Positions 1 to 64,000 of a DNA stretch of 64,000 nt are shown here, piece by piece. The stretch covers positions 49,794 through 113,793 of the forward strand of contig MGDH01000010.1 in NCBI GenBank assembly GCA_001790855.1, read 5' to 3'. The first letter of the stretch is position 1; each line of letters begins with the position of its first letter. Origin of the DNA: Candidatus Schekmanbacteria bacterium RIFCSPLOWO2_02_FULL_38_14. Its GTDB lineage: Bacteria > Schekmanbacteria > GWA2-38-11. A program made the translations under genes and the position numbers. The notes beneath the pieces were generated by a model. It ran no database searches and was not told the origin of the DNA. It was given only the letters and a program-made list of their open reading frames with translations.

Positions 1-1
1 T

Positions 2-367
2 GACCAGGAAACATGTAACAAGTGCGGGAAATGCATTGAAGTATGCCCTGATGATGCAATCCTGTTCAAGCACGACAAACTGAAAATTAACAGACGTGCC
101 TGTGTAATCTGCGGCGCATGTATTGAAGCCTGCCCTGTAAGCGCTATAAAGAACAAAAGACAGGGAGTTAGAGTTCTTGTCGGTGGAAGGTTTGGAAGAT
201 GGCATACAGATGCCAAAGAGCTTTTCAAGAATGAACCCCTTGGAACTGCTATGAAGGCTTTGGAAGCATCAGTTAACCTTATTAAGACTGAAGCAGGTCC
301 TCACGAGCATCTTTATCATCTTGTCAACAGGATTGGACTTAAGCCTATTCACGACAGAATAATGTAA
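2..367 (+). CDS. C-terminal part of a 4Fe-4S / sulfite-reductase-like protein (partial)
   Basis: The reading frame is open from the window edge to a TAA, giving 121 residues without a start. It begins with two CxxCxxCxxxCP ferredoxin motifs (CNKCGKCIEVCP and CVICGACIEACP), which should bind two [4Fe-4S] clusters. After them comes GVRVLVGGRFGRW, a glycine-rich stretch like the segment following the ferredoxin insert in the siroheme half of dissimilatory and AsrC-type sulfite reductases. The siroheme cysteines themselves are not in this piece, so the catalytic identity rests on the missing upstream part. It is followed by a hairpin pair that probably ends the transcript. Confidence 0.7.
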   Translation, partial: DQETCNKCGKCIEVCPDDAILFKHDKLKINRRACVICGACIEACPVSAIKNKRQGVRVLVGGRFGRWHTDAKELFKNEPLGTAMKALEASVNLIKTEAGPHEHLYHLVNRIGLKPIHDRIM

Positions 368-376
368 CAGAAAAAA

Positions 377-404
377 AATACGGAATGTTAAAGCATTCCG
401 TATT
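377..404 (-). terminator. Hairpin terminator for the minus-strand gene at 464-910
   Basis: An 11-bp perfect stem (AATACGGAATG and its complement) with a 6-nt loop has an A-run on its left side, which reads as a U-run for leftward transcription. Confidence 0.6.
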
Positions 405-419
405 CTCTGCTCTTTATTG

Positions 420-450
420 AATTACCCCGTAACTTTGCTGCGGGGTAATT
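420..450 (+). terminator. Hairpin terminator for the rightward gene ending at 367
   Basis: A 10-bp perfect stem (AATTACCCCG with CGGGGTAATT) and 11-nt loop is followed by TATTTTT. The two convergent terminators are crossed: each lies nearer the other gene. Confidence 0.65.
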
Positions 451-463
451 TATTTTTAACTTT

Positions 464-910
464 TTAAGACGGGCTTACAATCTTATCGCAAATAAGTTTT
501 TTCTCGCCAATGTTATAGAAAAGAACCACGATTTTGTTCTCACCTCTCTGGTCAACAACCCTGCCGAGACCAAATATTTTATGTTCTATAACATCATCAA
601 GTTGGTAAATTCCCTGCTGGCTGTAGGGCTTTGGATTCTGTTTTGAAAGTTCTTCGTAATAGGCTTCTTCCATATACTGAGGAGCTTTCTTGTCGTCAAT
701 AGACCTTCTCCTTCTCCCCTTCTCGCTTGGGCTCTTTTCCTTTAAAAGCCTTCTGAGAAGACGGGCAGAATTTTTTCCGCATGGGTTACAGTGAATTTTA
801 ACTTTATCTGAGGATTTGGATCTTATTAAATGCTGAGTTTCAGCATCACATCTCTTGCAGTAAATTGTTATAGATCCATTCTCGACTAATTCTTCCTTTG
901 TTACGGTCAT
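464..910 (-). CDS. Zinc-ribbon protein with a UvrD-type C-terminal Tudor-like domain
   Basis: 148 residues. The N-terminus carries CxxC (CKRC, about residues 18-21) and a second CxxC (CNPC, about 41-44), a treble-clef or zinc-ribbon arrangement. The middle is basic (RRRRS). The last 45 residues (IEHKIFGLGRV, then VVLFYNIGEKKL) resemble the small Tudor-like domain at the C-terminus of UvrD/PcrA helicases, which contacts RNA polymerase; that link is inference. The start is supported by GAGGAG 8 nt upstream. It stands alone between convergent terminators and a palindromic spacer. Confidence 0.6.
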   Translation of the reverse strand: MTVTKEELVENGSITIYCKRCDAETQHLIRSKSSDKVKIHCNPCGKNSARLLRRLLKEKSPSEKGRRRRSIDDKKAPQYMEEAYYEELSKQNPKPYSQQGIYQLDDVIEHKIFGLGRVVDQRGENKIVVLFYNIGEKKLICDKIVSPS

Positions 911-932
911 ATATAAGCTCCTCTTTATAGCT

Positions 933-989
933 ATAAGTTATAAGTGGTAAGCTTTATATTTTACTAACGACTAATGACTTATAACTTAT
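933..989. repeat. Inverted repeat in the spacer
   Basis: A perfect 13-bp inverted repeat (ATAAGTTATAAGT) has arms 31 nt apart. A related ATAACTTAT string recurs near 18165. Confidence 0.5.
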
Positions 990-1047
990 GACTTATGACT
1001 TTTTGGTGTTGCTAACATACTGAAAGAAATAAGTCAATTTGATTTTC

Positions 1048-1521
1048 TTAAGGCGATTTGGTTTTTCTGTTTTTTAAAATTTCTTCAATGCTTAAAAAAC
1101 TGCTCTGAGAAAAAAATATCTGTATCCCCATTATAATCATGAGGATATCTTCAAAAAACTTTTTCCATCCTGCCTTGCCTGCCATAATGCCATTCTTAAA
1201 GCAACCACAGTCAATATCAAGCCCCCTAACTATTGCTGAAAATATAGCAATCGCAAAAATTACAAGCATAAAGGAAATCAGTAAGGCAGATGCGCGTGTA
1301 AAGGCACCAAGAATTAAAAAAATCCCGCAGAAAAGTTCAAGCCATGGCATTATGATTGCCATGATATTTACAAAATAAAAGGGTAGTATCCTGTAGTTTC
1401 TTATTGAAGAAGCAAAATCAGCAGGAGAAACAATTTTATCAAAGCTTGCAATGAGAAATATCACTCCCAAGGCTAAGCGAAAGATTAAGGTTAGGTATTT
1501 ATTGCTGATTAGTTTTAACAT
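1048..1521 (-). CDS. DoxX/MauE-family membrane protein
   Basis: 157 residues with four predicted transmembrane segments (about 10-30, 50-70, 77-97 and 120-140). The motif DIDCGCFKNG sits between the third and fourth helices. The CGCF signature is typical of the MauE branch of the DoxX-like superfamily, linked to thiol/disulfide or quinone chemistry at the membrane. It is the last gene of a minus-strand run with a rhodanese and a nitroreductase. DoxX-like and rhodanese genes are often neighbours, so a role in periplasmic sulfur or thiol redox is a reasonable inference. Its substrate is unknown. Confidence 0.75.
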   Translation of the reverse strand: MLKLISNKYLTLIFRLALGVIFLIASFDKIVSPADFASSIRNYRILPFYFVNIMAIIMPWLELFCGIFLILGAFTRASALLISFMLVIFAIAIFSAIVRGLDIDCGCFKNGIMAGKAGWKKFFEDILMIIMGIQIFFSQSSFLSIEEILKNRKTKSP

Positions 1522-1639
1522 ATTTTATATCAATTCTTCCGGAATCCGTATTCTGTTGTTTGTAGCCTGCACATCTTGCCCCTTAACACTACGAGTTCCA
1601 AGCTCATAACTCCGAACTAAGCAAGTCATTGACTTGCAC

Positions 1640-2149
1640 CTACTTATCAACCGGATACCCGGCGTTATTCCATTCCTTCCACCCGCCAAAAAAAATCATG
1701 ACCTTTTTATAACCAAGCTGTGCCAAGTCTATTGCAAGCCCTTCACTCGCATTACACTCAGCTCCATCACAATATGATACAAGCACAACCTTTTTTGGAA
1801 TAGGAGATATGATTTCAAATTTTTTCTTTATTGGAAACGTGTAGGGAAGGTTCATTGCAGTCTTTATGTGACCTTTCCTGTATTCTTCCTCAGCACGGGC
1901 ATCAAGAAATACAGCCTCTCCCTTATTATAAAGCTCATATGCCTCCTTTAATGTTATTTTTCTCAGATTCTCATTTTTATCATCCTGAGAAGAAATTGAC
2001 TTGCTTTCTTTTATTATCGAAGGAGCAATTAGAGGGATTCCATTATTTGATAGGCGATTATAAGAAATTCCTGCAATTGCGCTTAAAAGAATAATTACAA
2101 AAGACTCAGATATTATTTTGCGGATGTTAATCTCAAAATCCATTTTCAT
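1640..2149 (-). CDS. Membrane-anchored rhodanese-like sulfurtransferase
   Basis: 169 residues. An N-terminal hydrophobic helix (about 14-31) should anchor it, with the rhodanese domain outside (about 64-168). The active-site loop reads YCDGAECNAS with the predicted persulfide cysteine at C127 and another at C132; the C-terminal GGWKEW motif is standard for the fold. Its start overlaps the nitroreductase stop by 4 bp (ATGA), so the two are translationally coupled. The MauE-like gene follows 118 bp downstream. It probably moves sulfane sulfur or acts as a thiol sensor; the acceptor is not evident. Confidence 0.85.
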   Translation of the reverse strand: MKMDFEINIRKIISESFVIILLSAIAGISYNRLSNNGIPLIAPSIIKESKSISSQDDKNENLRKITLKEAYELYNKGEAVFLDARAEEEYRKGHIKTAMNLPYTFPIKKKFEIISPIPKKVVLVSYCDGAECNASEGLAIDLAQLGYKKVMIFFGGWKEWNNAGYPVDK

Positions 2150-2763
2150 TTAAAGGTAATGATTTCTTCAATTTTTTTGCGATCAGGCATTGGAGGCTGT
2201 TTTTCAGGCACTCCAAGCGGAACAAGGGCAACAAGCTCATCAGGTGCAGAAACACCAAGAATTTTTTCAAGCTCTGTCCGTGCAATCATTGGCCCGGTCA
2301 TCCAGCATGTACCATATCCGAGTGCCTTAGATGCAAGAAGAATATTTTCTATTGCAGCACTCACCCCTTGAAGTCCTCCTGTGCTTTTATATCCCCTTTC
2401 AAGGCTATGAGCCTTTAATATCCTTGTAGCAGGAGATTCATAGGGTTTCATTATACAGGCAATGGTTACAGGCGCATTTTCAAAAACAGTATAAAACCTG
2501 CTGTAGTTTAAAAGCCCCCTTCTATCCTCTTCACTGTTTATCTGTTCTGCAAGCCCTTGCATCTTATTTTTTACCGCTTCTGACATGCTGTTTATAACCG
2601 CAGAAGATTTTATAACTATGAAATGCCAGTTCTGCTTGTTATTCCCCGAAGGGGCGTAAGAAGCTGCTTCTATTATTTTAAGTATATCAGAATCAGGAAG
2701 AGGTTCTTTTTTAAACTTTCTTACTGACCTTCTTGTCTTTATAATTTCCAAAAAATCTACCAC
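2146..2763 (-). CDS. Nitroreductase-family flavoprotein
   Basis: 205 residues. The N-terminus has the FMN-phosphate motif TRRSVRKF, followed by APSGNNKQNW and the late GYGTCWMTGP segment, all standard for the FMN-dependent nitroreductase fold. It would act as a homodimer reducing nitro compounds, quinones or a more specific substrate; the late motifs resemble the anaerobe-type, F420/NADH-independent annotations but do not settle the donor. First gene of the operon with rhodanese and MauE-like proteins. No promoter could be assigned in the 175-bp gap to the divergent nuclease gene. Confidence 0.85.
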   Translation of the reverse strand: MVDFLEIIKTRRSVRKFKKEPLPDSDILKIIEAASYAPSGNNKQNWHFIVIKSSAVINSMSEAVKNKMQGLAEQINSEEDRRGLLNYSRFYTVFENAPVTIACIMKPYESPATRILKAHSLERGYKSTGGLQGVSAAIENILLASKALGYGTCWMTGPMIARTELEKILGVSAPDELVALVPLGVPEKQPPMPDRKKIEEIITFK

Positions 2764-2938
2764 AAAATCGCCCTCAGTCTTTGGCTATCATCTGTCAATT
2801 AATGATTATACCCTTGAAATAAATAATTCAAGCCATAAAACAGCATTTTTTAATATTCTGTAAATTTTAAAAACCAAGACAATAAAACTTATCAAGTAAA
2901 ACAAGCTAATAAGCGAAATAAGTTTGCCTGAGGTGAAT

Positions 2939-3541
2939 ATGAAAAAAAAGGCTTTATTGACGATTCTGTTTTTACTCTTTTATCCTTTTATTTCTCAGGC
3001 TTTTTCTCCGGCTTCTTCACAGGAAAGCTATGTAGTTGAAAAAGTGATAGATGGAGATACCATTGTTTTAAACAACGGAGAACATATCCGTCTGATTGGT
3101 GTTGATACCCCTGAGCTTCACCACCCCAGAAAACCTGTCCAGTATTTTGCAAAAGAGGCAAGGGAATTCATTGTAAAAGAATGCCTTGGCAAAAAAGTGA
3201 GGATCGGATTTGACTGGCAGAGAAAAGATAAATACGACAGGACTCTCTGCTATGTTTATCTTCCTGATGGAACTTGTTTAAATAAAGAAATAATCAGGAA
3301 TGGTTATGGTCACGCCTACACAAGATTTCCCTTCAGGGAGTTAAACTCCTACAGGACCATTGAAAGCGACGCAAGAAAAAATGGGAAAGGGTTATGGAGT
3401 TCTAAAGGAGATAGAACTGATTCAGAAATCAAAATCGCAAAACCAAAATCAATTCACAGGTCTTTCTCAAAGGAATATGTAAAGGGTTATTACAAAAAAT
3501 ATGGAACCTATGTCAGAGGATATTACAGAAAAACAAGATGA
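2939..3541 (+). CDS. Secreted thermonuclease (SNase) family protein
   Basis: 200 residues from the ATG at 2939, chosen over a TTG 15 bp upstream because GAGG lies 5 nt before it and the protein then opens with a clean signal peptide (MKKKALL... cleaved after about residue 22). The OB-fold has the SNase catalytic set: IRLIGVDTPE supplies the first Arg, Asp and Glu, and YDRTLCYVY supplies the second Arg. The tail is basic and Tyr-rich with repeated KGYYKKYG/RGYYRK units. It likely degrades nucleic acid in the periplasm or outside the cell. Confidence 0.88.
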   Translation: MKKKALLTILFLLFYPFISQAFSPASSQESYVVEKVIDGDTIVLNNGEHIRLIGVDTPELHHPRKPVQYFAKEAREFIVKECLGKKVRIGFDWQRKDKYDRTLCYVYLPDGTCLNKEIIRNGYGHAYTRFPFRELNSYRTIESDARKNGKGLWSSKGDRTDSEIKIAKPKSIHRSFSKEYVKGYYKKYGTYVRGYYRKTR

Positions 3542-3669
3542 TTTGCTAATCACCAATAACCCTTCAATTTTTTATTTTCAATTTGACAAATTATCAATTT
3601 TTTTCATATCTTATTTCCAACATTAATTAACTTCCGATTCCCTGATTTTAACAAAGAAAGAATTTTAAA

Positions 3670-4275
3670 ATGAGCTTTAAAGAAAAAATCTCACTGATTT
3701 TAGCAATTACTCTATCTTTAATAACATTTTCTGTTTCATCTGAAGTTACTGATAAAGAGATATCTTCTCTTCTAAAATCTGCACAGGAATTCAAAGAAAA
3801 AAAACAGTTTGATAAAGAAGTTGAATCTTATAAAAAAGCATCTGAGCTTGACCCGAAAAATGCAGGAATCTACGTCCTTCTTGGAAATGCATATTACTAT
3901 GAGATGTCAAAACTTCAGGAGGCAATGCAGGCTTTTAGCAAGGCAACATTCCTTGACCCAAAAAATATTGAAGCCCATATTGGAATAGGAAGGTATTTTG
4001 AGATTATCAATCAGTTCAAGGCAGCTTACGATGAATACAAGAAAGCCTCTGAAATAAACCCGCAGTCTCCACTTCCACATAAAAGAATGGGGTTTGTTTT
4101 AATTGATATGCAGAAATATGATGAAGCAATTAACGAGCTTAAAAAATCCCTTGAACTTGACCCAAAAGATTCTGATATCCATCTAATACTGTCCACAATC
4201 TATGCAAGTCAGGGTAATAACAATGAAGCTGAGAAAGAAATGGAAGCGTATAAGGGTTTGAAAGGAATAAAATAA
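3670..4275 (+). CDS. Exported TPR-repeat protein
   Basis: 201 residues with a signal peptide-like start (about 1-24). At least four tetratricopeptide repeats follow from about residue 45, recognisable by the LDPKNA, LDPKNI, INPQSP and LDPKDS helix-turn caps. TPR arrays bind other proteins; there is no catalytic domain. It stands between the SNase and DUF362 genes on the same strand with gaps of 128 and 41 bp. Confidence 0.8.
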   Translation: MSFKEKISLILAITLSLITFSVSSEVTDKEISSLLKSAQEFKEKKQFDKEVESYKKASELDPKNAGIYVLLGNAYYYEMSKLQEAMQAFSKATFLDPKNIEAHIGIGRYFEIINQFKAAYDEYKKASEINPQSPLPHKRMGFVLIDMQKYDEAINELKKSLELDPKDSDIHLILSTIYASQGNNNEAEKEMEAYKGLKGIK

Positions 4276-4316
4276 CAAATTCGTATTTTAATCATAAATA
4301 TAAGAAAGGATTTCTA

Positions 4317-5348
4317 ATGTCTGATTCAAAATCTTTTTCCCGTCGCATTTTTTTAAAAACCCTTTCAGCAAGTGCATTGACCTTATCATCTGTTGATGCC
4401 CTTGCAAAACTTGCTCACTCTGAAACCACTGTAATCCCTTTTGTCAGAGAAGCATGGAAAAATCAGTTTGTTAAAGATGGAAAAAACCTCCTTGTTATCG
4501 TTGAAGGAGAAGACAAGGCAAAAATGCTTGAAGCAGGAATAGAAGCACTTGGAGGAATAGAGAAGTTCGTAAAAGGAAAAGATATAGTGATAAAGCCGAA
4601 CTTTGTCTCACCACAGCCTTACCCTGTAACAACTGACCCTGATTTTGCAATTGCAATTGCAAACTACTTCAAAAAAATAGGTGCAAAGAAAACAACAATC
4701 TGCGACTCTCCGGGCTCAGACCTCTATGGAGGGAAGGATAGAAAATTTGCTTTTCACAAGATGTTTGAAAAAGGTAAAAAAGCAGAAGTTGAAGTCATAG
4801 CAACAGACTGCATGAAAACAGAAGCGTTTGCTGATCAGAAAAGAAACGCATGGGAAGCAAATCCTGTAATTCCAGTCAACAAAATTTTACTGAATGTTCC
4901 TATAATTATAAATACGGCTGTCCTCAAAAAACACAGCGCAGCCTGCATGTCCTGCTCTTTAAAGAACAACTTTGGAGCAGTCCACCAGATGCTAAGAACA
5001 AATGCTCATATAAAATCCTCTCAGGGTGATGAGGGAAAAGCCTTTTATATGAAAACTATATCAGAATTTGCTGATGCTGTCAGACCTGATTTAAATATTG
5101 TTGACGCAAACTCAATCATGCTGAGAGAACACCTCATCTCCCTTGGCGGAGAAGTAAAAGCAGGGATAAGCAAACTGATTTTGGGAGGAGATATGGTTGT
5201 TATAGACGCCTACTGTGCAAAGATTCTTGAAAAATATGATCCCACCTTTTCAACAGAGATGGTCTCAGCAACGCAGGAACACGCTGAAAAGCTTGGACTT
5301 GGTGTGAGAGACTTGAGCAAGGTTAAGATAATTGAGATTACGGTTTAG
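4317..5348 (+). CDS. Tat-exported DUF362 protein
   Basis: 343 residues. The N-terminus SRRIFLKTLSASALT is a twin-arginine signal. The body matches DUF362: KPNFV, TTDPDF, CDSPGS and a conserved cysteine segment (HSAACMSCSLKNNFG), which in this family may bind a cofactor or FeS cluster but lacks a full ferredoxin motif. The Tat signal suggests folding with a cofactor before export. Known members are poorly characterised, so I assign only family and location. Confidence 0.82.
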   Translation: MSDSKSFSRRIFLKTLSASALTLSSVDALAKLAHSETTVIPFVREAWKNQFVKDGKNLLVIVEGEDKAKMLEAGIEALGGIEKFVKGKDIVIKPNFVSPQPYPVTTDPDFAIAIANYFKKIGAKKTTICDSPGSDLYGGKDRKFAFHKMFEKGKKAEVEVIATDCMKTEAFADQKRNAWEANPVIPVNKILLNVPIIINTAVLKKHSAACMSCSLKNNFGAVHQMLRTNAHIKSSQGDEGKAFYMKTISEFADAVRPDLNIVDANSIMLREHLISLGGEVKAGISKLILGGDMVVIDAYCAKILEKYDPTFSTEMVSATQEHAEKLGLGVRDLSKVKIIEITV

Positions 5349-5458
5349 GTGTTCTTTTCAAATCTGTAAAGAATACAGGTAATATTGGTGCAAACATGAC
5401 TTCTAATGCAAAAAAAGTTTATTATTTCAGAAATTAGCAAAAAAGAAAAAGCAGGTTG

Positions 5459-6715
5459 CTAAAACAGACTCATCTGTTCCTTTCCTTTTTTTTTCTCTTC
5501 TTCTCCATATTCAAAGATTTTTACTTTTCCGTATTCACCATCATAACCTGGCCTGATACTAACCCTTCCCTCTCTCATTCTCATTATTCCCTCAACTATT
5601 TTAGGAGAAGCTATCTTCTTTAAATCATCCTGCTCAAGTTCTAAAAAAACATTAAATTCTGAACCTCCCAAACCAACAATCTTTTTGTATTCATTAACAA
5701 CTGCTGCTGAATTAACGCCAAATCCTAAACACTCAGCGATAATTTCTTGTAAAGGAATTAAACTTTTGTAGGGGATTGTTCTTTCAGGAGTAAAGCCTTC
5801 TTTCCTGTCAGCCAAAACCTCTACCCTATGCATTACACCAACTGTAATTTTTCCATTACAATTCGGACAAATGTAATTATGTTTTTTTGTTTCAGATGGA
5901 GAAAGAAGAACCTTACAGTTCCTGTGTCCATCATAGTAGTATTTTCCCTCTTCTGGGAAAAACTCAATTGTGTAGAGAAATTTTTTCTCATCCTTTTTTT
6001 TTAAAACCTTCATTATCTCCCTGTAGCTAAACTCGCAGTCAAAAACATTTGCCTCTCTTCCAAGCTTTGAAGGTGAATGGGCATCTGAGTTTGAAATTAA
6101 GGAAATCTTATCAAGGCCTGAGATGCGCCAGTTCATTGCAGGGTCAGATGAGAGCCCTGTTTCAATAGCATAAATATGCTTTGACTCTTCTCCAAAACAC
6201 TCTTCTATTGAATCAAACCCCGAGTTAGCGCCAAATACTGAAAACCACGGAGTCCATGCATGGGCAGGAATTATCATGCACTCATCTGAAATATCCATTA
6301 TCATCTTTACAAGTTCCTTTGCAGGAAACCCGAATATTGGTCTTCCATCTGATGAAAGCTTTCCGAGTTTTTCAAGCTTGGAATTAATTTTTGCTACCAC
6401 TTCAAATGATGGAGCAAAGATAAGGTTATGGATTCTTCTCCCCCTTGCTTTTCCCTGAGAAAAAATATTGCTTACCTCTGCTGTAAGTATAAATCTAGCT
6501 TTCCCATTTTTTCCTTTTAACCTGAAAAATCCATTACCTTCAGGTTCGAGCTTGCTTTTTAAATAATAGAAATATGTAGGGTGGGTAAAATCTCCTGTTC
6601 CAAGAAGGTTTATTCCTTTTATATCAGCCCACTTACAGAGATTTTCAACATCCATCTCCTTGCTTGTAGCACGGCTGTATTTGGAGTGAATATGAAAGTC
6701 AGCTATTATCTGCAT
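5459..6715 (-). CDS. Endonuclease Q family PHP-domain nuclease
   Basis: 418 residues. The N-terminal PHP metal site is visible as ADFHIHSKYS (H8, H10) with later HAWTPW and SNSDAHSPS. A zinc-binding segment follows (NCKVLL ... CPNCNGK at about 265-290) and then RVEVLADRKEG, all characteristic of EndoQ, which nicks DNA 5' of deaminated bases such as uracil and hypoxanthine in archaea and some bacteria. The last residues, EQMSLF, fit the bacterial sliding-clamp-binding pentapeptide. It starts 8 bp after the UDP-sugar decarboxylase stop, so the two are probably cotranscribed. Confidence 0.82.
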   Translation of the reverse strand: MQIIADFHIHSKYSRATSKEMDVENLCKWADIKGINLLGTGDFTHPTYFYYLKSKLEPEGNGFFRLKGKNGKARFILTAEVSNIFSQGKARGRRIHNLIFAPSFEVVAKINSKLEKLGKLSSDGRPIFGFPAKELVKMIMDISDECMIIPAHAWTPWFSVFGANSGFDSIEECFGEESKHIYAIETGLSSDPAMNWRISGLDKISLISNSDAHSPSKLGREANVFDCEFSYREIMKVLKKKDEKKFLYTIEFFPEEGKYYYDGHRNCKVLLSPSETKKHNYICPNCNGKITVGVMHRVEVLADRKEGFTPERTIPYKSLIPLQEIIAECLGFGVNSAAVVNEYKKIVGLGGSEFNVFLELEQDDLKKIASPKIVEGIMRMREGRVSIRPGYDGEYGKVKIFEYGEEEKKKGKEQMSLF

Positions 6716-6723
6716 AAAAAAAA

Positions 6724-7671
6724 TTATCTTTTATCAATCTCTAATTTCTTTTTGAAATATTCAAGGGTCATTCTTAACCCCTCTCTTCTTGGTACTTCTG
6801 GGTGCCAGCTCAATATCTTTTTAGCTTTTGTTATATCAGGCTGTCTGATTTTAGGGTCATCAACAGGAAGATTTTTAAAAACTATCCTGCTCTTGCTTTC
6901 TGTAAGCTCAACTATTTCTTTTGCAAATTCAAGTATTGTTACTTCCTCCTGATTCCCTATGTTAACAGGCTCAACATAATCAGAGTTGAGAAGTCTATAA
7001 ATCCCTCTTATAAGATCTGAAACATAGCAGAAACTCCTTGTCTGGCTCCCGTCCCCAAAAACGGTTATATTCTCACCAGTCAGAGCCTGGCTCATAAATG
7101 TTGGAAGAGCCCTGCCATCATTTATTCTCATGCGTGGACCATAGGTATTAAAAATCCTCACTATCCTTGTTGAAACCCTGTGATAGCGGTGATATGCCAT
7201 TGTCATAGCCTCTGCAAATCTTTTTGCCTCATCATACACTCCTCTGGGTCCAACAGGATTGACATTCCCCCAGTATTCTTCTCTCTGAGGATGTTCTAAA
7301 GGGTCTCCATAAACCTCTGAAGTTGATGCAATGAGGAAGCGGGCTTTCTTCTCCTTTGCAAGGCCCAGCACCTTATGAGTCCCAAGGGAACCAACCTTTA
7401 AGGTCTGAATAGGGAATTCCATATAGTCTATAGGGCTTGCAGGGGATGCAAAATGGAGAATATTATCCAGATGCCCGGCTATATGGACATATCCAGTTAC
7501 GTCATATTTGATAAATTTGAAGTTTGGATTCTCAAAAAGATGGATTATGTTCTCAAGATTTCCGGTTATCAGGTTATCCATACAGATAACCTGATGCCCT
7601 TCAGCAAGCAGAAGGTCACAGAGATGGGAACCTAAAAAACCTGCGCCTCCGGTGATTAAAGTTCTTTCCAC
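6724..7671 (-). CDS. UDP-glucuronate decarboxylase-like NAD-dependent epimerase (SDR)
   Basis: 315 residues. The Rossmann motif TGGAGFLG is at residues 7-14, followed by SPASP, the catalytic STSEVYG and GVYDEAKR (YxxxK). The combination SPASPIDY and [13 protein letters not shown] is typical of UDP-xylose synthase, which converts UDP-glucuronate to UDP-xylose for surface polysaccharides. Related dehydratases share parts of this pattern, so substrate assignment is moderately firm. It lies between PBP2 (50 bp upstream) and endonuclease Q (8 bp downstream) in a same-strand block. Confidence 0.85.
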
Positions 7672-7721
7672 TTGAATCTCCTTTCAGGTAAAAAAATAAA
7701 ACAGAAAAACAATCTGATTAC

Positions 7722-9611
7722 TCAGAATGAACTACTCCGATGCAAAGCGCCGAGGAACTCTGTTGAATAGTCTGTAATCAGTTTTTCTCTTTCCTGCCCT
7801 GTCGCATTAAAATAAAAATTAATAAGCTCCTTTGCGATTGGAGCACATACTTCTCCGCCAAAACCCCCATTTTCAACAAGTATCGAAAGAACTATCTGCG
7901 GGTCTTCAGCTGGAGCAAAAGCTACAAACCATGCATGGTCCTTTAAATCTGCAGAAAATTCACCTTTGGCTTTTAAATATTTTGAAGTTTGAAGGCTTAT
8001 AACCTGGGCAGTTCCTGTTTTTCCGGCAATAGTTATGCCATTAACTTTTGCCCTCCATCCTGTTCCGCTGTTAACAACATTTATCAATCCCTCTTTTACA
8101 ATATCAAAAACCTCTTTTTTAACAGGAATCTCTTTCCTAAATGATTTAAGGTTATTTTTCTGCCTTGTAGGAGAATATATAACATCCGGATTAACTATAA
8201 CTCCGTCATTAGCCACTGCCATTACCATTTTTGCCAGCTGTATCGGAGTAACAAGCAGATACCCCTGCCCGATAGCCATAAAAAGAGTCTCACTTTTAAT
8301 CCATGGCTTCTTCAAGAACTTTAATTTCCACTCTGAATCAGGAACCAATCCTCTCTCTTCAAAAGGTAGTTCAACCCCTGTTTTCTCCCCTAACCCAAAA
8401 TAGCGCGAATACCGTGCGAGGGTATTCACATCAAGACGTTTACCAAGATTATAGAAAAATACATTACATGAGTTCATTATGCCACGATAAATATCAACAC
8501 TTCCATGTCCTTCCTTTTTCCAGCAGAGAAAATTTTTATTTCCAAAATACATACTTCCATTGCATATAATACTGTAATCCTCATTTATAAGTCCTTCATT
8601 CATTGCAGCAATGGCAGTTACAATTTTAAAAACCGACCCTGATGGATACTGGCTCTGAACCGCTCTGTTTTGCAATGGATGTCCTGTATCGTTGAATAAA
8701 CTTCTCCACTCCTTTGCAGATAACCCTGCAGCAAAAAGATTTGGGTCAAAGGATGGATGACTTGCCATTATCAGAATGTCACCATTTTTAGGGTTCATAG
8801 CTACAATCGAACCCTTCCTGTTTCCAAGAAGTCCTTCAGCATATATCTGAAGCGGCAAATCAACAGTAAGGCATATATCCTTTCCCCTTTCAGATTTTTT
8901 TGATAGTGAAAAAAGTTCCTCTTTTTCTCTTCCAAGACTATCTTTCACAACCTTCCGCCATCCGTATTCGCCTCGTATTGTCCTGTCAAAATATTTTTCG
9001 ACTCCGGATTTCCCTACCAATGCTCCATATTTTAGATAGTTGAACTTGTCTATATTGCTCTGGCTCGCTTCACCTATATAACCAATCAAATGCGAAGCCA
9101 CTGTTTCAAAAGGATAAAATCTTCTATGTTCAATCTTTATCTCAACACCCGTTAGTTCCTCTTTGTGTTCTTCCAAATATGCTAAAGTCCCTCTTTCAAG
9201 ATTTTTCTTTAAAACTATTGGCTGGAAATAAAGTTGTTTTGGAAGAGATTTTACCTTTGCAGAAACTGTTTCAGAAGAAATATCCAGAAGAGTACAGATT
9301 TTCTTAATAAGTTTTTCCTTGTTTAGATTTTTTGGAATATTTTCAAGAACAAGTTCTGCAGTAAAGCTTGGGCGGTTAAAAGCAAGGAGGGTACCATTTC
9401 TGTCAAAAATATTTCCGCGAATACCGGGTTCAGAAATAGTCCTTATTCTGTTGTTGTCTGCTTCCTTCTTAAAACTCTCACCCTCTGTTATCTGGAGGCC
9501 CCACATTCTTATTATTATAACTAAAGCGCAAAAAAGCATGAGGATTTGAAAAAATTCCAGTCTTTTCCCAAACCCTTCTATATCATTGTTTTGAAAGCGC
9601 TTTATTGACAT
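7722..9611 (-). CDS. mrdA: Penicillin-binding protein 2 (elongasome transpeptidase)
   Basis: 629 residues. A single N-terminal membrane helix (about 21-41) is followed by the PBP dimerisation domain (PGIRGNIFDRNG) and a transpeptidase domain. The three active-site motifs are S326-V-F-K329, S381-C-N383 and K531-T-G533. It cross-links peptidoglycan during rod elongation. MreBCD and RodA are not next to it here: the upstream neighbour, 13 bp away, is a coiled-coil zinc protein, and downstream lies the UDP-sugar decarboxylase. Confidence 0.93.
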   Translation of the reverse strand: MSIKRFQNNDIEGFGKRLEFFQILMLFCALVIIIRMWGLQITEGESFKKEADNNRIRTISEPGIRGNIFDRNGTLLAFNRPSFTAELVLENIPKNLNKEKLIKKICTLLDISSETVSAKVKSLPKQLYFQPIVLKKNLERGTLAYLEEHKEELTGVEIKIEHRRFYPFETVASHLIGYIGEASQSNIDKFNYLKYGALVGKSGVEKYFDRTIRGEYGWRKVVKDSLGREKEELFSLSKKSERGKDICLTVDLPLQIYAEGLLGNRKGSIVAMNPKNGDILIMASHPSFDPNLFAAGLSAKEWRSLFNDTGHPLQNRAVQSQYPSGSVFKIVTAIAAMNEGLINEDYSIICNGSMYFGNKNFLCWKKEGHGSVDIYRGIMNSCNVFFYNLGKRLDVNTLARYSRYFGLGEKTGVELPFEERGLVPDSEWKLKFLKKPWIKSETLFMAIGQGYLLVTPIQLAKMVMAVANDGVIVNPDVIYSPTRQKNNLKSFRKEIPVKKEVFDIVKEGLINVVNSGTGWRAKVNGITIAGKTGTAQVISLQTSKYLKAKGEFSADLKDHAWFVAFAPAEDPQIVLSILVENGGFGGEVCAPIAKELINFYFNATGQEREKLITDYSTEFLGALHRSSSF

Positions 9612-9624
9612 AAAAGCAGACCCT

Positions 9625-10329
9625 TCATTCCTGGCAATAAAGGATTCTCTGGCAGTTAGAACAGAATATTATATTTTCACCTGACTTGAGTTCATTATAT
9701 TTTTGAGGCAAAACTTTAATAAAACATCCCTGGCAGGACATATTTTTAACTTCTGCCATTGCTAACTTATCTTTATGGTCTGATAATTTCTGGTAAACCT
9801 GCACAAGCTTTGTTTCAGTTTTTCCAATTATATTCTCACGCTCAAGTTGAGTTTTTCTTATTTCTTCTTCCAAGCTTTTAAGTTCTTTTTCCTTTTCCTT
9901 TACTATACCTTCCCATGCCACTTTTTCAGCATCAACTTTTTTCCTCGCCTCGTTTATTCCTTTCTTTATAAGTTCAACACTGTCAAGAAGCATTATTATT
10001 TCTTCCTCAAATTTATCCTTATTTTTCTTTATAGAATCAATTTCACTTAAAATGGCAGAATATTCTTTGTTAGTTTTTACTTCATTGAGTTTAACCTGAG
10101 TTTTCTTTAAATGCTCCATTTCATCATTAAGAGCCCCTTCCTTGATACGTATTGTCTTCTGCGTCTCCTTTTGTTCAGACTCTTTATTTTTATATTCCTC
10201 TTCAGCAGAGTCGAGACTCGCTTTTCTTTCTTCAATTTCTTTTGGAATATTATTTTTTAATCTCTCTAATTCCAAAATTTTAAAATCCAGATTCTGTAAG
10301 TTTATTAAAAGTTTCAGCTCTTCATTCAA
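9625..10329 (-). CDS. CT398-like coiled-coil protein with C4 zinc ribbon
   Basis: 234 residues. About 180 residues of charged heptad-like sequence predict a long antiparallel coiled coil. The C-terminus has CQGC (about 200-203) and CSNC (about 224-227), the C4 ribbon of the COG1579/CT398 family. In Chlamydia CT398 interacts with sigma-54 and secretion components; whether that applies here is unknown, although sigma-54 activators are present in the window. It is preceded by a terminator and tRNA, so it probably begins a unit with PBP2 (13 bp gap). Confidence 0.8.
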   Translation of the reverse strand: MNEELKLLINLQNLDFKILELERLKNNIPKEIEERKASLDSAEEEYKNKESEQKETQKTIRIKEGALNDEMEHLKKTQVKLNEVKTNKEYSAILSEIDSIKKNKDKFEEEIIMLLDSVELIKKGINEARKKVDAEKVAWEGIVKEKEKELKSLEEEIRKTQLERENIIGKTETKLVQVYQKLSDHKDKLAMAEVKNMSCQGCFIKVLPQKYNELKSGENIIFCSNCQRILYCQE

Positions 10330-10353
10330 TTCCTTTCACTCCCTTCCATAAAT

Positions 10354-10387
10354 AAAAAAAGAGAGTGCGTTTCTGCACTCTCTTTTT
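10354..10387 (-). terminator. Bidirectional hairpin terminator
   Basis: An 8-bp stem GAGAGTGC/GCACTCTC with a 6-nt loop is flanked by A7 on the left and TTTTTC on the right. It follows the tRNA and rpoD on the minus strand and precedes the CT398-like gene. Confidence 0.75.
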
Positions 10388-10470
10388 CTCTCCCTTATTA
10401 TTAAGGAAGACACCATCATTCTTGATATTCTGCATCAATTCACAAACCCTGTTTTTTATATATTGTGCCT

Positions 10471-10543
10471 TGGGCCCACCTGGGTTCGAACCAGGGACCT
10501 ACCGGTTATGAGCCGGTGGCTCTTCCAGCTGAGCTATGGGCCC
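10471..10543 (-). tRNA. tRNA with CAU anticodon (elongator Met or Ile2)
   Basis: 73 nt, minus strand, with a 7-bp acceptor stem GGGCCCA/TGGGCCC, discriminator A, D-arm GCTCAGCTGGAAGAGC, anticodon loop CTCATAA and T-loop GGTTCGAACC. The G1-C72 pair and an ACCGG/CCGGT anticodon stem argue against the initiator. Elongator Met and lysidine-modified Ile2 cannot be separated by eye. CCA is not encoded. It sits 9 bp past the rpoD stop. Confidence 0.93.
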
Positions 10544-10552
10544 TGATTTATT

Positions 10553-12334
10553 TTAACCAATCTCAGGCCAACTCACAAAAGGTTTTAGCTTTTTAGAACG
10601 GCTTATATGCCTTAGCTTCCTTAAAGCCTTTGCTTCTATCTGCCTTATTCTTTCTCTTGTAACACTAAAATCCTTCCCTACTTCCTCAAGCGTATGCTCT
10701 GCATTTACATCTATGCCAAAACGCATTCTCAACACCTTTTCTTCCCTTGGTGTTAAGGTTTTTAAAACCTCTCTGGTCTTTTCCCTTAAGTTTATCCCTA
10801 TTACCGCATCAGCAGGAGATATAGCTTTTGTATCTTCTATAAAATCCCCCAAATGGCTGTCATCTTCCTCCCCAATCGGAGTTTCAAGAGATATTGGCTC
10901 TTTAGCAATTTTAAGAACTTTTCTGATTTTCTCCTCTGGAAGCTCCATTTTCTCAGCAATTTCTTCCGGAGTTGGCTCCCTTCCTATTTCCTGAACAAGA
11001 TGCCTAGAAGTCCTGATAAGTTTATTTATAGTCTCTATCATATGAACCGGTATCCTGATAGTCTTTGCCTGATCTGCAATTGCTCTGGTAATAGCTTGTC
11101 TTATCCACCATGTTGCATATGTTGAAAACTTATAACCTCTCTTGTACTCAAATTTTTCAACTGCCTTCATAAGCCCGATATTCCCTTCCTGTATCAGGTC
11201 AAGGAACTGCAAACCCCTGTTAGTATATTTTTTAGCAATACTGACAACTAGCCGCAGGTTTGCCTTTGCAAGCTCTGATTTAGCCAGCTTATCCTTTAAT
11301 CTTCCCTCGTTTATCAACATCACAGCAGTTTTAATCTGCCCGCCTGAAAGATTTGCTTCAAGCTCAACTTTTCTTATTTTACGCCTTGAGCTTTTAATTG
11401 CTTTTCCAAGTTCATTTGTCTCCCTGGCAAGCTTTTTATTGCCTGCAACATTGCTGCTTTTTCCTTTTTTCTTTGTCTGCTTTTGCGAATAACTATGGGA
11501 TTGCAAAGAAAGTTTTTTTATCTTTATCTCAAACTCCCTTATCTCATCTTCAGCTTTTGATATTCTCTCAGCTATTACTTCCAGTTTTGATGCAATCCTG
11601 TCAATCTGCCTGCTGCTCATCTGTATATTTTTTATCAGATTAACGATTTCATCATGAATCAAGGAAAGCTTCCGTTTCCATTTTCCATGCTCTTCACTTC
11701 CAGAATTAAGTTTGTTAAATACCTTTAAGGTTTTTGAATATTCTTTATCCTTATTCCTAATTTTATCTATAATATCTAAAACCCTTTTTTCCTCTTTCTT
11801 CGCTTTCTCTGAATACAGTTCATCAAAATCACTTATGCTGATTACATTACCTATCTTCAGTCTCCCTTTTTTGAGCCTGTCTCCCATTGAAACAACTTCT
11901 CTTATTGCCAAAGGAGTTGTGATGATGGAATTTATAATCTGATTCTCAAACCTTTCAATCTTTTTCGCTATTTCTACTTCTCCTTCTCTGCTAAGAAGAG
12001 ATACAGAGCCCATCTCCCTTAAATACATCCTGACGGGGTCGTCAGTCTTTCCATACATTTCAGACATTAAAATGAGTTTTTCATCTTCTATCTTGTCTTC
12101 TTCATCCGGCTCTTCCAAAGACTCTTCAGTAACTTCTTCTTCCTTCTTTTGAACAGGTTTAGAATCAATAATTTCAATATCCATTTCATCAAAAAGCATC
12201 ATTATGTCATCAATCTGCTCAGAATCAGTCAGGTCAGGAGGTAGCATTTCATTTACTTCATCAAATGTTAAAAATCCTTTTTTCTTCCCTTCTGAAATCA
12301 GTTGCCTTACTTCTATAAGATTTCTATTTTCCAT
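10553..12334 (-). CDS. rpoD: Primary sigma factor (sigma-70)
   Basis: 593 residues. An acidic N-terminal region 1.1 is followed by [11 protein letters not shown] (region 1.2) and a charged non-conserved insert. Regions 2.1-2.4 include [19 protein letters not shown] and [14 protein letters not shown], then region 3 and a region 4 helix-turn-helix ([19 protein letters not shown]). This is the housekeeping sigma directing RNA polymerase to TTGACA/TATAAT-type promoters. It lies 20 bp downstream of dnaG, the classic macromolecular-synthesis pairing. The insert between regions 1.2 and 2 is Lys-rich (KKKGKSSN) and fairly long. Confidence 0.97.
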
Positions 12335-12354
12335 AGAAAAAATTCTCCTCTAAT

Positions 12355-14139
12355 CTAATTTTCTAAAAATTTTGTGCTTTTTAAAAAAGTGTACAATTTA
12401 TATTTTTGCTCTAAAAGTTTGTCTAAAGTATTTTCATCTCCTTTCCCTTTAGCAAGCTTAAGTTCGTCCTCAATATTGTTAAGCGTTTTTTTTGCTTTTC
12501 TCTTTTGCATCTGTTTAATGCAGTCAGATATTGCCTTTTCTATATCCTGCCAATCTTCGCTCTTAAACAAAAAAGCTGATATCAGGTCATTAACTTCCTC
12601 ATCAGCCATAATATTCATAATCCTGTTTGGCTCAAATTCTTTATTGCTTTTTATTGAGTTTGCTATCTCTATTGCAATTTTTTTAAGAAGCGGCACTTCA
12701 AAATCATCAGAACTTATATTGTCAAAAACCCTTGTTGCAACCTCTTTTGAAGTCAGCATTAACTGAATAAGATGAACCTCAAGAGAATCAAGCTGAATCT
12801 TCCTTGTTTCTTCTTTTAAAGGTACAAATGTTATATCTTTTTTCCTGTCATATTTAATAGCCTCATAAAGAAACTCTTCTTTCACTCCAAGTTTACTTAC
12901 TAAATAATTTGCATAATCAGCAAGCCTGAGTATGCACATTACAGACTCAAGCACTTTAAGAACTTTGGTTAAAGCCTGTGACCTGTCTGAGGTTGTTGAT
13001 AAATTATATCCTTCAACAGATCTGTCAATTATATATTCTCCTATATCCTTGCTGCTATTAATTAATGCTTTAAAATCTTCAGTCCCTTTTGAGTTTAAAA
13101 AACTATCAGGGTCATCTCCCTCAGGTAATACAACAACCTTTCCGCAAAGTCCTGTTTTCAAAACCCCTTCCCATGCTCTCAGGACCGCATTAATTCCTGC
13201 TCTGTCAGCATCATAGATAAATATGATATTCCCTGTTAAGCTTTTAATAAGCCTCAATTGCTTTTCTGTTAAAGCAGTTCCAAGTGATGCCAAAGAATTC
13301 TTGAATCCAAATCTGTGAGCTGTTACAACATCAACATATCCTTCCATAACTATACAGCAATTATCAGTTTTTATTCTCTCCTTGGCAATATGGAGTCCAT
13401 ATAGGCTTTCGCCCTTTTTATAAATCAATGTTTCAGGGCTATTTATATATTTTGGCAACGAATCATCCAGATTCCTTCCACCAAACCCAATTATCTCTCC
13501 ATTTATATGAAATATTGGAAAAATTATCCTTTTACGGAACCTGTCATAGCTGCCGCTTTTATTTTCTCTTTGAACTGCCAAACCTGATTCCAGGATTATT
13601 TCTTCAGAATATCCCTTTCTCCCTAAGTATTTTACCAGAGAATCCCACTCTGATAATGCATATCCTATGTTAAAATCTTTAAAAGAACCCTCCTCAATAC
13701 CTCTTTTTCTTAAATACTCCAGAGCAGCCTTCCCCTCGCTGGTTTCCTTTAATGTTTTTTTAAAAAATTCATTTGCCAGCGAATTTACTCCATAGAGAAT
13801 CTCTTTTTTTCCAACAAACTTCTCACTTTTATCATCCCGTGTAAGTTTTATCTGTATCCCGTATCTTTTAGCAACAGACAATACCGCTTCAGGAAAAGAT
13901 AAATTTTCATATTTCATTAAAAATGAAAATACGTTGCCTCCCTGACCGCATCCAAAACAGTGGAACATCTGCTTTTCAGATGAAACAATAAAAGAAGGAG
14001 TTTTCTCATGGTGAAACGGACATAACCCTTTATAATTTTTACCAGACCTGTTTAAAGTTATATAGCCAGAGATAACTTCAAAAATATCACTGGTTGCTCT
14101 GATTTCTTCAATTTTTTCTTCTGGAATAAATCCGCTCAC
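12355..14139 (-). CDS. dnaG: DNA primase
   Basis: 594 residues. The N-terminal zinc-binding domain has C40-x2-H43-x17-C61-x2-C64 (LCPFHHEKTPSF ... HCFGCGQGG). The catalytic core has KRIIFPI and a Toprim domain with VMEGYVDV and FIYDADRAG. The C-terminal helicase-binding domain is divergent. It makes RNA primers for replication. Gene order yqeY, NIF3-like, dnaG, rpoD on one strand indicates one operon, with 20 bp to rpoD. Confidence 0.97.
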   Translation of the reverse strand: MSGFIPEEKIEEIRATSDIFEVISGYITLNRSGKNYKGLCPFHHEKTPSFIVSSEKQMFHCFGCGQGGNVFSFLMKYENLSFPEAVLSVAKRYGIQIKLTRDDKSEKFVGKKEILYGVNSLANEFFKKTLKETSEGKAALEYLRKRGIEEGSFKDFNIGYALSEWDSLVKYLGRKGYSEEIILESGLAVQRENKSGSYDRFRKRIIFPIFHINGEIIGFGGRNLDDSLPKYINSPETLIYKKGESLYGLHIAKERIKTDNCCIVMEGYVDVVTAHRFGFKNSLASLGTALTEKQLRLIKSLTGNIIFIYDADRAGINAVLRAWEGVLKTGLCGKVVVLPEGDDPDSFLNSKGTEDFKALINSSKDIGEYIIDRSVEGYNLSTTSDRSQALTKVLKVLESVMCILRLADYANYLVSKLGVKEEFLYEAIKYDRKKDITFVPLKEETRKIQLDSLEVHLIQLMLTSKEVATRVFDNISSDDFEVPLLKKIAIEIANSIKSNKEFEPNRIMNIMADEEVNDLISAFLFKSEDWQDIEKAISDCIKQMQKRKAKKTLNNIEDELKLAKGKGDENTLDKLLEQKYKLYTFLKSTKFLEN

Positions 14140-14193
14140 CGCAAAAACCCTTCATTTTAACAACGGCATCTCTCCTGTCCCGATACCTGTTTT

Positions 14194-15150
14194 CTACACT
14201 CTCGCAACCCTTGTAAAACCTGAACACTGAAAAACCTCCATCTTTTCTATCTTTAAAAGCTCGTCCAGCATCAGGTTCATTCCAAGAGAATCACTTGCTA
14301 TATGCCCTGCTATGATTACATTTATGTGATTTTTCTCAGCTTCTTTAAGATGGTCTTCGCTGATATGCATTCCAACAATCGTTCCGATTTCAGTATGGGA
14401 AAGCTTCTCAAAAGCCTCTTTAGACCCTCCTGTTCCTCCTGTCATATCTACAAAAATTTTACCTGTTCTTTTTTTCTCTGACCCAACAAGAATAGCTGGC
14501 ACATTCTGGTTAAGCTTTGATGTTTTGTATTCCGGAATATCGTTTAAAAAATCCATAACCTCTTTGACATAATAAGGCTTTTTGTCATCAAACCCCTTCT
14601 GCAAAAAGCTGGTAACAGCATTATCAGAAGGGGTATGAACGCACATAATAGGTATATTCAACAACCTTGCAGCATCAACTGTTCTGTTATAGTTAGAAGG
14701 CATAACCTTTCTTGAAACTTCTTTAATCCTTGGCTCTAAAATCCCTTCAGCTACATTTATTGGTACTCCAAATTTATTCAGTATATCTGCCTGCATATGC
14801 ATTACTTCATAAAAATTAGCCATTGCCCTTCCTTCGGGATGATGAGCTATTGTAAGGTCAATTTTTTCTCCTTTTTCTCTGAGCCTGTCAGCTAAGACTA
14901 CCTCTCCTATTTCAATATCTATTCCAACAAGAATCCTTTTTACTTCAAGCTCAGGGGAGCCAAAAAGAATTCTGGTATCAGCAAACGGATTTGAAAGCCT
15001 TTCCTTGTCAAAATACTCCTTCTTATCCTCCTTAAGCTCATCATACGCTTCTCTCTGAAGCCTGAAGAATTTTTCAATTGGTTCTCTCCCTCGCGGGTCA
15101 AAGTCAATCCCTTTCTGAATAACCGTTTTATAGATTTCACTTAATTTCAT
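14194..15150 (-). CDS. NIF3-family (DUF34) metal-binding protein
   Basis: 318 residues. Conserved NIF3 positions are visible: AHHPEGRAM with HMQADIL in the first half, and GMHISEDH plus AGHIASDSLGMN near the C-terminus, supplying His, Asp and Glu ligands for a dinuclear metal site. A YCxH-type insert is absent. Members are associated with GTP cyclohydrolase I type 2 and broader metal-dependent roles; none is firmly established, so function is left open. It sits between YqeY and dnaG in the operon. Confidence 0.75.
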   Translation of the reverse strand: MKLSEIYKTVIQKGIDFDPRGREPIEKFFRLQREAYDELKEDKKEYFDKERLSNPFADTRILFGSPELEVKRILVGIDIEIGEVVLADRLREKGEKIDLTIAHHPEGRAMANFYEVMHMQADILNKFGVPINVAEGILEPRIKEVSRKVMPSNYNRTVDAARLLNIPIMCVHTPSDNAVTSFLQKGFDDKKPYYVKEVMDFLNDIPEYKTSKLNQNVPAILVGSEKKRTGKIFVDMTGGTGGSKEAFEKLSHTEIGTIVGMHISEDHLKEAEKNHINVIIAGHIASDSLGMNLMLDELLKIEKMEVFQCSGFTRVARV

Positions 15151-15372
15151 AATAAATTCCTGTTATTTTCCAATCCGGGTATAAAAGTCTTATTTATTAC
15201 AATAATGCTGATGATGAATTTTACTGTTGAAAATACGCTTTTCAAGAAGGAAGGAATTTTTTTTAATACCCCATATCCTTCTCCTCTTCCTACCATATTC
15301 CCCTTAACCTGATAACTATATAGGAGATGAGGAGATTGTTTGTATTAAATATCTTTTTATATATGAAAGCCT

Positions 15373-15825
15373 TCATCCTTGACTCTCTAAGGCTTGCTGA
15401 ACTATTTTATTTACTATCTTTCCGTCAGCCTTACCCTTAAGTCTTGGCATTAAAATTTTCATTACCTTCCCGATATCTTTCGCAGATGTTGCGCTTACTT
15501 CCAATATTGCCAGCTTTGCAATTTCTTTAAGTTTATCCTCTGATAACTGTTCCGGCAAATAATTTTCAACTACTTTAAGCTCCTCCTTTTCTTTCTGAAC
15601 AAGATCTTCTCTTCCTCCTTTAGCAAATTCTTCTATTGATTCTTTCCTGAGTTTTGCAGCATGTGATAAAACATCAAGTCCTTCATCCTCTGATAACTCT
15701 CCCCGTTTATCAATTTCTTTATTTTTTATTGATGAAAGCAGCATTCTGACAACAGAGAGTTTCGCTTTATCGCCTGATTTAAGCGATTCTTTAAGGTCAG
15801 AGGTTAATTTCTCTTTTATGCTCAC
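15373..15825 (-). CDS. GatB/YqeY-domain protein
   Basis: 150 residues, full length for the family. Motifs include KEKLTSDLKESLKSGD, VVRMLLSSIKNKEI, VVENYLPEQLSE and DIGKVMKILMPRLKGKADG, the helical YqeY domain also found at the C-terminus of the amidotransferase subunit GatB. A role in tRNA-dependent amidation or translation is assumed for the domain. In many bacteria YqeY lies beside rpsU, dnaG and rpoD; here rpsU is missing from the expected upstream place. Confidence 0.9.
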   Translation of the reverse strand: MSIKEKLTSDLKESLKSGDKAKLSVVRMLLSSIKNKEIDKRGELSEDEGLDVLSHAAKLRKESIEEFAKGGREDLVQKEKEELKVVENYLPEQLSEDKLKEIAKLAILEVSATSAKDIGKVMKILMPRLKGKADGKIVNKIVQQALESQG

Positions 15826-15847
15826 AGAACTTATTTGATAAAATAAA

Positions 15848-15865
15848 AAAAGGGAGAACCCTTTT
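15848..15865 (-). terminator. Small hairpin ahead of yqeY
   Basis: A 7-bp stem AAAAGGG/CCCTTTT with AGAA loop continues into A-rich sequence that becomes a U-run for leftward transcription. It lies 22 bp upstream of the YqeY start and may end or attenuate upstream transcription. Confidence 0.45.
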
Positions 15866-15957
15866 ATGATTTAAAAACAGTAGATTACTTGTGAAATTTA
15901 TCTAACTAAATATATATCACTAATATTTTTTGTCAAGCCATTTTGCCTGAAAATTCC

Positions 15958-16182
15958 TTATTTTTCATTTTTTTTTGAAAATCTTTTCCTAATTGTATCC
16001 CCTATCCTTTCAAGAGTTTCTGATATATCACCTCTTTTAACCACAGTTTTAATTAAGAATACCCTCTCTTCCTCTATTGCTGATTCTAAAACTTTATTAA
16101 ATCTTTTCAAAGAGTTAACCCTTGCTTTGTATAATCTGTAGCCGCAGGCTAGCCTGCGTAATATTATGCCATCTAAAGGTTG
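15958..16182 (-). pseudogene. Unidentified gene remnant
   Basis: The frame is open for 74 codons on the minus strand with no ATG, and the last 55 codons read as a plausible charged helical protein (RFNKVLESAIEEE ... RGDISETLERIGD). The first part is made of the palindromic repeat at 16138-16158, suggesting that a repeat replaced the original 5' end. It is where rpsU might be expected but is not similar to ribosomal protein S21. Confidence 0.3.
16138..16158. repeat. Dispersed palindrome GTAGCCGCAGGCT family
   Basis: GTAGCCGCAGGCTAGCCTGCG folds as a hairpin and matches the left half of the element at 43484-43608. A CTAAAGGTTG string 15 bp on matches that element's right half, so this is a decayed copy. 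Confidence 0.6.
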
Positions 16183-16242
16183 TTATATTTTAGATACTTT
16201 AATTTTAAAGATTTTTCAAGATGTTTTAATCCTATAGGTTAT

Positions 16243-16316
16243 TCAATGATTGGTAGCCACAGGCTTCCTGCCTGTCGGCACCTGCCTACCGCAGGCAGGG
16301 ACAGGTAGCCTGCAAA
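16243..16316. repeat. Composite GC-rich palindromic repeat
   Basis: Nested copies of CAGGC/GCCTG units (CTGCCTGTCGGCACCTGCC, GCAGGCAGG, GACAGGTAGCCTGC) form overlapping hairpins. The repeat ends exactly where the TIG-domain fragment begins. Confidence 0.55.
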
Positions 16317-16317
16317 A

Positions 16318-16476
16318 AGGAAGTGTCTTGCCTCCTTCAAATGGAACAACGATAGCATTATTGTTACAGTCCCTGATATGTTTGCAGGAAAGAAGGAAAA
16401 GATTGTTTCTGTCAGAGTAAAAACTACCTATGGCACAAGCCTTAACGAGAAATTTAAGGTCTTGAGAGCACAGTAG
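16318..16476 (+). pseudogene. C-terminal fragment of a TIG/IPT-domain protein
   Basis: 52 codons ending in TAG. The reading WNNDSIIVTVPD ... VRVKTTYGTSLNEKFKVL aligns by eye with the last TIG domain of the intact protein at 53528-55195 (WKNDSIILTIPS ... ISVNTIYGLSKSKKFKVL). There is no start codon, and the palindromic repeat abuts its 5' side. It is therefore a truncated gene remnant, not a functional gene. Confidence 0.7.
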
Positions 16477-16587
16477 AATAAAGGTCAATTTTAGAGAAGA
16501 GGTTTTTTAAAGTAGTAAAATAAAGATTGGAATAAATCCTCTGCTGTCCAATTTAATTAGCATCATTGACCCTAAAATACTCTCGGA

Positions 16588-16602
16588 CAGGCGAGACGCC
16601 TG
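16588..16602. repeat. CAGGCG-AGA-CGCCTG palindrome
   Basis: Short dispersed palindrome; other members are at 26182, 49457 and within 56935-56975. The stretch 16477-16815 otherwise holds only repeat-like sequence and no gene I can support. Confidence 0.6.
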
Positions 16603-16734
16603 ATTATTTTCATGTCTCTCTGTAAACCAAAGGCTCGTAACGATTCCCACCTTCGCGGAAATGACAATGAATACTAATTATACATAGAAGCAGAGCTTCG
16701 AGGAATTCTTGGATTAAAACTTTCAGTATTTGGA

Positions 16735-16778
16735 TTTTGACATTGATTTGTCATTTGGATTCTGGTATTTGAGATTAC
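16735..16778. repeat. Dispersed TTTGGATTTTGACATT repeat
   Basis: Alternating TTTGGATTTTGACATT and TTTGTCATTTGGATTC units. Related copies flank genes at 52924-52996 and 55966-56055. Confidence 0.5.
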
Positions 16779-16815
16779 AATAATTTTTTTCTAAAATAAC
16801 CAAAACGAGGGATAT

Positions 16816-17712
16816 ATGGGAATATTAGATGCAATCGGCAATACTCCAATGGTGGATTTGAGCAGGCTTGCAAAACCCGGCTCTAAAATCTATGCCAAGG
16901 ATGAATCAAAAAATCCGGGTGGAAGCATTAAGGACAGAATTGCAAAATTTATGATTGAGATTGCTGAAGAGACAGGAGAACTGAAACCCGGCGACAGAAT
17001 AGTAGAAGCAACAAGCGGCAACACTGGAATAAGCCTTTCAATGGTGGCAAAGGAAAAAGGCTACAAGATGATAGTCGTAATACCGCAAAACATGAGCACT
17101 GAGAGAATGGAAAAGATAAGCTCCTTAGGAGCAGAGATTGTCCTTGTTGGAGACAGCGACTTTGAAGGCGCTGTAAAAAAAGCCTATGAGATAAGCCGCG
17201 AGCCAAATACCTTTATTCCAAGGCAATTCAGCAATTACGCAAATATCATTGCCCACATTGTAACAACCGGAAGGGAAATTGTTGAACAGTTCAGGGAAAG
17301 GGAACCGGGAAAAGAAATAGATGCCTTTGTCGCAGGAACAGGAACAGGCGGAACCCTGATGGGAGTAAGGGCGCGACTACTGCGGGAATTTCCAGATATA
17401 AAAACCTTTGCCGTAGAGCCTGCTGAATCTGCTGTAATGAGCGGGAGAGAGCCCGGCATTCATAAAATTCAGGGAATAGGAGACGGGTTTATTCCTGACC
17501 TTGTTGATATGAGCTTTGTGAACGGAGTAAAAGCTATAAAATCTGATGATGCTATCAGCATGGCTAAAACTCTATTTAAAGAGCTTGGGCTAAATGTCGG
17601 GATAAGCAGCGGAGCTAATGTGATTGCGGCAATAGAGGTGGCTCAGGAGTTTAAATATGTAGTAACTGTCCTTCCTGATAATGCTGACAGGTATAAAAGC
17701 ATGGGATTATAG
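16816..17712 (+). CDS. PLP-dependent cysteine synthase family protein
   Basis: 298 residues. The PLP lysine is K39 in NPGGSIKDR, the substrate loop is EATSGNTG, and the phosphate-binding loop is GTGTGGT. The C-terminus has GISSGAN. It would combine O-acetylserine (or O-phosphoserine) with sulfide to give cysteine. It is shorter than typical CysK (about 310) and has no regulatory CBS domains. The next gene starts 2 bp after its stop, so the two form an operon. Confidence 0.9.
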   Translation: MGILDAIGNTPMVDLSRLAKPGSKIYAKDESKNPGGSIKDRIAKFMIEIAEETGELKPGDRIVEATSGNTGISLSMVAKEKGYKMIVVIPQNMSTERMEKISSLGAEIVLVGDSDFEGAVKKAYEISREPNTFIPRQFSNYANIIAHIVTTGREIVEQFREREPGKEIDAFVAGTGTGGTLMGVRARLLREFPDIKTFAVEPAESAVMSGREPGIHKIQGIGDGFIPDLVDMSFVNGVKAIKSDDAISMAKTLFKELGLNVGISSGANVIAAIEVAQEFKYVVTVLPDNADRYKSMGL

Positions 17713-17714
17713 AT

Positions 17715-18155
17715 ATGGTAAATCCTTATTCAATAAAAAATCTTTTTATGGGCAAATTACTGCACGGAGGAGACCTCCTTGCTGAGCTTGAAAAAATTTG
17801 TTCAGATAAAAAGATAAAAACCGGAATCCTTACAGCTATTGGAGCTGTAAAAAATGCAACTGTTGGTTTTTATAATCAGACAGAAAAAAAATATCTGAAA
17901 CATCAATTCGATAAGCCTCTCGAGATACTAAGCCTCAACGGAAACATATCAATAAAGGATGATAAAACAATGGTACATGCCCATATTGTTTTATCTGACT
18001 CCGAAGGGAATTCCTTTGGAGGACATCTGATGCCCGGAACCACAATTTTTGCCTGCGAGTTTTGGATATTTGAGATTGAAGGAGAGCTATTGATTAGGGG
18101 ATTTGACGAAGTAACAGGACTTCCCTTATGGAAAAACAAGAAAGTCCCTGCTTAA
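17715..18155 (+). CDS. PPC/DUF296-domain protein
   Basis: 146 residues, single PPC (DUF296) domain. The metal-binding histidines are visible as H88-x-H90 in VHAHIVLSD and a third in GGHL (about residue 104). Plant relatives carry AT-hooks and bind DNA; this one has none, as is normal for bacterial members, whose role is unknown. Tight coupling to cysteine synthase (2 bp gap) suggests a link to sulfur metabolism, by inference only. Confidence 0.8.
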   Translation: MVNPYSIKNLFMGKLLHGGDLLAELEKICSDKKIKTGILTAIGAVKNATVGFYNQTEKKYLKHQFDKPLEILSLNGNISIKDDKTMVHAHIVLSDSEGNSFGGHLMPGTTIFACEFWIFEIEGELLIRGFDEVTGLPLWKNKKVPA

Positions 18156-18178
18156 AGCTTACAGGTTATAACTTATAG

Positions 18179-18859
18179 CTATTTTAAACTTTGTCCTTTG
18201 TCATTTGAACTTATTCCACGTAACGGGCATTGTTCACAATCAGGTCTTGAGCGGCAGAATCTATTGCCAACACAGACAATCAAAGCGTGATACTCATTAT
18301 ATATGTGGGTATCCTCCGGAAGGTTTCTCATGAAAAATCGCTGAGTATCATCATAAGAACTATTTTCTGGAATAAACCCGTGACGGCTGAAAATCCTCTG
18401 AGTATATGCATCAACCACAAAAACAGGCTTCTCAAAAGCATAAAGAAGGATGCTGTCCGCTGTCTCATTCCCTATGCCAAAAATTCCGAGTAGTTTGTCC
18501 CTTAAGAGCATATGTTCTTCCTTTGCCATACGAGACAGAGAACCATTGTACTCATCAGTTGCAAACTCTACAAATGCCTTAAGCTTTTTAGCCTTCTGGT
18601 TAAAATAGCCTGATGGCTTTACAAACTCTGCAAGACTTTTCTCATTTATCTCTTTTATTCCTTTAAAAGAAAGAACCCTCTTTGCATATAGATTTGAAAT
18701 GGCTTTTTCTACATTTTTCCACGCGGTATTCTGGGTTAAAATAGCTCCAACAATAACTTCAAACCTTGTCCTTGCGGGCCACCAGTTTCTTGGTCCGAAC
18801 TCCTTTAAGAGAATGTTGTATATCTCAAGGAGTTTATTGTGAGCAATAACACTTTTCAT
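18179..18859 (-). CDS. HhH-GPD DNA glycosylase, endonuclease III-related (COG2231 type)
   Basis: 226 residues. The helix-hairpin-helix reads LGIFGIGNETADSILLY followed by the catalytic aspartate in FVVDAYTQRI. The lysine that gives endonuclease III its lyase activity is replaced by Glu (GNETAD), so a monofunctional glycosylase is likely. C-terminal cysteines (C-x5-C-x5-C-x2-C) could hold a [4Fe-4S] cluster, with spacing unlike classic Nth. COG2231 includes the H. pylori 3-methyladenine glycosylase MagIII, so alkylated bases are the likely substrate. Confidence 0.82.
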   Translation of the reverse strand: MKSVIAHNKLLEIYNILLKEFGPRNWWPARTRFEVIVGAILTQNTAWKNVEKAISNLYAKRVLSFKGIKEINEKSLAEFVKPSGYFNQKAKKLKAFVEFATDEYNGSLSRMAKEEHMLLRDKLLGIFGIGNETADSILLYAFEKPVFVVDAYTQRIFSRHGFIPENSSYDDTQRFFMRNLPEDTHIYNEYHALIVCVGNRFCRSRPDCEQCPLRGISSNDKGQSLK

Positions 18860-18887
18860 TGTTTTATTTAATCTCAGAATTCCTCGA

Positions 18888-19013
18888 AGCTCAGTAGGTC
18901 AGGCGCCTGCCTGCCGGCAGGCAGGCAATCTCGTTCGGGATAAACTCCGCAATCTCAGTTTTCTCCCCCTTTAGAAAAGGGGGATAGAGGGGGATTTGAG
19001 ATTGCCACGTCGC
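18888..19013. repeat. Cluster of dispersed palindromic repeats
   Basis: Contains GCCTGCCTGCCGGCAGGCAGGC, read as a perfect palindrome in two halves of 11, and a CCCCCTTTAGAAAAGGGGG hairpin followed by GGGGGATTTGAGATTGCC. The hairpin and tail recur at 21155-21202. Nothing coding is seen in 18860-19071. Confidence 0.6.
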
Positions 19014-19071
19014 TGTCGCTCCTCGCAATGACAAAATTGAATTCGTCAGCCTGTGAATATCTGTTCCTACA

Positions 19072-19548
19072 TTACAGCAACGCTCCCCAGCCCTTTGGAA
19101 TCTCTTTTAGCCCGGAAAATTTTTTGAAAAGATTTTTTGAGATTAGCAGGATTTTTGATTCAGCCCGTGTGCAAACATCCCCTCTCTTATTTATCAACTC
19201 TCCCCTTACGTAAGCAATGCTATCTTCCTCTGAAACTATCTCTCCTTTAAGAAAAATTGCTTCTCCGATATAGAGGGGTTTTAAATAATCAATCTTTAAT
19301 GTTAATGTTGCGCCAAGCCTCTTTCTCAGACCAATAAGAGTCCATATTGTGAGGTCATCAAGCAAAGTGCTCTGAAGTCCGCCATGAAAGACCTTTGAAA
19401 AGCCGCAATATTCTTCTGAAGGTGTACATTCAGAAACAACTCTTTTGTCATCCTCTATATAAAATTTTAATTTAAATCCTATAGGATTCCTCTGTCCGCA
19501 TACAAAACATCCATTATTCTCAAAATTATTTATAATCTCTCTTCTCAT
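19072..19548 (-). CDS. PaaI-type hotdog-fold thioesterase
   Basis: 158 residues. The segment CGFSKVFHGGLQSTLLDDL matches the HGG...D motif of the PaaI hotdog family, and LKIDYLKPLYIGE the following strand. CFVCGQRNPIG near the N-terminus is common in this subfamily. It likely hydrolyses an acyl-CoA; the substrate is not evident. The start is supported by AGGAG upstream. Monocistronic between repeat blocks. Confidence 0.8.
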   Translation of the reverse strand: MRREIINNFENNGCFVCGQRNPIGFKLKFYIEDDKRVVSECTPSEEYCGFSKVFHGGLQSTLLDDLTIWTLIGLRKRLGATLTLKIDYLKPLYIGEAIFLKGEIVSEEDSIAYVRGELINKRGDVCTRAESKILLISKNLFKKFSGLKEIPKGWGALL

Positions 19549-19647
19549 GAAATCTCCTCTTGAAAAACTCTGACTTCGTATTTAAAAGAAATACTAAATC
19601 CTAATTTCTAAATTCTAAACAAGCACAAATTTTCAAAATTCAAATGT

Positions 19648-21060
19648 TCAAAACTGTTTTAAGTTCATTTCTTTTATCTTCTTCCTCAAAGTATTCCTGT
19701 TTATTCCAAGAAGCTTTGCTGCTTTTGACTGGCTGTTGCCTGATTCCTTCAAAGCAAGCTTTATAAGGGCTTCATCTACTTCTCTTTGAATGTCTGAAAA
19801 TATCCTTTCTCCCTTTTTTCCCCGGAGAATCTTGTAAAACTTTGCCTTGACAGAAAAATACAAAGAGATTTTCTCATCAACAGCTTCAGTTTCAATGATA
19901 AAAGGGAACTCCTTCTCAGACAGGATTTTTCCTCCTGACATAAGCATTGCTCTTAAAATTGAATTTTCAAGCTCCCTGACATTTCCGGGCCAGTTATATT
20001 CCATCAGTTTCTCAACTGCTTTTTCAGAAATTGACCTGACATTCAATGACATCTCATCAGAAAACTTTTTTATGAAATATTTCACAAGCTCCGGAATATC
20101 CTCTTTTCTCTCTCTGAGAGGGGGGAGTTTTATCGGGAAAACATTCAGCCGGTAGTAAAGGTCTTCCCTGAAATTCTTATCTCTAACAGCTTTTTCAATG
20201 TCAATATTTGTAGCTGCTATTATTCTGACATCAACCGCTATCGGAACCCCTTCGCCAACCCTGTCAATCTCCTTATCCTGAAGAACTCTCAGTATTTTTC
20301 CCTGAAGATTAAAATCCATTTCTCCAATCTCATCCAGAAACAGGGTCCCGTTCTGCGCCTGAACAAATTTACCTGACTGGGTATCGATTGCTCCTGTAAA
20401 AGCCCCTTTTCTGTGCCCGAAAAGCTCACTCTCAAGAAGGTCTCTTGGTATTGCAGCACAGTTGACTTTTATAAAAGGGCTTCCGGTTCTTCTGCTGTGA
20501 TTATGAATCATTCTTGCCACAAGCTCTTTCCCTGTCCCGCTTTCACCCAAAAGCAAAACTGTTGCATCGCTGTTTGCCACTTTCCCTATAGCCTTGAATA
20601 TTTCCTGCATTCTCTGGCTCTTCCCGATAATTGTCCACTTATGCTGTTGTTCTTCAAGTTCAGCCCTTAAGGCTTTTACCTCTCCCTGCAAGTCAATAAG
20701 CCTGTTTATCTTCTCCATCAGCAAATTTAATTCATCAAGGTCAAATGGTTTTGTAAGGTAATCATAGGCTCCCTTTTTCATTGCTTCTATTGCATTGTCC
20801 ATAGTGTTCTGGGCAGTCATCATAACAACAAAAATATCAGGAGCTATTTTTTTTATCTCGCTTAAAACCTCAAAACCGCTCATTCCCGGCATTCTCACAT
20901 CAAGCAGGACAATATCGTATTTTGCATCCTTTACCAGATTGAGAGCCTTCTTCCCCTCCTTCGCAGTATCTGCAATATATCCCTTTTTTTCCAAAGACCT
21001 CTTTATTACTTTCAGCAGGCTCTCTTCGTCATCTACTATTAAGATTCTTTTCTTTTCCAT
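19648..21060 (-). CDS. NtrC-family sigma-54-dependent response regulator
   Basis: 470 residues. Receiver domain (about 1-120) with acidic pocket DDEE, phospho-acceptor in VLLDVRMPG and the Lys in YLTKPF. AAA+ domain (about 140-370) with Walker A GESGTGKE, sigma-54 contact loop GAFTGA, and Walker B GTLFLDEIGEM. A Fis-type helix-turn-helix ends the protein (SQSKAAKLLGINRNTLRKKIK). Its presumed kinase gene lies upstream on the same strand, but a toxin-antitoxin module and repeats separate them. Confidence 0.95.
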   Translation of the reverse strand: MEKKRILIVDDEESLLKVIKRSLEKKGYIADTAKEGKKALNLVKDAKYDIVLLDVRMPGMSGFEVLSEIKKIAPDIFVVMMTAQNTMDNAIEAMKKGAYDYLTKPFDLDELNLLMEKINRLIDLQGEVKALRAELEEQQHKWTIIGKSQRMQEIFKAIGKVANSDATVLLLGESGTGKELVARMIHNHSRRTGSPFIKVNCAAIPRDLLESELFGHRKGAFTGAIDTQSGKFVQAQNGTLFLDEIGEMDFNLQGKILRVLQDKEIDRVGEGVPIAVDVRIIAATNIDIEKAVRDKNFREDLYYRLNVFPIKLPPLRERKEDIPELVKYFIKKFSDEMSLNVRSISEKAVEKLMEYNWPGNVRELENSILRAMLMSGGKILSEKEFPFIIETEAVDEKISLYFSVKAKFYKILRGKKGERIFSDIQREVDEALIKLALKESGNSQSKAAKLLGINRNTLRKKIKEMNLKQF

Positions 21061-21154
21061 TGAGTTTCTGTTCCTTTTTAATTTAAATTATATCAAGAAC
21101 TTTTTTACATTACAACAAGATATAATGAATTGCCCCGCAACAATCCCTCTCTAT

Positions 21155-21202
21155 CCCCCCTTTAGAAAAGGGGGGTTGGGGGGGGGATTTGAGATTGTCA
21201 CG
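21155..21202. repeat. CCCCCCTTTAGAAAAGGGGGG hairpin repeat
   Basis: Same element as in 18965-19013, including the GGGGGATTTGAGATTGTCACG tail. A partial copy lies at 51424-51471. Confidence 0.65.
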
Positions 21203-21215
21203 CTCCTGTAATTAA

Positions 21216-21380
21216 ACCATACTTTTTCAGAAGCCTCGGGGAAAAATCATTGAAGCAAAGAGAAAAGAATTGAGACAGAAAGGAAAGAAAGCGTTATTAA
21301 CCTTTTTAAAACAGACCCGTGAAGGAAAGTATGTAAAAATAGAGAAAAGTTATCTGCACGATTATAGAGTTAAAGAATAA
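21216..21380 (+). pseudogene. Unidentified gene remnant
   Basis: An open frame of 54 codons without ATG, ending in TAA, reads as a Lys-rich peptide (RGKIIEAKRKELR, then EGKYVKIEKSYLHDY). Clean codon use suggests the 3' end of a lost gene. I do not recognise the family. It lies between the response regulator and the toxin-antitoxin module. Confidence 0.3.
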
Positions 21381-21390
21381 CGACAGAACT

Positions 21391-21489
21391 CACCTGCCCA
21401 AAACAAAAAGCAGATAAAATATTGATAAATCATAAAACATTTATAGGAATTAAGCCTACGAAAAAAGCACCGCTGTTTTGGGTCAGGTG
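21391..21489. repeat. Small inverted-repeat element
   Basis: Ends CACCTGCCCAAAACA and TGTTTTGGGTCAGGTG are inverted copies with one extra base. The 99-bp size and lack of an ORF suggest a MITE-like insertion just downstream of the toxin gene. Confidence 0.55.
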
Positions 21490-21520
21490 GAGCAACTGGT
21501 TATGCCTACTTTGAATAATA

Positions 21521-21817
21521 TTAGTAAATATAACGTTCAATGTCTAATGACCCATGAAATACACCCAATATATCAATATCTCCAGAGTGTTTTACAAGAT
21601 AGGCAATTCTATAATGACCATAAAGTAAAATTCGGATATTACGTTCTGGCTTATGTTTGTATTTATAACCCATTTCTGGAAATTCCAATAGTAACTGAGC
21701 TTTGTTGTAAATAGCCTCTACAGTACGAATTGCTGCATTAGGATTATCTTGAAAAACATAATCATGGATATCTTTTAGCCACTGCTCTGACTCTGCTGTC
21801 CAATTTATTTTTGCCAT
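21521..21817 (-). CDS. RelE/ParE-family toxin
   Basis: 98 residues. WTAESEQWLKDIHDYVFQDNP and LLEFPEMGYKYKH followed by RILLYGHYRIAYLV match the ParE/RelE fold. It overlaps the antitoxin end by 13 bp, the usual antitoxin-first layout. Members poison gyrase or cut mRNA; which applies here cannot be told. It sits between an NtrB-like kinase and its likely NtrC-like partner. Confidence 0.85.
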   Translation of the reverse strand: MAKINWTAESEQWLKDIHDYVFQDNPNAAIRTVEAIYNKAQLLLEFPEMGYKYKHKPERNIRILLYGHYRIAYLVKHSGDIDILGVFHGSLDIERYIY

Positions 21818-21990
21818 GTTTTAATTCTATGTTTCATTTCCTCATTGTTTATAGTTCTATTAGAATCAGAGTCGGCAAGACCTCTTTCAACCATCCGATT
21901 AAATGCTAATTCACGAAGAATTTCATCATACGAACTATCATCTGGCTGTTCCTGAATAATTCTGTTCATTTGTTCTTTTACTAAAGCCAT
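21805..21990 (-). CDS. Antitoxin of the RelE/ParE module
   Basis: 61 residues from the ATG at 21990, chosen because AAGGAGGT lies 7 nt upstream; an upstream TTG would place the ribosome site inside the gene. The sequence has the pattern of short helical antitoxins (PDDSSYDEILRELAFNRMVERGLAD ... NEEMKHRI). The N-terminal half should dimerise and the tail neutralise the toxin. Confidence 0.8.
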   Translation of the reverse strand: MALVKEQMNRIIQEQPDDSSYDEILRELAFNRMVERGLADSDSNRTINNEEMKHRIKTWQK

Positions 21991-22036
21991 AATTTGACCT
22001 CCTTCCAATTTTTACTTTTTAAAAGGCATAACATGT

Positions 22037-22192
22037 ATTGGACAGACTGTATAAACCGGTGGAAGCAGACTGTCCCTTTCCGCCTAAACAGGGGGAGCAT
22101 CCGACGGCCGTTTGCTCCAACCCCTTGTACCATCGCATCTTGCCTCCGTCATCCGTTTTCGGAGCCTCGTCTTATGCACCCGATAATTCACA
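22037..22192. other. GC-rich block with several hairpins, possible structured RNA
   Basis: Against AT-rich surroundings this block holds three nested stems: GGACAGACTG/CAGACTGTCC (22041-22076 region), GGGGGAGCA/TGCTCC-AA-CCCC, and CCTCCG/CGGAG. Open frames across it look random. Either a decayed mobile-element end or a structured RNA; strand unknown. No match to an RNA family I recognise. Confidence 0.3.
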
Positions 22193-22331
22193 CTATTTAA
22201 AGCAGTTTGAATTTCTGACACATCCAACTCTTTTTTCTACTGTAAACTGTAACACCCCCCTTTCTTTTGTCAAGCAGTTTTCAGTTTTCAGCATTCAGAG
22301 ATATTGCAATATCTTATCCTTGAGAATTAAA

Positions 22332-22363
22332 TGTAGGGACAACCACAAGGGTTTGTCCCTACA
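22332..22363. repeat. TGTAGGGACAA hairpin repeat
   Basis: Perfect 11-bp inverted repeat with a 10-nt loop (CCACAAGGGT), a typical dispersed palindromic unit. Confidence 0.6.
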
Positions 22364-22408
22364 TGGTTGTCCTGTCATTGGCAAAGCAAGGCTCTGCTGC
22401 TACATCAG

Positions 22409-22457
22409 ATTGGACAGTGATAAACCGTTCGGCTGAGCTCACGACGAAACCCTGTCC
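22409..22457. repeat. ATTGGACAG...ATAAACCG...CTGTCC repeat
   Basis: ATTGGACAG, TGATAAACCG and CTGTCCC occur in the same order as at 22037-22076, so two diverged copies of one palindromic unit bracket this gap. Remaining sequence to 22599 shows no gene. Confidence 0.5.
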
Positions 22458-22599
22458 CAAGTTTTCTAATTATTATTTGCGACAATTGAAACGCAATAAA
22501 ATGCGCCATTTGAAATGCAAGGTAACAAGGATTATGAGGTTTTTAAATCCCTCTCATGGGAAGAATATAATAAAGAAAAAATTTTTTGGAGGATAAAAA

Positions 22600-23694
22600 T
22601 TAAGGAAGAGGCAGATAAATCTTAAAAATGGCTCCCTTTCCTTCTTCGCTCTCAACCCTTATAAACCCGTTATGCTCTTCAATAATTTTAAGGGACAAAG
22701 CTAACCCCAACCCGACTCCGCCGGGTTTTGATGTGCAGAAGGGAGTAAAAAGATTTTTTCTGATTTCCGGAGATATGCCTCTGCCACTATCCTGAATCTC
22801 AACAAGAATGTACTGCTTTCTCGCGGTGTCTTTGGAGACAGGATGATATTCCTGGGAAAATTTAGTCCTTATATCAATATTCCCTTTTTCACCAAGCTCT
22901 TCAAGACTGTTTTTTATTATATTGTGAAATACCTGAAAAAGAGAATCCTTTGAAGCAAGGATATCAGGAAGGCTTGGGTCATAGGTTCTGCTGAATATTA
23001 TCTTATCAGGATTAATTTTTGTTTTTTCCAAAAGTATTACCTGATCAAGTATGCTGTGGATATTGCACTGTTCAAAGAAATTTTTTTTTCGCGTTGTTAA
23101 CTCCATAAGACTGTTAGTAAGTCTTGAAAGCCTTTCAACCTCCTGAATTATAATATTTATGTATTCTTTCTGCTCTTTATTGTCCTCAATTTCTTCAAGA
23201 AGCAGCTGCGCCGCGCCCCTTATACCTCCAAGAGGATTTCTTATTTCGTGCACTATCCCTGCAGCCAGAACCCCTGAAATCTGCATTTTCTCAAGATTAA
23301 GAGTCCTTTCTTCAAGTCTTTTAATCATTGTCAAATTTTTTATTATTACAACTGTCCCTTCAGTTTCTCCCTTGTTGGAAATCAGCGGCGAAGTGGTAAT
23401 GCTGACAGGTATTTTACTCCTGTCTTTTTTAATGTAGTCTGTCTCGTAGTCAGAAAAAGTAATTTCTAAAGACATTGTTTTTTTTACAAGCTCAATTAGA
23501 TTAATATTTTCAGAAAAAAATTCAAAAAGTGACTTGCCCTGAACCCTGTTAAATGAAATCCCGCTTAGTTCTTCCATTGATGAATTAAAAACATTGATAC
23601 AGAAATTCCTGTCAACGACCATCATCCCGTCCGGAAGGGCATGAATGATTTCTTTCAGGGTTTTTCCTGCTCCTGAATTAAAACTCTTTTTCAT
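22600..23694 (-). CDS. NtrB-like PAS-domain sensor histidine kinase
   Basis: 364 residues, no membrane segment. A PAS domain (about 10-120) precedes HisKA with the phospho-acceptor in GIVHEIRNPLGG, then HATPase motifs N-box HNIIKNSLEELGE and G-boxes GRGIS and GGVGLGLALS. The soluble NtrB-like build fits the NtrC-like regulator at 19648-21060 as partner. Its start lies 4 bp after the upstream TIM-barrel gene, so those two are one transcript. Confidence 0.92.
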   Translation of the reverse strand: MKKSFNSGAGKTLKEIIHALPDGMMVVDRNFCINVFNSSMEELSGISFNRVQGKSLFEFFSENINLIELVKKTMSLEITFSDYETDYIKKDRSKIPVSITTSPLISNKGETEGTVVIIKNLTMIKRLEERTLNLEKMQISGVLAAGIVHEIRNPLGGIRGAAQLLLEEIEDNKEQKEYINIIIQEVERLSRLTNSLMELTTRKKNFFEQCNIHSILDQVILLEKTKINPDKIIFSRTYDPSLPDILASKDSLFQVFHNIIKNSLEELGEKGNIDIRTKFSQEYHPVSKDTARKQYILVEIQDSGRGISPEIRKNLFTPFCTSKPGGVGLGLALSLKIIEEHNGFIRVESEEGKGAIFKIYLPLP

Positions 23695-23698
23695 CTAA

Positions 23699-24619
23699 TT
23701 ATTCAATCCCAACATTCTTTAAATACACAATTCCTTCCTTAAGGCTTTCATCTGTTACCTCGGGCTCTACTTCAATTATTTTTATGGTTTCAGGTTTTAA
23801 ATATTTCTTTATCATTTCGAAGTCAACCTTACCATTTCCCGGTGCTTTATGGTCCCTATAGCCTTCACAGTCATGAAGATGAATACCAAGCAATTTCTCT
23901 CCATAGCCCTTTAGCCAGTCTTCATGCTTTTTTAAACCTAAATTCTGCCATGTTTCCGCATGCCCAACATCATGCCAGTAACAGATGTTTGAACCATTAA
24001 ACTTTCTAAAAATCATTTCCATCTCCTCAAAATCAGGAATCTGGTGGAAATAATACCTGTTCTCAATTCCAAGCATCACATTTTCTTTTTCTGCAGTTTT
24101 ATTAAGTTTTTCAAGACTGAAAAGTACAGCATCAAAAAACCTCGCTTTTGCTTTATTACGCTCGCTTTTTATCTCATCTAAAAACTTTAAAAACCTCTCA
24201 GAGTTTATTTCCCCATCATCATAAAACTCAAAAAACTCTCTCTTATAAGAATCCATTCCTGTATTCCCAAGATGAAGCACAACTGCCCTTGCTTCAAGGT
24301 CATTTGCGTGCTCTATGGTTCTGATTGTATATTCTACAGCCTTTTTTCTCTCATCCTCTTCAGGTGAAGACAACAGAAAGGCATCTCCGCTTCCTGTTTC
24401 CAGAATATCAGACACGGGAAAAAAATTATGAACAGATAAAATCTTTAATTTGCCATTTTTCAAAAAAGGCTTCATCTGCTTGTAAGTCTCTTCATCTATC
24501 CTATATTCAAGTTCAAGAGCACCTATTCCAAGCTCATATATCTTACTTAGAAGTTCCTCTCCATTTTTTATTTTACCTGACTGCCATACAGTAGAAATAC
24601 CTAACACATTACACTCCAA
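23699..24619 (-). CDS. Sugar phosphate isomerase/epimerase-like TIM-barrel protein
   Basis: 306 residues of the xylose isomerase-like/AP endonuclease 2 superfamily. Metal-site residues are spread as in the family: VLHLGN (His), GIENRYYFHQ (Glu), WHDVGHAE (His, Asp) and GIHLHDCEG (His), then VEPEV (Glu). The reaction cannot be told; both endonuclease IV and sugar isomerases share this site. Cotranscribed with the histidine kinase (4-bp gap). Confidence 0.8.
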   Translation of the reverse strand: MECNVLGISTVWQSGKIKNGEELLSKIYELGIGALELEYRIDEETYKQMKPFLKNGKLKILSVHNFFPVSDILETGSGDAFLLSSPEEDERKKAVEYTIRTIEHANDLEARAVVLHLGNTGMDSYKREFFEFYDDGEINSERFLKFLDEIKSERNKAKARFFDAVLFSLEKLNKTAEKENVMLGIENRYYFHQIPDFEEMEMIFRKFNGSNICYWHDVGHAETWQNLGLKKHEDWLKGYGEKLLGIHLHDCEGYRDHKAPGNGKVDFEMIKKYLKPETIKIIEVEPEVTDESLKEGIVYLKNVGIE

Positions 24620-24731
24620 TTAAAACCTTAAACTAAAATTTTAAACCCTCCAATCCTTGACACCTTAAGCCTTATATTAATTATGAGCATAATTTACAGG
24701 ATATTGTCAAAAGGATATCTATTATATTTAG

Positions 24732-24908
24732 TCACAAGTCAACCAGCAGACAAATCAGGTTAACAACACCCTGATAAAAAGAGGTAACGAGTGGCACAAG
24801 CCTGACAGGATGATACTTAACAGAGACCACATTCTGTTTGTGGAACCTGTTAGCAAGGATTCGCAGGTGGCAGGAATTGCCCTTTGGCAGAAAAGAAGCA
24901 AAAAATAA
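24732..24908 (+). pseudogene. C-terminal fragment of an unrecognised protein
   Basis: The frame is open for 58 codons after a TAG and ends in TAA without an ATG near its start. The reading (GNEWHKPDRMILNRDHILFVEP, quoted in part) looks protein-like. It is probably the 3' end of a deleted gene. The next small ORF starts 12 bp later with its own ribosome site. Confidence 0.35.
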
Positions 24909-24920
24909 AAGGAGAAAATA

Positions 24921-25007
24921 ATGAAAGTGAAAACAAAAGCGATTTTTAAAAAACTGATAGGAAGTGGACTGGTTGGATTGGGGTTATGGAAGAGAAGAAA
25001 AATTTAG
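24921..25007 (+). CDS. 28-residue peptide resembling a PEP-CTERM sorting tail
   Basis: ATG to TAG, 28 codons, with GGAG 6 nt upstream. The peptide is a basic segment (MKVKTKAIFKK), a Gly-rich hydrophobic stretch (LIGSGLVGLGLW) and a basic end (KRRKI). This is the layout of the C-terminal anchor recognised by exosortase in PEP-CTERM proteins, though the PEP motif is absent. It may be a remnant of such a protein's end or a real free-standing small membrane peptide. No exosortase gene is in the window. Confidence 0.4.
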   Translation: MKVKTKAIFKKLIGSGLVGLGLWKRRKI

Positions 25008-25021
25008 TATAAGGTGAGGAG

Positions 25022-26167
25022 TTATAAGTTTCTTCGTCTTTTCTCACACAGAGGACATATATTCTCTGTTCCAACAAATTCGCCTTTGCAGCGATGGCAT
25101 ACTCTCTTCTTTAATCTAACAAGCTCAACCATTTTGTCTTCAGTCAGCTTTTTCATGCTTAGCCTTGGCTGTACTCCGATTGCCTTTACAAGACAAACAT
25201 CCTGACAAAGCCTGCAGTTTGTGCATCTCTGCTCATTAAAATAAATCTTAATAAAGGCTTCATCAGAAATCCTGCTTATAGCTCCTGTTGGGCAGAGAAC
25301 GTCGCAAACATTACAACCCATGCAGTTTTCTCTGATAAAGGCTGTTGCAAAAGGAATAAAGGTATCAGGAGATAAAACTTTCTCTTCCTGATTAGAATCC
25401 TTTAAGAGACTCACCAAATGCGGCCTTTTATGATTCTGGAATTTCCTGGTCTGCGCACCAGGTATTTCTTCCTTATTTTCAGATTTATACAGATTAGCCA
25501 GAGTATTAGTTGTCTCTAACATTACTTTGCTTTTTATTCTTTTAAAGAATTTTCTCCTGTCCAGATTCTCTTCTCTTTTAACCTTGCCCTCACCCTTCTT
25601 AAATTCAGAGAACTCACCAAGGACCTGAATGCTATCTCCTTCTAACCCTAATGAATGAATAATAAAGATAGCTAATTGCCTTATCTCATGAAAAAGCGCC
25701 TTTCCCTTTTCAATGCTACATCCTTTACAATCCGGAACCTTTATCTCTATTCTGCCTGACCTCTTTAAAACCAGATGGATGAGGATGTTTTCCGTAAGCC
25801 TTCCAACGCATTTTAAGGAAATTAAATCAACATTTTCCTCAATCCCTTTTTCACACGTAAACCTCACAACCCTTTCAGGATTATTCTTAAGAAAATCCTC
25901 TGCAATGGATATTATTGAAAAATCGTTCTTGGTTTCAGAGTCAAAAACACCGTTCGGGCAGGCTGAAATGCAGCAACCGCATTCAATGCATTTATCATCT
26001 ATAGAAATATTATTTTCTATACTGATTGAGCCAGCCGGACAGAATTCAACGCATCTTCTGCATTTTGACTTGGGAGACCTTACAGTCGGGCAGAGTTCAG
26101 GAATGATAATTATGTCCTTTCTCGTAAAACTCTCCAGCGCCTTATTAATTATTTTTGATTCAAGCAT
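25022..26167 (-). CDS. Polyferredoxin-like 4Fe-4S protein
   Basis: 381 residues. N-terminal half: CRRCVEFCPAG and CIECGCCISACP. C-terminal half: CMGCNVCDVLCPTG and CTNCRLCQDVCLVKA. These give up to four [4Fe-4S] clusters. A zinc-ribbon-like end follows (CHRCKGEF ... CPLCEKR). The middle (about 75-160) includes VRFTCEKGIEEN and VPDCKGCSIEKGK, reminiscent of hydrogenase/heterodisulfide-type FeS adaptors. It is the last gene of the molybdoenzyme operon and likely passes electrons in the cytoplasm; the partner is unknown. Confidence 0.75.
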   Translation of the reverse strand: MLESKIINKALESFTRKDIIIIPELCPTVRSPKSKCRRCVEFCPAGSISIENNISIDDKCIECGCCISACPNGVFDSETKNDFSIISIAEDFLKNNPERVVRFTCEKGIEENVDLISLKCVGRLTENILIHLVLKRSGRIEIKVPDCKGCSIEKGKALFHEIRQLAIFIIHSLGLEGDSIQVLGEFSEFKKGEGKVKREENLDRRKFFKRIKSKVMLETTNTLANLYKSENKEEIPGAQTRKFQNHKRPHLVSLLKDSNQEEKVLSPDTFIPFATAFIRENCMGCNVCDVLCPTGAISRISDEAFIKIYFNEQRCTNCRLCQDVCLVKAIGVQPRLSMKKLTEDKMVELVRLKKRVCHRCKGEFVGTENICPLCEKRRRNL

Positions 26168-26181
26168 AATATATCTAAATA

Positions 26182-26200
26182 AACAGGCGAGACGCCTGTT
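26182..26200. repeat. AACAGGCG-AGA-CGCCTGTT palindrome
   Basis: Perfect 8-bp arms around AGA, in the gap between the polyferredoxin and TorD-like genes. Same family as 16588-16602 and 49457-49473. Confidence 0.65.
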
Positions 26201-26215
26201 CTACTCTCTTTATGA

Positions 26216-26872
26216 TCATCCTTTTATAAATGCACAATTTAATGTATTGCTATCAGAAAGGACAAAGTCAAGGGTGATTTTCGCAATGGCGAGATAAAAA
26301 TTATTTTTTGTTTTTTCAAAAATTTTTTCACATAAATCTGGAAGCCAGCACAGAATGTGCTCTTTTAAGAACTTCTTTTCCATTTTCTGAAGGGAGGTTA
26401 TAAGTTTAGGATTATTTTCCTTATAAGCTTTTTCTTCTTCCTTGCAGAGAGTAGCCATAAAAGCAAGCTCTGTTCCGATATGGTCTGGAAGTTCATGGTA
26501 TTCATTGGGAATCTGAAATCCAAGTCTGGTATAAATTTTTTTAACATCAACCCCAGACTTTCCGCTCATACAACCATGGCGATACACTGATTCATAAGGG
26601 GTAACAAATTTCGAAAGAGGAACCTTAAACAAATCATGGTATTCCTGAACAAGGCTTCTAAAATCTTCGTTGTTTATATTTTCTAACTCAGAAATAAGTT
26701 GTTTTGTTCCATTAGAAATAAAAGATGAATTTACCGAAAAGGCTGCAATCTCTCTTAAAGTTCCAAGGGTATCTGCAGTGGGAGTAGTCAAAAATAAAGA
26801 GGAAAGGAAAAAGTAAAAATTACTTCTCTCCCACGCTAAATTAATAAAATTTTCATTTCCCTTTTCCAACAT
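26216..26872 (-). CDS. TorD/DmsD-family molybdoenzyme maturation chaperone
   Basis: 218 residues from ATG 26872. A TTG 27 bp upstream would place the N-terminus inside the inverted repeat at 26882-26945, so the ATG is preferred. The all-helical sequence has YHDLFKVPLSKFVTPYESVY, ending in the conserved P-Y-E-S-V motif, and a late GTELAFMATLCKEEE (E-L-A-F-M), typical of TorD-like chaperones that bind Tat signals and help insert the molybdopterin cofactor. Its client should be the Tat-tagged catalytic subunit at 27546-30794. Confidence 0.82.
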   Translation of the reverse strand: MLEKGNENFINLAWERSNFYFFLSSLFLTTPTADTLGTLREIAAFSVNSSFISNGTKQLISELENINNEDFRSLVQEYHDLFKVPLSKFVTPYESVYRHGCMSGKSGVDVKKIYTRLGFQIPNEYHELPDHIGTELAFMATLCKEEEKAYKENNPKLITSLQKMEKKFLKEHILCWLPDLCEKIFEKTKNNFYLAIAKITLDFVLSDSNTLNCAFIKG

Positions 26873-26881
26873 AATTTTAAA

Positions 26882-26945
26882 AGTAGAAACCAACCCCAAA
26901 CAATAATCTCTTTACCTGAACTCCATGTAGGAGTTGGTTTCTACT
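26882..26945. repeat. 64-bp inverted-repeat element
   Basis: Perfect 13-bp arms AGTAGAAACCAAC and GTTGGTTTCTACT with a 38-nt interior, lying between the FeS subunit and the chaperone gene. Confidence 0.6.
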
Positions 26946-26959
26946 GAGTATTTCTAATA

Positions 26960-27517
26960 TTACCACGCTGTAATCCAACCCCACTCAAATGTTACTGATG
27001 GATTTGTATAGCTTCTTGAAGAAAACTTCTCAGGAACAGTTCCTGTATTGCCAACGTCTTCACCAAAGCTAAGGGCTTTCCCAATGCAGGTATTAACGCA
27101 TGCAGGCTTTAAACCTGTAAGAGCACTTCCTGCACTGTTTAAAACCCTATGAGCGCAAAGCGAGCATTTCTCCATCTTCTTTGTGCTCCCATTAAACCTT
27201 GGAGCCCCATAGGGACACACCGTTGCGCAATACTTGCATCCAATACATTTACTATCATCAATAAGCACAACTCCGAAATTTGCATCCTTGCTTATTGCTT
27301 CAACAGGGCAAGATTTCAGGCACGCAGGCTCTTCACAATGAAAGCATGACATTGTCACAAAAAGCCTTTTTGGCTCTGTTTCTGTCCCTCCCTGCTTTTC
27401 AATAACTGCTCTATATCTTGTTCCTTTTACAGTATTTAACTCAGCATTGCAAGCTACAGCACAAGCTCTGCATCCAGCACATTTAGCAAGATTTATTGTA
27501 AAACCTAACTGGCTCAT
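26960..27517 (-). CDS. 4Fe-4S electron-transfer subunit of the molybdoenzyme (DmsB/PsrB-like)
   Basis: 185 residues. Four ferredoxin motifs are present: CAGCRACAVAC, CFHCEEPACLKSCP, CIGCKYCATVCP and CSLCAHR with a distant CVNTC, the pattern of DmsB/PsrB/NrfC subunits. There is no Tat signal, so it should be co-exported with the Tat-tagged catalytic subunit. Gene order is cytochrome, catalytic, FeS, chaperone, polyferredoxin. No NrfD/PsrC-type membrane anchor is encoded nearby. Confidence 0.92.
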   Translation of the reverse strand: MSQLGFTINLAKCAGCRACAVACNAELNTVKGTRYRAVIEKQGGTETEPKRLFVTMSCFHCEEPACLKSCPVEAISKDANFGVVLIDDSKCIGCKYCATVCPYGAPRFNGSTKKMEKCSLCAHRVLNSAGSALTGLKPACVNTCIGKALSFGEDVGNTGTVPEKFSSRSYTNPSVTFEWGWITAW

Positions 27518-27545
27518 TCTTTAAGCCTCCTTTCAAATTTTTATT

Positions 27546-30500
27546 TTAACTTAAAACCTTTTCAACCTTAACTTTACTTATATAGAAACATGCCTGACCA
27601 GAAATCGGGTCTGTAAGGCATAGTTCAGGGAAATCGGGGTCTCCTCGCTGGACCAAATTGCCATTAGGACCTACACCGATTTTTGAGTCATAGGCTGAAT
27701 CTACGCTATCAACTTTATAAGGTTTTGAACCAAACCATTCTCTTCCAAAATGGTGGTCAATAACAACTGATTTTTGGCGAAGCCCATTTATTACTCTGAC
27801 CTTGCCCTGTGTACTCTGTCCATTGGATGAAGTTACTTTGACTATGTCACCTGTTCTTACTCCAAGACTTCCTGCATCTGTGGAGCTAAGATATATAAAC
27901 CCTTCAGGCTGGAGTTCAAGGAGCCATTCATTGCTTGTTGACCTTGACTGAACTTGCCATGCTCTCTTATATGTGTTCAGAGTGTAGTCATATCCAGTAA
28001 CTTCTTCAATTAAGGTTCCTTTAAGCCCAATATTCGGTTCTTCCCATTTCGGGATTCCTGAGTATTCTTCACCTGTCAACGCATTCTTTGCATGGGCAAC
28101 CTTTTCTGAAAAGATGCTGATAAGGTCACCATATTTGTTTTTTATCCAGTCTGGTGCACTTGAATCTTCAATCTGAGCCGGATTCTCCCATCTACCAGCC
28201 ATCTTCATATATTCAGTACTACTATCTCCAGGTCCGCTGGTTTGACCTTCACTTCCTAAACCCGAAGAGAAATCCCCTGCTTTAAAGGCTTCATCCCAGA
28301 ACGAATAGGCTGTATCAAGATGCTTACCTGTGCCTATTCCATCAGTCCCAAAATTTGGAAGGTCTAAAAGCTTTGCCATCTGAATCAACTGTTCATCATA
28401 TGGCATAGGACCATTCCATGCATCAAGAAGAGCTGAAATATCACTGAAAGAGCTTCCAGTTAATTCTGCATCAGCAGGGATATAAATCCACGCAGTTCTA
28501 TCTCCTATTGTAATCTGTTTATATGAGCCGATTACAGGTCTTCTAATTGTGCCAGCCTTTGTTTTTAATGTTGGATAACTTGTAAATGGAGTTGAATACC
28601 TCTCAAGATAGGTGCTGTCAGGAAGGATATAATCTGAAAGCGCTGCAGTCTCATCCATAAAGATTGTGCAGGAGACTACAAGAGGAATAACATAGCTTGA
28701 ACCATCCTTCTTCGTCAGAGCATCCCTTACTCCCTGGCTATTTGGTTGAGTATAAGCAGGGTTAAAGCAATAAAGCATCAGTGCCTTATATTTGTAAGGA
28801 TAACTTACTGCCATGCTCGGGATTGCTTCCTGGCTTATTACACTTGCGAGATAATACCACTGCCTTGTTGGTGTGGGTTCAGTTCCCTCATATTTTGAAC
28901 CTGCTCTGTCAACCCTTACACCACTTGTAAGACCGCTTGAAACAGCTCTTGAAGGCTCTTTTCCTCCAAACCTTGGACCTGTGCAATAACCCCCAACTTT
29001 ATCTACTCTGCCAATGATGGTATTGAGAATGTTTATAGCTCTTGAAGTCTGATATCCATTTGGATGCCCCCAGGCACCTCTATAAGCTTCTAAACAAGTC
29101 TTTTTGCTGCTATCGGATAAATCGCTTGCCAAAGTCTGAATAGTAGTTCCACTCACATCACAAAGGCTTGCCCATTCTGAAAGTTCCTTACTCATCACCT
29201 CATCTTTTAACAGCTTAAAAGCTGTGGAATAATTAAGACTATTTTTTGTTCCAGAGGATTCAAGTTTTGCAGTATCAGCAGAAGTATATGGCACAATTGA
29301 ACCATCGCTTTTTTCCACAGTAAAGGCAATTGATGCAATAGCTCCGCTACTTGCTGAAGCAGCCTTTGTGTTGAAGCTTCCCCTTGTGCAACCGCTTGCA
29401 GAGGTTCCAAGCGTTTTATTTGTATCATCCTTTGCCGGATAATAGATTACCTCATCACCAATTTTTATAAAACCCTTTGAAGGAAAGGTACTTGTGTCCG
29501 CAACAGGAATAACTTTGTCAGAGGATGTTATAGCTGAAGAAAGGGTTGTTACTCCTTCTGTTAAACCTGCAGCAGAAGCAGTCAGAAATTCCTCGCCTTT
29601 ACCACTCGCAGTTTCTACCAGAAATGTTGCATCAGTATAGTTTTTATATCCTGCTGTGCTTGCCGCTGATTCATTTGGAATGGAAAGATAAGCACTCAAG
29701 TGCTTGTTGTTTTCTATTATCCATCTTATCATTCCCATGACAAGAGCAAGGTCTGTGCCGGGTTTTATTGGAACCCACTGGTCAGCTTTTGAGGCAGTAT
29801 GCGTGAAAAATGGGTCAACCACAACGATTTTGCCACCATTTGCCTTCATTGCCATCAGTTTTCTTGCCCAGAAAGGAGTCCCCACATTTGCCTCAAGTGG
29901 ATTTGTTCCTAAGAGAATTAGATATTCCACATTGTCAAGGTCAACCCTCATGTACTTATAAGAAGCTTTTTTAGGACCGGTAAATGTTGTTTTAGTTGGC
30001 ACAGCATAATTGGTATTGCACAAAGAGCTATGCTCAATATGATTTACTGTCCCAAAGGATTCATTAAATCTTTTTGTTATCTGGGAAATCTGGTCCCTTC
30101 CTCTTATCCAGACATATTGATTTGCCTTAAAGCCGAAGTTTGAAGCATCGCCTGATTTTGCTTCATTTGCATAGTCAGTATCAGAAGATGTCAGTTTTTC
30201 TGAAACACGCTTTGATGAATCAGGAGTGCCTCTTATAGCAGACAATCCTATAAAAGAGCCTTCAGGAAGAGTCCCCCCATTGATTATCTCATTAAATGCC
30301 TGCTTCCATGAGATAGCCTGCCATTTTTCTTCACCCCTTGCACCTGTCCTTTTCAAAGGAGTTTTAACCCTGTAAGGGTCATAAAGGGTCTTTATTCCTG
30401 CATTGCCACGACCACAAGGCGTACCTGAATTTTTATCAGGTTCTGAAATATCTGTTAGAGCTGCCTCTGTGCCTGCTGTTGAATAATCATTTGTATGCGG

Positions 30501-30794
30501 ACAGAAGGGATTCCCTTCGATCTTCTGTACGATGCCACTGCTGTCAATTTTAACCTGAATGCCGCATCCTGCATTGCACATCATGCAGGCAGTACGGATT
30601 ACTTTTACACCTGTATCGCCTACATTTGGGTCAGGGTCATTTAAGGCATAGAGGTTTTTCAACTCAAAACCTGAAAGAGCTGCTGTTGTGCCTGCAACAA
30701 CACTGCTTACCTTAAGAAATGTTCTTCTGGAAACCTTAGCCTTGTTTCCAAAACCTGTATTTTTTATTTTTTTAAACGAGTTTTTTGTGTTCAT
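27546..30794 (-). CDS. Tat-exported molybdopterin oxidoreductase catalytic subunit (DMSO reductase superfamily)
   Basis: 1082 residues. Tat signal VSRRTFLK at 21-28. The [4Fe-4S] ligands are C70, C73, C77 and C127. The predicted Mo/W ligand is C259 in HSSLCNTNYA, as in Psr/Phs, Ttr and Arr/Arx enzymes and unlike Ser or Asp types. The C-terminal dinucleotide-binding domain has LELQPEGFIYLS and GDIVKVTSSNGQ. Residues about 402-490 look like an inserted module (FIKIGDEVIYY ... GCTRGSFNT) foreign to the family. It faces the periplasm; the substrate (sulfur, arsenic or selenium oxyanion) is open. Confidence 0.9.
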   Translation of the reverse strand: MNTKNSFKKIKNTGFGNKAKVSRRTFLKVSSVVAGTTAALSGFELKNLYALNDPDPNVGDTGVKVIRTACMMCNAGCGIQVKIDSSGIVQKIEGNPFCPHTNDYSTAGTEAALTDISEPDKNSGTPCGRGNAGIKTLYDPYRVKTPLKRTGARGEEKWQAISWKQAFNEIINGGTLPEGSFIGLSAIRGTPDSSKRVSEKLTSSDTDYANEAKSGDASNFGFKANQYVWIRGRDQISQITKRFNESFGTVNHIEHSSLCNTNYAVPTKTTFTGPKKASYKYMRVDLDNVEYLILLGTNPLEANVGTPFWARKLMAMKANGGKIVVVDPFFTHTASKADQWVPIKPGTDLALVMGMIRWIIENNKHLSAYLSIPNESAASTAGYKNYTDATFLVETASGKGEEFLTASAAGLTEGVTTLSSAITSSDKVIPVADTSTFPSKGFIKIGDEVIYYPAKDDTNKTLGTSASGCTRGSFNTKAASASSGAIASIAFTVEKSDGSIVPYTSADTAKLESSGTKNSLNYSTAFKLLKDEVMSKELSEWASLCDVSGTTIQTLASDLSDSSKKTCLEAYRGAWGHPNGYQTSRAINILNTIIGRVDKVGGYCTGPRFGGKEPSRAVSSGLTSGVRVDRAGSKYEGTEPTPTRQWYYLASVISQEAIPSMAVSYPYKYKALMLYCFNPAYTQPNSQGVRDALTKKDGSSYVIPLVVSCTIFMDETAALSDYILPDSTYLERYSTPFTSYPTLKTKAGTIRRPVIGSYKQITIGDRTAWIYIPADAELTGSSFSDISALLDAWNGPMPYDEQLIQMAKLLDLPNFGTDGIGTGKHLDTAYSFWDEAFKAGDFSSGLGSEGQTSGPGDSSTEYMKMAGRWENPAQIEDSSAPDWIKNKYGDLISIFSEKVAHAKNALTGEEYSGIPKWEEPNIGLKGTLIEEVTGYDYTLNTYKRAWQVQSRSTSNEWLLELQPEGFIYLSSTDAGSLGVRTGDIVKVTSSNGQSTQGKVRVINGLRQKSVVIDHHFGREWFGSKPYKVDSVDSAYDSKIGVGPNGNLVQRGDPDFPELCLTDPISGQACFYISKVKVEKVLS

Positions 30795-30806
30795 TCTCCC
30801 CTCCTT

Positions 30807-31496
30807 TTATTCTTTATAAAATTCTTTACCTATACTTCCTGGAGCATGGCATGGATAGCATATTGCAACATCAACATTTTTTCTTAAACTCCCGGCAGAA
30901 CGTTCCACAATATCTGTATTCTTGTGGCAGTACAGGCATTTCGCATCATTAGTTTTCCCGGGAATAATGGAAAGTTTTAGTATTTTAAGGACATGGAATG
31001 TATCAATTGAAGAATTCAAGCTTGTTTCTTTCAGAATACCCTTATGACATGAAGCATTTGTGCAATCTGTTCTATATTGGCTTGAATTCTTGTCATGGAT
31101 GGGGATGGGATTGCCGGTAAAAGGCACAGGCTCCTCGCAGTCATTTATGCATTTCTGAACCTTTAATCCCTTTAACTTCTTTGCTTTTTTCCCATTAGTA
31201 TTTTCAACTATTATGGTTCTGTAACCAATCTTTGCATCAAGGGCTACTTCAACCTGCACCTTTATTTCTCTACTTTTCACTGTTGTTGAGAGTACAGTAA
31301 TCCCTTGACCCAAATTTACCTCTGCATTCTGTTTAAACCCACTACCCTTTATGGTAATTGTTTTTGTATCGTTTTGCTTTATAAGCTTTGGCACTATTGC
31401 TGTTACTTTAATTTTTGATATTGCAGCAAAAGCACTTATAGGTATTATAAATACCCCAATCATTATGAATAAAATCAAAAACCGAAATTTTCTCAT
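30807..31496 (-). CDS. Exported TIG-domain multiheme cytochrome c
   Basis: 229 residues from ATG 31496, which has GGGGGG upstream; a TTG five codons earlier is less likely. After a signal peptide comes one TIG/IPT-like beta domain (about 25-115), then a haem region with CLYCH and CYPCH, and an earlier C-x4-C-H (CTNASCH), a variant spacing known from some cytochromes c3. Two to three c-type haems are expected. First gene of the molybdoenzyme operon, 12 bp before the catalytic subunit, so it is a likely redox partner. Confidence 0.8.
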   Translation of the reverse strand: MRKFRFLILFIMIGVFIIPISAFAAISKIKVTAIVPKLIKQNDTKTITIKGSGFKQNAEVNLGQGITVLSTTVKSREIKVQVEVALDAKIGYRTIIVENTNGKKAKKLKGLKVQKCINDCEEPVPFTGNPIPIHDKNSSQYRTDCTNASCHKGILKETSLNSSIDTFHVLKILKLSIIPGKTNDAKCLYCHKNTDIVERSAGSLRKNVDVAICYPCHAPGSIGKEFYKE

Positions 31497-31603
31497 ATAC
31501 CCCCCTTTCAAAGGAACAAAACTTAACGTATTGAAATTTTTAACTAATTATATCAATTCTCTCTCACCACCTCCTATTGACTATAAGCAGAACACAAAAA
31601 ACT

Positions 31604-31620
31604 AAGCAAATTCCATGCCA
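31604..31620 (-). promoter_or_regulatory. Sigma-54 (-24/-12) promoter of the molybdoenzyme operon
   Basis: On the minus strand TGGCATGGAATTTGCTT has the invariant GG and GC exactly 10 nt apart and close fit to TGGCACG-N4-TTGCW. The predicted start is near 31594, about 98 bp before the cytochrome ATG. The gene of a sigma-54 activator begins the next operon upstream. The rest of 31497-31826 holds no gene; activator sites are expected in 31640-31800 but none is clear. Confidence 0.72.
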
Positions 31621-31826
31621 GAAGATTTAGCAGAATTTGACTGAGGGGTTTAAGTATCTGAAAAGATAATAAATATTTATCTTTTAAAATAAAATTAAGA
31701 ACCTGTTTTGATTGAATGAAAGTTGCTTGTTTTGCAGAATTTCAGGCAGTGGTTTAAAAAAAATCTAGTGAAGTCTTATATAACTATTTGTTTTTATTAT
31801 TTAATTTTATTCAACGAATTCCCGTT

Positions 31827-33227
31827 TTAAGTTTCCGTATTTCCGTCACCAACATCATTCTCAAGCCCGTATTTATTTACTTTATCGCAGAATGTCGACC
31901 TCTTCATTTTTAAAAGCTGCGCGCCAATAGTTTTATTCCCTTTGCTCTCATTTAAAGCCCATGCTATCAATTCTTTTTCTGCCTGTTCCATTATTTCATT
32001 AAATACCCTGTTATCAGGATGAAGTTTTGTAACATCAACAAAAGAACCTGTATACTGAAAATAATCTATTCTTTTCTTTACCATATCTGCTGTTAGCATA
32101 TCTCCTTTCATTACTGTAACCATCTGCTCAACTATATTTTCAAGCTCTCTCACATTTCCGGGCCAATAGTAAGAAATTAACTCCTGCATAGCTTCAGGCT
32201 CTATTTTTGGAATCTCTTTTGCCTCGCGTTTGCAGAATTTTTTCAGGAAATAATCAAACAATAGCGCAATATCCTCACTCCTCTCCCTTAAAGGCGGCAA
32301 TTCTATGTTCACAACATTAATCCTGTAATAAAGGTCCTTGCGGAACTCTCCATTTCTGACTTTTTCTAATAAGTTCTCTTTTGTTGCTGCTATTACTCGT
32401 ATATCAACCTTGATAGGATTTGTTCCTCCTACTCTTTCAAATTCTCTCTCCTGCAAAACCCTTAATAGCTTAACCTGTATTGAAAGAGGCAGGTCATCAA
32501 TGTCATCAAAAAAAATTGTTCCTCCATTAGCGAGCTCAAACCTGCCAGGTTTTCTGCCTATTGCACCAGTAAATGAACCTTTTTCATGGCCAAAAAGCTC
32601 AGATTCAAGAAGGTTCTCATTAAACACAGCACAGTTAACCTTTATCAAAGGGTTATTTCTTCTTTTGCTGTTATAATGAATTGCATTGGCAACCAGTTCT
32701 TTTCCTGTTCCGCTTTCACCCTGAACCAGAACAGTGCTCTGGGTATTTGCAATACATGAAATTAACTCATAGATTTCTCTCATTATTTTGCTTTTCCCGA
32801 CAATATTGCAGCATTCGTATTTTTCAAACAGCTTTTCCTTAAGCTCAAGGTTTTCAGATTTTAACCTTTGAAATTCTTCAATCCGCTTAAACATCAGCAA
32901 AAGTTCATCAAGCTCAAAGGGTTTGGTAATGTAATCATAAGCCCCCTGCTTCATAGCCTCTACGGCTGTCTCCACAGTTGCATAAGCGGTCATCATTATT
33001 ACAACAGCCTCAGAATCGATTTTCTTTATCTCTTTTAAAAATTCTATTCCATCCATCTCTGGCATTTTTAAGTCAGTTATTACTATATCAGGGTTTTCTT
33101 TCTTAAACCTGTCAAATCCTTCTATTGCATTTTCACAGGAAATGACTTCATATCCATTCTTTGACAGAAAATCAGTAACAGTAACTCTTTTTATAGGTTC
33201 ATCATCTGCAACCAAAATCTTTTTCAT
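31827..33227 (-). CDS. NtrC-family sigma-54 activator, response regulator of the molybdoenzyme locus
   Basis: 466 residues. Receiver domain with DDEP, VITDLKMPE (phospho-Asp) and YITKPF. AAA+ domain with GESGTGKE and GTIFFDDIDDL; the sigma-54 loop reads GSFTGA instead of GAFTGA, a conservative change. Fis-type HTH at the end (NKTIGAQLLKMKRSTF). It is third in the operon binding protein, kinase, regulator, with 15 bp after the kinase gene. The sigma-54 promoter at 31604-31620 is its obvious target. Confidence 0.93.
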   Translation of the reverse strand: MKKILVADDEPIKRVTVTDFLSKNGYEVISCENAIEGFDRFKKENPDIVITDLKMPEMDGIEFLKEIKKIDSEAVVIMMTAYATVETAVEAMKQGAYDYITKPFELDELLLMFKRIEEFQRLKSENLELKEKLFEKYECCNIVGKSKIMREIYELISCIANTQSTVLVQGESGTGKELVANAIHYNSKRRNNPLIKVNCAVFNENLLESELFGHEKGSFTGAIGRKPGRFELANGGTIFFDDIDDLPLSIQVKLLRVLQEREFERVGGTNPIKVDIRVIAATKENLLEKVRNGEFRKDLYYRINVVNIELPPLRERSEDIALLFDYFLKKFCKREAKEIPKIEPEAMQELISYYWPGNVRELENIVEQMVTVMKGDMLTADMVKKRIDYFQYTGSFVDVTKLHPDNRVFNEIMEQAEKELIAWALNESKGNKTIGAQLLKMKRSTFCDKVNKYGLENDVGDGNTET

Positions 33228-33242
33228 ATAAGTCCCTTAATA

Positions 33243-34736
33243 TTATCTAATCAAAGGCAGTGATACCTTAAATGTGCTGCCGACTCCTTCTTTGCTTTCA
33301 GCCTCTATTTTCCCTTTATGCTTTTCTACAATCCCCAGACTTACTGAAAGCCCAAGCCCTGTTCCTTTACCCTGTTCCTTTGTTGTAAAAAACGGGTCGA
33401 AAATTTTATTCAAATTATTTTTAGATATCCCACTTCCATTATCTGAAACCTTAATGTTAACAAAACCATTTTCTCTCTCAGTAGATACTTTGACTACTCC
33501 ACTGCCATCTACTGCATCAAGACTATTCATAATCAGGTTTATTAAAACTTGCTGGAGTTGATATTTATTGCCAAATACTTTTGTAATCTCCTTACAAAAC
33601 TCTTTTTTGAAAACTATCTTCTTTTTCTCAATTCTGTAATTCACAAGGGAAAGAGAACTTTCTGCTATTTCATTGACATCAACCTCTTCCATCTCATAGG
33701 TCCTGTCCTTTGAAAAATCAAGAAGCTCGCGAACAATAAGCTCTATTCTCTTCAGCCCGTCCATTATCAGCTTTATGTACTTGCTGGTTTGTTCCCTGTT
33801 ATCTGGTTCTTTTAAAATCATCTGGAAACAATCCTTAATTCCGTCAAGTGGATTGTTTATCTCATGAGCAACTCCTGCTGCAAGCCTGCCAATTGAGGCA
33901 AGCTTTTCTGATTGAATAATCTGGGACTGTGCCTTTTCCAGGTCTTTTTTAGCCTGTCGTAACCTGTCAATCATTTTATTGAACTTCTCACCCAGCAGTC
34001 CTATTTCATCCCTGTTTTTTATTTCAATCTCAGGATGAGATAAATCAGAAGATATTTTGTCCATGGCATCTGAAAGCTTTGAAATCGGCTCTGTTAATCT
34101 TTTGGCAAGAACCCAAGTAATTATAACAGAAACAAATATGAATCCAAGTGCAACAAGTATTATTTCAATGTAGAGTTTTATTAAAAATGGCTTCATAAAT
34201 TCCATTGAAAATCCAACCCTCAATGTTCCCCATTTCTTTGTTGAAATAGCAAGCGGAGTTGCCACATCAAGGATTTTAATTTTTTTTATTGGGTCATAAT
34301 AATATTGCTTCAATGTCTTTTTTGCTGAAGTCGCTTTTAAACTTACAGAGTCATTGTATATCCTGCCATATTTTTTATAATCATTATGAGCAATAATTCT
34401 GTTATCCTTATCAAGAATCATAGCATAGACTACATGAAGCTTTTTATTTTTCATTATCTGCAAAATATAATTGTCAAGCAAGCCTCCTTCTTCAATCAAC
34501 CCCAATTCCTGATATAAAAGTGTATTTGTGCAGGAAACCCCAAGGGCTTCTACCAGAGTAATGCCATTCTGTTCAGCTTTATCAATTAAAAGCCTTTCTT
34601 CCTGATTTTTCTCTACATATCCCACAACAATCATCAGCACTATTATTAGAGTAGTTGTATAAGCAATATACCTTCTTTTAAGACTCCATCTTATCTCTTT
34701 TAAACCTCTTTTCATCCTTTTGGTCCTCTGTGGCAT
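33243..34736 (-). CDS. Membrane sensor histidine kinase of the molybdoenzyme locus
   Basis: 497 residues. Two transmembrane helices (about 28-46 and 190-210) enclose a periplasmic sensor region; a HAMP domain (about 210-265), coiled coil, HisKA (AAGVAHEINNPLDGI) and HATPase (NLIMNSLDAVDG, DNGSGIS, GTGLGLSVS) follow. The upstream gene encodes a periplasmic binding lipoprotein and overlaps this one by 25 bp, so the pair is likely to sense a ligand together. Confidence 0.93.
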   Translation of the reverse strand: MPQRTKRMKRGLKEIRWSLKRRYIAYTTTLIIVLMIVVGYVEKNQEERLLIDKAEQNGITLVEALGVSCTNTLLYQELGLIEEGGLLDNYILQIMKNKKLHVVYAMILDKDNRIIAHNDYKKYGRIYNDSVSLKATSAKKTLKQYYYDPIKKIKILDVATPLAISTKKWGTLRVGFSMEFMKPFLIKLYIEIILVALGFIFVSVIITWVLAKRLTEPISKLSDAMDKISSDLSHPEIEIKNRDEIGLLGEKFNKMIDRLRQAKKDLEKAQSQIIQSEKLASIGRLAAGVAHEINNPLDGIKDCFQMILKEPDNREQTSKYIKLIMDGLKRIELIVRELLDFSKDRTYEMEEVDVNEIAESSLSLVNYRIEKKKIVFKKEFCKEITKVFGNKYQLQQVLINLIMNSLDAVDGSGVVKVSTERENGFVNIKVSDNGSGISKNNLNKIFDPFFTTKEQGKGTGLGLSVSLGIVEKHKGKIEAESKEGVGSTFKVSLPLIR

Positions 34737-35671
34737 GTTTTTCCGCAGACTTTTGGGATATCCAGGATAAGTTCTTTAATACGTTCATAGTCATCATCAT
34801 GAGCCTCTATAAAACCATATCTGAATTCCTCATCCCAGTTCTTCATAATTTCCCAATCCAAAGGATTTTTCGGATTAAGCTTCAGGAGGACTTTTTTAAC
34901 AGCTTCAACCATTTTAGGGTCAGCATCCTTCCTTACTGTAATAGGGACACTTGGAATCGGGTCAGATTGAGCTAAAAATCTTAAACCTCTTGGTTTGTAT
35001 TTTAAGGCAACAACATCTTTTACTGCGCCAGCATCATACTCACCTTTAAGAACTGCCTGCGCCACAGCATCATGGTGCCTTAAATTTATATAGGATTTCA
35101 AATCTTCAAGCTTTATTCCATGATTAAAGAGCAAATAGCGCGGGATTAAATTCCCAGATGTTGATTTGATTGAAGCAAAGGCAAAACTTTTTCCTTTAAG
35201 GTCATTCAACGAATATATATTGTTGTCCTCTTTTGTTATAATTATGCTTCTATAGAAAATATCTCCACTGCTTGTTCTTGGACGCAGGATACTCTTGGCA
35301 TTGAATTTCAGGTTGCAATCAATAAAAGTCACTCCACCAAGGGATGCAATATCAGTCACTCCGTAATGAAGGTCATCCTCTGTCTCATTGTATGTTGAAC
35401 CGAGCTTAAGCTCAAATTTATATGGTGTGCTTGCAGTCAAATAATCCATAATTGGCTGGTAATTTTCATACATTACCATTGGATTATATCTGGAAATCAC
35501 TCCAAACTTTATAACCTCTTTTTTGGGTTCCTCATTTTTAGGCAGTGAAACTACCTTTTTGTTTGCATCAATATCCACCTTTTCGCGCTTACATGAACTT
35601 GGAGCTAATAGAATCGTTAATGGCAGGAATAAAAGAAAAACAAATATTAAAAACCTTCTCTTTGCTCTCAT
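34712..35671 (-). CDS. PhnD-like periplasmic binding lipoprotein
   Basis: 319 residues with a lipobox-like signal end (LLAPSSC). The domain matches the PhnD family (KFGVISRYNPMVMYENYQPIMD ... LKGKSFAFASIKSTSG ... AGAVKDVV), which binds phosphonate, phosphite or related oxyanions. No ABC transporter genes are nearby. The coupling to a kinase and a sigma-54 regulator follows the AioX/ArxX three-component design, in which the binding protein is the sensor. The ligand here is unknown but may be an oxyanion substrate of the molybdoenzyme. Confidence 0.88.
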   Translation of the reverse strand: MRAKRRFLIFVFLLFLPLTILLAPSSCKREKVDIDANKKVVSLPKNEEPKKEVIKFGVISRYNPMVMYENYQPIMDYLTASTPYKFELKLGSTYNETEDDLHYGVTDIASLGGVTFIDCNLKFNAKSILRPRTSSGDIFYRSIIITKEDNNIYSLNDLKGKSFAFASIKSTSGNLIPRYLLFNHGIKLEDLKSYINLRHHDAVAQAVLKGEYDAGAVKDVVALKYKPRGLRFLAQSDPIPSVPITVRKDADPKMVEAVKKVLLKLNPKNPLDWEIMKNWDEEFRYGFIEAHDDDYERIKELILDIPKVCGKTCHRGPKG

Positions 35672-35969
35672 AGCTGTCCTTTGAACTTTACACTTTGAAA
35701 TTCTAATTTCTATTATGAAATTTTATTCAATTTATTGCTGCAAGGAATGACAAAGTCAAGGGGGATTTTTTAAATTCCTTTAAGTATGCAAGAATATCTT
35801 GACAATAAATTCTTTCGCTATATATTTTTTTTAATTGCAGAATAAAGCTTGAAAGTAAATGTTAGAGTTTAAAAGATTCACAATAACTACATGAGTGATA
35901 TTGTAACTTCAAATCTCGAATGGTATACATCGGTTGATCTTTTCCCATTCACTGACTTCTATATTACCC

Positions 35970-36599
35970 ATGAATACAACTATACTTTTTGACAAACAAA
36001 ATCTTAAGTACGCAAAAATTGCCACATGGGATTTAGGCAACCAAGTGCTTTATAATTTATGCTTAAAATATCCAAACCATAAGAACAAGTCTGAAGTATT
36101 GGCGAAAATATGGTTAATAGGTAGATCTTACGCTGCTTCTATAGAGCGACGTAAAAATAAAAATCATAAAGGTGAAGATAATGAAATGTTTTATGAGAAA
36201 ATAGTTGCACCAGCAATGATTAAATCAAGATTAGATCATTATCTATCCAGATTGGATATATATAAAGAGATTTCCGACTTCAATATTGAATTAATTTTAG
36301 AAACCCATAAATATTTAGTAGATTTATTTGTGAGCATTACAGAACTAAACAAGAGGTCTCTTGCTTCAAAATATTTACACTTTCACCGTCCAAATCTTTT
36401 TTATTTATTCGATTCAAGAGCTGCAAATTCATTGAGAAAACTGGTACCTAAATTGGCAAATGATAAATATTTAAATTATGATTCAACATATACATCATTT
36501 TATCTAAAAGCATATTCACTTAATAGGTTCATCAAGAATAAGTATGATATTGCTCTTTCACCACGTGAATTAGATAAGATTTTATTGTGGATTTATTAA
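35970..36599 (+). CDS. Conserved hypothetical protein, unknown family
   Basis: 209 residues from ATG 35970; no Shine-Dalgarno is seen. Striking segments are KIWLIGRSYAASIERRK, KYLHFHRPNLFYLFDSRA and the end SPRELDKILLWIY. I have the impression of a widespread uncharacterised family but cannot name it. A 33-codon frame from ATG 35891 overlaps its start in another frame and ends at a T5 run, so the true N-terminus may lie there, broken by a frameshift. BrnT/BrnA follow; a defence or stress role is only a guess. Confidence 0.55.
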   Translation: MNTTILFDKQNLKYAKIATWDLGNQVLYNLCLKYPNHKNKSEVLAKIWLIGRSYAASIERRKNKNHKGEDNEMFYEKIVAPAMIKSRLDHYLSRLDIYKEISDFNIELILETHKYLVDLFVSITELNKRSLASKYLHFHRPNLFYLFDSRAANSLRKLVPKLANDKYLNYDSTYTSFYLKAYSLNRFIKNKYDIALSPRELDKILLWIY

Positions 36600-36618
36600 C
36601 AAAAACGATGAAAAGGTA

Positions 36619-36647
36619 TTGTCAAACTCAATTATAACAGTTATAAT
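36619..36647 (+). promoter_or_regulatory. brnTA promoter with embedded palindromic operator
   Basis: TTGTCA (36619-36624), 17-nt spacer, TATAAT (36642-36647). The perfect palindrome ATTATAAC-A-GTTATAAT (36631-36647) covers the spacer and -10 box, a fitting site for autorepression by the antitoxin. Confidence 0.7.
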
Positions 36648-36670
36648 AAGACAATAGAAACTGACAAGAT

Positions 36671-36967
36671 ATGCTTTTATTTGAATGGGATCTGAACAAG
36701 GCAAGAAAAAATATAAAAACTCACGGCGTATCTTTTGATGAGGCAAGCACAGCTTTCAAAGACACCTTATCATTAACTATTTACGACCCTCTGCATTCTG
36801 ATAAAGAAGACAGGTTTATTTTAATTGGGAATTCCTGTGAAAATCGCCTTCTGGTAGTTGTTCACACAGAAAGAGGAGATAAAATCAGGATAATAAGCGC
36901 AAGAAAAACAACAAGAAATGAAAGGAAACAATATGAAGAGAATGCGAAAAGATCCAGACATGCTTGA
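36671..36967 (+). CDS. brnT: BrnT-family ribonuclease toxin
   Basis: 98 residues. FEWDLNKARKNIKTHGVSFDEA is the BrnT signature, followed by RFILIGNS, LLVVVHTERG and RIISARKTTRNERKQYEE. BrnT is a RelE-fold mRNA-cleaving toxin neutralised by BrnA. The gene overlaps brnA by 35 bp and has an operator-containing promoter immediately upstream. Confidence 0.93.
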   Translation: MLLFEWDLNKARKNIKTHGVSFDEASTAFKDTLSLTIYDPLHSDKEDRFILIGNSCENRLLVVVHTERGDKIRIISARKTTRNERKQYEENAKRSRHA

Positions 36968-37142
36968 AGAATATGATTTCAGCAAGGGCATTCGGGGAAA
37001 ATATGCTGAAAGGTACAAAGAAGGAACAAATGTTATAGTTATTGAACCCGATGTTGCAAAATTTTTCCCTGACCATGACTCAGTAAATCAAGCACTGCGA
37101 TCCTTAACTGAAATTATTAAAAAGCAGAAGAAGATTGCATAA
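36933..37142 (+). CDS. brnA: BrnA-like antitoxin
   Basis: 69 residues from ATG 36933, chosen over 36918 because AAAGGAA lies 6 nt upstream. MRKDPDMLEEYDFSKGIRGKYAERYKEG is the usual N-terminal toxin-binding segment seen in antitoxins paired with BrnT. The C-terminal part (VAKFFPDHDSVNQALRSL) would be a short DNA-binding helix-rich domain that represses the operon. Confidence 0.85.
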   Translation: MKRMRKDPDMLEEYDFSKGIRGKYAERYKEGTNVIVIEPDVAKFFPDHDSVNQALRSLTEIIKKQKKIA

Positions 37143-37241
37143 TAATTAAACCCAGTGGACGGGCTATTGCCGCCTCTGACACCAGCCATTAGGCTTTTTA
37201 AAAACCGCAATTGCTAATTAACTTTTAACTCAACCAAAAAA

Positions 37242-38093
37242 TCAACCCGCATATTCTTTTAGAAGGTTTTTGAATTCAAGTTCAGTAAAAAGCTTTACAA
37301 TTTCATCCCTGTTTGGCTCTTTGATTTTAAAGGATTCAATATCAGTTTCAATCGGAACATCTTTTTTAATAGTAGCAAGCCTCTTGCTCAAAATAGCCTG
37401 CTCTTTATAAGTCTCAAGTTTTTCCCTGAGGTTAGCCTGTTTGATATTTTTTAAATTATTTAAAAGATTTTCAAGGCTCGAAAACTCCTGAATCAGTTTC
37501 ATTCCTGTTTTTGGTCCTATGCCCGGAACTCCGGGGATATTGTCTGATGAATCTCCCATTAACCCGAGAACATCCGCTACTTTCTCAGGCAAAACACCAA
37601 ATTTTTCCTCTACCTCTTTTATTCCTGTCCTTTTCCCGGTCATTGAATCAAAAAGCTCCAGATTGTCCTCAACAAGCTGCATAAGGTCTTTATCGCCGGT
37701 TACAATTGTCACTCTAAAGCCCGTGTTTACTGCCTTTAAAGAAACCGTTCCGAGAACATCATCTGCCTCAAACCCTGCCATTTCAAGAAGGGGAATATTC
37801 AGCAGTTCAACTATTTTCTTAATATAAGGTATCTGAGGTACTAAATTCTCAGGCATCGGCGGGCGCTGTGCCTTGTAGTCTTTAAATTCCTGATGCCTGA
37901 AGGTCTCCTCTTTTCTGTCAAAGGCTATGGCAAAGTACTCAGGGCTATTATCCTTAATAAATTTCCTTATCATATTGGTAAATGAAAGGATTGCATTTGT
38001 CGGAATCCCCTTTGAATTTGAAAGGTGAGGTGTCGCATGGAATGCCCTGTAGATATAAGAAGAACCGTCAACTAAAAATAAGTGTTTTGACAT
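37242..38093 (-). CDS. 5'-3' exonuclease, stand-alone PolA N-terminal domain
   Basis: 283 residues covering exactly the flap/5'-3' exonuclease region of DNA polymerase I: FLVDGSSYIYRAFH, AFDRKEETFRH, GFEADDVLGT, TGDKDLMQLV and the H3TH GDSSDNIPGVPGIGPKTG. It ends at ELEFKNLLKEYAG, the usual boundary before the 3'-5' exonuclease domain. No polymerase domain follows: the next 100 bp lead into the BrnTA region. It may be a true separate nuclease or a polA cut short by insertion of the neighbouring module. Confidence 0.88.
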   Translation of the reverse strand: MSKHLFLVDGSSYIYRAFHATPHLSNSKGIPTNAILSFTNMIRKFIKDNSPEYFAIAFDRKEETFRHQEFKDYKAQRPPMPENLVPQIPYIKKIVELLNIPLLEMAGFEADDVLGTVSLKAVNTGFRVTIVTGDKDLMQLVEDNLELFDSMTGKRTGIKEVEEKFGVLPEKVADVLGLMGDSSDNIPGVPGIGPKTGMKLIQEFSSLENLLNNLKNIKQANLREKLETYKEQAILSKRLATIKKDVPIETDIESFKIKEPNRDEIVKLFTELEFKNLLKEYAG

Positions 38094-38151
38094 AAATAAT
38101 TAAATCCTAAACCCTGATATCTAAATTCTAAATAAAATTCAAATTATAAAA

Positions 38152-38190
38152 ATTAAAAAAAACAGGGGTTCAAAATTTTGAATCCCTGTT
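38152..38190 (-). terminator. Strong terminator after the 38226-39482 gene
   Basis: A 15-bp stem (38161-38175 with 38176-38190, one G-U pair) is followed for leftward transcription by a U8 run. Confidence 0.75.
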
Positions 38191-38225
38191 TTAAATACTA
38201 AATTTGATTTTTGATTTTTTTTAAC

Positions 38226-39482
38226 CTACATCCCCATATTCTTTTCTTTCATCTTATCCTTACCCATATCCATAAAATCACCATCGCCGCCTGTATCTTC
38301 CCCTTCATCCGGCATAATATATTCATATTCTTTAAATTTTATATCCTCAACAACTGAGTTCTTGCCCTCCTCAACAGAAACACTATACAGCTTGCTTGCA
38401 ATCCAGGAATACTGGCTGAAAGAACTTATCTGGTATTCCCCTTTAGGGACAGAAAGCATTGAGTAGTTCCCATCTGCATCTGTGACTGTATACCCGTAAA
38501 AGGTATCATTATAAATATCAACCATAGCGCCAGAAACAGGGTTTTCTTTCGGGTTTATCGGGTTTATTACCCTACCGCTTACACTACCTGTTTTCAGAGG
38601 ACTGAGTTTAAAATCAATTTCCTGAGCATCATTGCCCAGAACCTCAATATATTGCTCCTTAGGTCTCTCAAATCCGCTTTTGGCTTCAAGGTCAATATAA
38701 ATCGAGTAGTTCCCTTTAGGAAGGTTTTCAAAGGAGTATTTTCCCTCGCTGTCTGTAATAGCGGGGGTTATGCTTTCATACATATAATAGTTAGGGAAGA
38801 AAAGCCCTGCAAAACTCTGTGTCGCCTTTTCTTCCTCTTTTGTAGGTTTCTTTTTCCCTTTGCCTCTGTGCTTTTTGTCAATCCTTGCTTTCTCTTTTTT
38901 AATTTTTGAAGGATTGATTCTCTGCATAGCAAGCCCGTTATCCTTCTTAACTATTGACATATCTTTCATCCCGCCTGACATTTTCCCGTCTTTCATCATT
39001 TCAGGGAAATAATAGGTAGGGAAAGCTGACACTGTAATTCCTGCAATAGGGTCTTCTGTTGATGAGTTAGTTTTAGTTACAGTTCCGCTTATAGTTCCTG
39101 TATCAACCAGAGTAAGAACCACATCCTGCTCTGTTATGCTGTTTTCAGTTACTTCAACATTCTCTGCCTTTCCTTCATTATACCACTTGGCATTTGCAGT
39201 CAGGGTACCGCTTCCGGGAATAACATTTGTTATGCTGAATTTTCCCTGCTCATCACTTACAGCATAGTAAAAACCATACCACATATTGCCGTCACCGGCT
39301 GTGTAATAAATATTTGCGCCTGAGACAGGGCTTCCTGAATCATCCGCCACAACCCCTTCAATGTCGCCTGATGGACCAATATAATAGGGATTAGACGAAC
39401 CTTTTACAATGCCTGAAGACATTATAAAAAGACCAGTAATGATAAAGATAAATAACCACTTTATACTATTTGGTTTAAACAT
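38226..39482 (-). CDS. Exported protein with repeated carboxypeptidase-regulatory-like domains
   Basis: 418 residues from ATG 39482, which has GAGGGA 8 nt upstream; an ATG five codons earlier would contain that site. Signal peptide about 1-30. Four prealbumin/CarboxypepD-reg-like units are recognisable by GxVxDxxGxPVxGA (GVVADDSGSPVSGA) and DxxGxYxxxxxPxGxY (DSEGKYSFENLPKGNY, DADGNYSMLSVPKGEY). A Lys-rich insert lies at about 190-225 and the end is Met/Asp-rich (DMGKDKMKEKNMGM). Likely an adhesive or structural surface protein. Confidence 0.8.
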   Translation of the reverse strand: MFKPNSIKWLFIFIITGLFIMSSGIVKGSSNPYYIGPSGDIEGVVADDSGSPVSGANIYYTAGDGNMWYGFYYAVSDEQGKFSITNVIPGSGTLTANAKWYNEGKAENVEVTENSITEQDVVLTLVDTGTISGTVTKTNSSTEDPIAGITVSAFPTYYFPEMMKDGKMSGGMKDMSIVKKDNGLAMQRINPSKIKKEKARIDKKHRGKGKKKPTKEEEKATQSFAGLFFPNYYMYESITPAITDSEGKYSFENLPKGNYSIYIDLEAKSGFERPKEQYIEVLGNDAQEIDFKLSPLKTGSVSGRVINPINPKENPVSGAMVDIYNDTFYGYTVTDADGNYSMLSVPKGEYQISSFSQYSWIASKLYSVSVEEGKNSVVEDIKFKEYEYIMPDEGEDTGGDGDFMDMGKDKMKEKNMGM

Positions 39483-39567
39483 TTTTATTTCCCTCATGAT
39501 AATATTTTAGTATAATTAATATAGTTCACAATAGATTGAAAAGCAACAATTAAATTCAGGAATTTAA

Positions 39568-40059
39568 ATGAAAAAATACAGTAAAATTCCATATCTGGCT
39601 CTTTTTTTACTGCTTTGTTTTTATTCCTGTAACAGCAAACCATTAGCCCCAATAAAACCCCCTGATTCTATTGGAAATCTTAAACTTGGAAAATATAAAA
39701 CAGGAAAAGAGGCGCTTAAAGAGATATTTATGCTTCATGGAAGGAAGATGGGTTTGATTAACGGATATGTGGCAAATTATGAAGAAAAAGATGGAAAAGC
39801 TACAGTCTATTACTCTGTTGCAAAACACGAAAAGCTTGCCAAAAGGCTCATTGACTGGATGGTAAAAAGGATTGGTAACAGCCACGAGATTTTTAAAGGG
39901 CTTAAAAAAGAACAGACAGGTTCTCAGACATTTTATTCAGTTTACGGTATGAGCCAAAAACATTTTTTTCTCTGTAAAGATGACAAAGTCATCTGGATTG
40001 CAGCAGACCTGCAGGTGGCTAACCTGGTAATAGAAGATTTTGTAAAAAAAATAATTTAA
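39568..40059 (+). CDS. Putative lipoprotein of unknown function
   Basis: 163 residues. A signal sequence ends in LLCFYSC, an acceptable lipobox with Cys about residue 21. The rest has no family I recognise; it is a soluble, Lys-rich alpha/beta-looking sequence ending in a long helix. The stop overlaps the convergent putA stop by 4 bp. Confidence 0.6.
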   Translation: MKKYSKIPYLALFLLLCFYSCNSKPLAPIKPPDSIGNLKLGKYKTGKEALKEIFMLHGRKMGLINGYVANYEEKDGKATVYYSVAKHEKLAKRLIDWMVKRIGNSHEIFKGLKKEQTGSQTFYSVYGMSQKHFFLCKDDKVIWIAADLQVANLVIEDFVKKII

Positions 40060-43046
40060 TACTCCTCCTCAGCGGCAAAACCGTGGCGCAGAGTGTTTTC
40101 TGTGATTGTGACAGGAATCATGAACTGAACAAGGTAATCTGGTCCGCCTGCTTTTGAACCAATACCTGACATTTTAAACCCACCAAATGGCTGACGGCAT
40201 ACAACAGCACCTGTTATTTTTCTGTTGATATAGAAGTTTCCTGCCTGAAATCTTTCCCGCGCAATCCTTATATGTTCAGGGCTTCTTGAATATAACCCGC
40301 CTGTAAGCGCATATTTTGTGTTGTTGGCAATATCAATGGCTTTATTAAAATTTTCTGCTTTTATCACTGAAAGAACCGGACCAAATATTTCCTCCTGTGC
40401 AATTGCTGAATCAGGGTTTACATCTGCAAAAATTGTCGGACCTATAAAATATCCCTTTTGAGGCAAATTATCTTTTCCTGTTTCAAGAACAAGTTGACCA
40501 TCTTTTTTACCAGCTTCAACATACCTGCTTACCTTGTTAAAAGCCTCCTCATCAATCAAGGGACCAATTGTTACTGCCGGCTGAACAGGGTTTCCAATTT
40601 TTACGCCTTTAGCGCTTTCAGCAAGCTTTCTCAGAAAATCTTCATATATGCCCTTAAGAACAATTGCCCTTGAACAGGCTGAGCATTTCTGCCCCTGATA
40701 ACCAAAAGCAGAAGACAAGGTTCCCTTAACAGCGTCATCAATATCAGCATCATCATCAACAATAATTGCGTTTTTCCCTCCCATTTCTGCAATAACCCTT
40801 TTGATTCCTTCCTGCCCTTCCTTTATCTCAGATGCAATCCTGTTAATATATGTTCCAACCTCATGTGAGCCTGTAAATGCAATGAAACTTGTCTTTGGGT
40901 TCCTGACAAGATATTCCCCAACCTCTTCTCCAATGCCCGGAAGATAGTTCACCACTCCTGGCGGCAGCCCTGCCTCAATTAATATTTCCATAAACTTAAA
41001 AGCAGTAACAGAGGACTGCTCTGCAGGTTTCATAACCACTGTATTTCCAGCAACAACTGCTGCAGATGTCATTCCTGTTAAAATTGCCAGAGGAAAATTC
41101 CACGGAGCAATTACAACTCCAACTCCCCTTGGCTTGTACATATATTCGTTTGTTTCTCCTGGTATATGCTGCAGAATCCTTGGCTTCTCAAGGCGATTCA
41201 TCTCTGAGGCGTAGTATTCAAGATAATCAATTGCCTCAGCAACATCAGCATCAGCTTCCTCCCAGTTCTTTCCAACTTCATAGACCTGAAGCGCTACAAG
41301 CTCAAACCTCCTCTGCCTCATAACTTTTGCTGCGGCAATAAGATATTCAGAACGCTTGTTAGCTGGAACATACTGCCACGATTTAAAAGCCTTTAATGCA
41401 GAATCAACAGCAAGCTCTGCATGTTCTCTGGAGGCTTTTGAAACTTCCCCTATTGCTTCATCAGGGTCAGAAGGGTTTAAGGAAAGAATTTTATCGTTTG
41501 TATAAATTTTCTTCCCATCAATCACGAGAGGGTATTCTCCGGATAAATCTTTTCTTGCAGAAGCAAGAGCCTTCTCCATATAGTTCCTGTTTTCTTCTTT
41601 TGAAAAATCTGTAAAAGGTTCATGCTCCTTTGAACCTTCTGGAGAAATCATTGTTCCAAAATTACTTGGTTTCTGGTTAAGGGGATTTTGAAATAAAGTT
41701 TCTTCATTTAGCCTATGAGCAAAGCTCTGCATCAGGAATGATACATTTGAGCTGTTTTCAAGAAGCCTTCTTACAAGATAACCCATTCCCGGTATAAGCT
41801 CACCAAATGGTATGTAGACCCTTACAGGAAAGTCCATCGAAACAATGGCTTTCTTTATTGTATCACCCATCCCATAGAGTAGTTGAAATTCAATCCTGTC
41901 ATCAGGAATATTTAGAAACGTTGTCATCGCAATTGCGTGGGCAATATTTCTGAAATTATGGCTTGCTATTGCGGTCCTGACAACATCGCTGTTCCTTAAA
42001 AGAGTTTCAGCAATTCTTTCAAAGTTTGCATCTGTTTCCCGTTTCTGGGTAAAAACAGGAATCTCCCATCCTTTCTGTCTTGCAGAAATTACTTCATAAT
42101 CCCAGTAGGCACCTCTTACAAGGCGTATTGTAAAACCTTTTCTTCTTTTCTGTTTTGCCCAGCTTAGAATATCATCAACCATTCTGCCTGAATCTTTCAG
42201 ATAAGCCTGAACCACCAAACCTGCACCTTCAAAGTCTGAAAACTCATCTTCTTCAAAAATCTCTTTAAAAATCCTTATAGTTAAATCCCTGTAGCAGTAC
42301 TGCTCCATATCTATGTTTACAAATGTATTAAACTCCCTTGCTATCCTAAGTATTTTTCTCAAACGCTCTTTTACCTCTTTGCCTGTACCTTCAGGGTCAA
42401 CAGGATTGAACTGAGAATACAGGGAGGAAAGTTTGATTGATACATTTATTGGATAAGACTTATCTGTATCTGTCCTGACAACTTCTCTCTGAAAAAACTC
42501 AGACAATTCTCTAATCAGCTCAATGTAGCGCTTCATATAAATTTCAGCCTGAAGTTCGCTTGTAGTGGCTTCACCGAGTATATCAATTGTAAAATCCATA
42601 TTCTCTTTTTTAAGGTTCTTAACCACATCAAAAGCCTGTTCAACAGTGGAGCCCGGAATAAACTGTTTTGCCATCTTTGTAACACCCAGATTAACAATCG
42701 AATAAAGTGCTCTTGAAGTCAGAAAGGGCAGTTTTGTTGCAGAAACACCAATCCTTAAAGGAATTGGCAGGCGGTGTTCAGGGTCAGGAAAATATTCTCT
42801 GAGGTATTTTATTACCTGTTTTGGAGTCTTGAGCGCAGGAAAGACATCAATGAACCTTAAAATTTTCGTTTTCAGAAAATTGTCCTTCATACACCATTCA
42901 AGGACCTGAGATTCCCACCATCTTGAGTTAATGAAAGTTTCTGTCTCCTCCTGAACCCTTCTGAAAAGTCTTTTCCCTGTTGACTGTATTAATTTTTCAA
43001 GTTCATTATTAATTTCAGAAGATTTATTATTCAAGCTTATCCCCAT
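40056..43046 (-). CDS. putA: Bifunctional proline dehydrogenase / pyrroline-5-carboxylate dehydrogenase
   Basis: 996 residues. The FAD-binding proline dehydrogenase barrel spans about 100-430 (FTIRLVRGAYWD, DRIEFQLLYGMGD). The aldehyde dehydrogenase domain spans about 500-980 with PWNFPLAI, FTGSHEVG, the catalytic Glu in VIAEMGGKN and Cys in QGQKCSACSR, and FGGFKMSG. It oxidises proline to glutamate, feeding electrons to quinone and NAD. It has no N-terminal DNA-binding domain, so regulation falls to the ArsR-type gene that overlaps its start by 20 bp. Confidence 0.95.
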   Translation of the reverse strand: MGISLNNKSSEINNELEKLIQSTGKRLFRRVQEETETFINSRWWESQVLEWCMKDNFLKTKILRFIDVFPALKTPKQVIKYLREYFPDPEHRLPIPLRIGVSATKLPFLTSRALYSIVNLGVTKMAKQFIPGSTVEQAFDVVKNLKKENMDFTIDILGEATTSELQAEIYMKRYIELIRELSEFFQREVVRTDTDKSYPINVSIKLSSLYSQFNPVDPEGTGKEVKERLRKILRIAREFNTFVNIDMEQYCYRDLTIRIFKEIFEEDEFSDFEGAGLVVQAYLKDSGRMVDDILSWAKQKRRKGFTIRLVRGAYWDYEVISARQKGWEIPVFTQKRETDANFERIAETLLRNSDVVRTAIASHNFRNIAHAIAMTTFLNIPDDRIEFQLLYGMGDTIKKAIVSMDFPVRVYIPFGELIPGMGYLVRRLLENSSNVSFLMQSFAHRLNEETLFQNPLNQKPSNFGTMISPEGSKEHEPFTDFSKEENRNYMEKALASARKDLSGEYPLVIDGKKIYTNDKILSLNPSDPDEAIGEVSKASREHAELAVDSALKAFKSWQYVPANKRSEYLIAAAKVMRQRRFELVALQVYEVGKNWEEADADVAEAIDYLEYYASEMNRLEKPRILQHIPGETNEYMYKPRGVGVVIAPWNFPLAILTGMTSAAVVAGNTVVMKPAEQSSVTAFKFMEILIEAGLPPGVVNYLPGIGEEVGEYLVRNPKTSFIAFTGSHEVGTYINRIASEIKEGQEGIKRVIAEMGGKNAIIVDDDADIDDAVKGTLSSAFGYQGQKCSACSRAIVLKGIYEDFLRKLAESAKGVKIGNPVQPAVTIGPLIDEEAFNKVSRYVEAGKKDGQLVLETGKDNLPQKGYFIGPTIFADVNPDSAIAQEEIFGPVLSVIKAENFNKAIDIANNTKYALTGGLYSRSPEHIRIARERFQAGNFYINRKITGAVVCRQPFGGFKMSGIGSKAGGPDYLVQFMIPVTITENTLRHGFAAEEEY

Positions 43047-43407
43047 TACTATTTAAAACCTTTCCATCCTTTCTTTTTTCAATCTGCTCCCTCAACCCCT
43101 CAAAATCTTCTTTAAAAATATTTTGAAAATCTCCCCCAATCATATCAAGAAACTGCAGCAGGTTTATCCTCAACTCCTTTGTCTTTTCTGAAAGGGAATA
43201 GAAAATCCTTGCACCATCCCTCCTCTGTTTAATTAATCCGCTTTTAATAAGAATCCCGATATGGCGTGAAATGGTATACTGGGGTTTCTTAAGGGCGTTT
43301 GAAATCTCCCCCGCAAATATCTCCTGATTGGACAAAAGAACAAGGTTAAAAATCCGGAGTCTGTTTTCCTCAGAAAGAGCTTTAAAAATTTCAATTATCT
43401 TTTTCAT
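43027..43407 (-). CDS. ArsR-family transcriptional regulator, probable putA regulator
   Basis: 126 residues from ATG 43407; longer starts would run across the inverted repeat at 43417-43446. The winged helix is typical: FKALSEENRLRIFNLVL, then KKPQYTISRHIGILIKSGLIKQRRDGARIFYSL. It contains no cysteine, so the ELCVCDL metal site is absent and metals are unlikely to be its signal. It overlaps putA by 20 bp and probably autoregulates this operon. Confidence 0.88.
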   Translation of the reverse strand: MKKIIEIFKALSEENRLRIFNLVLLSNQEIFAGEISNALKKPQYTISRHIGILIKSGLIKQRRDGARIFYSLSEKTKELRINLLQFLDMIGGDFQNIFKEDFEGLREQIEKRKDGKVLNSNGDKLE

Positions 43408-43416
43408 AAACTTGCA

Positions 43417-43446
43417 ATATTGTACATATGCACATTTGCGCAATAT
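43417..43446. promoter_or_regulatory. Candidate ArsR operator
   Basis: ATATTG and CAATAT lie 18 nt apart as inverted arms just upstream of the regulator start, with a TACATATGCAC core between. Spacing fits a dimeric winged-helix repressor. Confidence 0.45.
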
Positions 43447-43483
43447 TATAAACAAACAATGTTTTCAAGTCAATGGAATAGTT

Positions 43484-43608
43484 ACAGACTGTGTCACAAC
43501 TTATGTTTTAATGGTAGCCGCAGGCTTTAGCCTGCGCTAAACTTATTGATATTAAAAAATTTTTATTCGCAAACCTAAAGGTTGCGGCTACATTATGTCA
43601 CAGTTTGT
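43484..43608. mobile_element. 125-bp MITE-like element
   Basis: Imperfect terminal repeats ACAGACTGTGTCACA and ACAAACTGTGACATA (inverted) enclose a second inverted pair, GTAGCCGCA...TGCGGCTAC, and internal hairpins GCAGGCT/AGCCTGC and CCTaaAGG. A decayed copy is at 16138. No ORF inside. Confidence 0.6.
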
Positions 43609-43696
43609 AAAAACTGGTGCTGTGACAAGCCCTTTTCACAATATATAAGTTTCCTGCTTAGTTAAATTATTCTAATCTGGTAACTTATCCATTTAT

Positions 43697-43770
<74 letters not shown>

Positions 43771-43989
43771 CAGGAAACCAACTCTTTTTCAATGTCCCTG
43801 CGCATTATACCACCCTTCAAAAATAATTTGTCTAAAATACAAAGTAATTATAGCCTCACTTTGGCTAAAATACAATCATATTTGTTTTGTTGAGAGAAAG
43901 AAATGGTAAAGAGATTTCTTGGAATCAAGGGAATATGGCAAGTAGAATCAGATTAAAAAGAGAACCAGTATAATTAATTATAGCTAGAA

Positions 43990-44133
43990 TTAGACTTTAG
44001 AGATATTATTTTCCTTAAAATATTCAGTAAAAGCTGCCTTCATAATTTTAGCAACTGAGACTTTCTTTTCAAGAGCTTCCTCTTGTATTTTCTTGTATTG
44101 TTGAGTATTTACGTAAGCTAAAACTTTTTTCAT
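43990..44133 (-). CDS. Small ribbon-helix-helix-like protein
   Basis: 47 residues (MKKVLAYVNTQQYKKIQEEA..., quoted in part) with AGGGAG 7 nt upstream. A beta-strand-like start followed by two helices (YKKIQEEALEKK, VAKIMKAAFTEYFK) matches CopG/RHH antitoxin-type DNA-binding proteins. No toxin gene is adjacent, so it may be an orphan antitoxin. It occupies part of the 550-bp gap between tRNA-Arg and the nuclease gene; the rest of that gap shows no gene. Confidence 0.55.
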   Translation of the reverse strand: MKKVLAYVNTQQYKKIQEEALEKKVSVAKIMKAAFTEYFKENNISKV

Positions 44134-44325
44134 CTCCAGGCTCCCTTAAATAATTATGCTTATTTTCAAATAGTTAATCTAACTTATAAACTTTATTACA
44201 ATAATGTCAAGAAGTATTATCCTGATTCATATGCAATTTTCACATGGATTAAGAACCTGGCTATCGTACCTGTCAAGCCGGCTGGGGGGGGGTAAAGAGA
44301 AGATTTCCTTAAATTTTTCTAAAAA

Positions 44326-45018
44326 TCATTCAAAAACGCCTGTTCTTCCTTTGTGATACGAACAGACCTCACACTCTGGATTATAGCCCGGATATGGGCT
44401 GTTTAAAAGCTTGACCATATCCTCTAATTTTTTTTCCATCGAACTAACATCAATCTTAACCAAATCAATATGGCTGTCAAACTTTACTTCAATTGAAGGG
44501 TCATTTTTATCCTTAACAAAATAATGAAAAAGATAGGCTCGGTCTGAAACCCTGTGTCCGTGTTTCATAAACATGAAGCCATAGGCGGCAAGCTGATCTA
44601 TGTAATATTTCTGTTTATCTTCAGCAGGGGCATTGCCTGAAGATTTATAATCTGCCGGAATTAACCGTCCATCATACTCAACCAGAACATCATCAATTTT
44701 CCCTGTAAGAACATACCCAGCATCAATACTTACAACCTTTAAAGCATTTGAACTTGTCCGCCATACATTAAGGGTGTTTAAATCGGTGAACGGTTTAATG
44801 TTCTCTTGAAGTAGTGCGCTTGTTTCCGGAGGGAACATCTCCTGCTCGCGGTATTTGTCATAACGCGCTTTTAAAATGCTATCCATAGCGCTATTCAAAA
44901 GCAAAGGAAGCATCGGAGCCTTTTTATAATGATTATCTACCCAAAAACAAGACTTGCAACTTGTGTATCCATATAAACCGCTCGGGCTTAATTTCCATAA
45001 ACCTTCATTTGTTTTCAT
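44326..45018 (-). CDS. PD-(D/E)XK-superfamily nuclease
   Basis: 230 residues. The core is GKIDDVLVEYDGRLIPADYKSSG, giving the D...(D/E)xK catalytic motif, with IDQLAAYGFM (QxxxY) after it, as in RecB/Cas4-like exonucleases. Cysteine pairs at both ends (CKSC about 21-24 and CEVC near residue 215) could bind a [4Fe-4S] cluster as in Cas4/AddB. No CRISPR or cas genes are nearby, so a stand-alone DNA-end processing role is likely. Confidence 0.78.
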   Translation of the reverse strand: MKTNEGLWKLSPSGLYGYTSCKSCFWVDNHYKKAPMLPLLLNSAMDSILKARYDKYREQEMFPPETSALLQENIKPFTDLNTLNVWRTSSNALKVVSIDAGYVLTGKIDDVLVEYDGRLIPADYKSSGNAPAEDKQKYYIDQLAAYGFMFMKHGHRVSDRAYLFHYFVKDKNDPSIEVKFDSHIDLVKIDVSSMEKKLEDMVKLLNSPYPGYNPECEVCSYHKGRTGVFE

Positions 45019-45214
45019 AGCGGATTCTCTCTCAATTCTTTCAAAAAATGCTCTTTTGCTTGGATTAAAAAATATAACCGGTACATTTTTCTTAAAATCA
45101 AAACCTCAGGTAGTTCAGGTTTTTATCCGGCGGTGCGGGATTAAAGAGAACTGTTGTTCATGCTCACTAATTAGGTAACTCTTTTGATATAATATATAAC
45201 CAAAGAAGGCATAA

Positions 45215-45331
45215 ATGCAAATTAAAGATCAAGTTATTATTAAACGTTGGAAACCTATTTTAGAAGAGTACGAAAAGACAAGAGCAAAGGTTACCCCGCG
45301 TTCTTTCAAATTCATAAAAGACCTTAATTAG
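45215..45331 (+). pseudogene. N-terminal fragment of a transposase-like protein
   Basis: 38 codons from an ATG with AAGAAGG upstream and a TATAAT-like box at 45187. MQIKDQVIIKRWKPILEEYEKT (quoted in part) resembles the start of integrase-type IS transposases, but the frame stops after 38 codons, 11 bp before the MITE at 45342. It is most likely a broken insertion sequence. Confidence 0.4.
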
Positions 45332-45341
45332 AAAAAGGGAA

Positions 45342-45517
45342 CGGCAGGCTGTCCCAAAATTAAATCTTCAAAAATAGTTTACCACTGTAGATAGTAAATT
45401 GATATCTTTTGCGAAATAAAATAACACTCATAAAACAAAATTACTCGTTATTGAGTATGTTATTGCCAGTTCAGGAAACGAGTTTTCAAAAAATGCGCAT
45501 TTTGGGACAGCCTGCCG
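45342..45517. mobile_element. 176-bp MITE with perfect 19-bp terminal inverted repeats
   Basis: Ends are CGGCAGGCTGTCCCAAAAT and its exact complement. The interior is AT-rich with no ORF. Target duplication is not obvious. The perfect repeats suggest recent movement. Confidence 0.8.
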
Positions 45518-45543
45518 GTCTCTTTTTTTTATTAGAAAAGTAA

Positions 45544-45690
45544 CTTCCCACTCCACTTCCGGCAATCCTCCCCATACTCGTAATCCTTGCACATAAAGCC
45601 TGGATGGGGAAAGAAGATTTTGGGATTGATGCTTTTAAGAATCTTTTATTAGCAGAAGAATTCTGCAACGGTTGGTTTCACTTTTTGTAA
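45544..45690 (+). pseudogene. Unidentified gene tail
   Basis: 48 sense codons without ATG at the start, ending in TAA: a hydrophobic stretch (LPAILPILVILAHK) then WMGKEDFGIDAFKN. It looks like the end of a lost membrane protein and lies directly beyond the MITE. Otherwise 45019-45893 contains only the MITE and the transposase fragment. Confidence 0.3.
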
Positions 45691-45739
45691 AAGAGGGAAC
45701 AATGTTTGAAAAAGATACCATATCTATCTTGAAACAGGG

Positions 45740-45769
45740 TTGACAATTGGTTCTGTTCCATAATAAATT
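45740..45769 (+). promoter_or_regulatory. Possible promoter of the mechanosensitive channel gene
   Basis: TTGACA (45740-45745), 18-nt spacer, TAAATT (45764-45769). The leader would be about 115 nt. Confidence 0.35.
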
Positions 45770-45893
45770 ATAATTAGAGCAATAATTCTGTTTAAAGCTT
45801 TCTCAGAAACACATCATAAAAATTATAAAAGTTCAGGACTTTAAAAATAAACTTTTTAAAAGGCTAACTTCTAAAATATTTTAGGAGAAAAAG

Positions 45894-46928
45894 ATGGATA
45901 TTAATTTTAACATAATAGTTATTCCATCAATCATAGCATTAACAACTATTCTGGTATTGCTGATAATCAGAGCCATTTCATTTAAAATCCTTAACAGGTG
46001 GGCAGAAAAAACAGAGACAAGGATTGATGACATAATAGTAAACATATTAAAAACCCCGTCTATATACTGGTCAGTCGCCATCGGCATTTATATTGGTATC
46101 GCAGTCTCCGAGTTTCCTAAAAAGTATGTAATTCATCTGAACAAAACCATCCATGTATTGATAATTTTTTCCATAACCATCACCATTGCAAACATATTAT
46201 CAAAAATATTCAGAAATTATGTTCAGAAATTAAATCTCCAGATTCCTACAACTGGGCTTGCAAACGGGATTTTAAAAGGGACGGTTATTGTGATAGGTGT
46301 ATTGATTATTCTCAATGTTCTTGGCATTTCAATAACACCTCTGCTTACTGCGCTCGGTGTCGGAGGTTTGGCTGTTGCCCTTGCGCTTCAGGATACGATG
46401 GCAAACCTTTTTGCCGGCATTCACATACTGGTTGAAAAGTCTATAAGAATCGGTGACTTTATAAAACTTGAAACAGGTCAGGAAGGCTACGTTGAGGACA
46501 TTACATGGAGAACAACCAGGATAAAAATGCTTCCTAACAACATTGTTGTAATTCCAAACAGCAAACTTGCGCAAAGTACAATGACAAACTATTTCCTGCC
46601 GGAAAAAATGATGTCTCTGCCAATTAAGGTAAGCGTAAGCTACTCTTCAGACCCTGAGAAGATTGAAAGGGTGCTTGCTGATGAAGCAAAAAAAGCAGTT
46701 GGAGAGGTTCAGGGACTGCTTGGGGACCCGGAACCCTTTGTGAGATTTATCCCGGGATTTGGCGAAAGCTCCCTTGATTTTACTCTCATATGCCATGTCA
46801 GGGAGTTTGTTGACCAGTATACTGTCCAACACGAACTAAGAAAAAGGATTTTTAAAAGATTCAAAGAGGAAGGCATAGAAATACCATTCCCGCACCGCAC
46901 AGTTTATCTTAAGGAAAAAAAAGAATAA
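45894..46928 (+). CDS. MscS-family small-conductance mechanosensitive channel
   Basis: 344 residues. Four or so hydrophobic helices occupy about 5-165. The pore helix and beta-domain entry read LLTALGVGGLAVALALQDTMANLFAGIHIL, then IRIGDFIKL and GYVEDITWRTTRIKM, which define MscS. The C-terminal alpha/beta domain ends EEGIEIPFPHRTVYLKEKK. It releases solutes under osmotic downshock. The start is supported by AGGAG 7 nt upstream. Confidence 0.93.
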   Translation: MDINFNIIVIPSIIALTTILVLLIIRAISFKILNRWAEKTETRIDDIIVNILKTPSIYWSVAIGIYIGIAVSEFPKKYVIHLNKTIHVLIIFSITITIANILSKIFRNYVQKLNLQIPTTGLANGILKGTVIVIGVLIILNVLGISITPLLTALGVGGLAVALALQDTMANLFAGIHILVEKSIRIGDFIKLETGQEGYVEDITWRTTRIKMLPNNIVVIPNSKLAQSTMTNYFLPEKMMSLPIKVSVSYSSDPEKIERVLADEAKKAVGEVQGLLGDPEPFVRFIPGFGESSLDFTLICHVREFVDQYTVQHELRKRIFKRFKEEGIEIPFPHRTVYLKEKKE

Positions 46929-46949
46929 GCGGAAAATAATGCTTTGCTC

Positions 46950-48275
46950 TTACTTTGTCTTTTCCAGAACCTCGTGGGCATTAGACTGGTGGAATTTCAA
47001 AAACTTTTCAGCAATCTCAGGCCTCTCTTTTTTCACCCTGTCCATCTTGGACATAAAAGCATCCTTCATCACTGCAGGCGCAGTATTTTCACTCACATAA
47101 CCATCATAAATCTCATTATCAGTAAGGCCGAACAGATAATCAATCTCATCATCATTTAAAAAACCGATGCCGTATCCCTTCAGGGCTTTTTCAATCTCAC
47201 CGGGCCAGCAATACTCAAATGTTTTCTTCCAGTAGTCTGTATATTCCTTATATCCGCAGTTGGTCTTGAGATGCTGCGCAGAAACTTTTCCAGCCTTATA
47301 GCCATACATCATTGCTCCCTGACAGTAGGTTTCAATAAATGATGGCGCATCGCCGACAGCTATTATATTTCCCTCAGCAGGTTCCTGAATACAGGTATAA
47401 AAATTAAGTGTTGCTGCTGCTGTATGGACAACCTTTGCACTCCTGAACCAGTGGCTGAATTTCCCGTTTTTCAGAAAATTATCAATCCCGATTTTGTTTG
47501 ATGATTTAATAACAGGCGTTGCATACATCAGGTCAATAATTGGCTTATCGCCGGGTTTTGCATCTGCAAGGTGCTTATCAAGCATATATATTGCACCATT
47601 ACCATCCGGTGTATGCCCTCTTCCAACAAAAATTATAAATGCAGGAGGAAATGGAGATTCCACGCCTTCCAGAAAATAAGAAGCTACACGGAAGGTTATG
47701 AAAAATTTTCTTTTTCTAAAGGCTTCAAGCCCAAGAACAATCTGCGAATTCACTCCGTCTGCTGCAACAGCAACACGGCATTTCACATCCTTTACAGCCC
47801 TTGAACGGTTTCCGCGGAAGGATACCCTGACCTCATCTTTTTTTATATTCTCAGCCTTCAGCCCAAATGTCTCTGTCAGAACATCAACGCCAAGTTTTTC
47901 TGCATCTTCTAAAAGCCCCCGCAAAAGCACTTCCTTATTATAGGCAATAGAAACTCCATTGGGGTTGCTCATTATAAGTTTTTTTCCGCCCGGAGTAATT
48001 CTTATTGACTGTTCCAGTTTAGCCCATTGCCCTGTGTATTTAACCTTCAAGCCGAGTTTTTCATAATGGATATTGTTATCTACAATACTGCAGTTATCTC
48101 CGTGGGTACTTACCTCATTTATAAGCATCGTACAGCATGACCTGTCAATCCTGGGGATATCCCTTTTCATATCCATAAGAAGAACACTCAATCCTTCTTC
48201 AGCAGCAGTTTTTGCTGTCATCAATCCTGCGGGCCCTGCCCCGATTACCACCATGTCATATTTGTTCTTAAGCAT
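46950..48275 (-). CDS. Geranylgeranyl-reductase-family / FixC-like FAD oxidoreductase
   Basis: 441 residues. The FAD Rossmann motif is VVIGAGPAGLMTAKTAAEEG; later family motifs are AVAADGVNSQIV and GDAPSFIETYCQGAMMYGYKAG. A cysteine-rich patch (SCCTML) sits near residue 47. The superfamily reduces isoprenoid double bonds or, as FixC/ETF-QO, exchanges electrons with quinone. It is the last gene of a seven-gene redox operon and directly follows a two-cluster ferredoxin, a FixC-FixX-like pairing. The acceptor is unknown. Confidence 0.82.
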   Translation of the reverse strand: MLKNKYDMVVIGAGPAGLMTAKTAAEEGLSVLLMDMKRDIPRIDRSCCTMLINEVSTHGDNCSIVDNNIHYEKLGLKVKYTGQWAKLEQSIRITPGGKKLIMSNPNGVSIAYNKEVLLRGLLEDAEKLGVDVLTETFGLKAENIKKDEVRVSFRGNRSRAVKDVKCRVAVAADGVNSQIVLGLEAFRKRKFFITFRVASYFLEGVESPFPPAFIIFVGRGHTPDGNGAIYMLDKHLADAKPGDKPIIDLMYATPVIKSSNKIGIDNFLKNGKFSHWFRSAKVVHTAAATLNFYTCIQEPAEGNIIAVGDAPSFIETYCQGAMMYGYKAGKVSAQHLKTNCGYKEYTDYWKKTFEYCWPGEIEKALKGYGIGFLNDDEIDYLFGLTDNEIYDGYVSENTAPAVMKDAFMSKMDRVKKERPEIAEKFLKFHQSNAHEVLEKTK

Positions 48276-48308
48276 AACTAAAACCTTTTAGCTGTTAGCT
48301 GAAAGCTG

Positions 48309-48542
48309 TCAGCTGTCAGCTTCTTCTGTAAACGGATTGCTCTCAAAATTAAGGGAAATAACATCAGGGAAACGGCAGTCAGAATATATTGCAGTAACAC
48401 CGCAAACTGCCCTGCAGGTCCCGCATTCGATACACGAAAGCTGGTCAATATAAGATTTATTGTCAATAAACCTTATTGCAACCCTCGGGCATTGATTGAC
48501 ACAACCACCGCACCCCGCACATATATCTCTATCTACTTTCAT
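48309..48542 (-). CDS. Two-cluster 4Fe-4S ferredoxin
   Basis: 77 residues with CAGCGGCVNQCP and CIECGTCRAVCG, each ending in a Cys. The 3' end and following spacer contain repeated AGCTG/CAGCT units (48290-48323). It lies between the NuoG-like and FixC-like genes and probably carries electrons between them, in the manner of FixX. Confidence 0.9.
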   Translation of the reverse strand: MKVDRDICAGCGGCVNQCPRVAIRFIDNKSYIDQLSCIECGTCRAVCGVTAIYSDCRFPDVISLNFESNPFTEEADS

Positions 48543-48561
48543 AAGTTAAATTCCAAAAATA

Positions 48562-49356
48562 TTAGGGTTTAGATTTTTTCACTTCCTCTTTCTTGCACAT
48601 CAGGCATGTTTCAAAAAATTCATCCTGCACCTTTACTTTCTCTCTTATAAACTCTACCTGCTTTGAAGGAATAAAACTCTCCCCGCATACCTTGCATTTT
48701 TTATAGTCAAACCCGACTTTCCAGTTATCAATAATCATTGCCGGTCCATTAATCTCTTCTCCCTCAGGTATTTGAGCCTTTTCACCCTCTTCAATCTCGT
48801 GCATCTTCACAGCACCTGTCGGGCACACATAAAAACAGGTCCCGCAGCCAATACAGTCTTTTGACTTTTTGAAAAATGGAGAGGCGACAACCCGTTCATA
48901 TCCTCTCTTCACATAATCAATTGCTGAAACACCTACAATCTCCCTGCATGCCCTGATACACAAGCCGCAGAGAATACACGGTTCATTCTTGCTTTTGAAT
49001 CTTTCTATCTTTTTTACTTTCAAGCGCTCTGCAAGCTCAAGGAGTTTGCTGTTTTCTGATGCATCTATCAGAAGAAGCCTTAAAACCAGCTCCCTTACTT
49101 TTTTAACCCTATCTGTATCTGTTCTTACAACAAGTCCGTCTTCAACAATATACTGGCATGATGAAACAATCCTTGAATTACTGTTCTCGCCAATTTCCAC
49201 AGCGCACAGCCTGCACCCGCCATAGGGCTTCATGGAATCATGATGGCACAAAGTCGGAATATAAATCATCTCCTGCCTTGCAACATCAAGGATTGTAGCA
49301 CCCTCTTTGGCTTCTGTTTTTATTCCATTAATTTTTATACTCAGCATTTTTCCCAT
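48562..49356 (-). CDS. NuoG/HydA-N-terminal-like [2Fe-2S] + 4Fe-4S protein
   Basis: 264 residues. A plant-type [2Fe-2S] domain (CHHDSMKPYGGCRLC ... SCQ) is followed by two 4Fe-4S motifs (CILCGLCIRACRE, CIGCGTCFYVCPTG) and two CxxC pairs near the end (CKVC, CLMC), possibly a zinc ribbon. This is the small electron-relay form of NuoG found in NAD-linked hydrogenases and formate dehydrogenases. The molybdopterin-like part is absent. An internal ATG at 49347 is an alternative start. It follows the NuoF-like gene after a 141-bp gap full of palindromes. Confidence 0.88.
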   Translation of the reverse strand: MGKMLSIKINGIKTEAKEGATILDVARQEMIYIPTLCHHDSMKPYGGCRLCAVEIGENSNSRIVSSCQYIVEDGLVVRTDTDRVKKVRELVLRLLLIDASENSKLLELAERLKVKKIERFKSKNEPCILCGLCIRACREIVGVSAIDYVKRGYERVVASPFFKKSKDCIGCGTCFYVCPTGAVKMHEIEEGEKAQIPEGEEINGPAMIIDNWKVGFDYKKCKVCGESFIPSKQVEFIREKVKVQDEFFETCLMCKKEEVKKSKP

Positions 49357-49380
49357 CTGTTTTCTGTATTTTGATATTTG

Positions 49381-49473
49381 TAATAACAGACCTTTAGGTC
49401 TGTTATTAACAGGTCTGAAGACCTGTTTCTACATTTTCTCTTTGCATATTCGAGAGACAGCCGAGACGGCTGT
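49381..49473. repeat. Three palindromes within the redox operon
   Basis: TAATAACAGACC(TTTA)GGTCTGTTATTA at 49381-49408, AACAGGTCT-GA-AGACCTGTT at 49408-49427 and ACAGCCG-AGA-CGGCTGT at 49457-49473. In RNA they would form consecutive hairpins between the NuoF-like and NuoG-like coding regions. Confidence 0.75.
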
Positions 49474-49497
49474 CCTACTTCTTACTTCTTAATTCTT

Positions 49498-51408
49498 TTA
49501 CTTTGTCACCACTGCATCAACCGGGCAAATCTCCTTGCATGCAGAACACTTGGTGCATTTCTTAACATCAATAACATGAGCCTTTTTCTTTTCTCCTGTT
49601 ATTGCATCAACAGGGCATGCTTCAATGCATTTCCCGCATGCAATACAGGTAGAGGGTTCAATACGGTATTTTATAAGTTTCTTGCATACACCAGCCGGAC
49701 ATTTCTTCTCATTTATATGCGCCTCATATTCATCTCTGAAATATCGCAGAGTTGTCAGCACAGGATTTGGCGCGGTGGCTCCTAAGTTACAGAAAGAGCC
49801 ATCCTTGATAGACTGTGCCATCTCTTCCAGAAGTTCTATATCTTCTGCCCTTCCATTTCCCCTTGTAATATCCTCAACAATCTCCCTCATCTTTCTTACC
49901 CCAACTCTGCACGGAACACACTTGCCGCAGGATTCATCTTCTAAATAGCTCAGAAAATATTTTGCAATATCCACCATGCAGGTATCCTCATCCATCACAA
50001 CCATTCCGCCTGAACCCATGATAGAGCCTGCTTTTTTAAGCTCATCATAATCAATTGGTAAATTCAGCATATTTGCAGGTATGCATCCACCTGAAGGACC
50101 TCCTGTCTGAACTGCTTTGACCTTTTTATCTTTTGGGATGCCACCTCCAATATCAAATATGATTTCAGAGAGCGTAATGCCCATAGGCACTTCAACAAGC
50201 CCGACATTTTTAATCTTGCCCACAAGTGAAAACACCTTTGTTCCCTTGCTGTCTTTGGTTCCCATTGATGAGAACCATTCTGCGCCCTTTGCAATTATTG
50301 CCGGGATATTTGCAAGTGTCTCAACATTGTTGATGACTGTTGGCATATCCCAGAGCCCTGCAATTGCCGGGTAGGGAGGTCTCTGTCTCGGCTCACCCCA
50401 GCTACCTTCAATTGATCTTATAAGCGCTGTCTCTTCACCGCAAACAAAAGCTCCGGCTCCCTGAGTAATCTTAATATCAAAGTCAAAACCTGTTTTCATA
50501 ATTCCTTTACCAAGAAGCCCTGCATCTCTTGCCATCTTTAAAGCAGTCTCAAGTTTCTCTATTGCAATCGGGTATTCAGACCTGACATAGATATATCCCT
50601 GTGTTGCTCCAATTGCATAAGCTGCAATAATCATACCCTCTATTATAGAGTGTGGGTCCCCTTCAAGGATTGAACGGTCCATATATGCCCCCGGGTCACC
50701 CTCATCTGCGTTACAGATTACATATTTTGTTTTCCCCTGAGCCTTTCTTGCAACAGCCCATTTTCTTCCTGTCGGGAATCCTGCGCCGCCCCTCCCCCTT
50801 ATTCCTGATTTTTCAACATCTGATATTACCTTCTCAGGCTTTTTCTCCTTTAAAACCTTTGCAAGCGAAAAGTATCCGTCTCTGGCTATATATTCAGAAA
50901 TATTATTCGGGTCGATTATGCCACAGTTTCGCATGGCAATCTTCACCTGCTTCTTATAAAATGGAGTAGTATTTATCAATGGGACTGATAAAGCCTGCTG
51001 AGATTTGCCATCCGATAAAAGCCTTTTAGTAAAACCGGAAATAGGAAATTTATCCTCATCAGTTCTACCAATTGCCTTTGATGAAACCTTGCCTGAAATA
51101 GTGTCTTTTAAGATATTTGAAACTTCCTGAGGTTTTACCTTTCCATATGTTATCCGTGGGAATTTCGGCATAGAGATATCAACAATTGGTTCTGCATGGC
51201 ACAGACCAATGCATCCTGTCATTGTTATCCTGGGCTTTAAATTCTCTTTTGCAACCTCAGCAAGAATAGCTTCATACACGCCCTTTGCGCCTGTAGCACA
51301 ACCGCATGTTGACATACCAACACTTATCTTCATCTCTTCAGGGTAAAGAGATTTAAGTCCTTCTTCTTTTATTTTTTCAAGGTCACTTATGCTGTTTATT
51401 TTTCTCAT
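49498..51408 (-). CDS. NuoF/HydB-like NAD(P)H-FMN subunit with ferredoxin tail
   Basis: 636 residues from ATG 51408 (a TTG five codons earlier falls at the edge of a dispersed repeat). A thioredoxin-like [2Fe-2S] domain (STCGC ... GCIGLC, about 30-110) precedes the NuoF core with the FMN/NADH motif GIRGRGGAGFPTGRKW and GAGAFVCGEETAL, then the 4Fe-4S set CGKCVPCRVG. The end adds two ferredoxin motifs (CIACGKCIEACP, CTKCSACKEICP). This layout is typical of bifurcating hydrogenase beta subunits and is the NAD(P)-reactive module of the operon. Confidence 0.93.
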   Translation of the reverse strand: MRKINSISDLEKIKEEGLKSLYPEEMKISVGMSTCGCATGAKGVYEAILAEVAKENLKPRITMTGCIGLCHAEPIVDISMPKFPRITYGKVKPQEVSNILKDTISGKVSSKAIGRTDEDKFPISGFTKRLLSDGKSQQALSVPLINTTPFYKKQVKIAMRNCGIIDPNNISEYIARDGYFSLAKVLKEKKPEKVISDVEKSGIRGRGGAGFPTGRKWAVARKAQGKTKYVICNADEGDPGAYMDRSILEGDPHSIIEGMIIAAYAIGATQGYIYVRSEYPIAIEKLETALKMARDAGLLGKGIMKTGFDFDIKITQGAGAFVCGEETALIRSIEGSWGEPRQRPPYPAIAGLWDMPTVINNVETLANIPAIIAKGAEWFSSMGTKDSKGTKVFSLVGKIKNVGLVEVPMGITLSEIIFDIGGGIPKDKKVKAVQTGGPSGGCIPANMLNLPIDYDELKKAGSIMGSGGMVVMDEDTCMVDIAKYFLSYLEDESCGKCVPCRVGVRKMREIVEDITRGNGRAEDIELLEEMAQSIKDGSFCNLGATAPNPVLTTLRYFRDEYEAHINEKKCPAGVCKKLIKYRIEPSTCIACGKCIEACPVDAITGEKKKAHVIDVKKCTKCSACKEICPVDAVVTK

Positions 51409-51423
51409 TTTCTTCGGTTCCAA

Positions 51424-51471
51424 ATCCCCCCATCCCCCCTTTACTAAAGGGGGGGGTGAGGAGGGATTTAT
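51424..51471. repeat. CCCCCCTTTACTAAAGGGGGGG hairpin repeat
   Basis: Member of the hairpin family at 18965 and 21155, here in the 85-bp gap between NuoE-like and NuoF-like genes (quoted in the call is a 22-base stem region; arms are C6TTTA and TAAAGGGGGGG). Confidence 0.6.
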
Positions 51472-51493
51472 TTTATTCCAATTTGTTTTGGCC

Positions 51494-51973
51494 TCAAGTA
51501 TCTTTGTTATCTCTATATTTCTTCAATACCTCTGGAATTTTTTCCTGAGTTAAATCACCGTATATGTCTTCATTTATCCTCACAACAGGTGCAAGGCTGC
51601 AGCATCCGAGGCATCTTACTTTGCTAACAGTAAACTCCATGTCTTCGGTCGTACCTTCCTGAGAACTCAGATTAAGCTCGTTACCTATGCGACTAAGTAC
51701 ATTCTCTCCATTTTTTACATGGCATGCCGTACCCATACACACACTTATTTTATTTCTCCCTGTCGGGCTCAGGCTGAATGCCTTGTAGAAAGTTGCAACA
51801 GTAAAAAGCTTTGAAACAGGAAGTTCCAGTTTTTTGCTTAAAAAATATAATGATTCTTCCGGCAGGTAGTTATATCTTTTCTGTATCTCATGCATAATCG
51901 GGATAAGAGAATCCTCACTCCTCCCATAATTTTCTACAATTGAATCTATTGCTTTTTCATCTCTCTCTGTCAT
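51494..51973 (-). CDS. NuoE-like [2Fe-2S] subunit
   Basis: 159 residues. The thioredoxin-fold cluster ligands are C in MGTACHVKNG (with the usual C-x4-C replaced by a spaced CMGTAC) and CLGCCSLAP. Motifs LPEESLYFLSKKLELPVSK and ATFYKAFSLSPTGRNKI match NuoE/HydC. It pairs with the NuoF-like subunit downstream. Its start overlaps the PorB-like stop by 4 bp, indicating translational coupling of the Nuo-like and Por-like parts. Confidence 0.92.
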   Translation of the reverse strand: MTERDEKAIDSIVENYGRSEDSLIPIMHEIQKRYNYLPEESLYFLSKKLELPVSKLFTVATFYKAFSLSPTGRNKISVCMGTACHVKNGENVLSRIGNELNLSSQEGTTEDMEFTVSKVRCLGCCSLAPVVRINEDIYGDLTQEKIPEVLKKYRDNKDT

Positions 51974-52914
51974 TGCTTACTCTTTTCTAAAGAAAGAATT
52001 CTGGTATATTCTCTGTCCACTGATTTCCTGATAATCGAAACTGTATCTCCCCTAAAATTCCTGTAGCGGTCCTGAGATTTGATGTACTGCTCTACCTTTT
52101 CTGAATTTTCAACTTTCATTGTAAGGCTGAATTCTCCCTCTGATAATTCCCATAAGGGAAAGAATCTTGAATCTATGGCAAGCTTGGCAAGCTTTACAGT
52201 ATCCTGAGCAGGGAAAATCCATCCTGTCGGACACGGGGAATGGATTAGAACCAGAGCTGTCCCTTTTTTTTCCATTCCCTTTTTGATTTTATTAATCAGG
52301 TCAAACGGATAAGCAACTGATGCAGAAGCCGCATAAGAGATATTGCTTTCAGTTAATGGTTTTAACAGGCTTTTATCTTCCATTATAAAATCGAGCTCTT
52401 TTTCTCCCGGAATATGGTGTTCATATTCAATTCCGAATGCTGGCGGTATTGAATTCTTTATAAAACGGTCCATGTAGGGTTCGTTATCATAAAGAGCTAT
52501 CAGGATATTTAACTTCCTCTCCAGCAAATTAGAAAAAGCTGTGTAATTCTCCTCAAGGATTTTTTTGTCCAGAGCAATGGCAGGTTTTCTGACCCACTCT
52601 CTGGTAGTCTTTCCCTCTGATATTAATTTTTTATTCCCTCTGCCAATTCCTGAAACAATTGATTGTACAAGGTCATCAAAGGTCATTTCATCCCATCCAA
52701 AGCTCAGGGCATCAGGTCTTTCAAAAACTATCCCTTTTGAGTCATCTGATTTAAAAACAGCCTCCCTGCCAAGTGCTTTTGAGGCAAACCTTACAGCCAT
52801 TGCCTTTCCGCATCCGGAGCAGGAACGCCTTCCTGTTACAAATGACTCTTCCTTTGGCAGGAGCTTTGGAACATAAATGTTGAATTTATCCATAATTTTT
52901 GAAAGTTCAAACAT
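51970..52914 (-). CDS. PorB-like 2-oxoacid:ferredoxin oxidoreductase beta-subunit homologue, degenerate thiamine site
   Basis: 314 residues from ATG 52914. PorB features are present: RRSCSGCGKAMAVRFASKALG, ALYDNEPYMDR and SPCPTGWIFPAQDTVKLAKLA. However, the GDGD...N segment that binds Mg-thiamine diphosphate is replaced by PAIALDKKILEENYTAF, and the third cluster cysteine after the first helix is missing (KSDDSKG). No PorA or PorG gene is nearby. It may have kept a protein-binding or cluster role only. It is the second gene of the operon, coupled to NuoE. Confidence 0.85.
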   Translation of the reverse strand: MFELSKIMDKFNIYVPKLLPKEESFVTGRRSCSGCGKAMAVRFASKALGREAVFKSDDSKGIVFERPDALSFGWDEMTFDDLVQSIVSGIGRGNKKLISEGKTTREWVRKPAIALDKKILEENYTAFSNLLERKLNILIALYDNEPYMDRFIKNSIPPAFGIEYEHHIPGEKELDFIMEDKSLLKPLTESNISYAASASVAYPFDLINKIKKGMEKKGTALVLIHSPCPTGWIFPAQDTVKLAKLAIDSRFFPLWELSEGEFSLTMKVENSEKVEQYIKSQDRYRNFRGDTVSIIRKSVDREYTRILSLEKSKQ

Positions 52915-52923
52915 CAAAATCCA

Positions 52924-52996
52924 AATGTCAAATTAATTTCAAATAACCAAATACCATTTTTTATTTTGTCATTTGAACTTTGGATTTTGTCATTTT
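52924..52996. repeat. Dispersed TTTGAACTTTGGATTTTGTCATTT repeat region
   Basis: Related to the units at 16735 and 55966; here it fills the gap between the PorD-like and PorB-like genes. Confidence 0.5.
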
Positions 52997-53000
52997 ATAT

Positions 53001-53288
53001 CTAATACCTTGGGTGCCTTGCAGGGAGCTCCTTCTTTTGCATACTTATACAGCCTGTTACACACTGAGATTTACAGACACCACAACCCTTGCACAGGTCC
53101 TCATCTGCCTCAAAGTATCCCTCATCCACCATCTTAATCGCGCTGTCAGGGCAGAAAAGGTAACATACTCCACATTTAATACACTTGTCCCTATCTACCA
53201 CAGGCTTCTCTTTTTTCCAGTCCCTGTTGCTTTTGAAATCTGTGATAAATGGAATGTTAGAATCTTTTTCTTCAGCCATATCCTTCAT
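53001..53288 (-). CDS. PorD-like 4Fe-4S ferredoxin subunit
   Basis: 95 residues. The delta-subunit layout is clear: a basic lead (KEKPVVDRDKC) then CIKCGVCYLFCPDSAI and CKGCGVCKSQCVTG, two [4Fe-4S] clusters. First gene of the redox operon. With PorB it retains two of the four normal pyruvate:ferredoxin oxidoreductase parts. An internal ATG at 53279 is an alternative start. Confidence 0.9.
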   Translation of the reverse strand: MKDMAEEKDSNIPFITDFKSNRDWKKEKPVVDRDKCIKCGVCYLFCPDSAIKMVDEGYFEADEDLCKGCGVCKSQCVTGCISMQKKELPARHPRY

Positions 53289-53527
53289 TTTTTTTCTTTT
53301 AACTTAATATTTTAATAAAACAGAGCCGTAATATAATCATGTTAGAAATAAAATCAAGAATTTTATTAGAAATCTGCCGTTATTATAAAAAAAAAATTTT
53401 TTTAAATAATTTTATTTGATTTTAACAAAATATTAATCTACTATTAATAAGTATAATTAAACAGAAAAAGCAACAGGAGTAAAAATAAAATAGTATCTAA
53501 AATGAAATCTTTTATTTGGGAGAATTT

Positions 53528-55195
53528 ATGTTGAAATCCATGTTTATTAAGTTTTTAAATCTCAGCACAATAATTCTTGTTTTGCTTTTAGGCGCCGGCT
53601 CCTTTTCTTCTGCTTACGCACAGCCTGACATCTCAGTATCCCCAACAAGCCATAACTTTGGAAATGTAACAGAAGGAAATTCATCTACCCCCCTGACTGT
53701 AACTATTTCTAACGATGGAGATGGAGACCTTACAATAACATCGCTTTCAATAACAGGGACAGATTTAACAGAATTTTCTATTGATCCTGATTCTGACACC
53801 TGTTCAGGCGAAATCATAGCCCCTGCTGGAGACTGCACCGCAGATATAACATTTGATCCCGCAACAGAAGGAGCAAAAAGCGCTAATCTATCCATTTCAT
53901 CTGATGACCCAAATGAAGACCCACTCAATATTTCACTCACAGGAACAGGTGAAGCAGTTCCTCCTCCCGGAGTGACTGATATATCTGTTTCTTACAACAG
54001 CCATGACTTTGGAGATGTGAATCCCGGCGATTCATCAACTCCTTTCACCATAATTATTTCTAACAATAGCACTGTAAATCTTACAATAACATCGCTTTCA
54101 ATAACAGGGACAGATTTAACAGAATTTTCTATTGATCCTGATTCTGACACCTGTTCAGGCGAAATCATAGCCCCTACTGGAGACTGCACCGCAGATATAA
54201 CATTTGATCCCGCAACAGAAGGAGCAAAAAGCGCTAATCTGTCCATTTCATCTGATGACCCAAATGAAGACCCATTTGATGTTTCTCTCTTAGGAACAGG
54301 AGTTGTGCCTGACATATCAGCAGATCCAGAGTTATTAAACTTTGTAGATATAACAGTGGATACCTCGTCTGAACCACAGGAAGTACTGATTTCTAATAAT
54401 GGTGAAGGAGCTCTTGAAATTACAGACATTTCTATAACGGGACTTAACAAAGATGAGTTCTCTATCTATTCATCAGAAGAATGTTTAGGAGTAACACTTT
54501 TAACAGGAGAAAGTTGTTCAGTCAGTGTTGTTTTTGAACCAACATCAGAAGGCAACAAACAGGCAAAACTGTCCATAGAATCTGATGACCCCGATGAAAA
54601 TCCGCTTAAACTTTCTCTTACAGGCAGAGGCTTTGTACCCTGCGGAAATAGCCCTGAGATTAAAACCCTCAGCAAATCAAAGGGGACATACAGTGATACT
54701 GTGGTAATAAAGGGAAGCGGTTTCTGCACTGACCAGGGAACAGTCATATTTGCAAAAGGAACTATAGGGGTTGAAGCAGAAATAGATGGAGATGGCTGGG
54801 AAGACACTAAAATCACAGTCAGAGTGCCATGGGGTTGTCAGGTTGGTAAAAACAAGGTCAAGGTTATTACAAATTACGGAACAGAAAGCGCCACTAAACC
54901 TTTCAAATTTTTAAAACCACTGCTTGTAATCACAAAACTGTCTCTTCCGTCAGGAAGCATAGCCTCAGAGCTTGAAATTACAGGAAAAAACTTTGGCATA
55001 CAGGATGAAAATAACAGCTTTGTCCAGTTTGATAAAACTAAGGCTGAAATCTCTGAATGGAAAAATGACAGCATAATTTTAACTATACCATCTATTATTA
55101 AGGTAACGAAAAAGGGGAAGATTGTCTCAATATCCGTGAATACAATCTACGGCTTGAGCAAATCTAAAAAGTTTAAAGTGCTACCAGTTAAGTAA
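53528..55195 (+). CDS. Exported choice-of-anchor-D (ASH-like) and TIG-domain protein
   Basis: 555 residues from ATG 53528, with GGGAG 6 nt upstream. Signal peptide to about residue 32 (SSAYAQP). Three consecutive ASH/choice-of-anchor-D repeats follow (SPTSHNFGNVTEGNSS, SYNSHDFGDVNPGDSS, DPELLNFVDITVDTSS), each ending in SDDPxExPLxxSLxG. Two TIG domains close the protein (SKGTYSDTVVIKGSGF, LPSGSIASELEITGKNF). No anchor motif is visible at the C-terminus. Probably a surface or periplasmic adhesion protein. Confidence 0.85.
   Translation: MLKSMFIKFLNLSTIILVLLLGAGSFSSAYAQPDISVSPTSHNFGNVTEGNSSTPLTVTISNDGDGDLTITSLSITGTDLTEFSIDPDSDTCSGEIIAPAGDCTADITFDPATEGAKSANLSISSDDPNEDPLNISLTGTGEAVPPPGVTDISVSYNSHDFGDVNPGDSSTPFTIIISNNSTVNLTITSLSITGTDLTEFSIDPDSDTCSGEIIAPTGDCTADITFDPATEGAKSANLSISSDDPNEDPFDVSLLGTGVVPDISADPELLNFVDITVDTSSEPQEVLISNNGEGALEITDISITGLNKDEFSIYSSEECLGVTLLTGESCSVSVVFEPTSEGNKQAKLSIESDDPDENPLKLSLTGRGFVPCGNSPEIKTLSKSKGTYSDTVVIKGSGFCTDQGTVIFAKGTIGVEAEIDGDGWEDTKITVRVPWGCQVGKNKVKVITNYGTESATKPFKFLKPLLVITKLSLPSGSIASELEITGKNFGIQDENNSFVQFDKTKAEISEWKNDSIILTIPSIIKVTKKGKIVSISVNTIYGLSKSKKFKVLPVK
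53729..54274 (+). repeat. Internal 351-bp-period tandem duplication
   Basis: Bases 53729-53923 and 54080-54274 are almost identical (about two differences in 195 bp). This is one 117-codon repeat unit duplicated recently in frame. Confidence 0.85.
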
Positions 55196-55218
55196 ACGGA
55201 AAATACATTGACAACAAA

Positions 55219-55268
55219 AAATCCCTTCTGCTTCCTTTAAAAAAGAGGCAGAAGGGATTTCTGTTTTT
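55219..55268 (+). terminator. Terminator after the anchor/TIG gene
   Basis: A 13-bp stem AAATCCCTTCTGC/GCAGAAGGGATTT is followed by CTGTTTTT. Confidence 0.85.
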
Positions 55269-55355
55269 ACAAACCTTGACTTGCCAACCCTTCAGAAACT
55301 ATAATAATATAATAATTTATAATCTCTAATTTTAACAAAATAAGGAGTTTGTGTT

Positions 55356-55943
55356 ATGTATTTTGAAAAATATGTTACTCCATTTTTACTCTTAATAACC
55401 CTTGCATTAAACACTCTTTCATTTGCAGAGCAGCAGAATCCTCCCTCAAAAGGAACTATGGATGGTCATGTGACAATAGTGGAGTTTTCTGATTTTGAGT
55501 GTTCATACTGTGCGAAAGTACAGCCTACAATCAGCAAAGTTCTTGATGAATACAAAAATGAAGTAAAACTTCTTTTCAGGCATTTCCCATTAACACATTT
55601 TCATAAAAATGCCTTTAAGGCATCACTTGCTGCAGAGGCTGCGAGAAAGCACGGAAAGTTCTGGACAATGCATGATAAAATGTTTGATAACCAGCAGAAT
55701 ATCAAGGAAGAAGACCTTCTGAAATACGCAGCAGAGCTGAAGCTTGACATTGATGAATTTAAAAAAGCAATGAATTCTCAGGAAGTAAAGGATATTGTTG
55801 AAAGAGATATGCAGTTGGGAAAAGAATTCGGAGTCCTTGCAACACCTACCTTTTTTGTAAACGGAAGAATGTTTTTAGGGAACAAACCCATTGAAGTATT
55901 CAGAGAAGCGATTGATGATGCACTGGGGAGGAAACGGAAGTAG
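55356..55943 (+). CDS. Secreted DsbA-like thioredoxin-fold oxidoreductase
   Basis: 195 residues with a signal peptide (about 1-24). The active site is FSDFECSYCAKVQP (CSYC) and the cis-proline loop is GVLATPTFFVNGR, matching the DSBA/thioredoxin_4 group related to BdbD. The helical insert has FRHFPLTHFHKNAFKASLAAEAA. It would make or isomerise disulfides in the periplasm, useful for the exported cytochromes and anchored proteins here. The GGAG in TAAGGAG 11 nt upstream supports the start. Confidence 0.9.
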   Translation: MYFEKYVTPFLLLITLALNTLSFAEQQNPPSKGTMDGHVTIVEFSDFECSYCAKVQPTISKVLDEYKNEVKLLFRHFPLTHFHKNAFKASLAAEAARKHGKFWTMHDKMFDNQQNIKEEDLLKYAAELKLDIDEFKKAMNSQEVKDIVERDMQLGKEFGVLATPTFFVNGRMFLGNKPIEVFREAIDDALGRKRK

Positions 55944-55965
55944 ATGCCAAATATCAAAGCTCAAA

Positions 55966-56055
55966 GTTCAAATGAATTCCAAAGCTCAAATAACTAAAAC
56001 TTTTGGTATTTAGATTTTGACATTCATTTGGATTTTGGAATTTGAACTTTTCCCT
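55966..56055. repeat. Dispersed AAATATCAAAGCTCAAAG/TTTGGATTTTGACATT repeat
   Basis: Direct and inverted copies of TCAAAG..TTCAAAT and TTTGGATTTTG; same family as 16735 and 52924. Confidence 0.5.
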
Positions 56056-56087
56056 TAAATTTCCTTTTAAACAATTGAGGCTTTAAA

Positions 56088-56258
56088 ATGATAAAAAAGA
56101 TTATGGCTTACTGGTCTTTGATTTGCCCTGGGTGCAATATAGGAAGACGCTTTCCTGATTCGTTTATAGGTAAAATGGTAACCAATCACTGGAAAAAGGG
56201 ATGTCTTGTAAACAAAGCCTATCAGGAAGTCTTTGGGAAAAAATCAACAAATAACTAA
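56088..56258 (+). CDS. Small conserved-looking CxxC protein
   Basis: 56 residues with GAGG 7 nt upstream. It has a central ICPGCNIGRRFPDS motif (CxxC) and HWKKGCLVNKAYQEVFG. The three cysteines and compact size suggest a metal-binding small protein. I do not recognise a named family. It lies between the DsbA-like gene and a convergent flavodoxin-like gene. Confidence 0.55.
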   Translation: MIKKIMAYWSLICPGCNIGRRFPDSFIGKMVTNHWKKGCLVNKAYQEVFGKKSTNN

Positions 56259-56282
56259 TAATTTATCCTTGAACCCTTCTCT

Positions 56283-56858
56283 TTATCCATGCATCTTCTT
56301 CATCAGCCACGCCATATTCTCTCCAAGAATCCTGAAGGTATCAATCCCCTCCTTATCATTGAGGATTTCTCCGGGGTTTCGTCCAAGCCCCATATTCCAG
56401 TAAATGGATGAAGGAATTATCATCTGATTCAGCGCATAAAGATAATTTATCTGGCTATAGACATTTACAGCGCCCTGTCTTCTCACGGCAATAACACTTG
56501 CCCCAACCTTTCTTTTCAAAAGATAATTGCCTGCGCGTGCGCAAAGTCCGCCACGGTCAATGAGCGCCTTAACTTCTGTTGTAACAGAGCCAAAATAGAC
56601 AGGAGAGCCTATTATGATTCCATCAGCCTTATACATCTTTGAAAGACATTCATTTATCACATCATCCTTAGTAGCGCAGAATCCATCTTTAGTCTCAAAA
56701 CATTTATAACAAGCTGTACATCCCCTTACAAGATTTCCTCCAAGCTGGAAAATCTCAGTCTCAATTCTCTCTTTCTCAAGTTCTGCAAGAACAATCTTTA
56801 TTCCTGCCTTTGTGTTTCCTTCCTTTCTGGGACTCCCATTAATTGCCAGAACTTTCAT
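56283..56858 (-). CDS. Flavodoxin-like NAD(P)H-dependent FMN oxidoreductase / iron-sulfur flavoprotein
   Basis: 191 residues. FMN phosphate loop INGSPRKEGNTKAG, then a cysteine segment CTACYKCFETKDGFC that resembles the compact cluster-binding stretch of archaeal iron-sulfur flavoproteins, and GSPVYFGSVTTEVKALIDR. Likely a redox enzyme for quinones or small acceptors in anaerobes. Monocistronic. Confidence 0.85.
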   Translation of the reverse strand: MKVLAINGSPRKEGNTKAGIKIVLAELEKERIETEIFQLGGNLVRGCTACYKCFETKDGFCATKDDVINECLSKMYKADGIIIGSPVYFGSVTTEVKALIDRGGLCARAGNYLLKRKVGASVIAVRRQGAVNVYSQINYLYALNQMIIPSSIYWNMGLGRNPGEILNDKEGIDTFRILGENMAWLMKKMHG

Positions 56859-56934
56859 TTAAATATCTCCTTCTAATTATTTTTTATCTCTAAGAAACTC
56901 TTCAGCAAAATAGATATGCCACACAACAGTAGGA

Positions 56935-56975
56935 TAGGCGCCTGCCTGCGATAGGCAGGTCTCGCCTGTCCTAAA
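56935..56975. repeat. GGCGCCTGCC/GGCAGGTCTCGCC palindromic repeat
   Basis: AGGATAGGCG...CGCCTGTCCT ends enclose CCTGCCTGCGATAGGCAGG. It is a longer member of the CAGGCGAGACGCCTG family. Nothing coding is seen in 56859-57057. Confidence 0.55.
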
Positions 56976-57057
56976 AGGTTAAACTAATTTTAAAAAATAA
57001 AACTACTTAAAAATAAAAGCAAGAGATTTTTATTTAAGCGAGGAAGGAAGGAAGTTT

Positions 57058-57291
57058 TTATTCAGAAATCATTGATGAAATTTTTGATTCCAAATTTTTT
57101 AAAAATTTCTTAGATGGTTTAATAAACCCAACAGATTTTATTAGTCCTACAGTCCTTTTGAATTTCTCCAAATCTTCCTTACACTTCATACATCTTCTGA
57201 TATGTACAGTTACAGCTTTCATATCATATTCTGATGTCTGGTTTTCAATAAAATCAGAAAACAATTTTCTAATTTCTGCACACTTCATCAT
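57058..57291 (-). CDS. Zinc-finger anti-sigma factor
   Basis: 77 residues. The ZAS signature H30-x3-C34-x2-C37 is in VHIRRCMKCKEDL, with an upstream C4. No transmembrane segment follows, so this is a soluble, short anti-sigma factor that could respond to redox or metal stress by losing zinc. It overlaps the sigma gene by 4 bp. Confidence 0.82.
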   Translation of the reverse strand: MMKCAEIRKLFSDFIENQTSEYDMKAVTVHIRRCMKCKEDLEKFKRTVGLIKSVGFIKPSKKFLKNLESKISSMISE

Positions 57292-57923
57292 CTTAGAGAC
57301 TTTCTTTTGTATTCCTTCAGATACTTACAGGTTGTCTGAGGGTTTATGAACTCACAAGTATCCATCAAAAATTCTTTAACCTTCACTCTGGCTCTGGCCA
57401 GTCGAGCTTTTACTGTCCCAACATTGCAGCCTAAAATATTTGCTATTTGCTTATTAGGTAAACCATAAGCGTCTTTTAGAGTCAAAACAACTCTCTGATT
57501 ATAAGGAACAAAATTTTCACTAAAATCAACACACTTGATACAGATTTCTTTAAGTTGAAGAATCTTCTCAGGATTAGAATTAGATTCTAACTTTAATATT
57601 TCTTTTTGGTCTATATCTGAGTCATGAAACTGATTAACTCTTCTTATAATTTTTATTTTATCCTGGCATAAATTATAAGCTATCCTATAAATCCAGGTTG
57701 AAAACTCAGACCTTCCTTGAAATTTATTCAATGAAGAAAAAGCTTTGATGAAGACTTCTTGGCTTATTTCCTCAGCTTCTTCACGATTTTTTAGAATTTT
57801 CAAAGCGAGGTTGTAAATCTTAATTTTATATCTATGAAATAATTCCTTAAAAGCTTCCCTTTCCCCATTTTGGAAGTTGCTGATGAAATACTGGTCAGGT
57901 AAATCAGATGATAAACTTTTCAT
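57288..57923 (-). CDS. ECF-type RNA polymerase sigma factor
   Basis: 211 residues. Region 2 (FHRYKIKIYNLALKILKNREEAEEISQEVFIKAF, then STWIYRIAYNLCQDKIK) and region 4 (ALTLKDAYGLP-like NQRVVLTLKDAYGLPNKQIANILGCNVGTVKARLARARVKVKEF) are clear; region 3 is absent as expected. The cognate anti-sigma overlaps its 3' end. The genes on either side include a flavin-barrel protein and a small hydrolase, possible regulon members by position only. Confidence 0.92.
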   Translation of the reverse strand: MKSLSSDLPDQYFISNFQNGEREAFKELFHRYKIKIYNLALKILKNREEAEEISQEVFIKAFSSLNKFQGRSEFSTWIYRIAYNLCQDKIKIIRRVNQFHDSDIDQKEILKLESNSNPEKILQLKEICIKCVDFSENFVPYNQRVVLTLKDAYGLPNKQIANILGCNVGTVKARLARARVKVKEFLMDTCEFINPQTTCKYLKEYKRKSLR

Positions 57924-57952
57924 AATAATTTTTTTATTTCAGCCTGTTTATT

Positions 57953-58468
57953 TTAATCTCTGATCCAGATTAGCTTATACCCCCTTTTCTTTTTAGAATC
58001 AATAAAGGAAATTTTTTCAGGTTTCACTTTAATATAGATTAAATTTCTTTTTACTTCTTCTATAGAAACCTCTTTTCCAACAGCTTTTAATGCTCCTTCA
58101 GAATTAGTTAGTTTCCATGCATGGTTAAATTCCGATTCATTGTCATTATAAGTGATGATTTCTGCTTTACCCCATAACTGAAGTCCACGAGTGTCATTCC
58201 ATCCATATTCACTTTTTACAGGATGAAAAATAGCTAGAGAAACATTGGGGTTAGATTTTATATTGTCTACTTTCCCACCTTCTTTAATATCAGTTGATAT
58301 CCAGATATTTAAACCTTCATAATGATACATTAAAGGAGTAGCGCGAGGAATATTATCCTTTGATGTTGCCAAAACACAGGTTTTATATTGAGGTTTATGT
58401 TCTTTAAGATAGTCAATTATTTCCTTTTCTATTTCGTCCTCTGTTTTTTCCATGATTTTTCTATTCAT
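57953..58468 (-). CDS. Pyridoxamine 5'-phosphate oxidase-like FMN-binding protein
   Basis: 171 residues with a split-barrel pattern: TCVLATSKDNIPRATPLMYHYEGLNIWIST, then NIKSNPNVSLAIF and RGLQLWGKAEI. Such proteins bind FMN, F420 or haem; the partner here is unknown. It lies 29 bp upstream of the sigma gene on the same strand and may be in that operon. Confidence 0.82.
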   Translation of the reverse strand: MNRKIMEKTEDEIEKEIIDYLKEHKPQYKTCVLATSKDNIPRATPLMYHYEGLNIWISTDIKEGGKVDNIKSNPNVSLAIFHPVKSEYGWNDTRGLQLWGKAEIITYNDNESEFNHAWKLTNSEGALKAVGKEVSIEEVKRNLIYIKVKPEKISFIDSKKKRGYKLIWIRD

Positions 58469-58647
58469 GAAACACCGCCATTTCCAAGATAAGTCTCCTT
58501 ATTTTAAAGTAAAGCTATTTTATTATTTTTAGACTCAAAAAGGACTGAAAGGATACGTTGGTTAAGGAATTTTTTAAAAAAATTTTTAAACTCCGTACCC
58601 TTTTATCTTATTTCCAGTCTAAATATATAAAAAGAGGAGGAAAAATT

Positions 58648-59136
58648 ATGAATACAAATGAGAAAAATATATATATCGATCCTGATATACCTGCAGAACA
58701 GCAAATTGCTTTTCTTCGCCGAAGTGCAATTAATTTCAAGTTTAATACCTTTGAAGTCTTAAAAGAGAAGTTCGGAACGGAGGGGATTGAAATCTTTAAA
58801 ACCATCTTAAGAAAGAACTATAGGCAGGCAATAGATAAACACAAAGGGAAAAACTTTGAAGAAATTAAAAAGTTAGCTGGACTTCCAGATAAGATCTTTG
58901 GCCTTCAACTAAAACACGATTACACGAAACCAGATGAATTTCAATACACCATTACCTATTGCCCTTATTTAGAAGAAAGCAAACGAAGGGGTCTTGGTAT
59001 GGATTTTTGTGATATAATGGAAGAAGTCGAAATAGAGGAAGTCAGCAAGAACTTGGGAGAGATTACAGAGCCTACCCGAATGTGCAAGGGTGACAGCAAG
59101 TGTATCATTAGGATGAGAAACACTTTGGAACGATAA
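58648..59136 (+). CDS. L-2-amino-thiazoline-4-carboxylate hydrolase-like (ATC hydrolase family) protein
   Basis: 162 residues from ATG 58648, which has AGGAGG 7 nt upstream; a TTG 90 bp earlier lacks a site. The second half holds YTITYCPYLEESKRRGLGMDFCDIMEE and EPTRMCKGDSKCIIRMR, the cysteine-bearing pattern of the ATC hydrolase family. Many members are uncharacterised and used in other contexts, so the cysteine-synthesis role should not be assumed. A Cys-rich small gene follows 35 bp later. Confidence 0.7.
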   Translation: MNTNEKNIYIDPDIPAEQQIAFLRRSAINFKFNTFEVLKEKFGTEGIEIFKTILRKNYRQAIDKHKGKNFEEIKKLAGLPDKIFGLQLKHDYTKPDEFQYTITYCPYLEESKRRGLGMDFCDIMEEVEIEEVSKNLGEITEPTRMCKGDSKCIIRMRNTLER

Positions 59137-59171
59137 AAATCAATCTAAGTAAACAAAAAGGAGTGGCTAAT

Positions 59172-59426
59172 ATGAGTAATAATTGCTGGGATTTAAATCC
59201 GAATTGCTTTGTAAAAATAAAGCCTGATTATAAATGCCCTGCTTATGAACAGAAAAAGAACTGCTATGAAATGGACTGGTTTGCTCTTATGCAACCTTTG
59301 CCGGTAGAAAAGAGGAAAGCAGCTTGCACATATATGGAGGAGAAATGCACTGTATGCCCTGTTTATAAAGAAAACAAGGCAGCAATGGATAAAATCATTC
59401 AGAAATTACGAGCATCAATTCCATGA
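59172..59426 (+). CDS. Small cysteine-rich (two-CW-like) protein
   Basis: 84 residues from ATG 59172 with AAGGAG 8 nt upstream. Eight cysteines are spread as CWDLNPNC, CPAYEQKKNC, AACTYMEEKCTVCPVYK, much like two-CW zinc domains. Cotranscribed with the ATC hydrolase-like gene. Probably binds zinc; role unknown. Confidence 0.65.
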   Translation: MSNNCWDLNPNCFVKIKPDYKCPAYEQKKNCYEMDWFALMQPLPVEKRKAACTYMEEKCTVCPVYKENKAAMDKIIQKLRASIP

Positions 59427-59464
59427 AAACTATTGTAGTGTCTGCAAAATTTTTTACACTTATT

Positions 59465-59655
59465 TTTCTTTCACCCTCCCCTTCATCCCCTCCCATCAAG
59501 GGAGGGGAGACTGAGATAGAAACTCCTGTCAAGTGATAAAAGATAAAAAAATCCTCCATAATCTAGAAAAGAATATCCGATTCTTTTTACTCCTGCGGAA
59601 GAGTTCTATCCAACGCTCCCCTCTCCCCTTGTGGGAGAGGGCAAGGGTGAGGGGT
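59465..59655. repeat. Inverted GC-rich repeat pair
   Basis: TCACCCTCCCCTT...CCTCCC..GGGAGG at the left and CTCTCCCCTTGTGGGAGAGG..AAGGGTGAGG at the right are roughly inverted copies enclosing about 100 bp without a gene. A typical dispersed palindromic unit pair. Confidence 0.5.
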
Positions 59656-59660
59656 TACAA

Positions 59661-60119
59661 TCATTTATTATAAAGAACCTTCAGCTTCGCATCAATTAGC
59701 TGTTTGTGTGAAAGTTTAAGAAGTTTGGAAAGTTTATGAACTAAATAATCCTCGTGCATATCAAGTTTTCCGTCTGCATAAACTACTTTCCATACAGTTT
59801 CAATAACCTTAATCTTTTCTTCAGAAGAATAATTTTCATTTATGAAGTTTGTGAATTTCCATAAATCCAAGCTATCATCAAGCTCTTTTCTTGAAATTTC
59901 TAAAAGTTCTTCAGCATCTTCATCTGGAAGAGAAAAATCACTTTTCAGAACATTAACGATATCATTTTTTTCTGCTTCATTGAATTCATCATCAATATTT
60001 GCCATCTCAAGAAGGAGCGCGCAGGTTGCTACCCGAATTTTTAAATTAATATCATTCCCCTGCTGAGGAAGGCTTTCTGTTGCATTTTTACTGAAGAACT
60101 TTTTTATCAAACCACGCAT
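59661..60119 (-). CDS. TerB-family (tellurite resistance-like) protein
   Basis: 152 residues. A helical bundle with the TerB acidic motifs EMANIDDEFNEAEK and VVYADGKLDMHEDYLVHKL, which bind metal. TerB-like domains occur in stress and co-chaperone proteins. The 5' end (MRGLIKKF) and promoter are near copies of those of the metalloprotease gene at 60193-63228, so the two genes probably share regulation. Confidence 0.82.
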   Translation of the reverse strand: MRGLIKKFFSKNATESLPQQGNDINLKIRVATCALLLEMANIDDEFNEAEKNDIVNVLKSDFSLPDEDAEELLEISRKELDDSLDLWKFTNFINENYSSEEKIKVIETVWKVVYADGKLDMHEDYLVHKLSKLLKLSHKQLIDAKLKVLYNK

Positions 60120-60129
60120 AATAATTTTT

Positions 60130-60158
60130 TGAATAACATTCTGCCCCTTTTATGTCAA
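60130..60158 (-). promoter_or_regulatory. Promoter of the TerB-like gene
   Basis: TTGACA (60153-60158), 17-nt spacer, extended TGT-TATTCA (60130-60135). The -10 box ends 10 nt before the ATG, so the mRNA would be nearly leaderless. Confidence 0.65.
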
Positions 60159-60192
60159 GTTTCTAAGGGGAGGAAGAGATTTTAGAATAGAG

Positions 60193-63100
60193 CTAAAGGC
60201 AGGTTTTGATTTTAAATGCTTTCTTATTACTCCTTCCATACATTGTTCTTACTATTATTGTTCCCTTCCGACCTCTCATATTCGGGGCAACAGCGATTAT
60301 TTTATCCTTTGTCCATGAAATAATAGCCAGTTGTTTCTTTATATCCCCGTAATGGAAATAGACCTTGTCTTTCTGATTGCCAAAATACTTGCCATTAATG
60401 GTAAATTGACTTTTTTTGCATGCAGGATTAGGGCTTACGGAAACAATCTGAGGAAGGGCTTTTACTAAGGTAAAGCTTGTCTCATTGCTCTCTTTATTAT
60501 CATCAGTACGTGTTAAAGAAACCCTTACCCAGCCTGAAGCCATTCCAAACGGCACAATGACATGGATTTTACTATCACCCCAGCTTGTTATGCCCGTTGA
60601 ATCAAGTATAAATTCTTTATTAGCACTGTCAACAAAACTAACCTTTCCAGCTTGGCTTCCAAAATTACTTCCTGTCAAAATAAGCTCATCTTCACTTTTT
60701 AGAGAAGTAGGTTTGAGCTCAGATAAGGAAGGTGCTTCTTTTTGAGTAATTGTGAATTTTCTGCTATTACCACCTCCACACTTGTTCTTAACATAAAAAT
60801 ATCCAAATTCATATTCCTTTAAATTCTCTGGCACTTCTGTTTCAATCTCATTATCACTCCACGAAATTACCTGTGCCTCCTGAATTTTTATAAAGAGTTT
60901 GCTGTCAGATTGAATATCACCAAAACCATGGCCTATAATTTTTACAACTGTTCCAACAGGGCCGGATTCAGGAATTATCTGGTCAATGGAAGGAATCTCA
61001 CACAGGTCTAATGTAACAGGAATCTGGTAAGGAGACAAGCTCCCGTTTCCAGATTCAATAGATATATTACCTGTATAATTCCCCCGCGGAAGTCCGTTTA
61101 ACTCCAGCATAACAAGGCTTGATGATGGCACTTCCCCTTTATCCGGATAAAGTTTTATCCAATCAGAATCAATGTTAGATTTCCAGTTGAATGAATTCCC
61201 ACCCGGGTTTTTGATTTCAAGGTTCTGGTATGGCGGGTTAAAAGTCTCCATATTTACCAATGTTGGATCAATAACCTGTCCACTTAAATTGATTTCTGTT
61301 AAGTTACAATTGATTTCTGATTCTCCGTAAAGGAACAATGAAATTGGAATCTCCTGGGTTTCAACTCCTTCTGCTTTTATGGATATCTTACCAGTATAAT
61401 CTCCTATCTCAAGGCTGCTCGGATTTATGCTAACGCTTACCGAAGAATCTCCTATACCTGATGAAGGATTAGAGACTATCCAGTCATAAGAGGTTGTTAT
61501 CTGCCATGACGCTCCTGATAAATTTATAAATTTCAAGTTTATATTTTTTGGGCTCGGTTCTCCTCCACCCTTTGTTCCTTCAAAGTTTAAACCATAGGGT
61601 TCAATGACCATCCTCTGGTCTTGTGAATTTATTTCAAAGTTGATTGACGTAATATCCCCTGCATTTCCAACAGAATTTATTGCTCTCACTTCAAGAATAT
61701 GGGTTCCATTAGGTAAAGGATAAGTTTTAATAGTGAAACTCTCTTCTGCTTCATCAAAACCACCATCAGAAGGGATTGCTTCAATCCATCCACCGCTATC
61801 AATGCGATACTCAACTTTCCGTATAACATTTGTAGTCATATCAGGTTTTGAAGAACTTACAGGGTTCTGGTTTTTCACAGGAGACTCTTTTGTATTCCCA
61901 TTGAATTCCGGGGTTGAGATAGAAAAAGGAGACACGAAAATATTTATGGTAGTAGCAGGAAATGTGTCTAATATATCCGGTATACCATCTCCGTCAGAAT
62001 CTATAATTCCTATCTGGCCCCTTGTGTAAAGGCATAAATTTTTATCTCTATATGCTTCTCTCATCACACAATCTTCATATTTATTACAATCTCCTTTCTT
62101 GCTATTTCCATTTTTCCATTTAAGGTATCCACTTGGGTGGGAACAATCAGGGGTATAGTTAGCTTCATATTCATCATCTGCATAAAAAAGGTGGCTAACT
62201 TCATGGGAAACAAGTGAAGCAAAGGCTTTTTCGTTATGGAAATGGATCGCTGAAAAGGGACCACCAATCCAACCAACACTCACTTTGCCACTTGTGCTGC
62301 TTGTTATATCAATGAGAAAAATTGTTATAGCCCAGTTTGTTTCATATTTTTCTCTGAGGTCATTGTCATATTCTCTGGTTTGAGCAAATAGATCATTACC
62401 TGGATATCCAAGTACATTCATTACCTTATATCCATTCAAAAAGTCGAAATTCTGCATATTAGGTTCTTCAGGAATACTTACCTTCTGATGAATTTCATAG
62501 GTAAATGAAATATCAGCTTTTGATGGTGCCTTTTCAGCTAACCAATTAAGACCTTTCTGAACTGCTGCTATTGCTGTTTCAATCTCCTCGTCTGTCCAGT
62601 TCTCTGCATTCCCCTCACTTTCAGGCAGAATAAGTCCCACTGCTATGCTCCCTGTTAAAAACTCACTGGTATTATCAGAAGCAGCCCCATAGGGCATTCC
62701 CTTAAAGGATCTTTTAGGATATAGTTTTTTAACTTTTGTTTCAGGTGGCATTAATGCGCCGGAGCAATTAAGTTCCACCTGTTGTTTATCTGTTAATTCC
62801 GCTGAATTCTTTTTTGATGAGTTGAGACTAACCTTGGCAAAATTCCTCTCCCATATTTTAGAAGCAAGATTTGCAGTTTTGCTCTTTAAAATAATATTTT
62901 TAATTCCCTTGGATCTACCTCTGATTACCATTATTTTTCTTTTAAACTTATTTAATTTTTTTTCTGAACCATCCGGAAGATATCCAATAAAGGAATCAGG
63001 AGGAAATCTGTGATAGATTATTCCACCTGTTTCTTTTAAAATACTAAGACACTCCTTCATCTCTTTTAAATTCTTTGACTCAGTTAAGATAAGAGTATTG

Positions 63101-63228
63101 CTCTGAGGTGATAGATTATTCGAAGCATAGGAATAAACAGGCAGCAGAAAACAAAAGCAGAAAAGTAATGAATAGACAATTTCTATAAAGTTTGATGCAT
63201 GTTTAATCTTTTTTATCAATTCACGCAT
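60193..63228 (-). CDS. Exported HExxH metalloprotease-like protein with BACON and TIG domains
   Basis: 1011 residues from ATG 63228, preferred because its promoter and first codons (MRELIKK) match the TerB gene; ATG 63246 is the longer option. Signal helix about 20-36. The metal motif HEVSH is at 342-346, followed by FYADDE. A DSDGDGIPD calcium loop sits near 410, then an Ig-like repeat, two BACON-like domains (about 540-735) and three TIG domains to the end. The head has no close family I know. It is likely a cell-surface or secreted protease with carbohydrate- or protein-binding arms. Confidence 0.75.
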   Translation of the reverse strand: MRELIKKIKHASNFIEIVYSLLFCFCFLLPVYSYASNNLSPQSNTLILTESKNLKEMKECLSILKETGGIIYHRFPPDSFIGYLPDGSEKKLNKFKRKIMVIRGRSKGIKNIILKSKTANLASKIWERNFAKVSLNSSKKNSAELTDKQQVELNCSGALMPPETKVKKLYPKRSFKGMPYGAASDNTSEFLTGSIAVGLILPESEGNAENWTDEEIETAIAAVQKGLNWLAEKAPSKADISFTYEIHQKVSIPEEPNMQNFDFLNGYKVMNVLGYPGNDLFAQTREYDNDLREKYETNWAITIFLIDITSSTSGKVSVGWIGGPFSAIHFHNEKAFASLVSHEVSHLFYADDEYEANYTPDCSHPSGYLKWKNGNSKKGDCNKYEDCVMREAYRDKNLCLYTRGQIGIIDSDGDGIPDILDTFPATTINIFVSPFSISTPEFNGNTKESPVKNQNPVSSSKPDMTTNVIRKVEYRIDSGGWIEAIPSDGGFDEAEESFTIKTYPLPNGTHILEVRAINSVGNAGDITSINFEINSQDQRMVIEPYGLNFEGTKGGGEPSPKNINLKFINLSGASWQITTSYDWIVSNPSSGIGDSSVSVSINPSSLEIGDYTGKISIKAEGVETQEIPISLFLYGESEINCNLTEINLSGQVIDPTLVNMETFNPPYQNLEIKNPGGNSFNWKSNIDSDWIKLYPDKGEVPSSSLVMLELNGLPRGNYTGNISIESGNGSLSPYQIPVTLDLCEIPSIDQIIPESGPVGTVVKIIGHGFGDIQSDSKLFIKIQEAQVISWSDNEIETEVPENLKEYEFGYFYVKNKCGGGNSRKFTITQKEAPSLSELKPTSLKSEDELILTGSNFGSQAGKVSFVDSANKEFILDSTGITSWGDSKIHVIVPFGMASGWVRVSLTRTDDNKESNETSFTLVKALPQIVSVSPNPACKKSQFTINGKYFGNQKDKVYFHYGDIKKQLAIISWTKDKIIAVAPNMRGRKGTIIVRTMYGRSNKKAFKIKTCL

Positions 63229-63236
63229 ACATAGTT

Positions 63237-63265
63237 TGAATAACATCAGCAGTTGATTCTGTCAA
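63237..63265 (-). promoter_or_regulatory. Promoter of the metalloprotease gene
   Basis: TTGACA (63260-63265), 17-nt spacer, extended TGT-TATTCA (63237-63242). It is followed within 8 nt by the ATG at 63228. Same boxes and spacing as at 60130-60158. Confidence 0.65.
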
Positions 63266-63288
63266 GTTTTCTGAACCCAGAAAAACAT

Positions 63289-63316
63289 TTGACTTTTTCC
63301 TGATAAAATCTATTCT
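63289..63316 (+). promoter_or_regulatory. Promoter of the 63354 gene
   Basis: TTGACT (63289-63294), 16-nt spacer, TATTCT (63311-63316), then AAGGAG (63341-63346) before the ATG. It is divergent from the metalloprotease promoter, 24 bp away. Confidence 0.5.
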
Positions 63317-63353
63317 GAAACCAACAATTATCTACACAAAAAGGAGAAAATCT

Positions 63354-63821
63354 ATGTCAGTCACCCGCGGCGTTGGAACAATGGATGAATCTGAAGTAGC
63401 TGAAATGTTCAATACCAACAAGGTCGGCATTCTTTGTCTTAGCAAAAAAGACAAGCCCTACGGTGTTCCCCTTGAGCATTACTTTAATGGGAAAAACCTC
63501 TATTTTGCAGCAAGCTTAAAACACGGAGAAAGAAAAATCAATTGCATTAAAAATAACGGAAACGCTTGTTATACGATATATGATTCACGACGTGAACAAC
63601 CAGAGCTAATCTCAAAGGATATACGCTGCCGTTCAGTCATAATAGAAGGCAGAATTAACCTGGCTGGAGTTAAAGAAGTGGATGATAAGGAATCAGGAAA
63701 AGTTAAATTACAGATATTGGAAATGGATATTGAAAAGATTTCCAACTGGAAATGCCCCAGGAAAAAATGCCATTGGCATGACCAGTGGTTTGTCAGGCAC
63801 CCTGATTTGGTAGAAGATTGA
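63354..63821 (+). CDS. Pyridoxamine 5'-phosphate oxidase-like FMN-binding protein
   Basis: 155 residues with the split barrel pattern: VGILCLSKKDKPYGVPLEHYFNGKNLYFAAS, then INCIKNNGNACYTIYD and SVIIEGRINL. The end has CPRKKCHWHDQWF, cysteines and histidines that might bind metal. Related in fold to the gene at 57953-58468 but clearly different in sequence. The substrate is unknown. Confidence 0.82.
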   Translation: MSVTRGVGTMDESEVAEMFNTNKVGILCLSKKDKPYGVPLEHYFNGKNLYFAASLKHGERKINCIKNNGNACYTIYDSRREQPELISKDIRCRSVIIEGRINLAGVKEVDDKESGKVKLQILEMDIEKISNWKCPRKKCHWHDQWFVRHPDLVED

Positions 63822-63826
63822 GTGTT

Positions 63827-63874
63827 AAAATGATGGAGAGTTCCAGGAGCATCTAATCTCGCTTGCCGTGGCAT
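63827..63874 (-). pseudogene. N-terminal stub of a REP-associated (IS200-like) transposase
   Basis: The first 16 codons from ATG 63874 read MPRQARLDAPGTLHHF, the typical start of RAYT transposases. The frame then runs into the end of the neighbouring gene with no family match. The rest, 63875-64000, shows no gene. Confidence 0.6.
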
Positions 63875-64000
63875 AAAAACCTCTTATCATAACTTCTCAT
63901 TAATTACAAAGTGTTCTTTTTTAACAACGTCCCCTTTTTCTTCCCGAGGGTTTAATCAGTCTGAAGAACTTGGAAGATGTATTTCAGAGTCACTAAAAAT

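Follow-up and report, generated by a model that had tools for sequence, protein, structure and literature searches.

Seven stop-free open reading frames, all on the minus strand, lie at positions 46950 to 53288 of the window (the whole 64,000-nucleotide stretch analyzed). Their Pfam and NCBIfam matches agreed with the identities listed for them in a first-pass annotation of this DNA: PorD-like, PorB-like, NuoE, NuoF, small NuoG-like, a two-cluster ferredoxin and a flavoprotein related to geranylgeranyl reductase (GGR) (Table 1). The 4-bp ATGA overlap between the PorB stop (51970) and the NuoE start (51973) was found as described there, and so was the lack of PorA and PorG, neither of which is encoded in the operon or its flanks in the window, or in the two related operons considered below. 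No ETF gene (FixAB) was present within the three operons, and none was recognized in the flanks. The most likely start of the PorB-like protein, here called PorB', is the ATG at 52893 (307 aa) rather than the TTG at 52917, which falls within an inverted repeat, and that of NuoF is the ATG at 51408 (636 aa), because the TTGs upstream are located within repeat-like sequence or immediately behind it, and the proteins of the relatives start at or near the ATG. Palindromic or repeated short sequences, seemingly different from one another, occupy four intergenic gaps: PorD-PorB (52902-52989), NuoE-NuoF (51427-51465), NuoF-NuoG (49400-49474) and ferredoxin-GGR (48305-48330). Divergent from the operon, at 53516-55195, is a gene for a secreted-looking protein with near-identical repeats (DISVSPTSHNFGNV..., ~120 aa each).

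Table 1. Genes of the operon and the profile matches on which their assignments are based.
Product	Coordinates	Strand	Profile matches
PorD-like 2x[4Fe-4S] ferredoxin subunit, 95 aa	53001..53288	-	TIGR02179 PorD_KorD, 76.4 bits, above cut-off
PorB', POR beta-like, dismantled TPP site	51970..52893	-	NCBIfam PorB/VorB/oxalate oxidoreductase beta, 162-164 bits
BfuC (NuoE/HydC-type) [2Fe-2S] subunit	51494..51973	-	PF01257, 160 bits
BfuB (HydB-type NuoF)	49498..51408	-	PF01512, PF10589, SLBB, Fer4
BfuA (small NuoG/HoxU-like)	48562..49356	-	PF13510, PF12838
2x[4Fe-4S] ferredoxin	48309..48542	-	PF00037/PF13237
GGR-like FAD flavoprotein	46950..48275	-	TIGR02032, 90.1 bits, under cut-off of 158.8

Conservation of the seven-gene order

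The first-pass annotation had proposed looking for the same gene order in other genomes. In our phylum sample of four species, the same seven genes were found in the same order (PorD, PorB', NuoE, NuoF, small NuoG, two-cluster ferredoxin, GGR-like flavoprotein) in two further genera, both of another family (genomes G002 and G003). Since the order is thus shared by three genera, belonging to two families of one order, and the flanking genes differ, this comparison indicates that the linkage is not due to chance. The operon was not seen in the fourth genome of the phylum, which is 70% complete. The intergenic gaps are compact in G002 and G003, where the genes lie nearly back to back, and repeat-bearing in the window genome (2.68 Mb), which has kept the gene order despite the repeat-like insertions. 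The possibility, raised in the same annotation, that conserved neighbors would reveal a complete Por or hydrogenase operon was not borne out in the three genera; a Por or hydrogenase operon was ruled out, there being no PorA, PorG, H-cluster or NiFe subunit. Among the three genomes, identities were highest for the ferredoxin (71-83%) and the GGR-like flavoprotein (66-80%), followed by PorD (63-66%), NuoF/BfuB (60-68%), NuoG (56-64%) and NuoE (52-60%), and were lowest for PorB' (40-49%), the fastest evolving of the seven.

When a GGR profile was run over 386 genomes, in a first look that scored at most four candidates per genome, matches were confined to this order. A PorB profile run over 386 genomes recovered 12 genomes with Por-Bfu, a system described below, and no further PorB' was present among the best matches examined. 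A scan of further genome contigs for the operon gave, as its sole match, a GGR orthologue at the edge of WTBG01000128.1 (MAG Deltaproteobacteria bacterium GLR311), 60% identical over the part present. The open-access literature held nothing relevant on Bfu or HydABC combined with GGR. The seven-gene combination was found in no other phylum sampled and, judged from that literature, is apparently undescribed.

The NuoEFG part and the Bfu family

What defines the Bfu family is a BfuBC core that contains a special B2 cluster, whose ligands in NiFe-Bfu are C438, C476 (often Thr), H525, C531 and C536 (Schut et al., PMC9304861). All five are present in the NuoF-like protein of the window, as C482, T520, H569, C575 and C580 (residue numbers follow the 641-aa ORF starting at 51423), with the same spacing of 38/87/93/98 as in NiFe-Bfu (PMC9304861); the T520 position reads T/S/T in the three genomes. 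The window genome also has a complex I-type NuoF, encoded on contig C25, in which the last B2 Cys and the ferredoxin tail are missing and the His is kept, so that the His alone is non-discriminating here. As the B2 ligands and their spacing match, and as neither the last Cys nor the tail occurs in the complex I-type NuoF, we assign the NuoEFG part on its sequence to a Bfu-type (HydABC-type) module. A complex I fragment was ruled out, as the complex I-type genes of the genome sit on C25.

BfuB scored 170 bits with PF01512, 112 bits with PF10589 and 42 bits with PF14697, and its SLBB match (PF10531, 20.6 bits) was under the cut-off of 27. The protein begins with a thioredoxin-like [2Fe-2S]-type stretch, continues with FMN/NADH and SLBB domains and ends in 2x[4Fe-4S] clusters; besides the ferredoxin tail noticed at first reading, there is thus a [2Fe-2S]-type domain at the N-terminus. 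The B5 motif in this N-terminal part is irregular, with four oddly spaced Cys in the window and three in G002 and G003. Encoded beside BfuB are BfuC (PF01257), with ligand Cys at 79, 84, 121 and 125, and BfuA (PF13510 plus Fer4), with a [2Fe-2S] cluster, 2x[4Fe-4S] and a C-terminal CxxC...CxxC. In common with the window operon, the bifurcating hydrogenases HydABC and NiFe-Bfu have a BfuB and a BfuC with all the B2 ligands, whereas the window operon lacks an H-cluster or NiFe subunit and its BfuA is short and without the His-Cys3 cluster. Among Por-Bfu BfuBs, one (L037, genome G024) is missing most of its B5 [2Fe-2S] Cys, although the literature holds BfuBC cofactors to be absolutely conserved, and another (L035, genome G038) has Lys at the T520 position.

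These assignments bear on the suggestion that the operon encodes an undescribed NAD(P)H:ferredoxin:flavoprotein complex, possibly bifurcating. That the whole may be such a complex still stands; its NuoEFG part is not new and belongs to the described Bfu family. By analogy with the family, bifurcation or confurcation is hypothesized for this module, and the cofactor is assumed to be NAD(H) rather than NADP(H).

The Por part and its origin

A Por-Bfu enzyme with four Por subunits, a predicted bifurcating pyruvate oxidoreductase found for example in Dehalococcoides, has already been proposed (PMC9304861), so that the fusion of Por and Nuo parts noted in the first-pass annotation is not in itself a novelty. 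In the 12 Por-Bfu genomes, all of other lineages, the order was PorG-PorD-PorA-PorB-BfuC-BfuB-BfuA. PorG and PorA were present in all 10 genomes whose contig extends that far, PorB had an intact TPP motif (GDG...N, with GDG(G/S)T) and also TGC(M/L)E in 12 of 12, and no ferredoxin-GGR pair occurred in the stretches read. The window operon shares the order PorD, PorB, BfuC, BfuB, BfuA with Por-Bfu but lacks PorG, PorA and the TPP motif, adds a ferredoxin and a GGR-like flavoprotein, and has a BfuB of another clade.

In PorB' of the three genomes, LDK, IDM or IDF stands where GDG is expected, a loss that the first reading had overlooked. All three proteins have also lost TGC(M/L)E, and with it one of the four cluster Cys, as well as MNTG, MD replacing MN after YDNE; the Asp of GDG and YDNE are retained. 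In the beta subunit of oxalate oxidoreductase, C24, C27, C52 and C225 are the proximal-cluster ligands, and comparison with this protein showed that PorB' keeps three of the four (C33, C36 and C229). PorD, which is 63-64% identical to its counterparts in G002 and G003, keeps all eight cluster Cys. PorB' had no Pfam match. Its model (pLDDT 70, with low confidence in the N-terminal part) adopted a POR/OOR beta fold (Z ~22), an outcome favored by the inclusion of normal PORs in the model alignment.

Since the window-type operon has neither PorA nor PorG and its PorB has a destroyed TPP motif, there is strong reason to infer that 2-oxoacid chemistry has been lost from it, and the Cys that remain in PorB' and PorD suggest that these two subunits were retained as a cluster relay or scaffold. 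It could instead be argued that PorB' continues to catalyze a 2-oxoacid reaction with a PorA borrowed from another POR locus, given the retained Asp and YDNE and the two other POR-type beta loci in the genome. This is highly improbable, however, as the three motifs are lost in every one of the three genomes from the least conserved subunit of the operon, and the C18 beta subunit (L032) retains GDG. Judged by the defining features tested, namely PorA/PorG, the TPP motif and the BfuB clade, the window-type operon is not a Por-Bfu member.

The trees gave a mixed picture of its origin. PorB' clustered with the PorB proteins of Por-Bfu to the exclusion of other PORs (support 96/96), its stem measuring 2.08 changes per site, whereas BfuB fell outside the clade of sampled Por-Bfu BfuBs (AU p 1.2e-7 against grouping), which argues against simple inheritance of the Bfu core from sampled Por-Bfu. 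In the AU test, the Por-Bfu grouping was marginal for BfuC (p 0.06) and compatible for BfuA (p 0.58), and these two trees leave the origin unsettled. Simple vertical descent from the sampled Por-Bfu clade was thus favored by the PorB tree and rejected by the BfuB tree. The operon may be a hybrid, or the descendant of another Por-Bfu clade outside the sample.

The ferredoxin-flavoprotein pair and a possible third-substrate site

Two canonical CxxCxxCxxxC clusters are followed by a conserved C-terminal SDCRF...ESNPF tail in the operon ferredoxin, of which no second copy was found in the four phylum genomes at E 1e-8. The AlphaFold model of the flavoprotein (pLDDT 91.8) matched Thermoplasma GGR best in the PDB (3oz2, Z 35.6 over 377 residues, rmsd 3.5), the next entry having Z 29.1 and FixC (7koe_C) ranking third with Z 28.6; according to the model, the protein is structurally nearer GGR than FixC. 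Its substrate motif PxxYxWxFP is altered, TPDGNGAIYMLDK standing in its place, and as it also scores under the GGR cut-off, its substrate may not be isoprenoid. The catalytic cysteine of the Sulfolobus acidocaldarius GGR is Cys47. C47/C48 of the flavoprotein lie within one or two aligned residues of the TaGGR Cys and are not fully conserved among paralogues. Including the operon copy, there are three GGR-like matches in the window genome (G000) and eight each in G002 and G003. Neighbors of the paralogues (MFS transporters, an amidohydrolase, AOR, a fumarate reductase flavoprotein) gave no common hint of a substrate, and a crotonyl-CoA reductase family search was uninformative. As the genome encodes UbiA prenyltransferases and has complex I-type genes, prenylated quinones could be substrates, but nothing ties them to the operon.

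Several GGR-like loci had features of their own. On the deltaproteobacterial MAG contig (L058:2329-3897), the gene downstream of two tandem GGR-like genes encodes an MFS transporter whose C-terminal domain is PCP_red (protochlorophyllide reductase 57 kD). In two genera (L084:172-4093 and L085:4818-9844), an amidohydrolase-like gene is followed by a GGR-like paralogue bearing a CCC motif, and in L085 a fumarate reductase flavoprotein-like gene comes after the paralogue. At L079:6326-11792, a paralogue lies near genes for an aldehyde ferredoxin oxidoreductase and an FrhB-domain protein.

According to the first-pass annotation, FixC-like flavoproteins can split electrons. The bifurcating flavin of FixABCX resides in the ETF part, so electron splitting by a FixC-like protein is not expected. 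FixABCX/EtfABCX resembles the window operon in the idea of NADH-linked bifurcation and in combining a FixC-like fold with a small Fe-S protein, but the operon has no FixAB (ETF), and bifurcation, if any, would take place in BfuBC, at the BfuB FMN and nearby clusters. The operon could still be a Bfu analogue of FixABCX, in which a quinone or ETF:quinone-type flavoprotein coupled NADH oxidation to the reduction of quinone and ferredoxin. The FixC rank in the fold search, the Fe-S protein gene beside the flavoprotein gene, which mirrors FixX-FixC, and the quinones made likely by the UbiA and complex I-type genes are consistent with such a role, whereas both sequence and fold of the flavoprotein are nearer GGR, and the ferredoxin carries two clusters, its 25 best matches including no FixX model. 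We consider this alternative quite unlikely.

Ferredoxin-GGR operon pairs are known, and that of Thermococcus kodakarensis (TK1087-TK1088) co-purifies (PMC6401487); archaeal GGRs, including that of Methanosarcina acetivorans, can adjoin a ferredoxin gene (PMC6401487; PMC10821996). The ferredoxin gene of the window is likewise directly upstream of a gene for a GGR-fold FAD protein, but here the PxxYxWxFP motif is altered, the pair is linked to Bfu genes and the host is bacterial. As the linkage is invariant and these two subunits are the best conserved, we propose that the ferredoxin and the GGR-like FAD protein form a new third-substrate module. Sharing one operon does not prove one complex, and the locus might encode two units, a soluble Bfu-PorDB' NADH:ferredoxin oxidoreductase and a separate ferredoxin-GGR pair using reduced ferredoxin. 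Archaeal GGRs do function with a free, adjacently encoded ferredoxin (PMC6401487), and the two genes, being the last of the operon, could be an added cassette. Nevertheless, the strict linkage of all seven genes in three of three genomes, despite the insertions in the gaps of the window genome, and the fact that no reaction is known that a Bfu enzyme could perform in the absence of a third substrate, make the two-unit arrangement doubtful.

The reading that we prefer, with a probability of roughly 0.57, is that the operon encodes one Bfu-family complex, in which the third-substrate site has moved from 2-oxoacid/TPP to the ferredoxin-GGR pair and PorD-PorB' serves as relay or scaffold. The partners in electron exchange with BfuBC would be NAD(H), at FMN, and soluble ferredoxin, and BfuA, as expected from the family, would carry electrons outwards. 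In a normal Por-Bfu, the TPP between PorA and PorB would be the place where pyruvate is oxidized or made. In the window-type operon, NADH, alone or together with reduced ferredoxin, would supply electrons that pass from BfuA through PorB'/PorD to the dedicated 2x[4Fe-4S] ferredoxin and on to the FAD of the GGR-like protein, which would reduce a carbon-carbon double bond, probably of an isoprenoid or other lipophilic substrate. We infer both the substrate and the direction of the complex; NADH and ferredoxin may both be donors, or the electrons of NADH may be divided between the GGR branch and free ferredoxin. A more specific version, in which Bfu bifurcation reduces ferredoxin with NADH and is coupled to reduction of an unactivated C=C bond at the GGR-type flavoprotein, with the dismantled POR subunit and its three-Cys, possibly open-sited Fe-S cluster acting as a wire, is unlikely.

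Bfu enzymes have a modular make-up, and for many of their clades no third substrate has been assigned (PMC9304861). The operon is a real, conserved variant of this family and not a new kind of system, and it probably works in the manner of a Bfu enzyme. It presents a catalytic module that has apparently been switched off and replaced while the Fe-S scaffold stayed, and points to a type of third substrate not listed for Bfu enzymes, that of a GGR-family alkene reductase. If this is true, the operon would offer an NADH-linked pathway for reducing alkenes, and it would serve as a natural experiment that tells which POR parts have wiring as their sole purpose.
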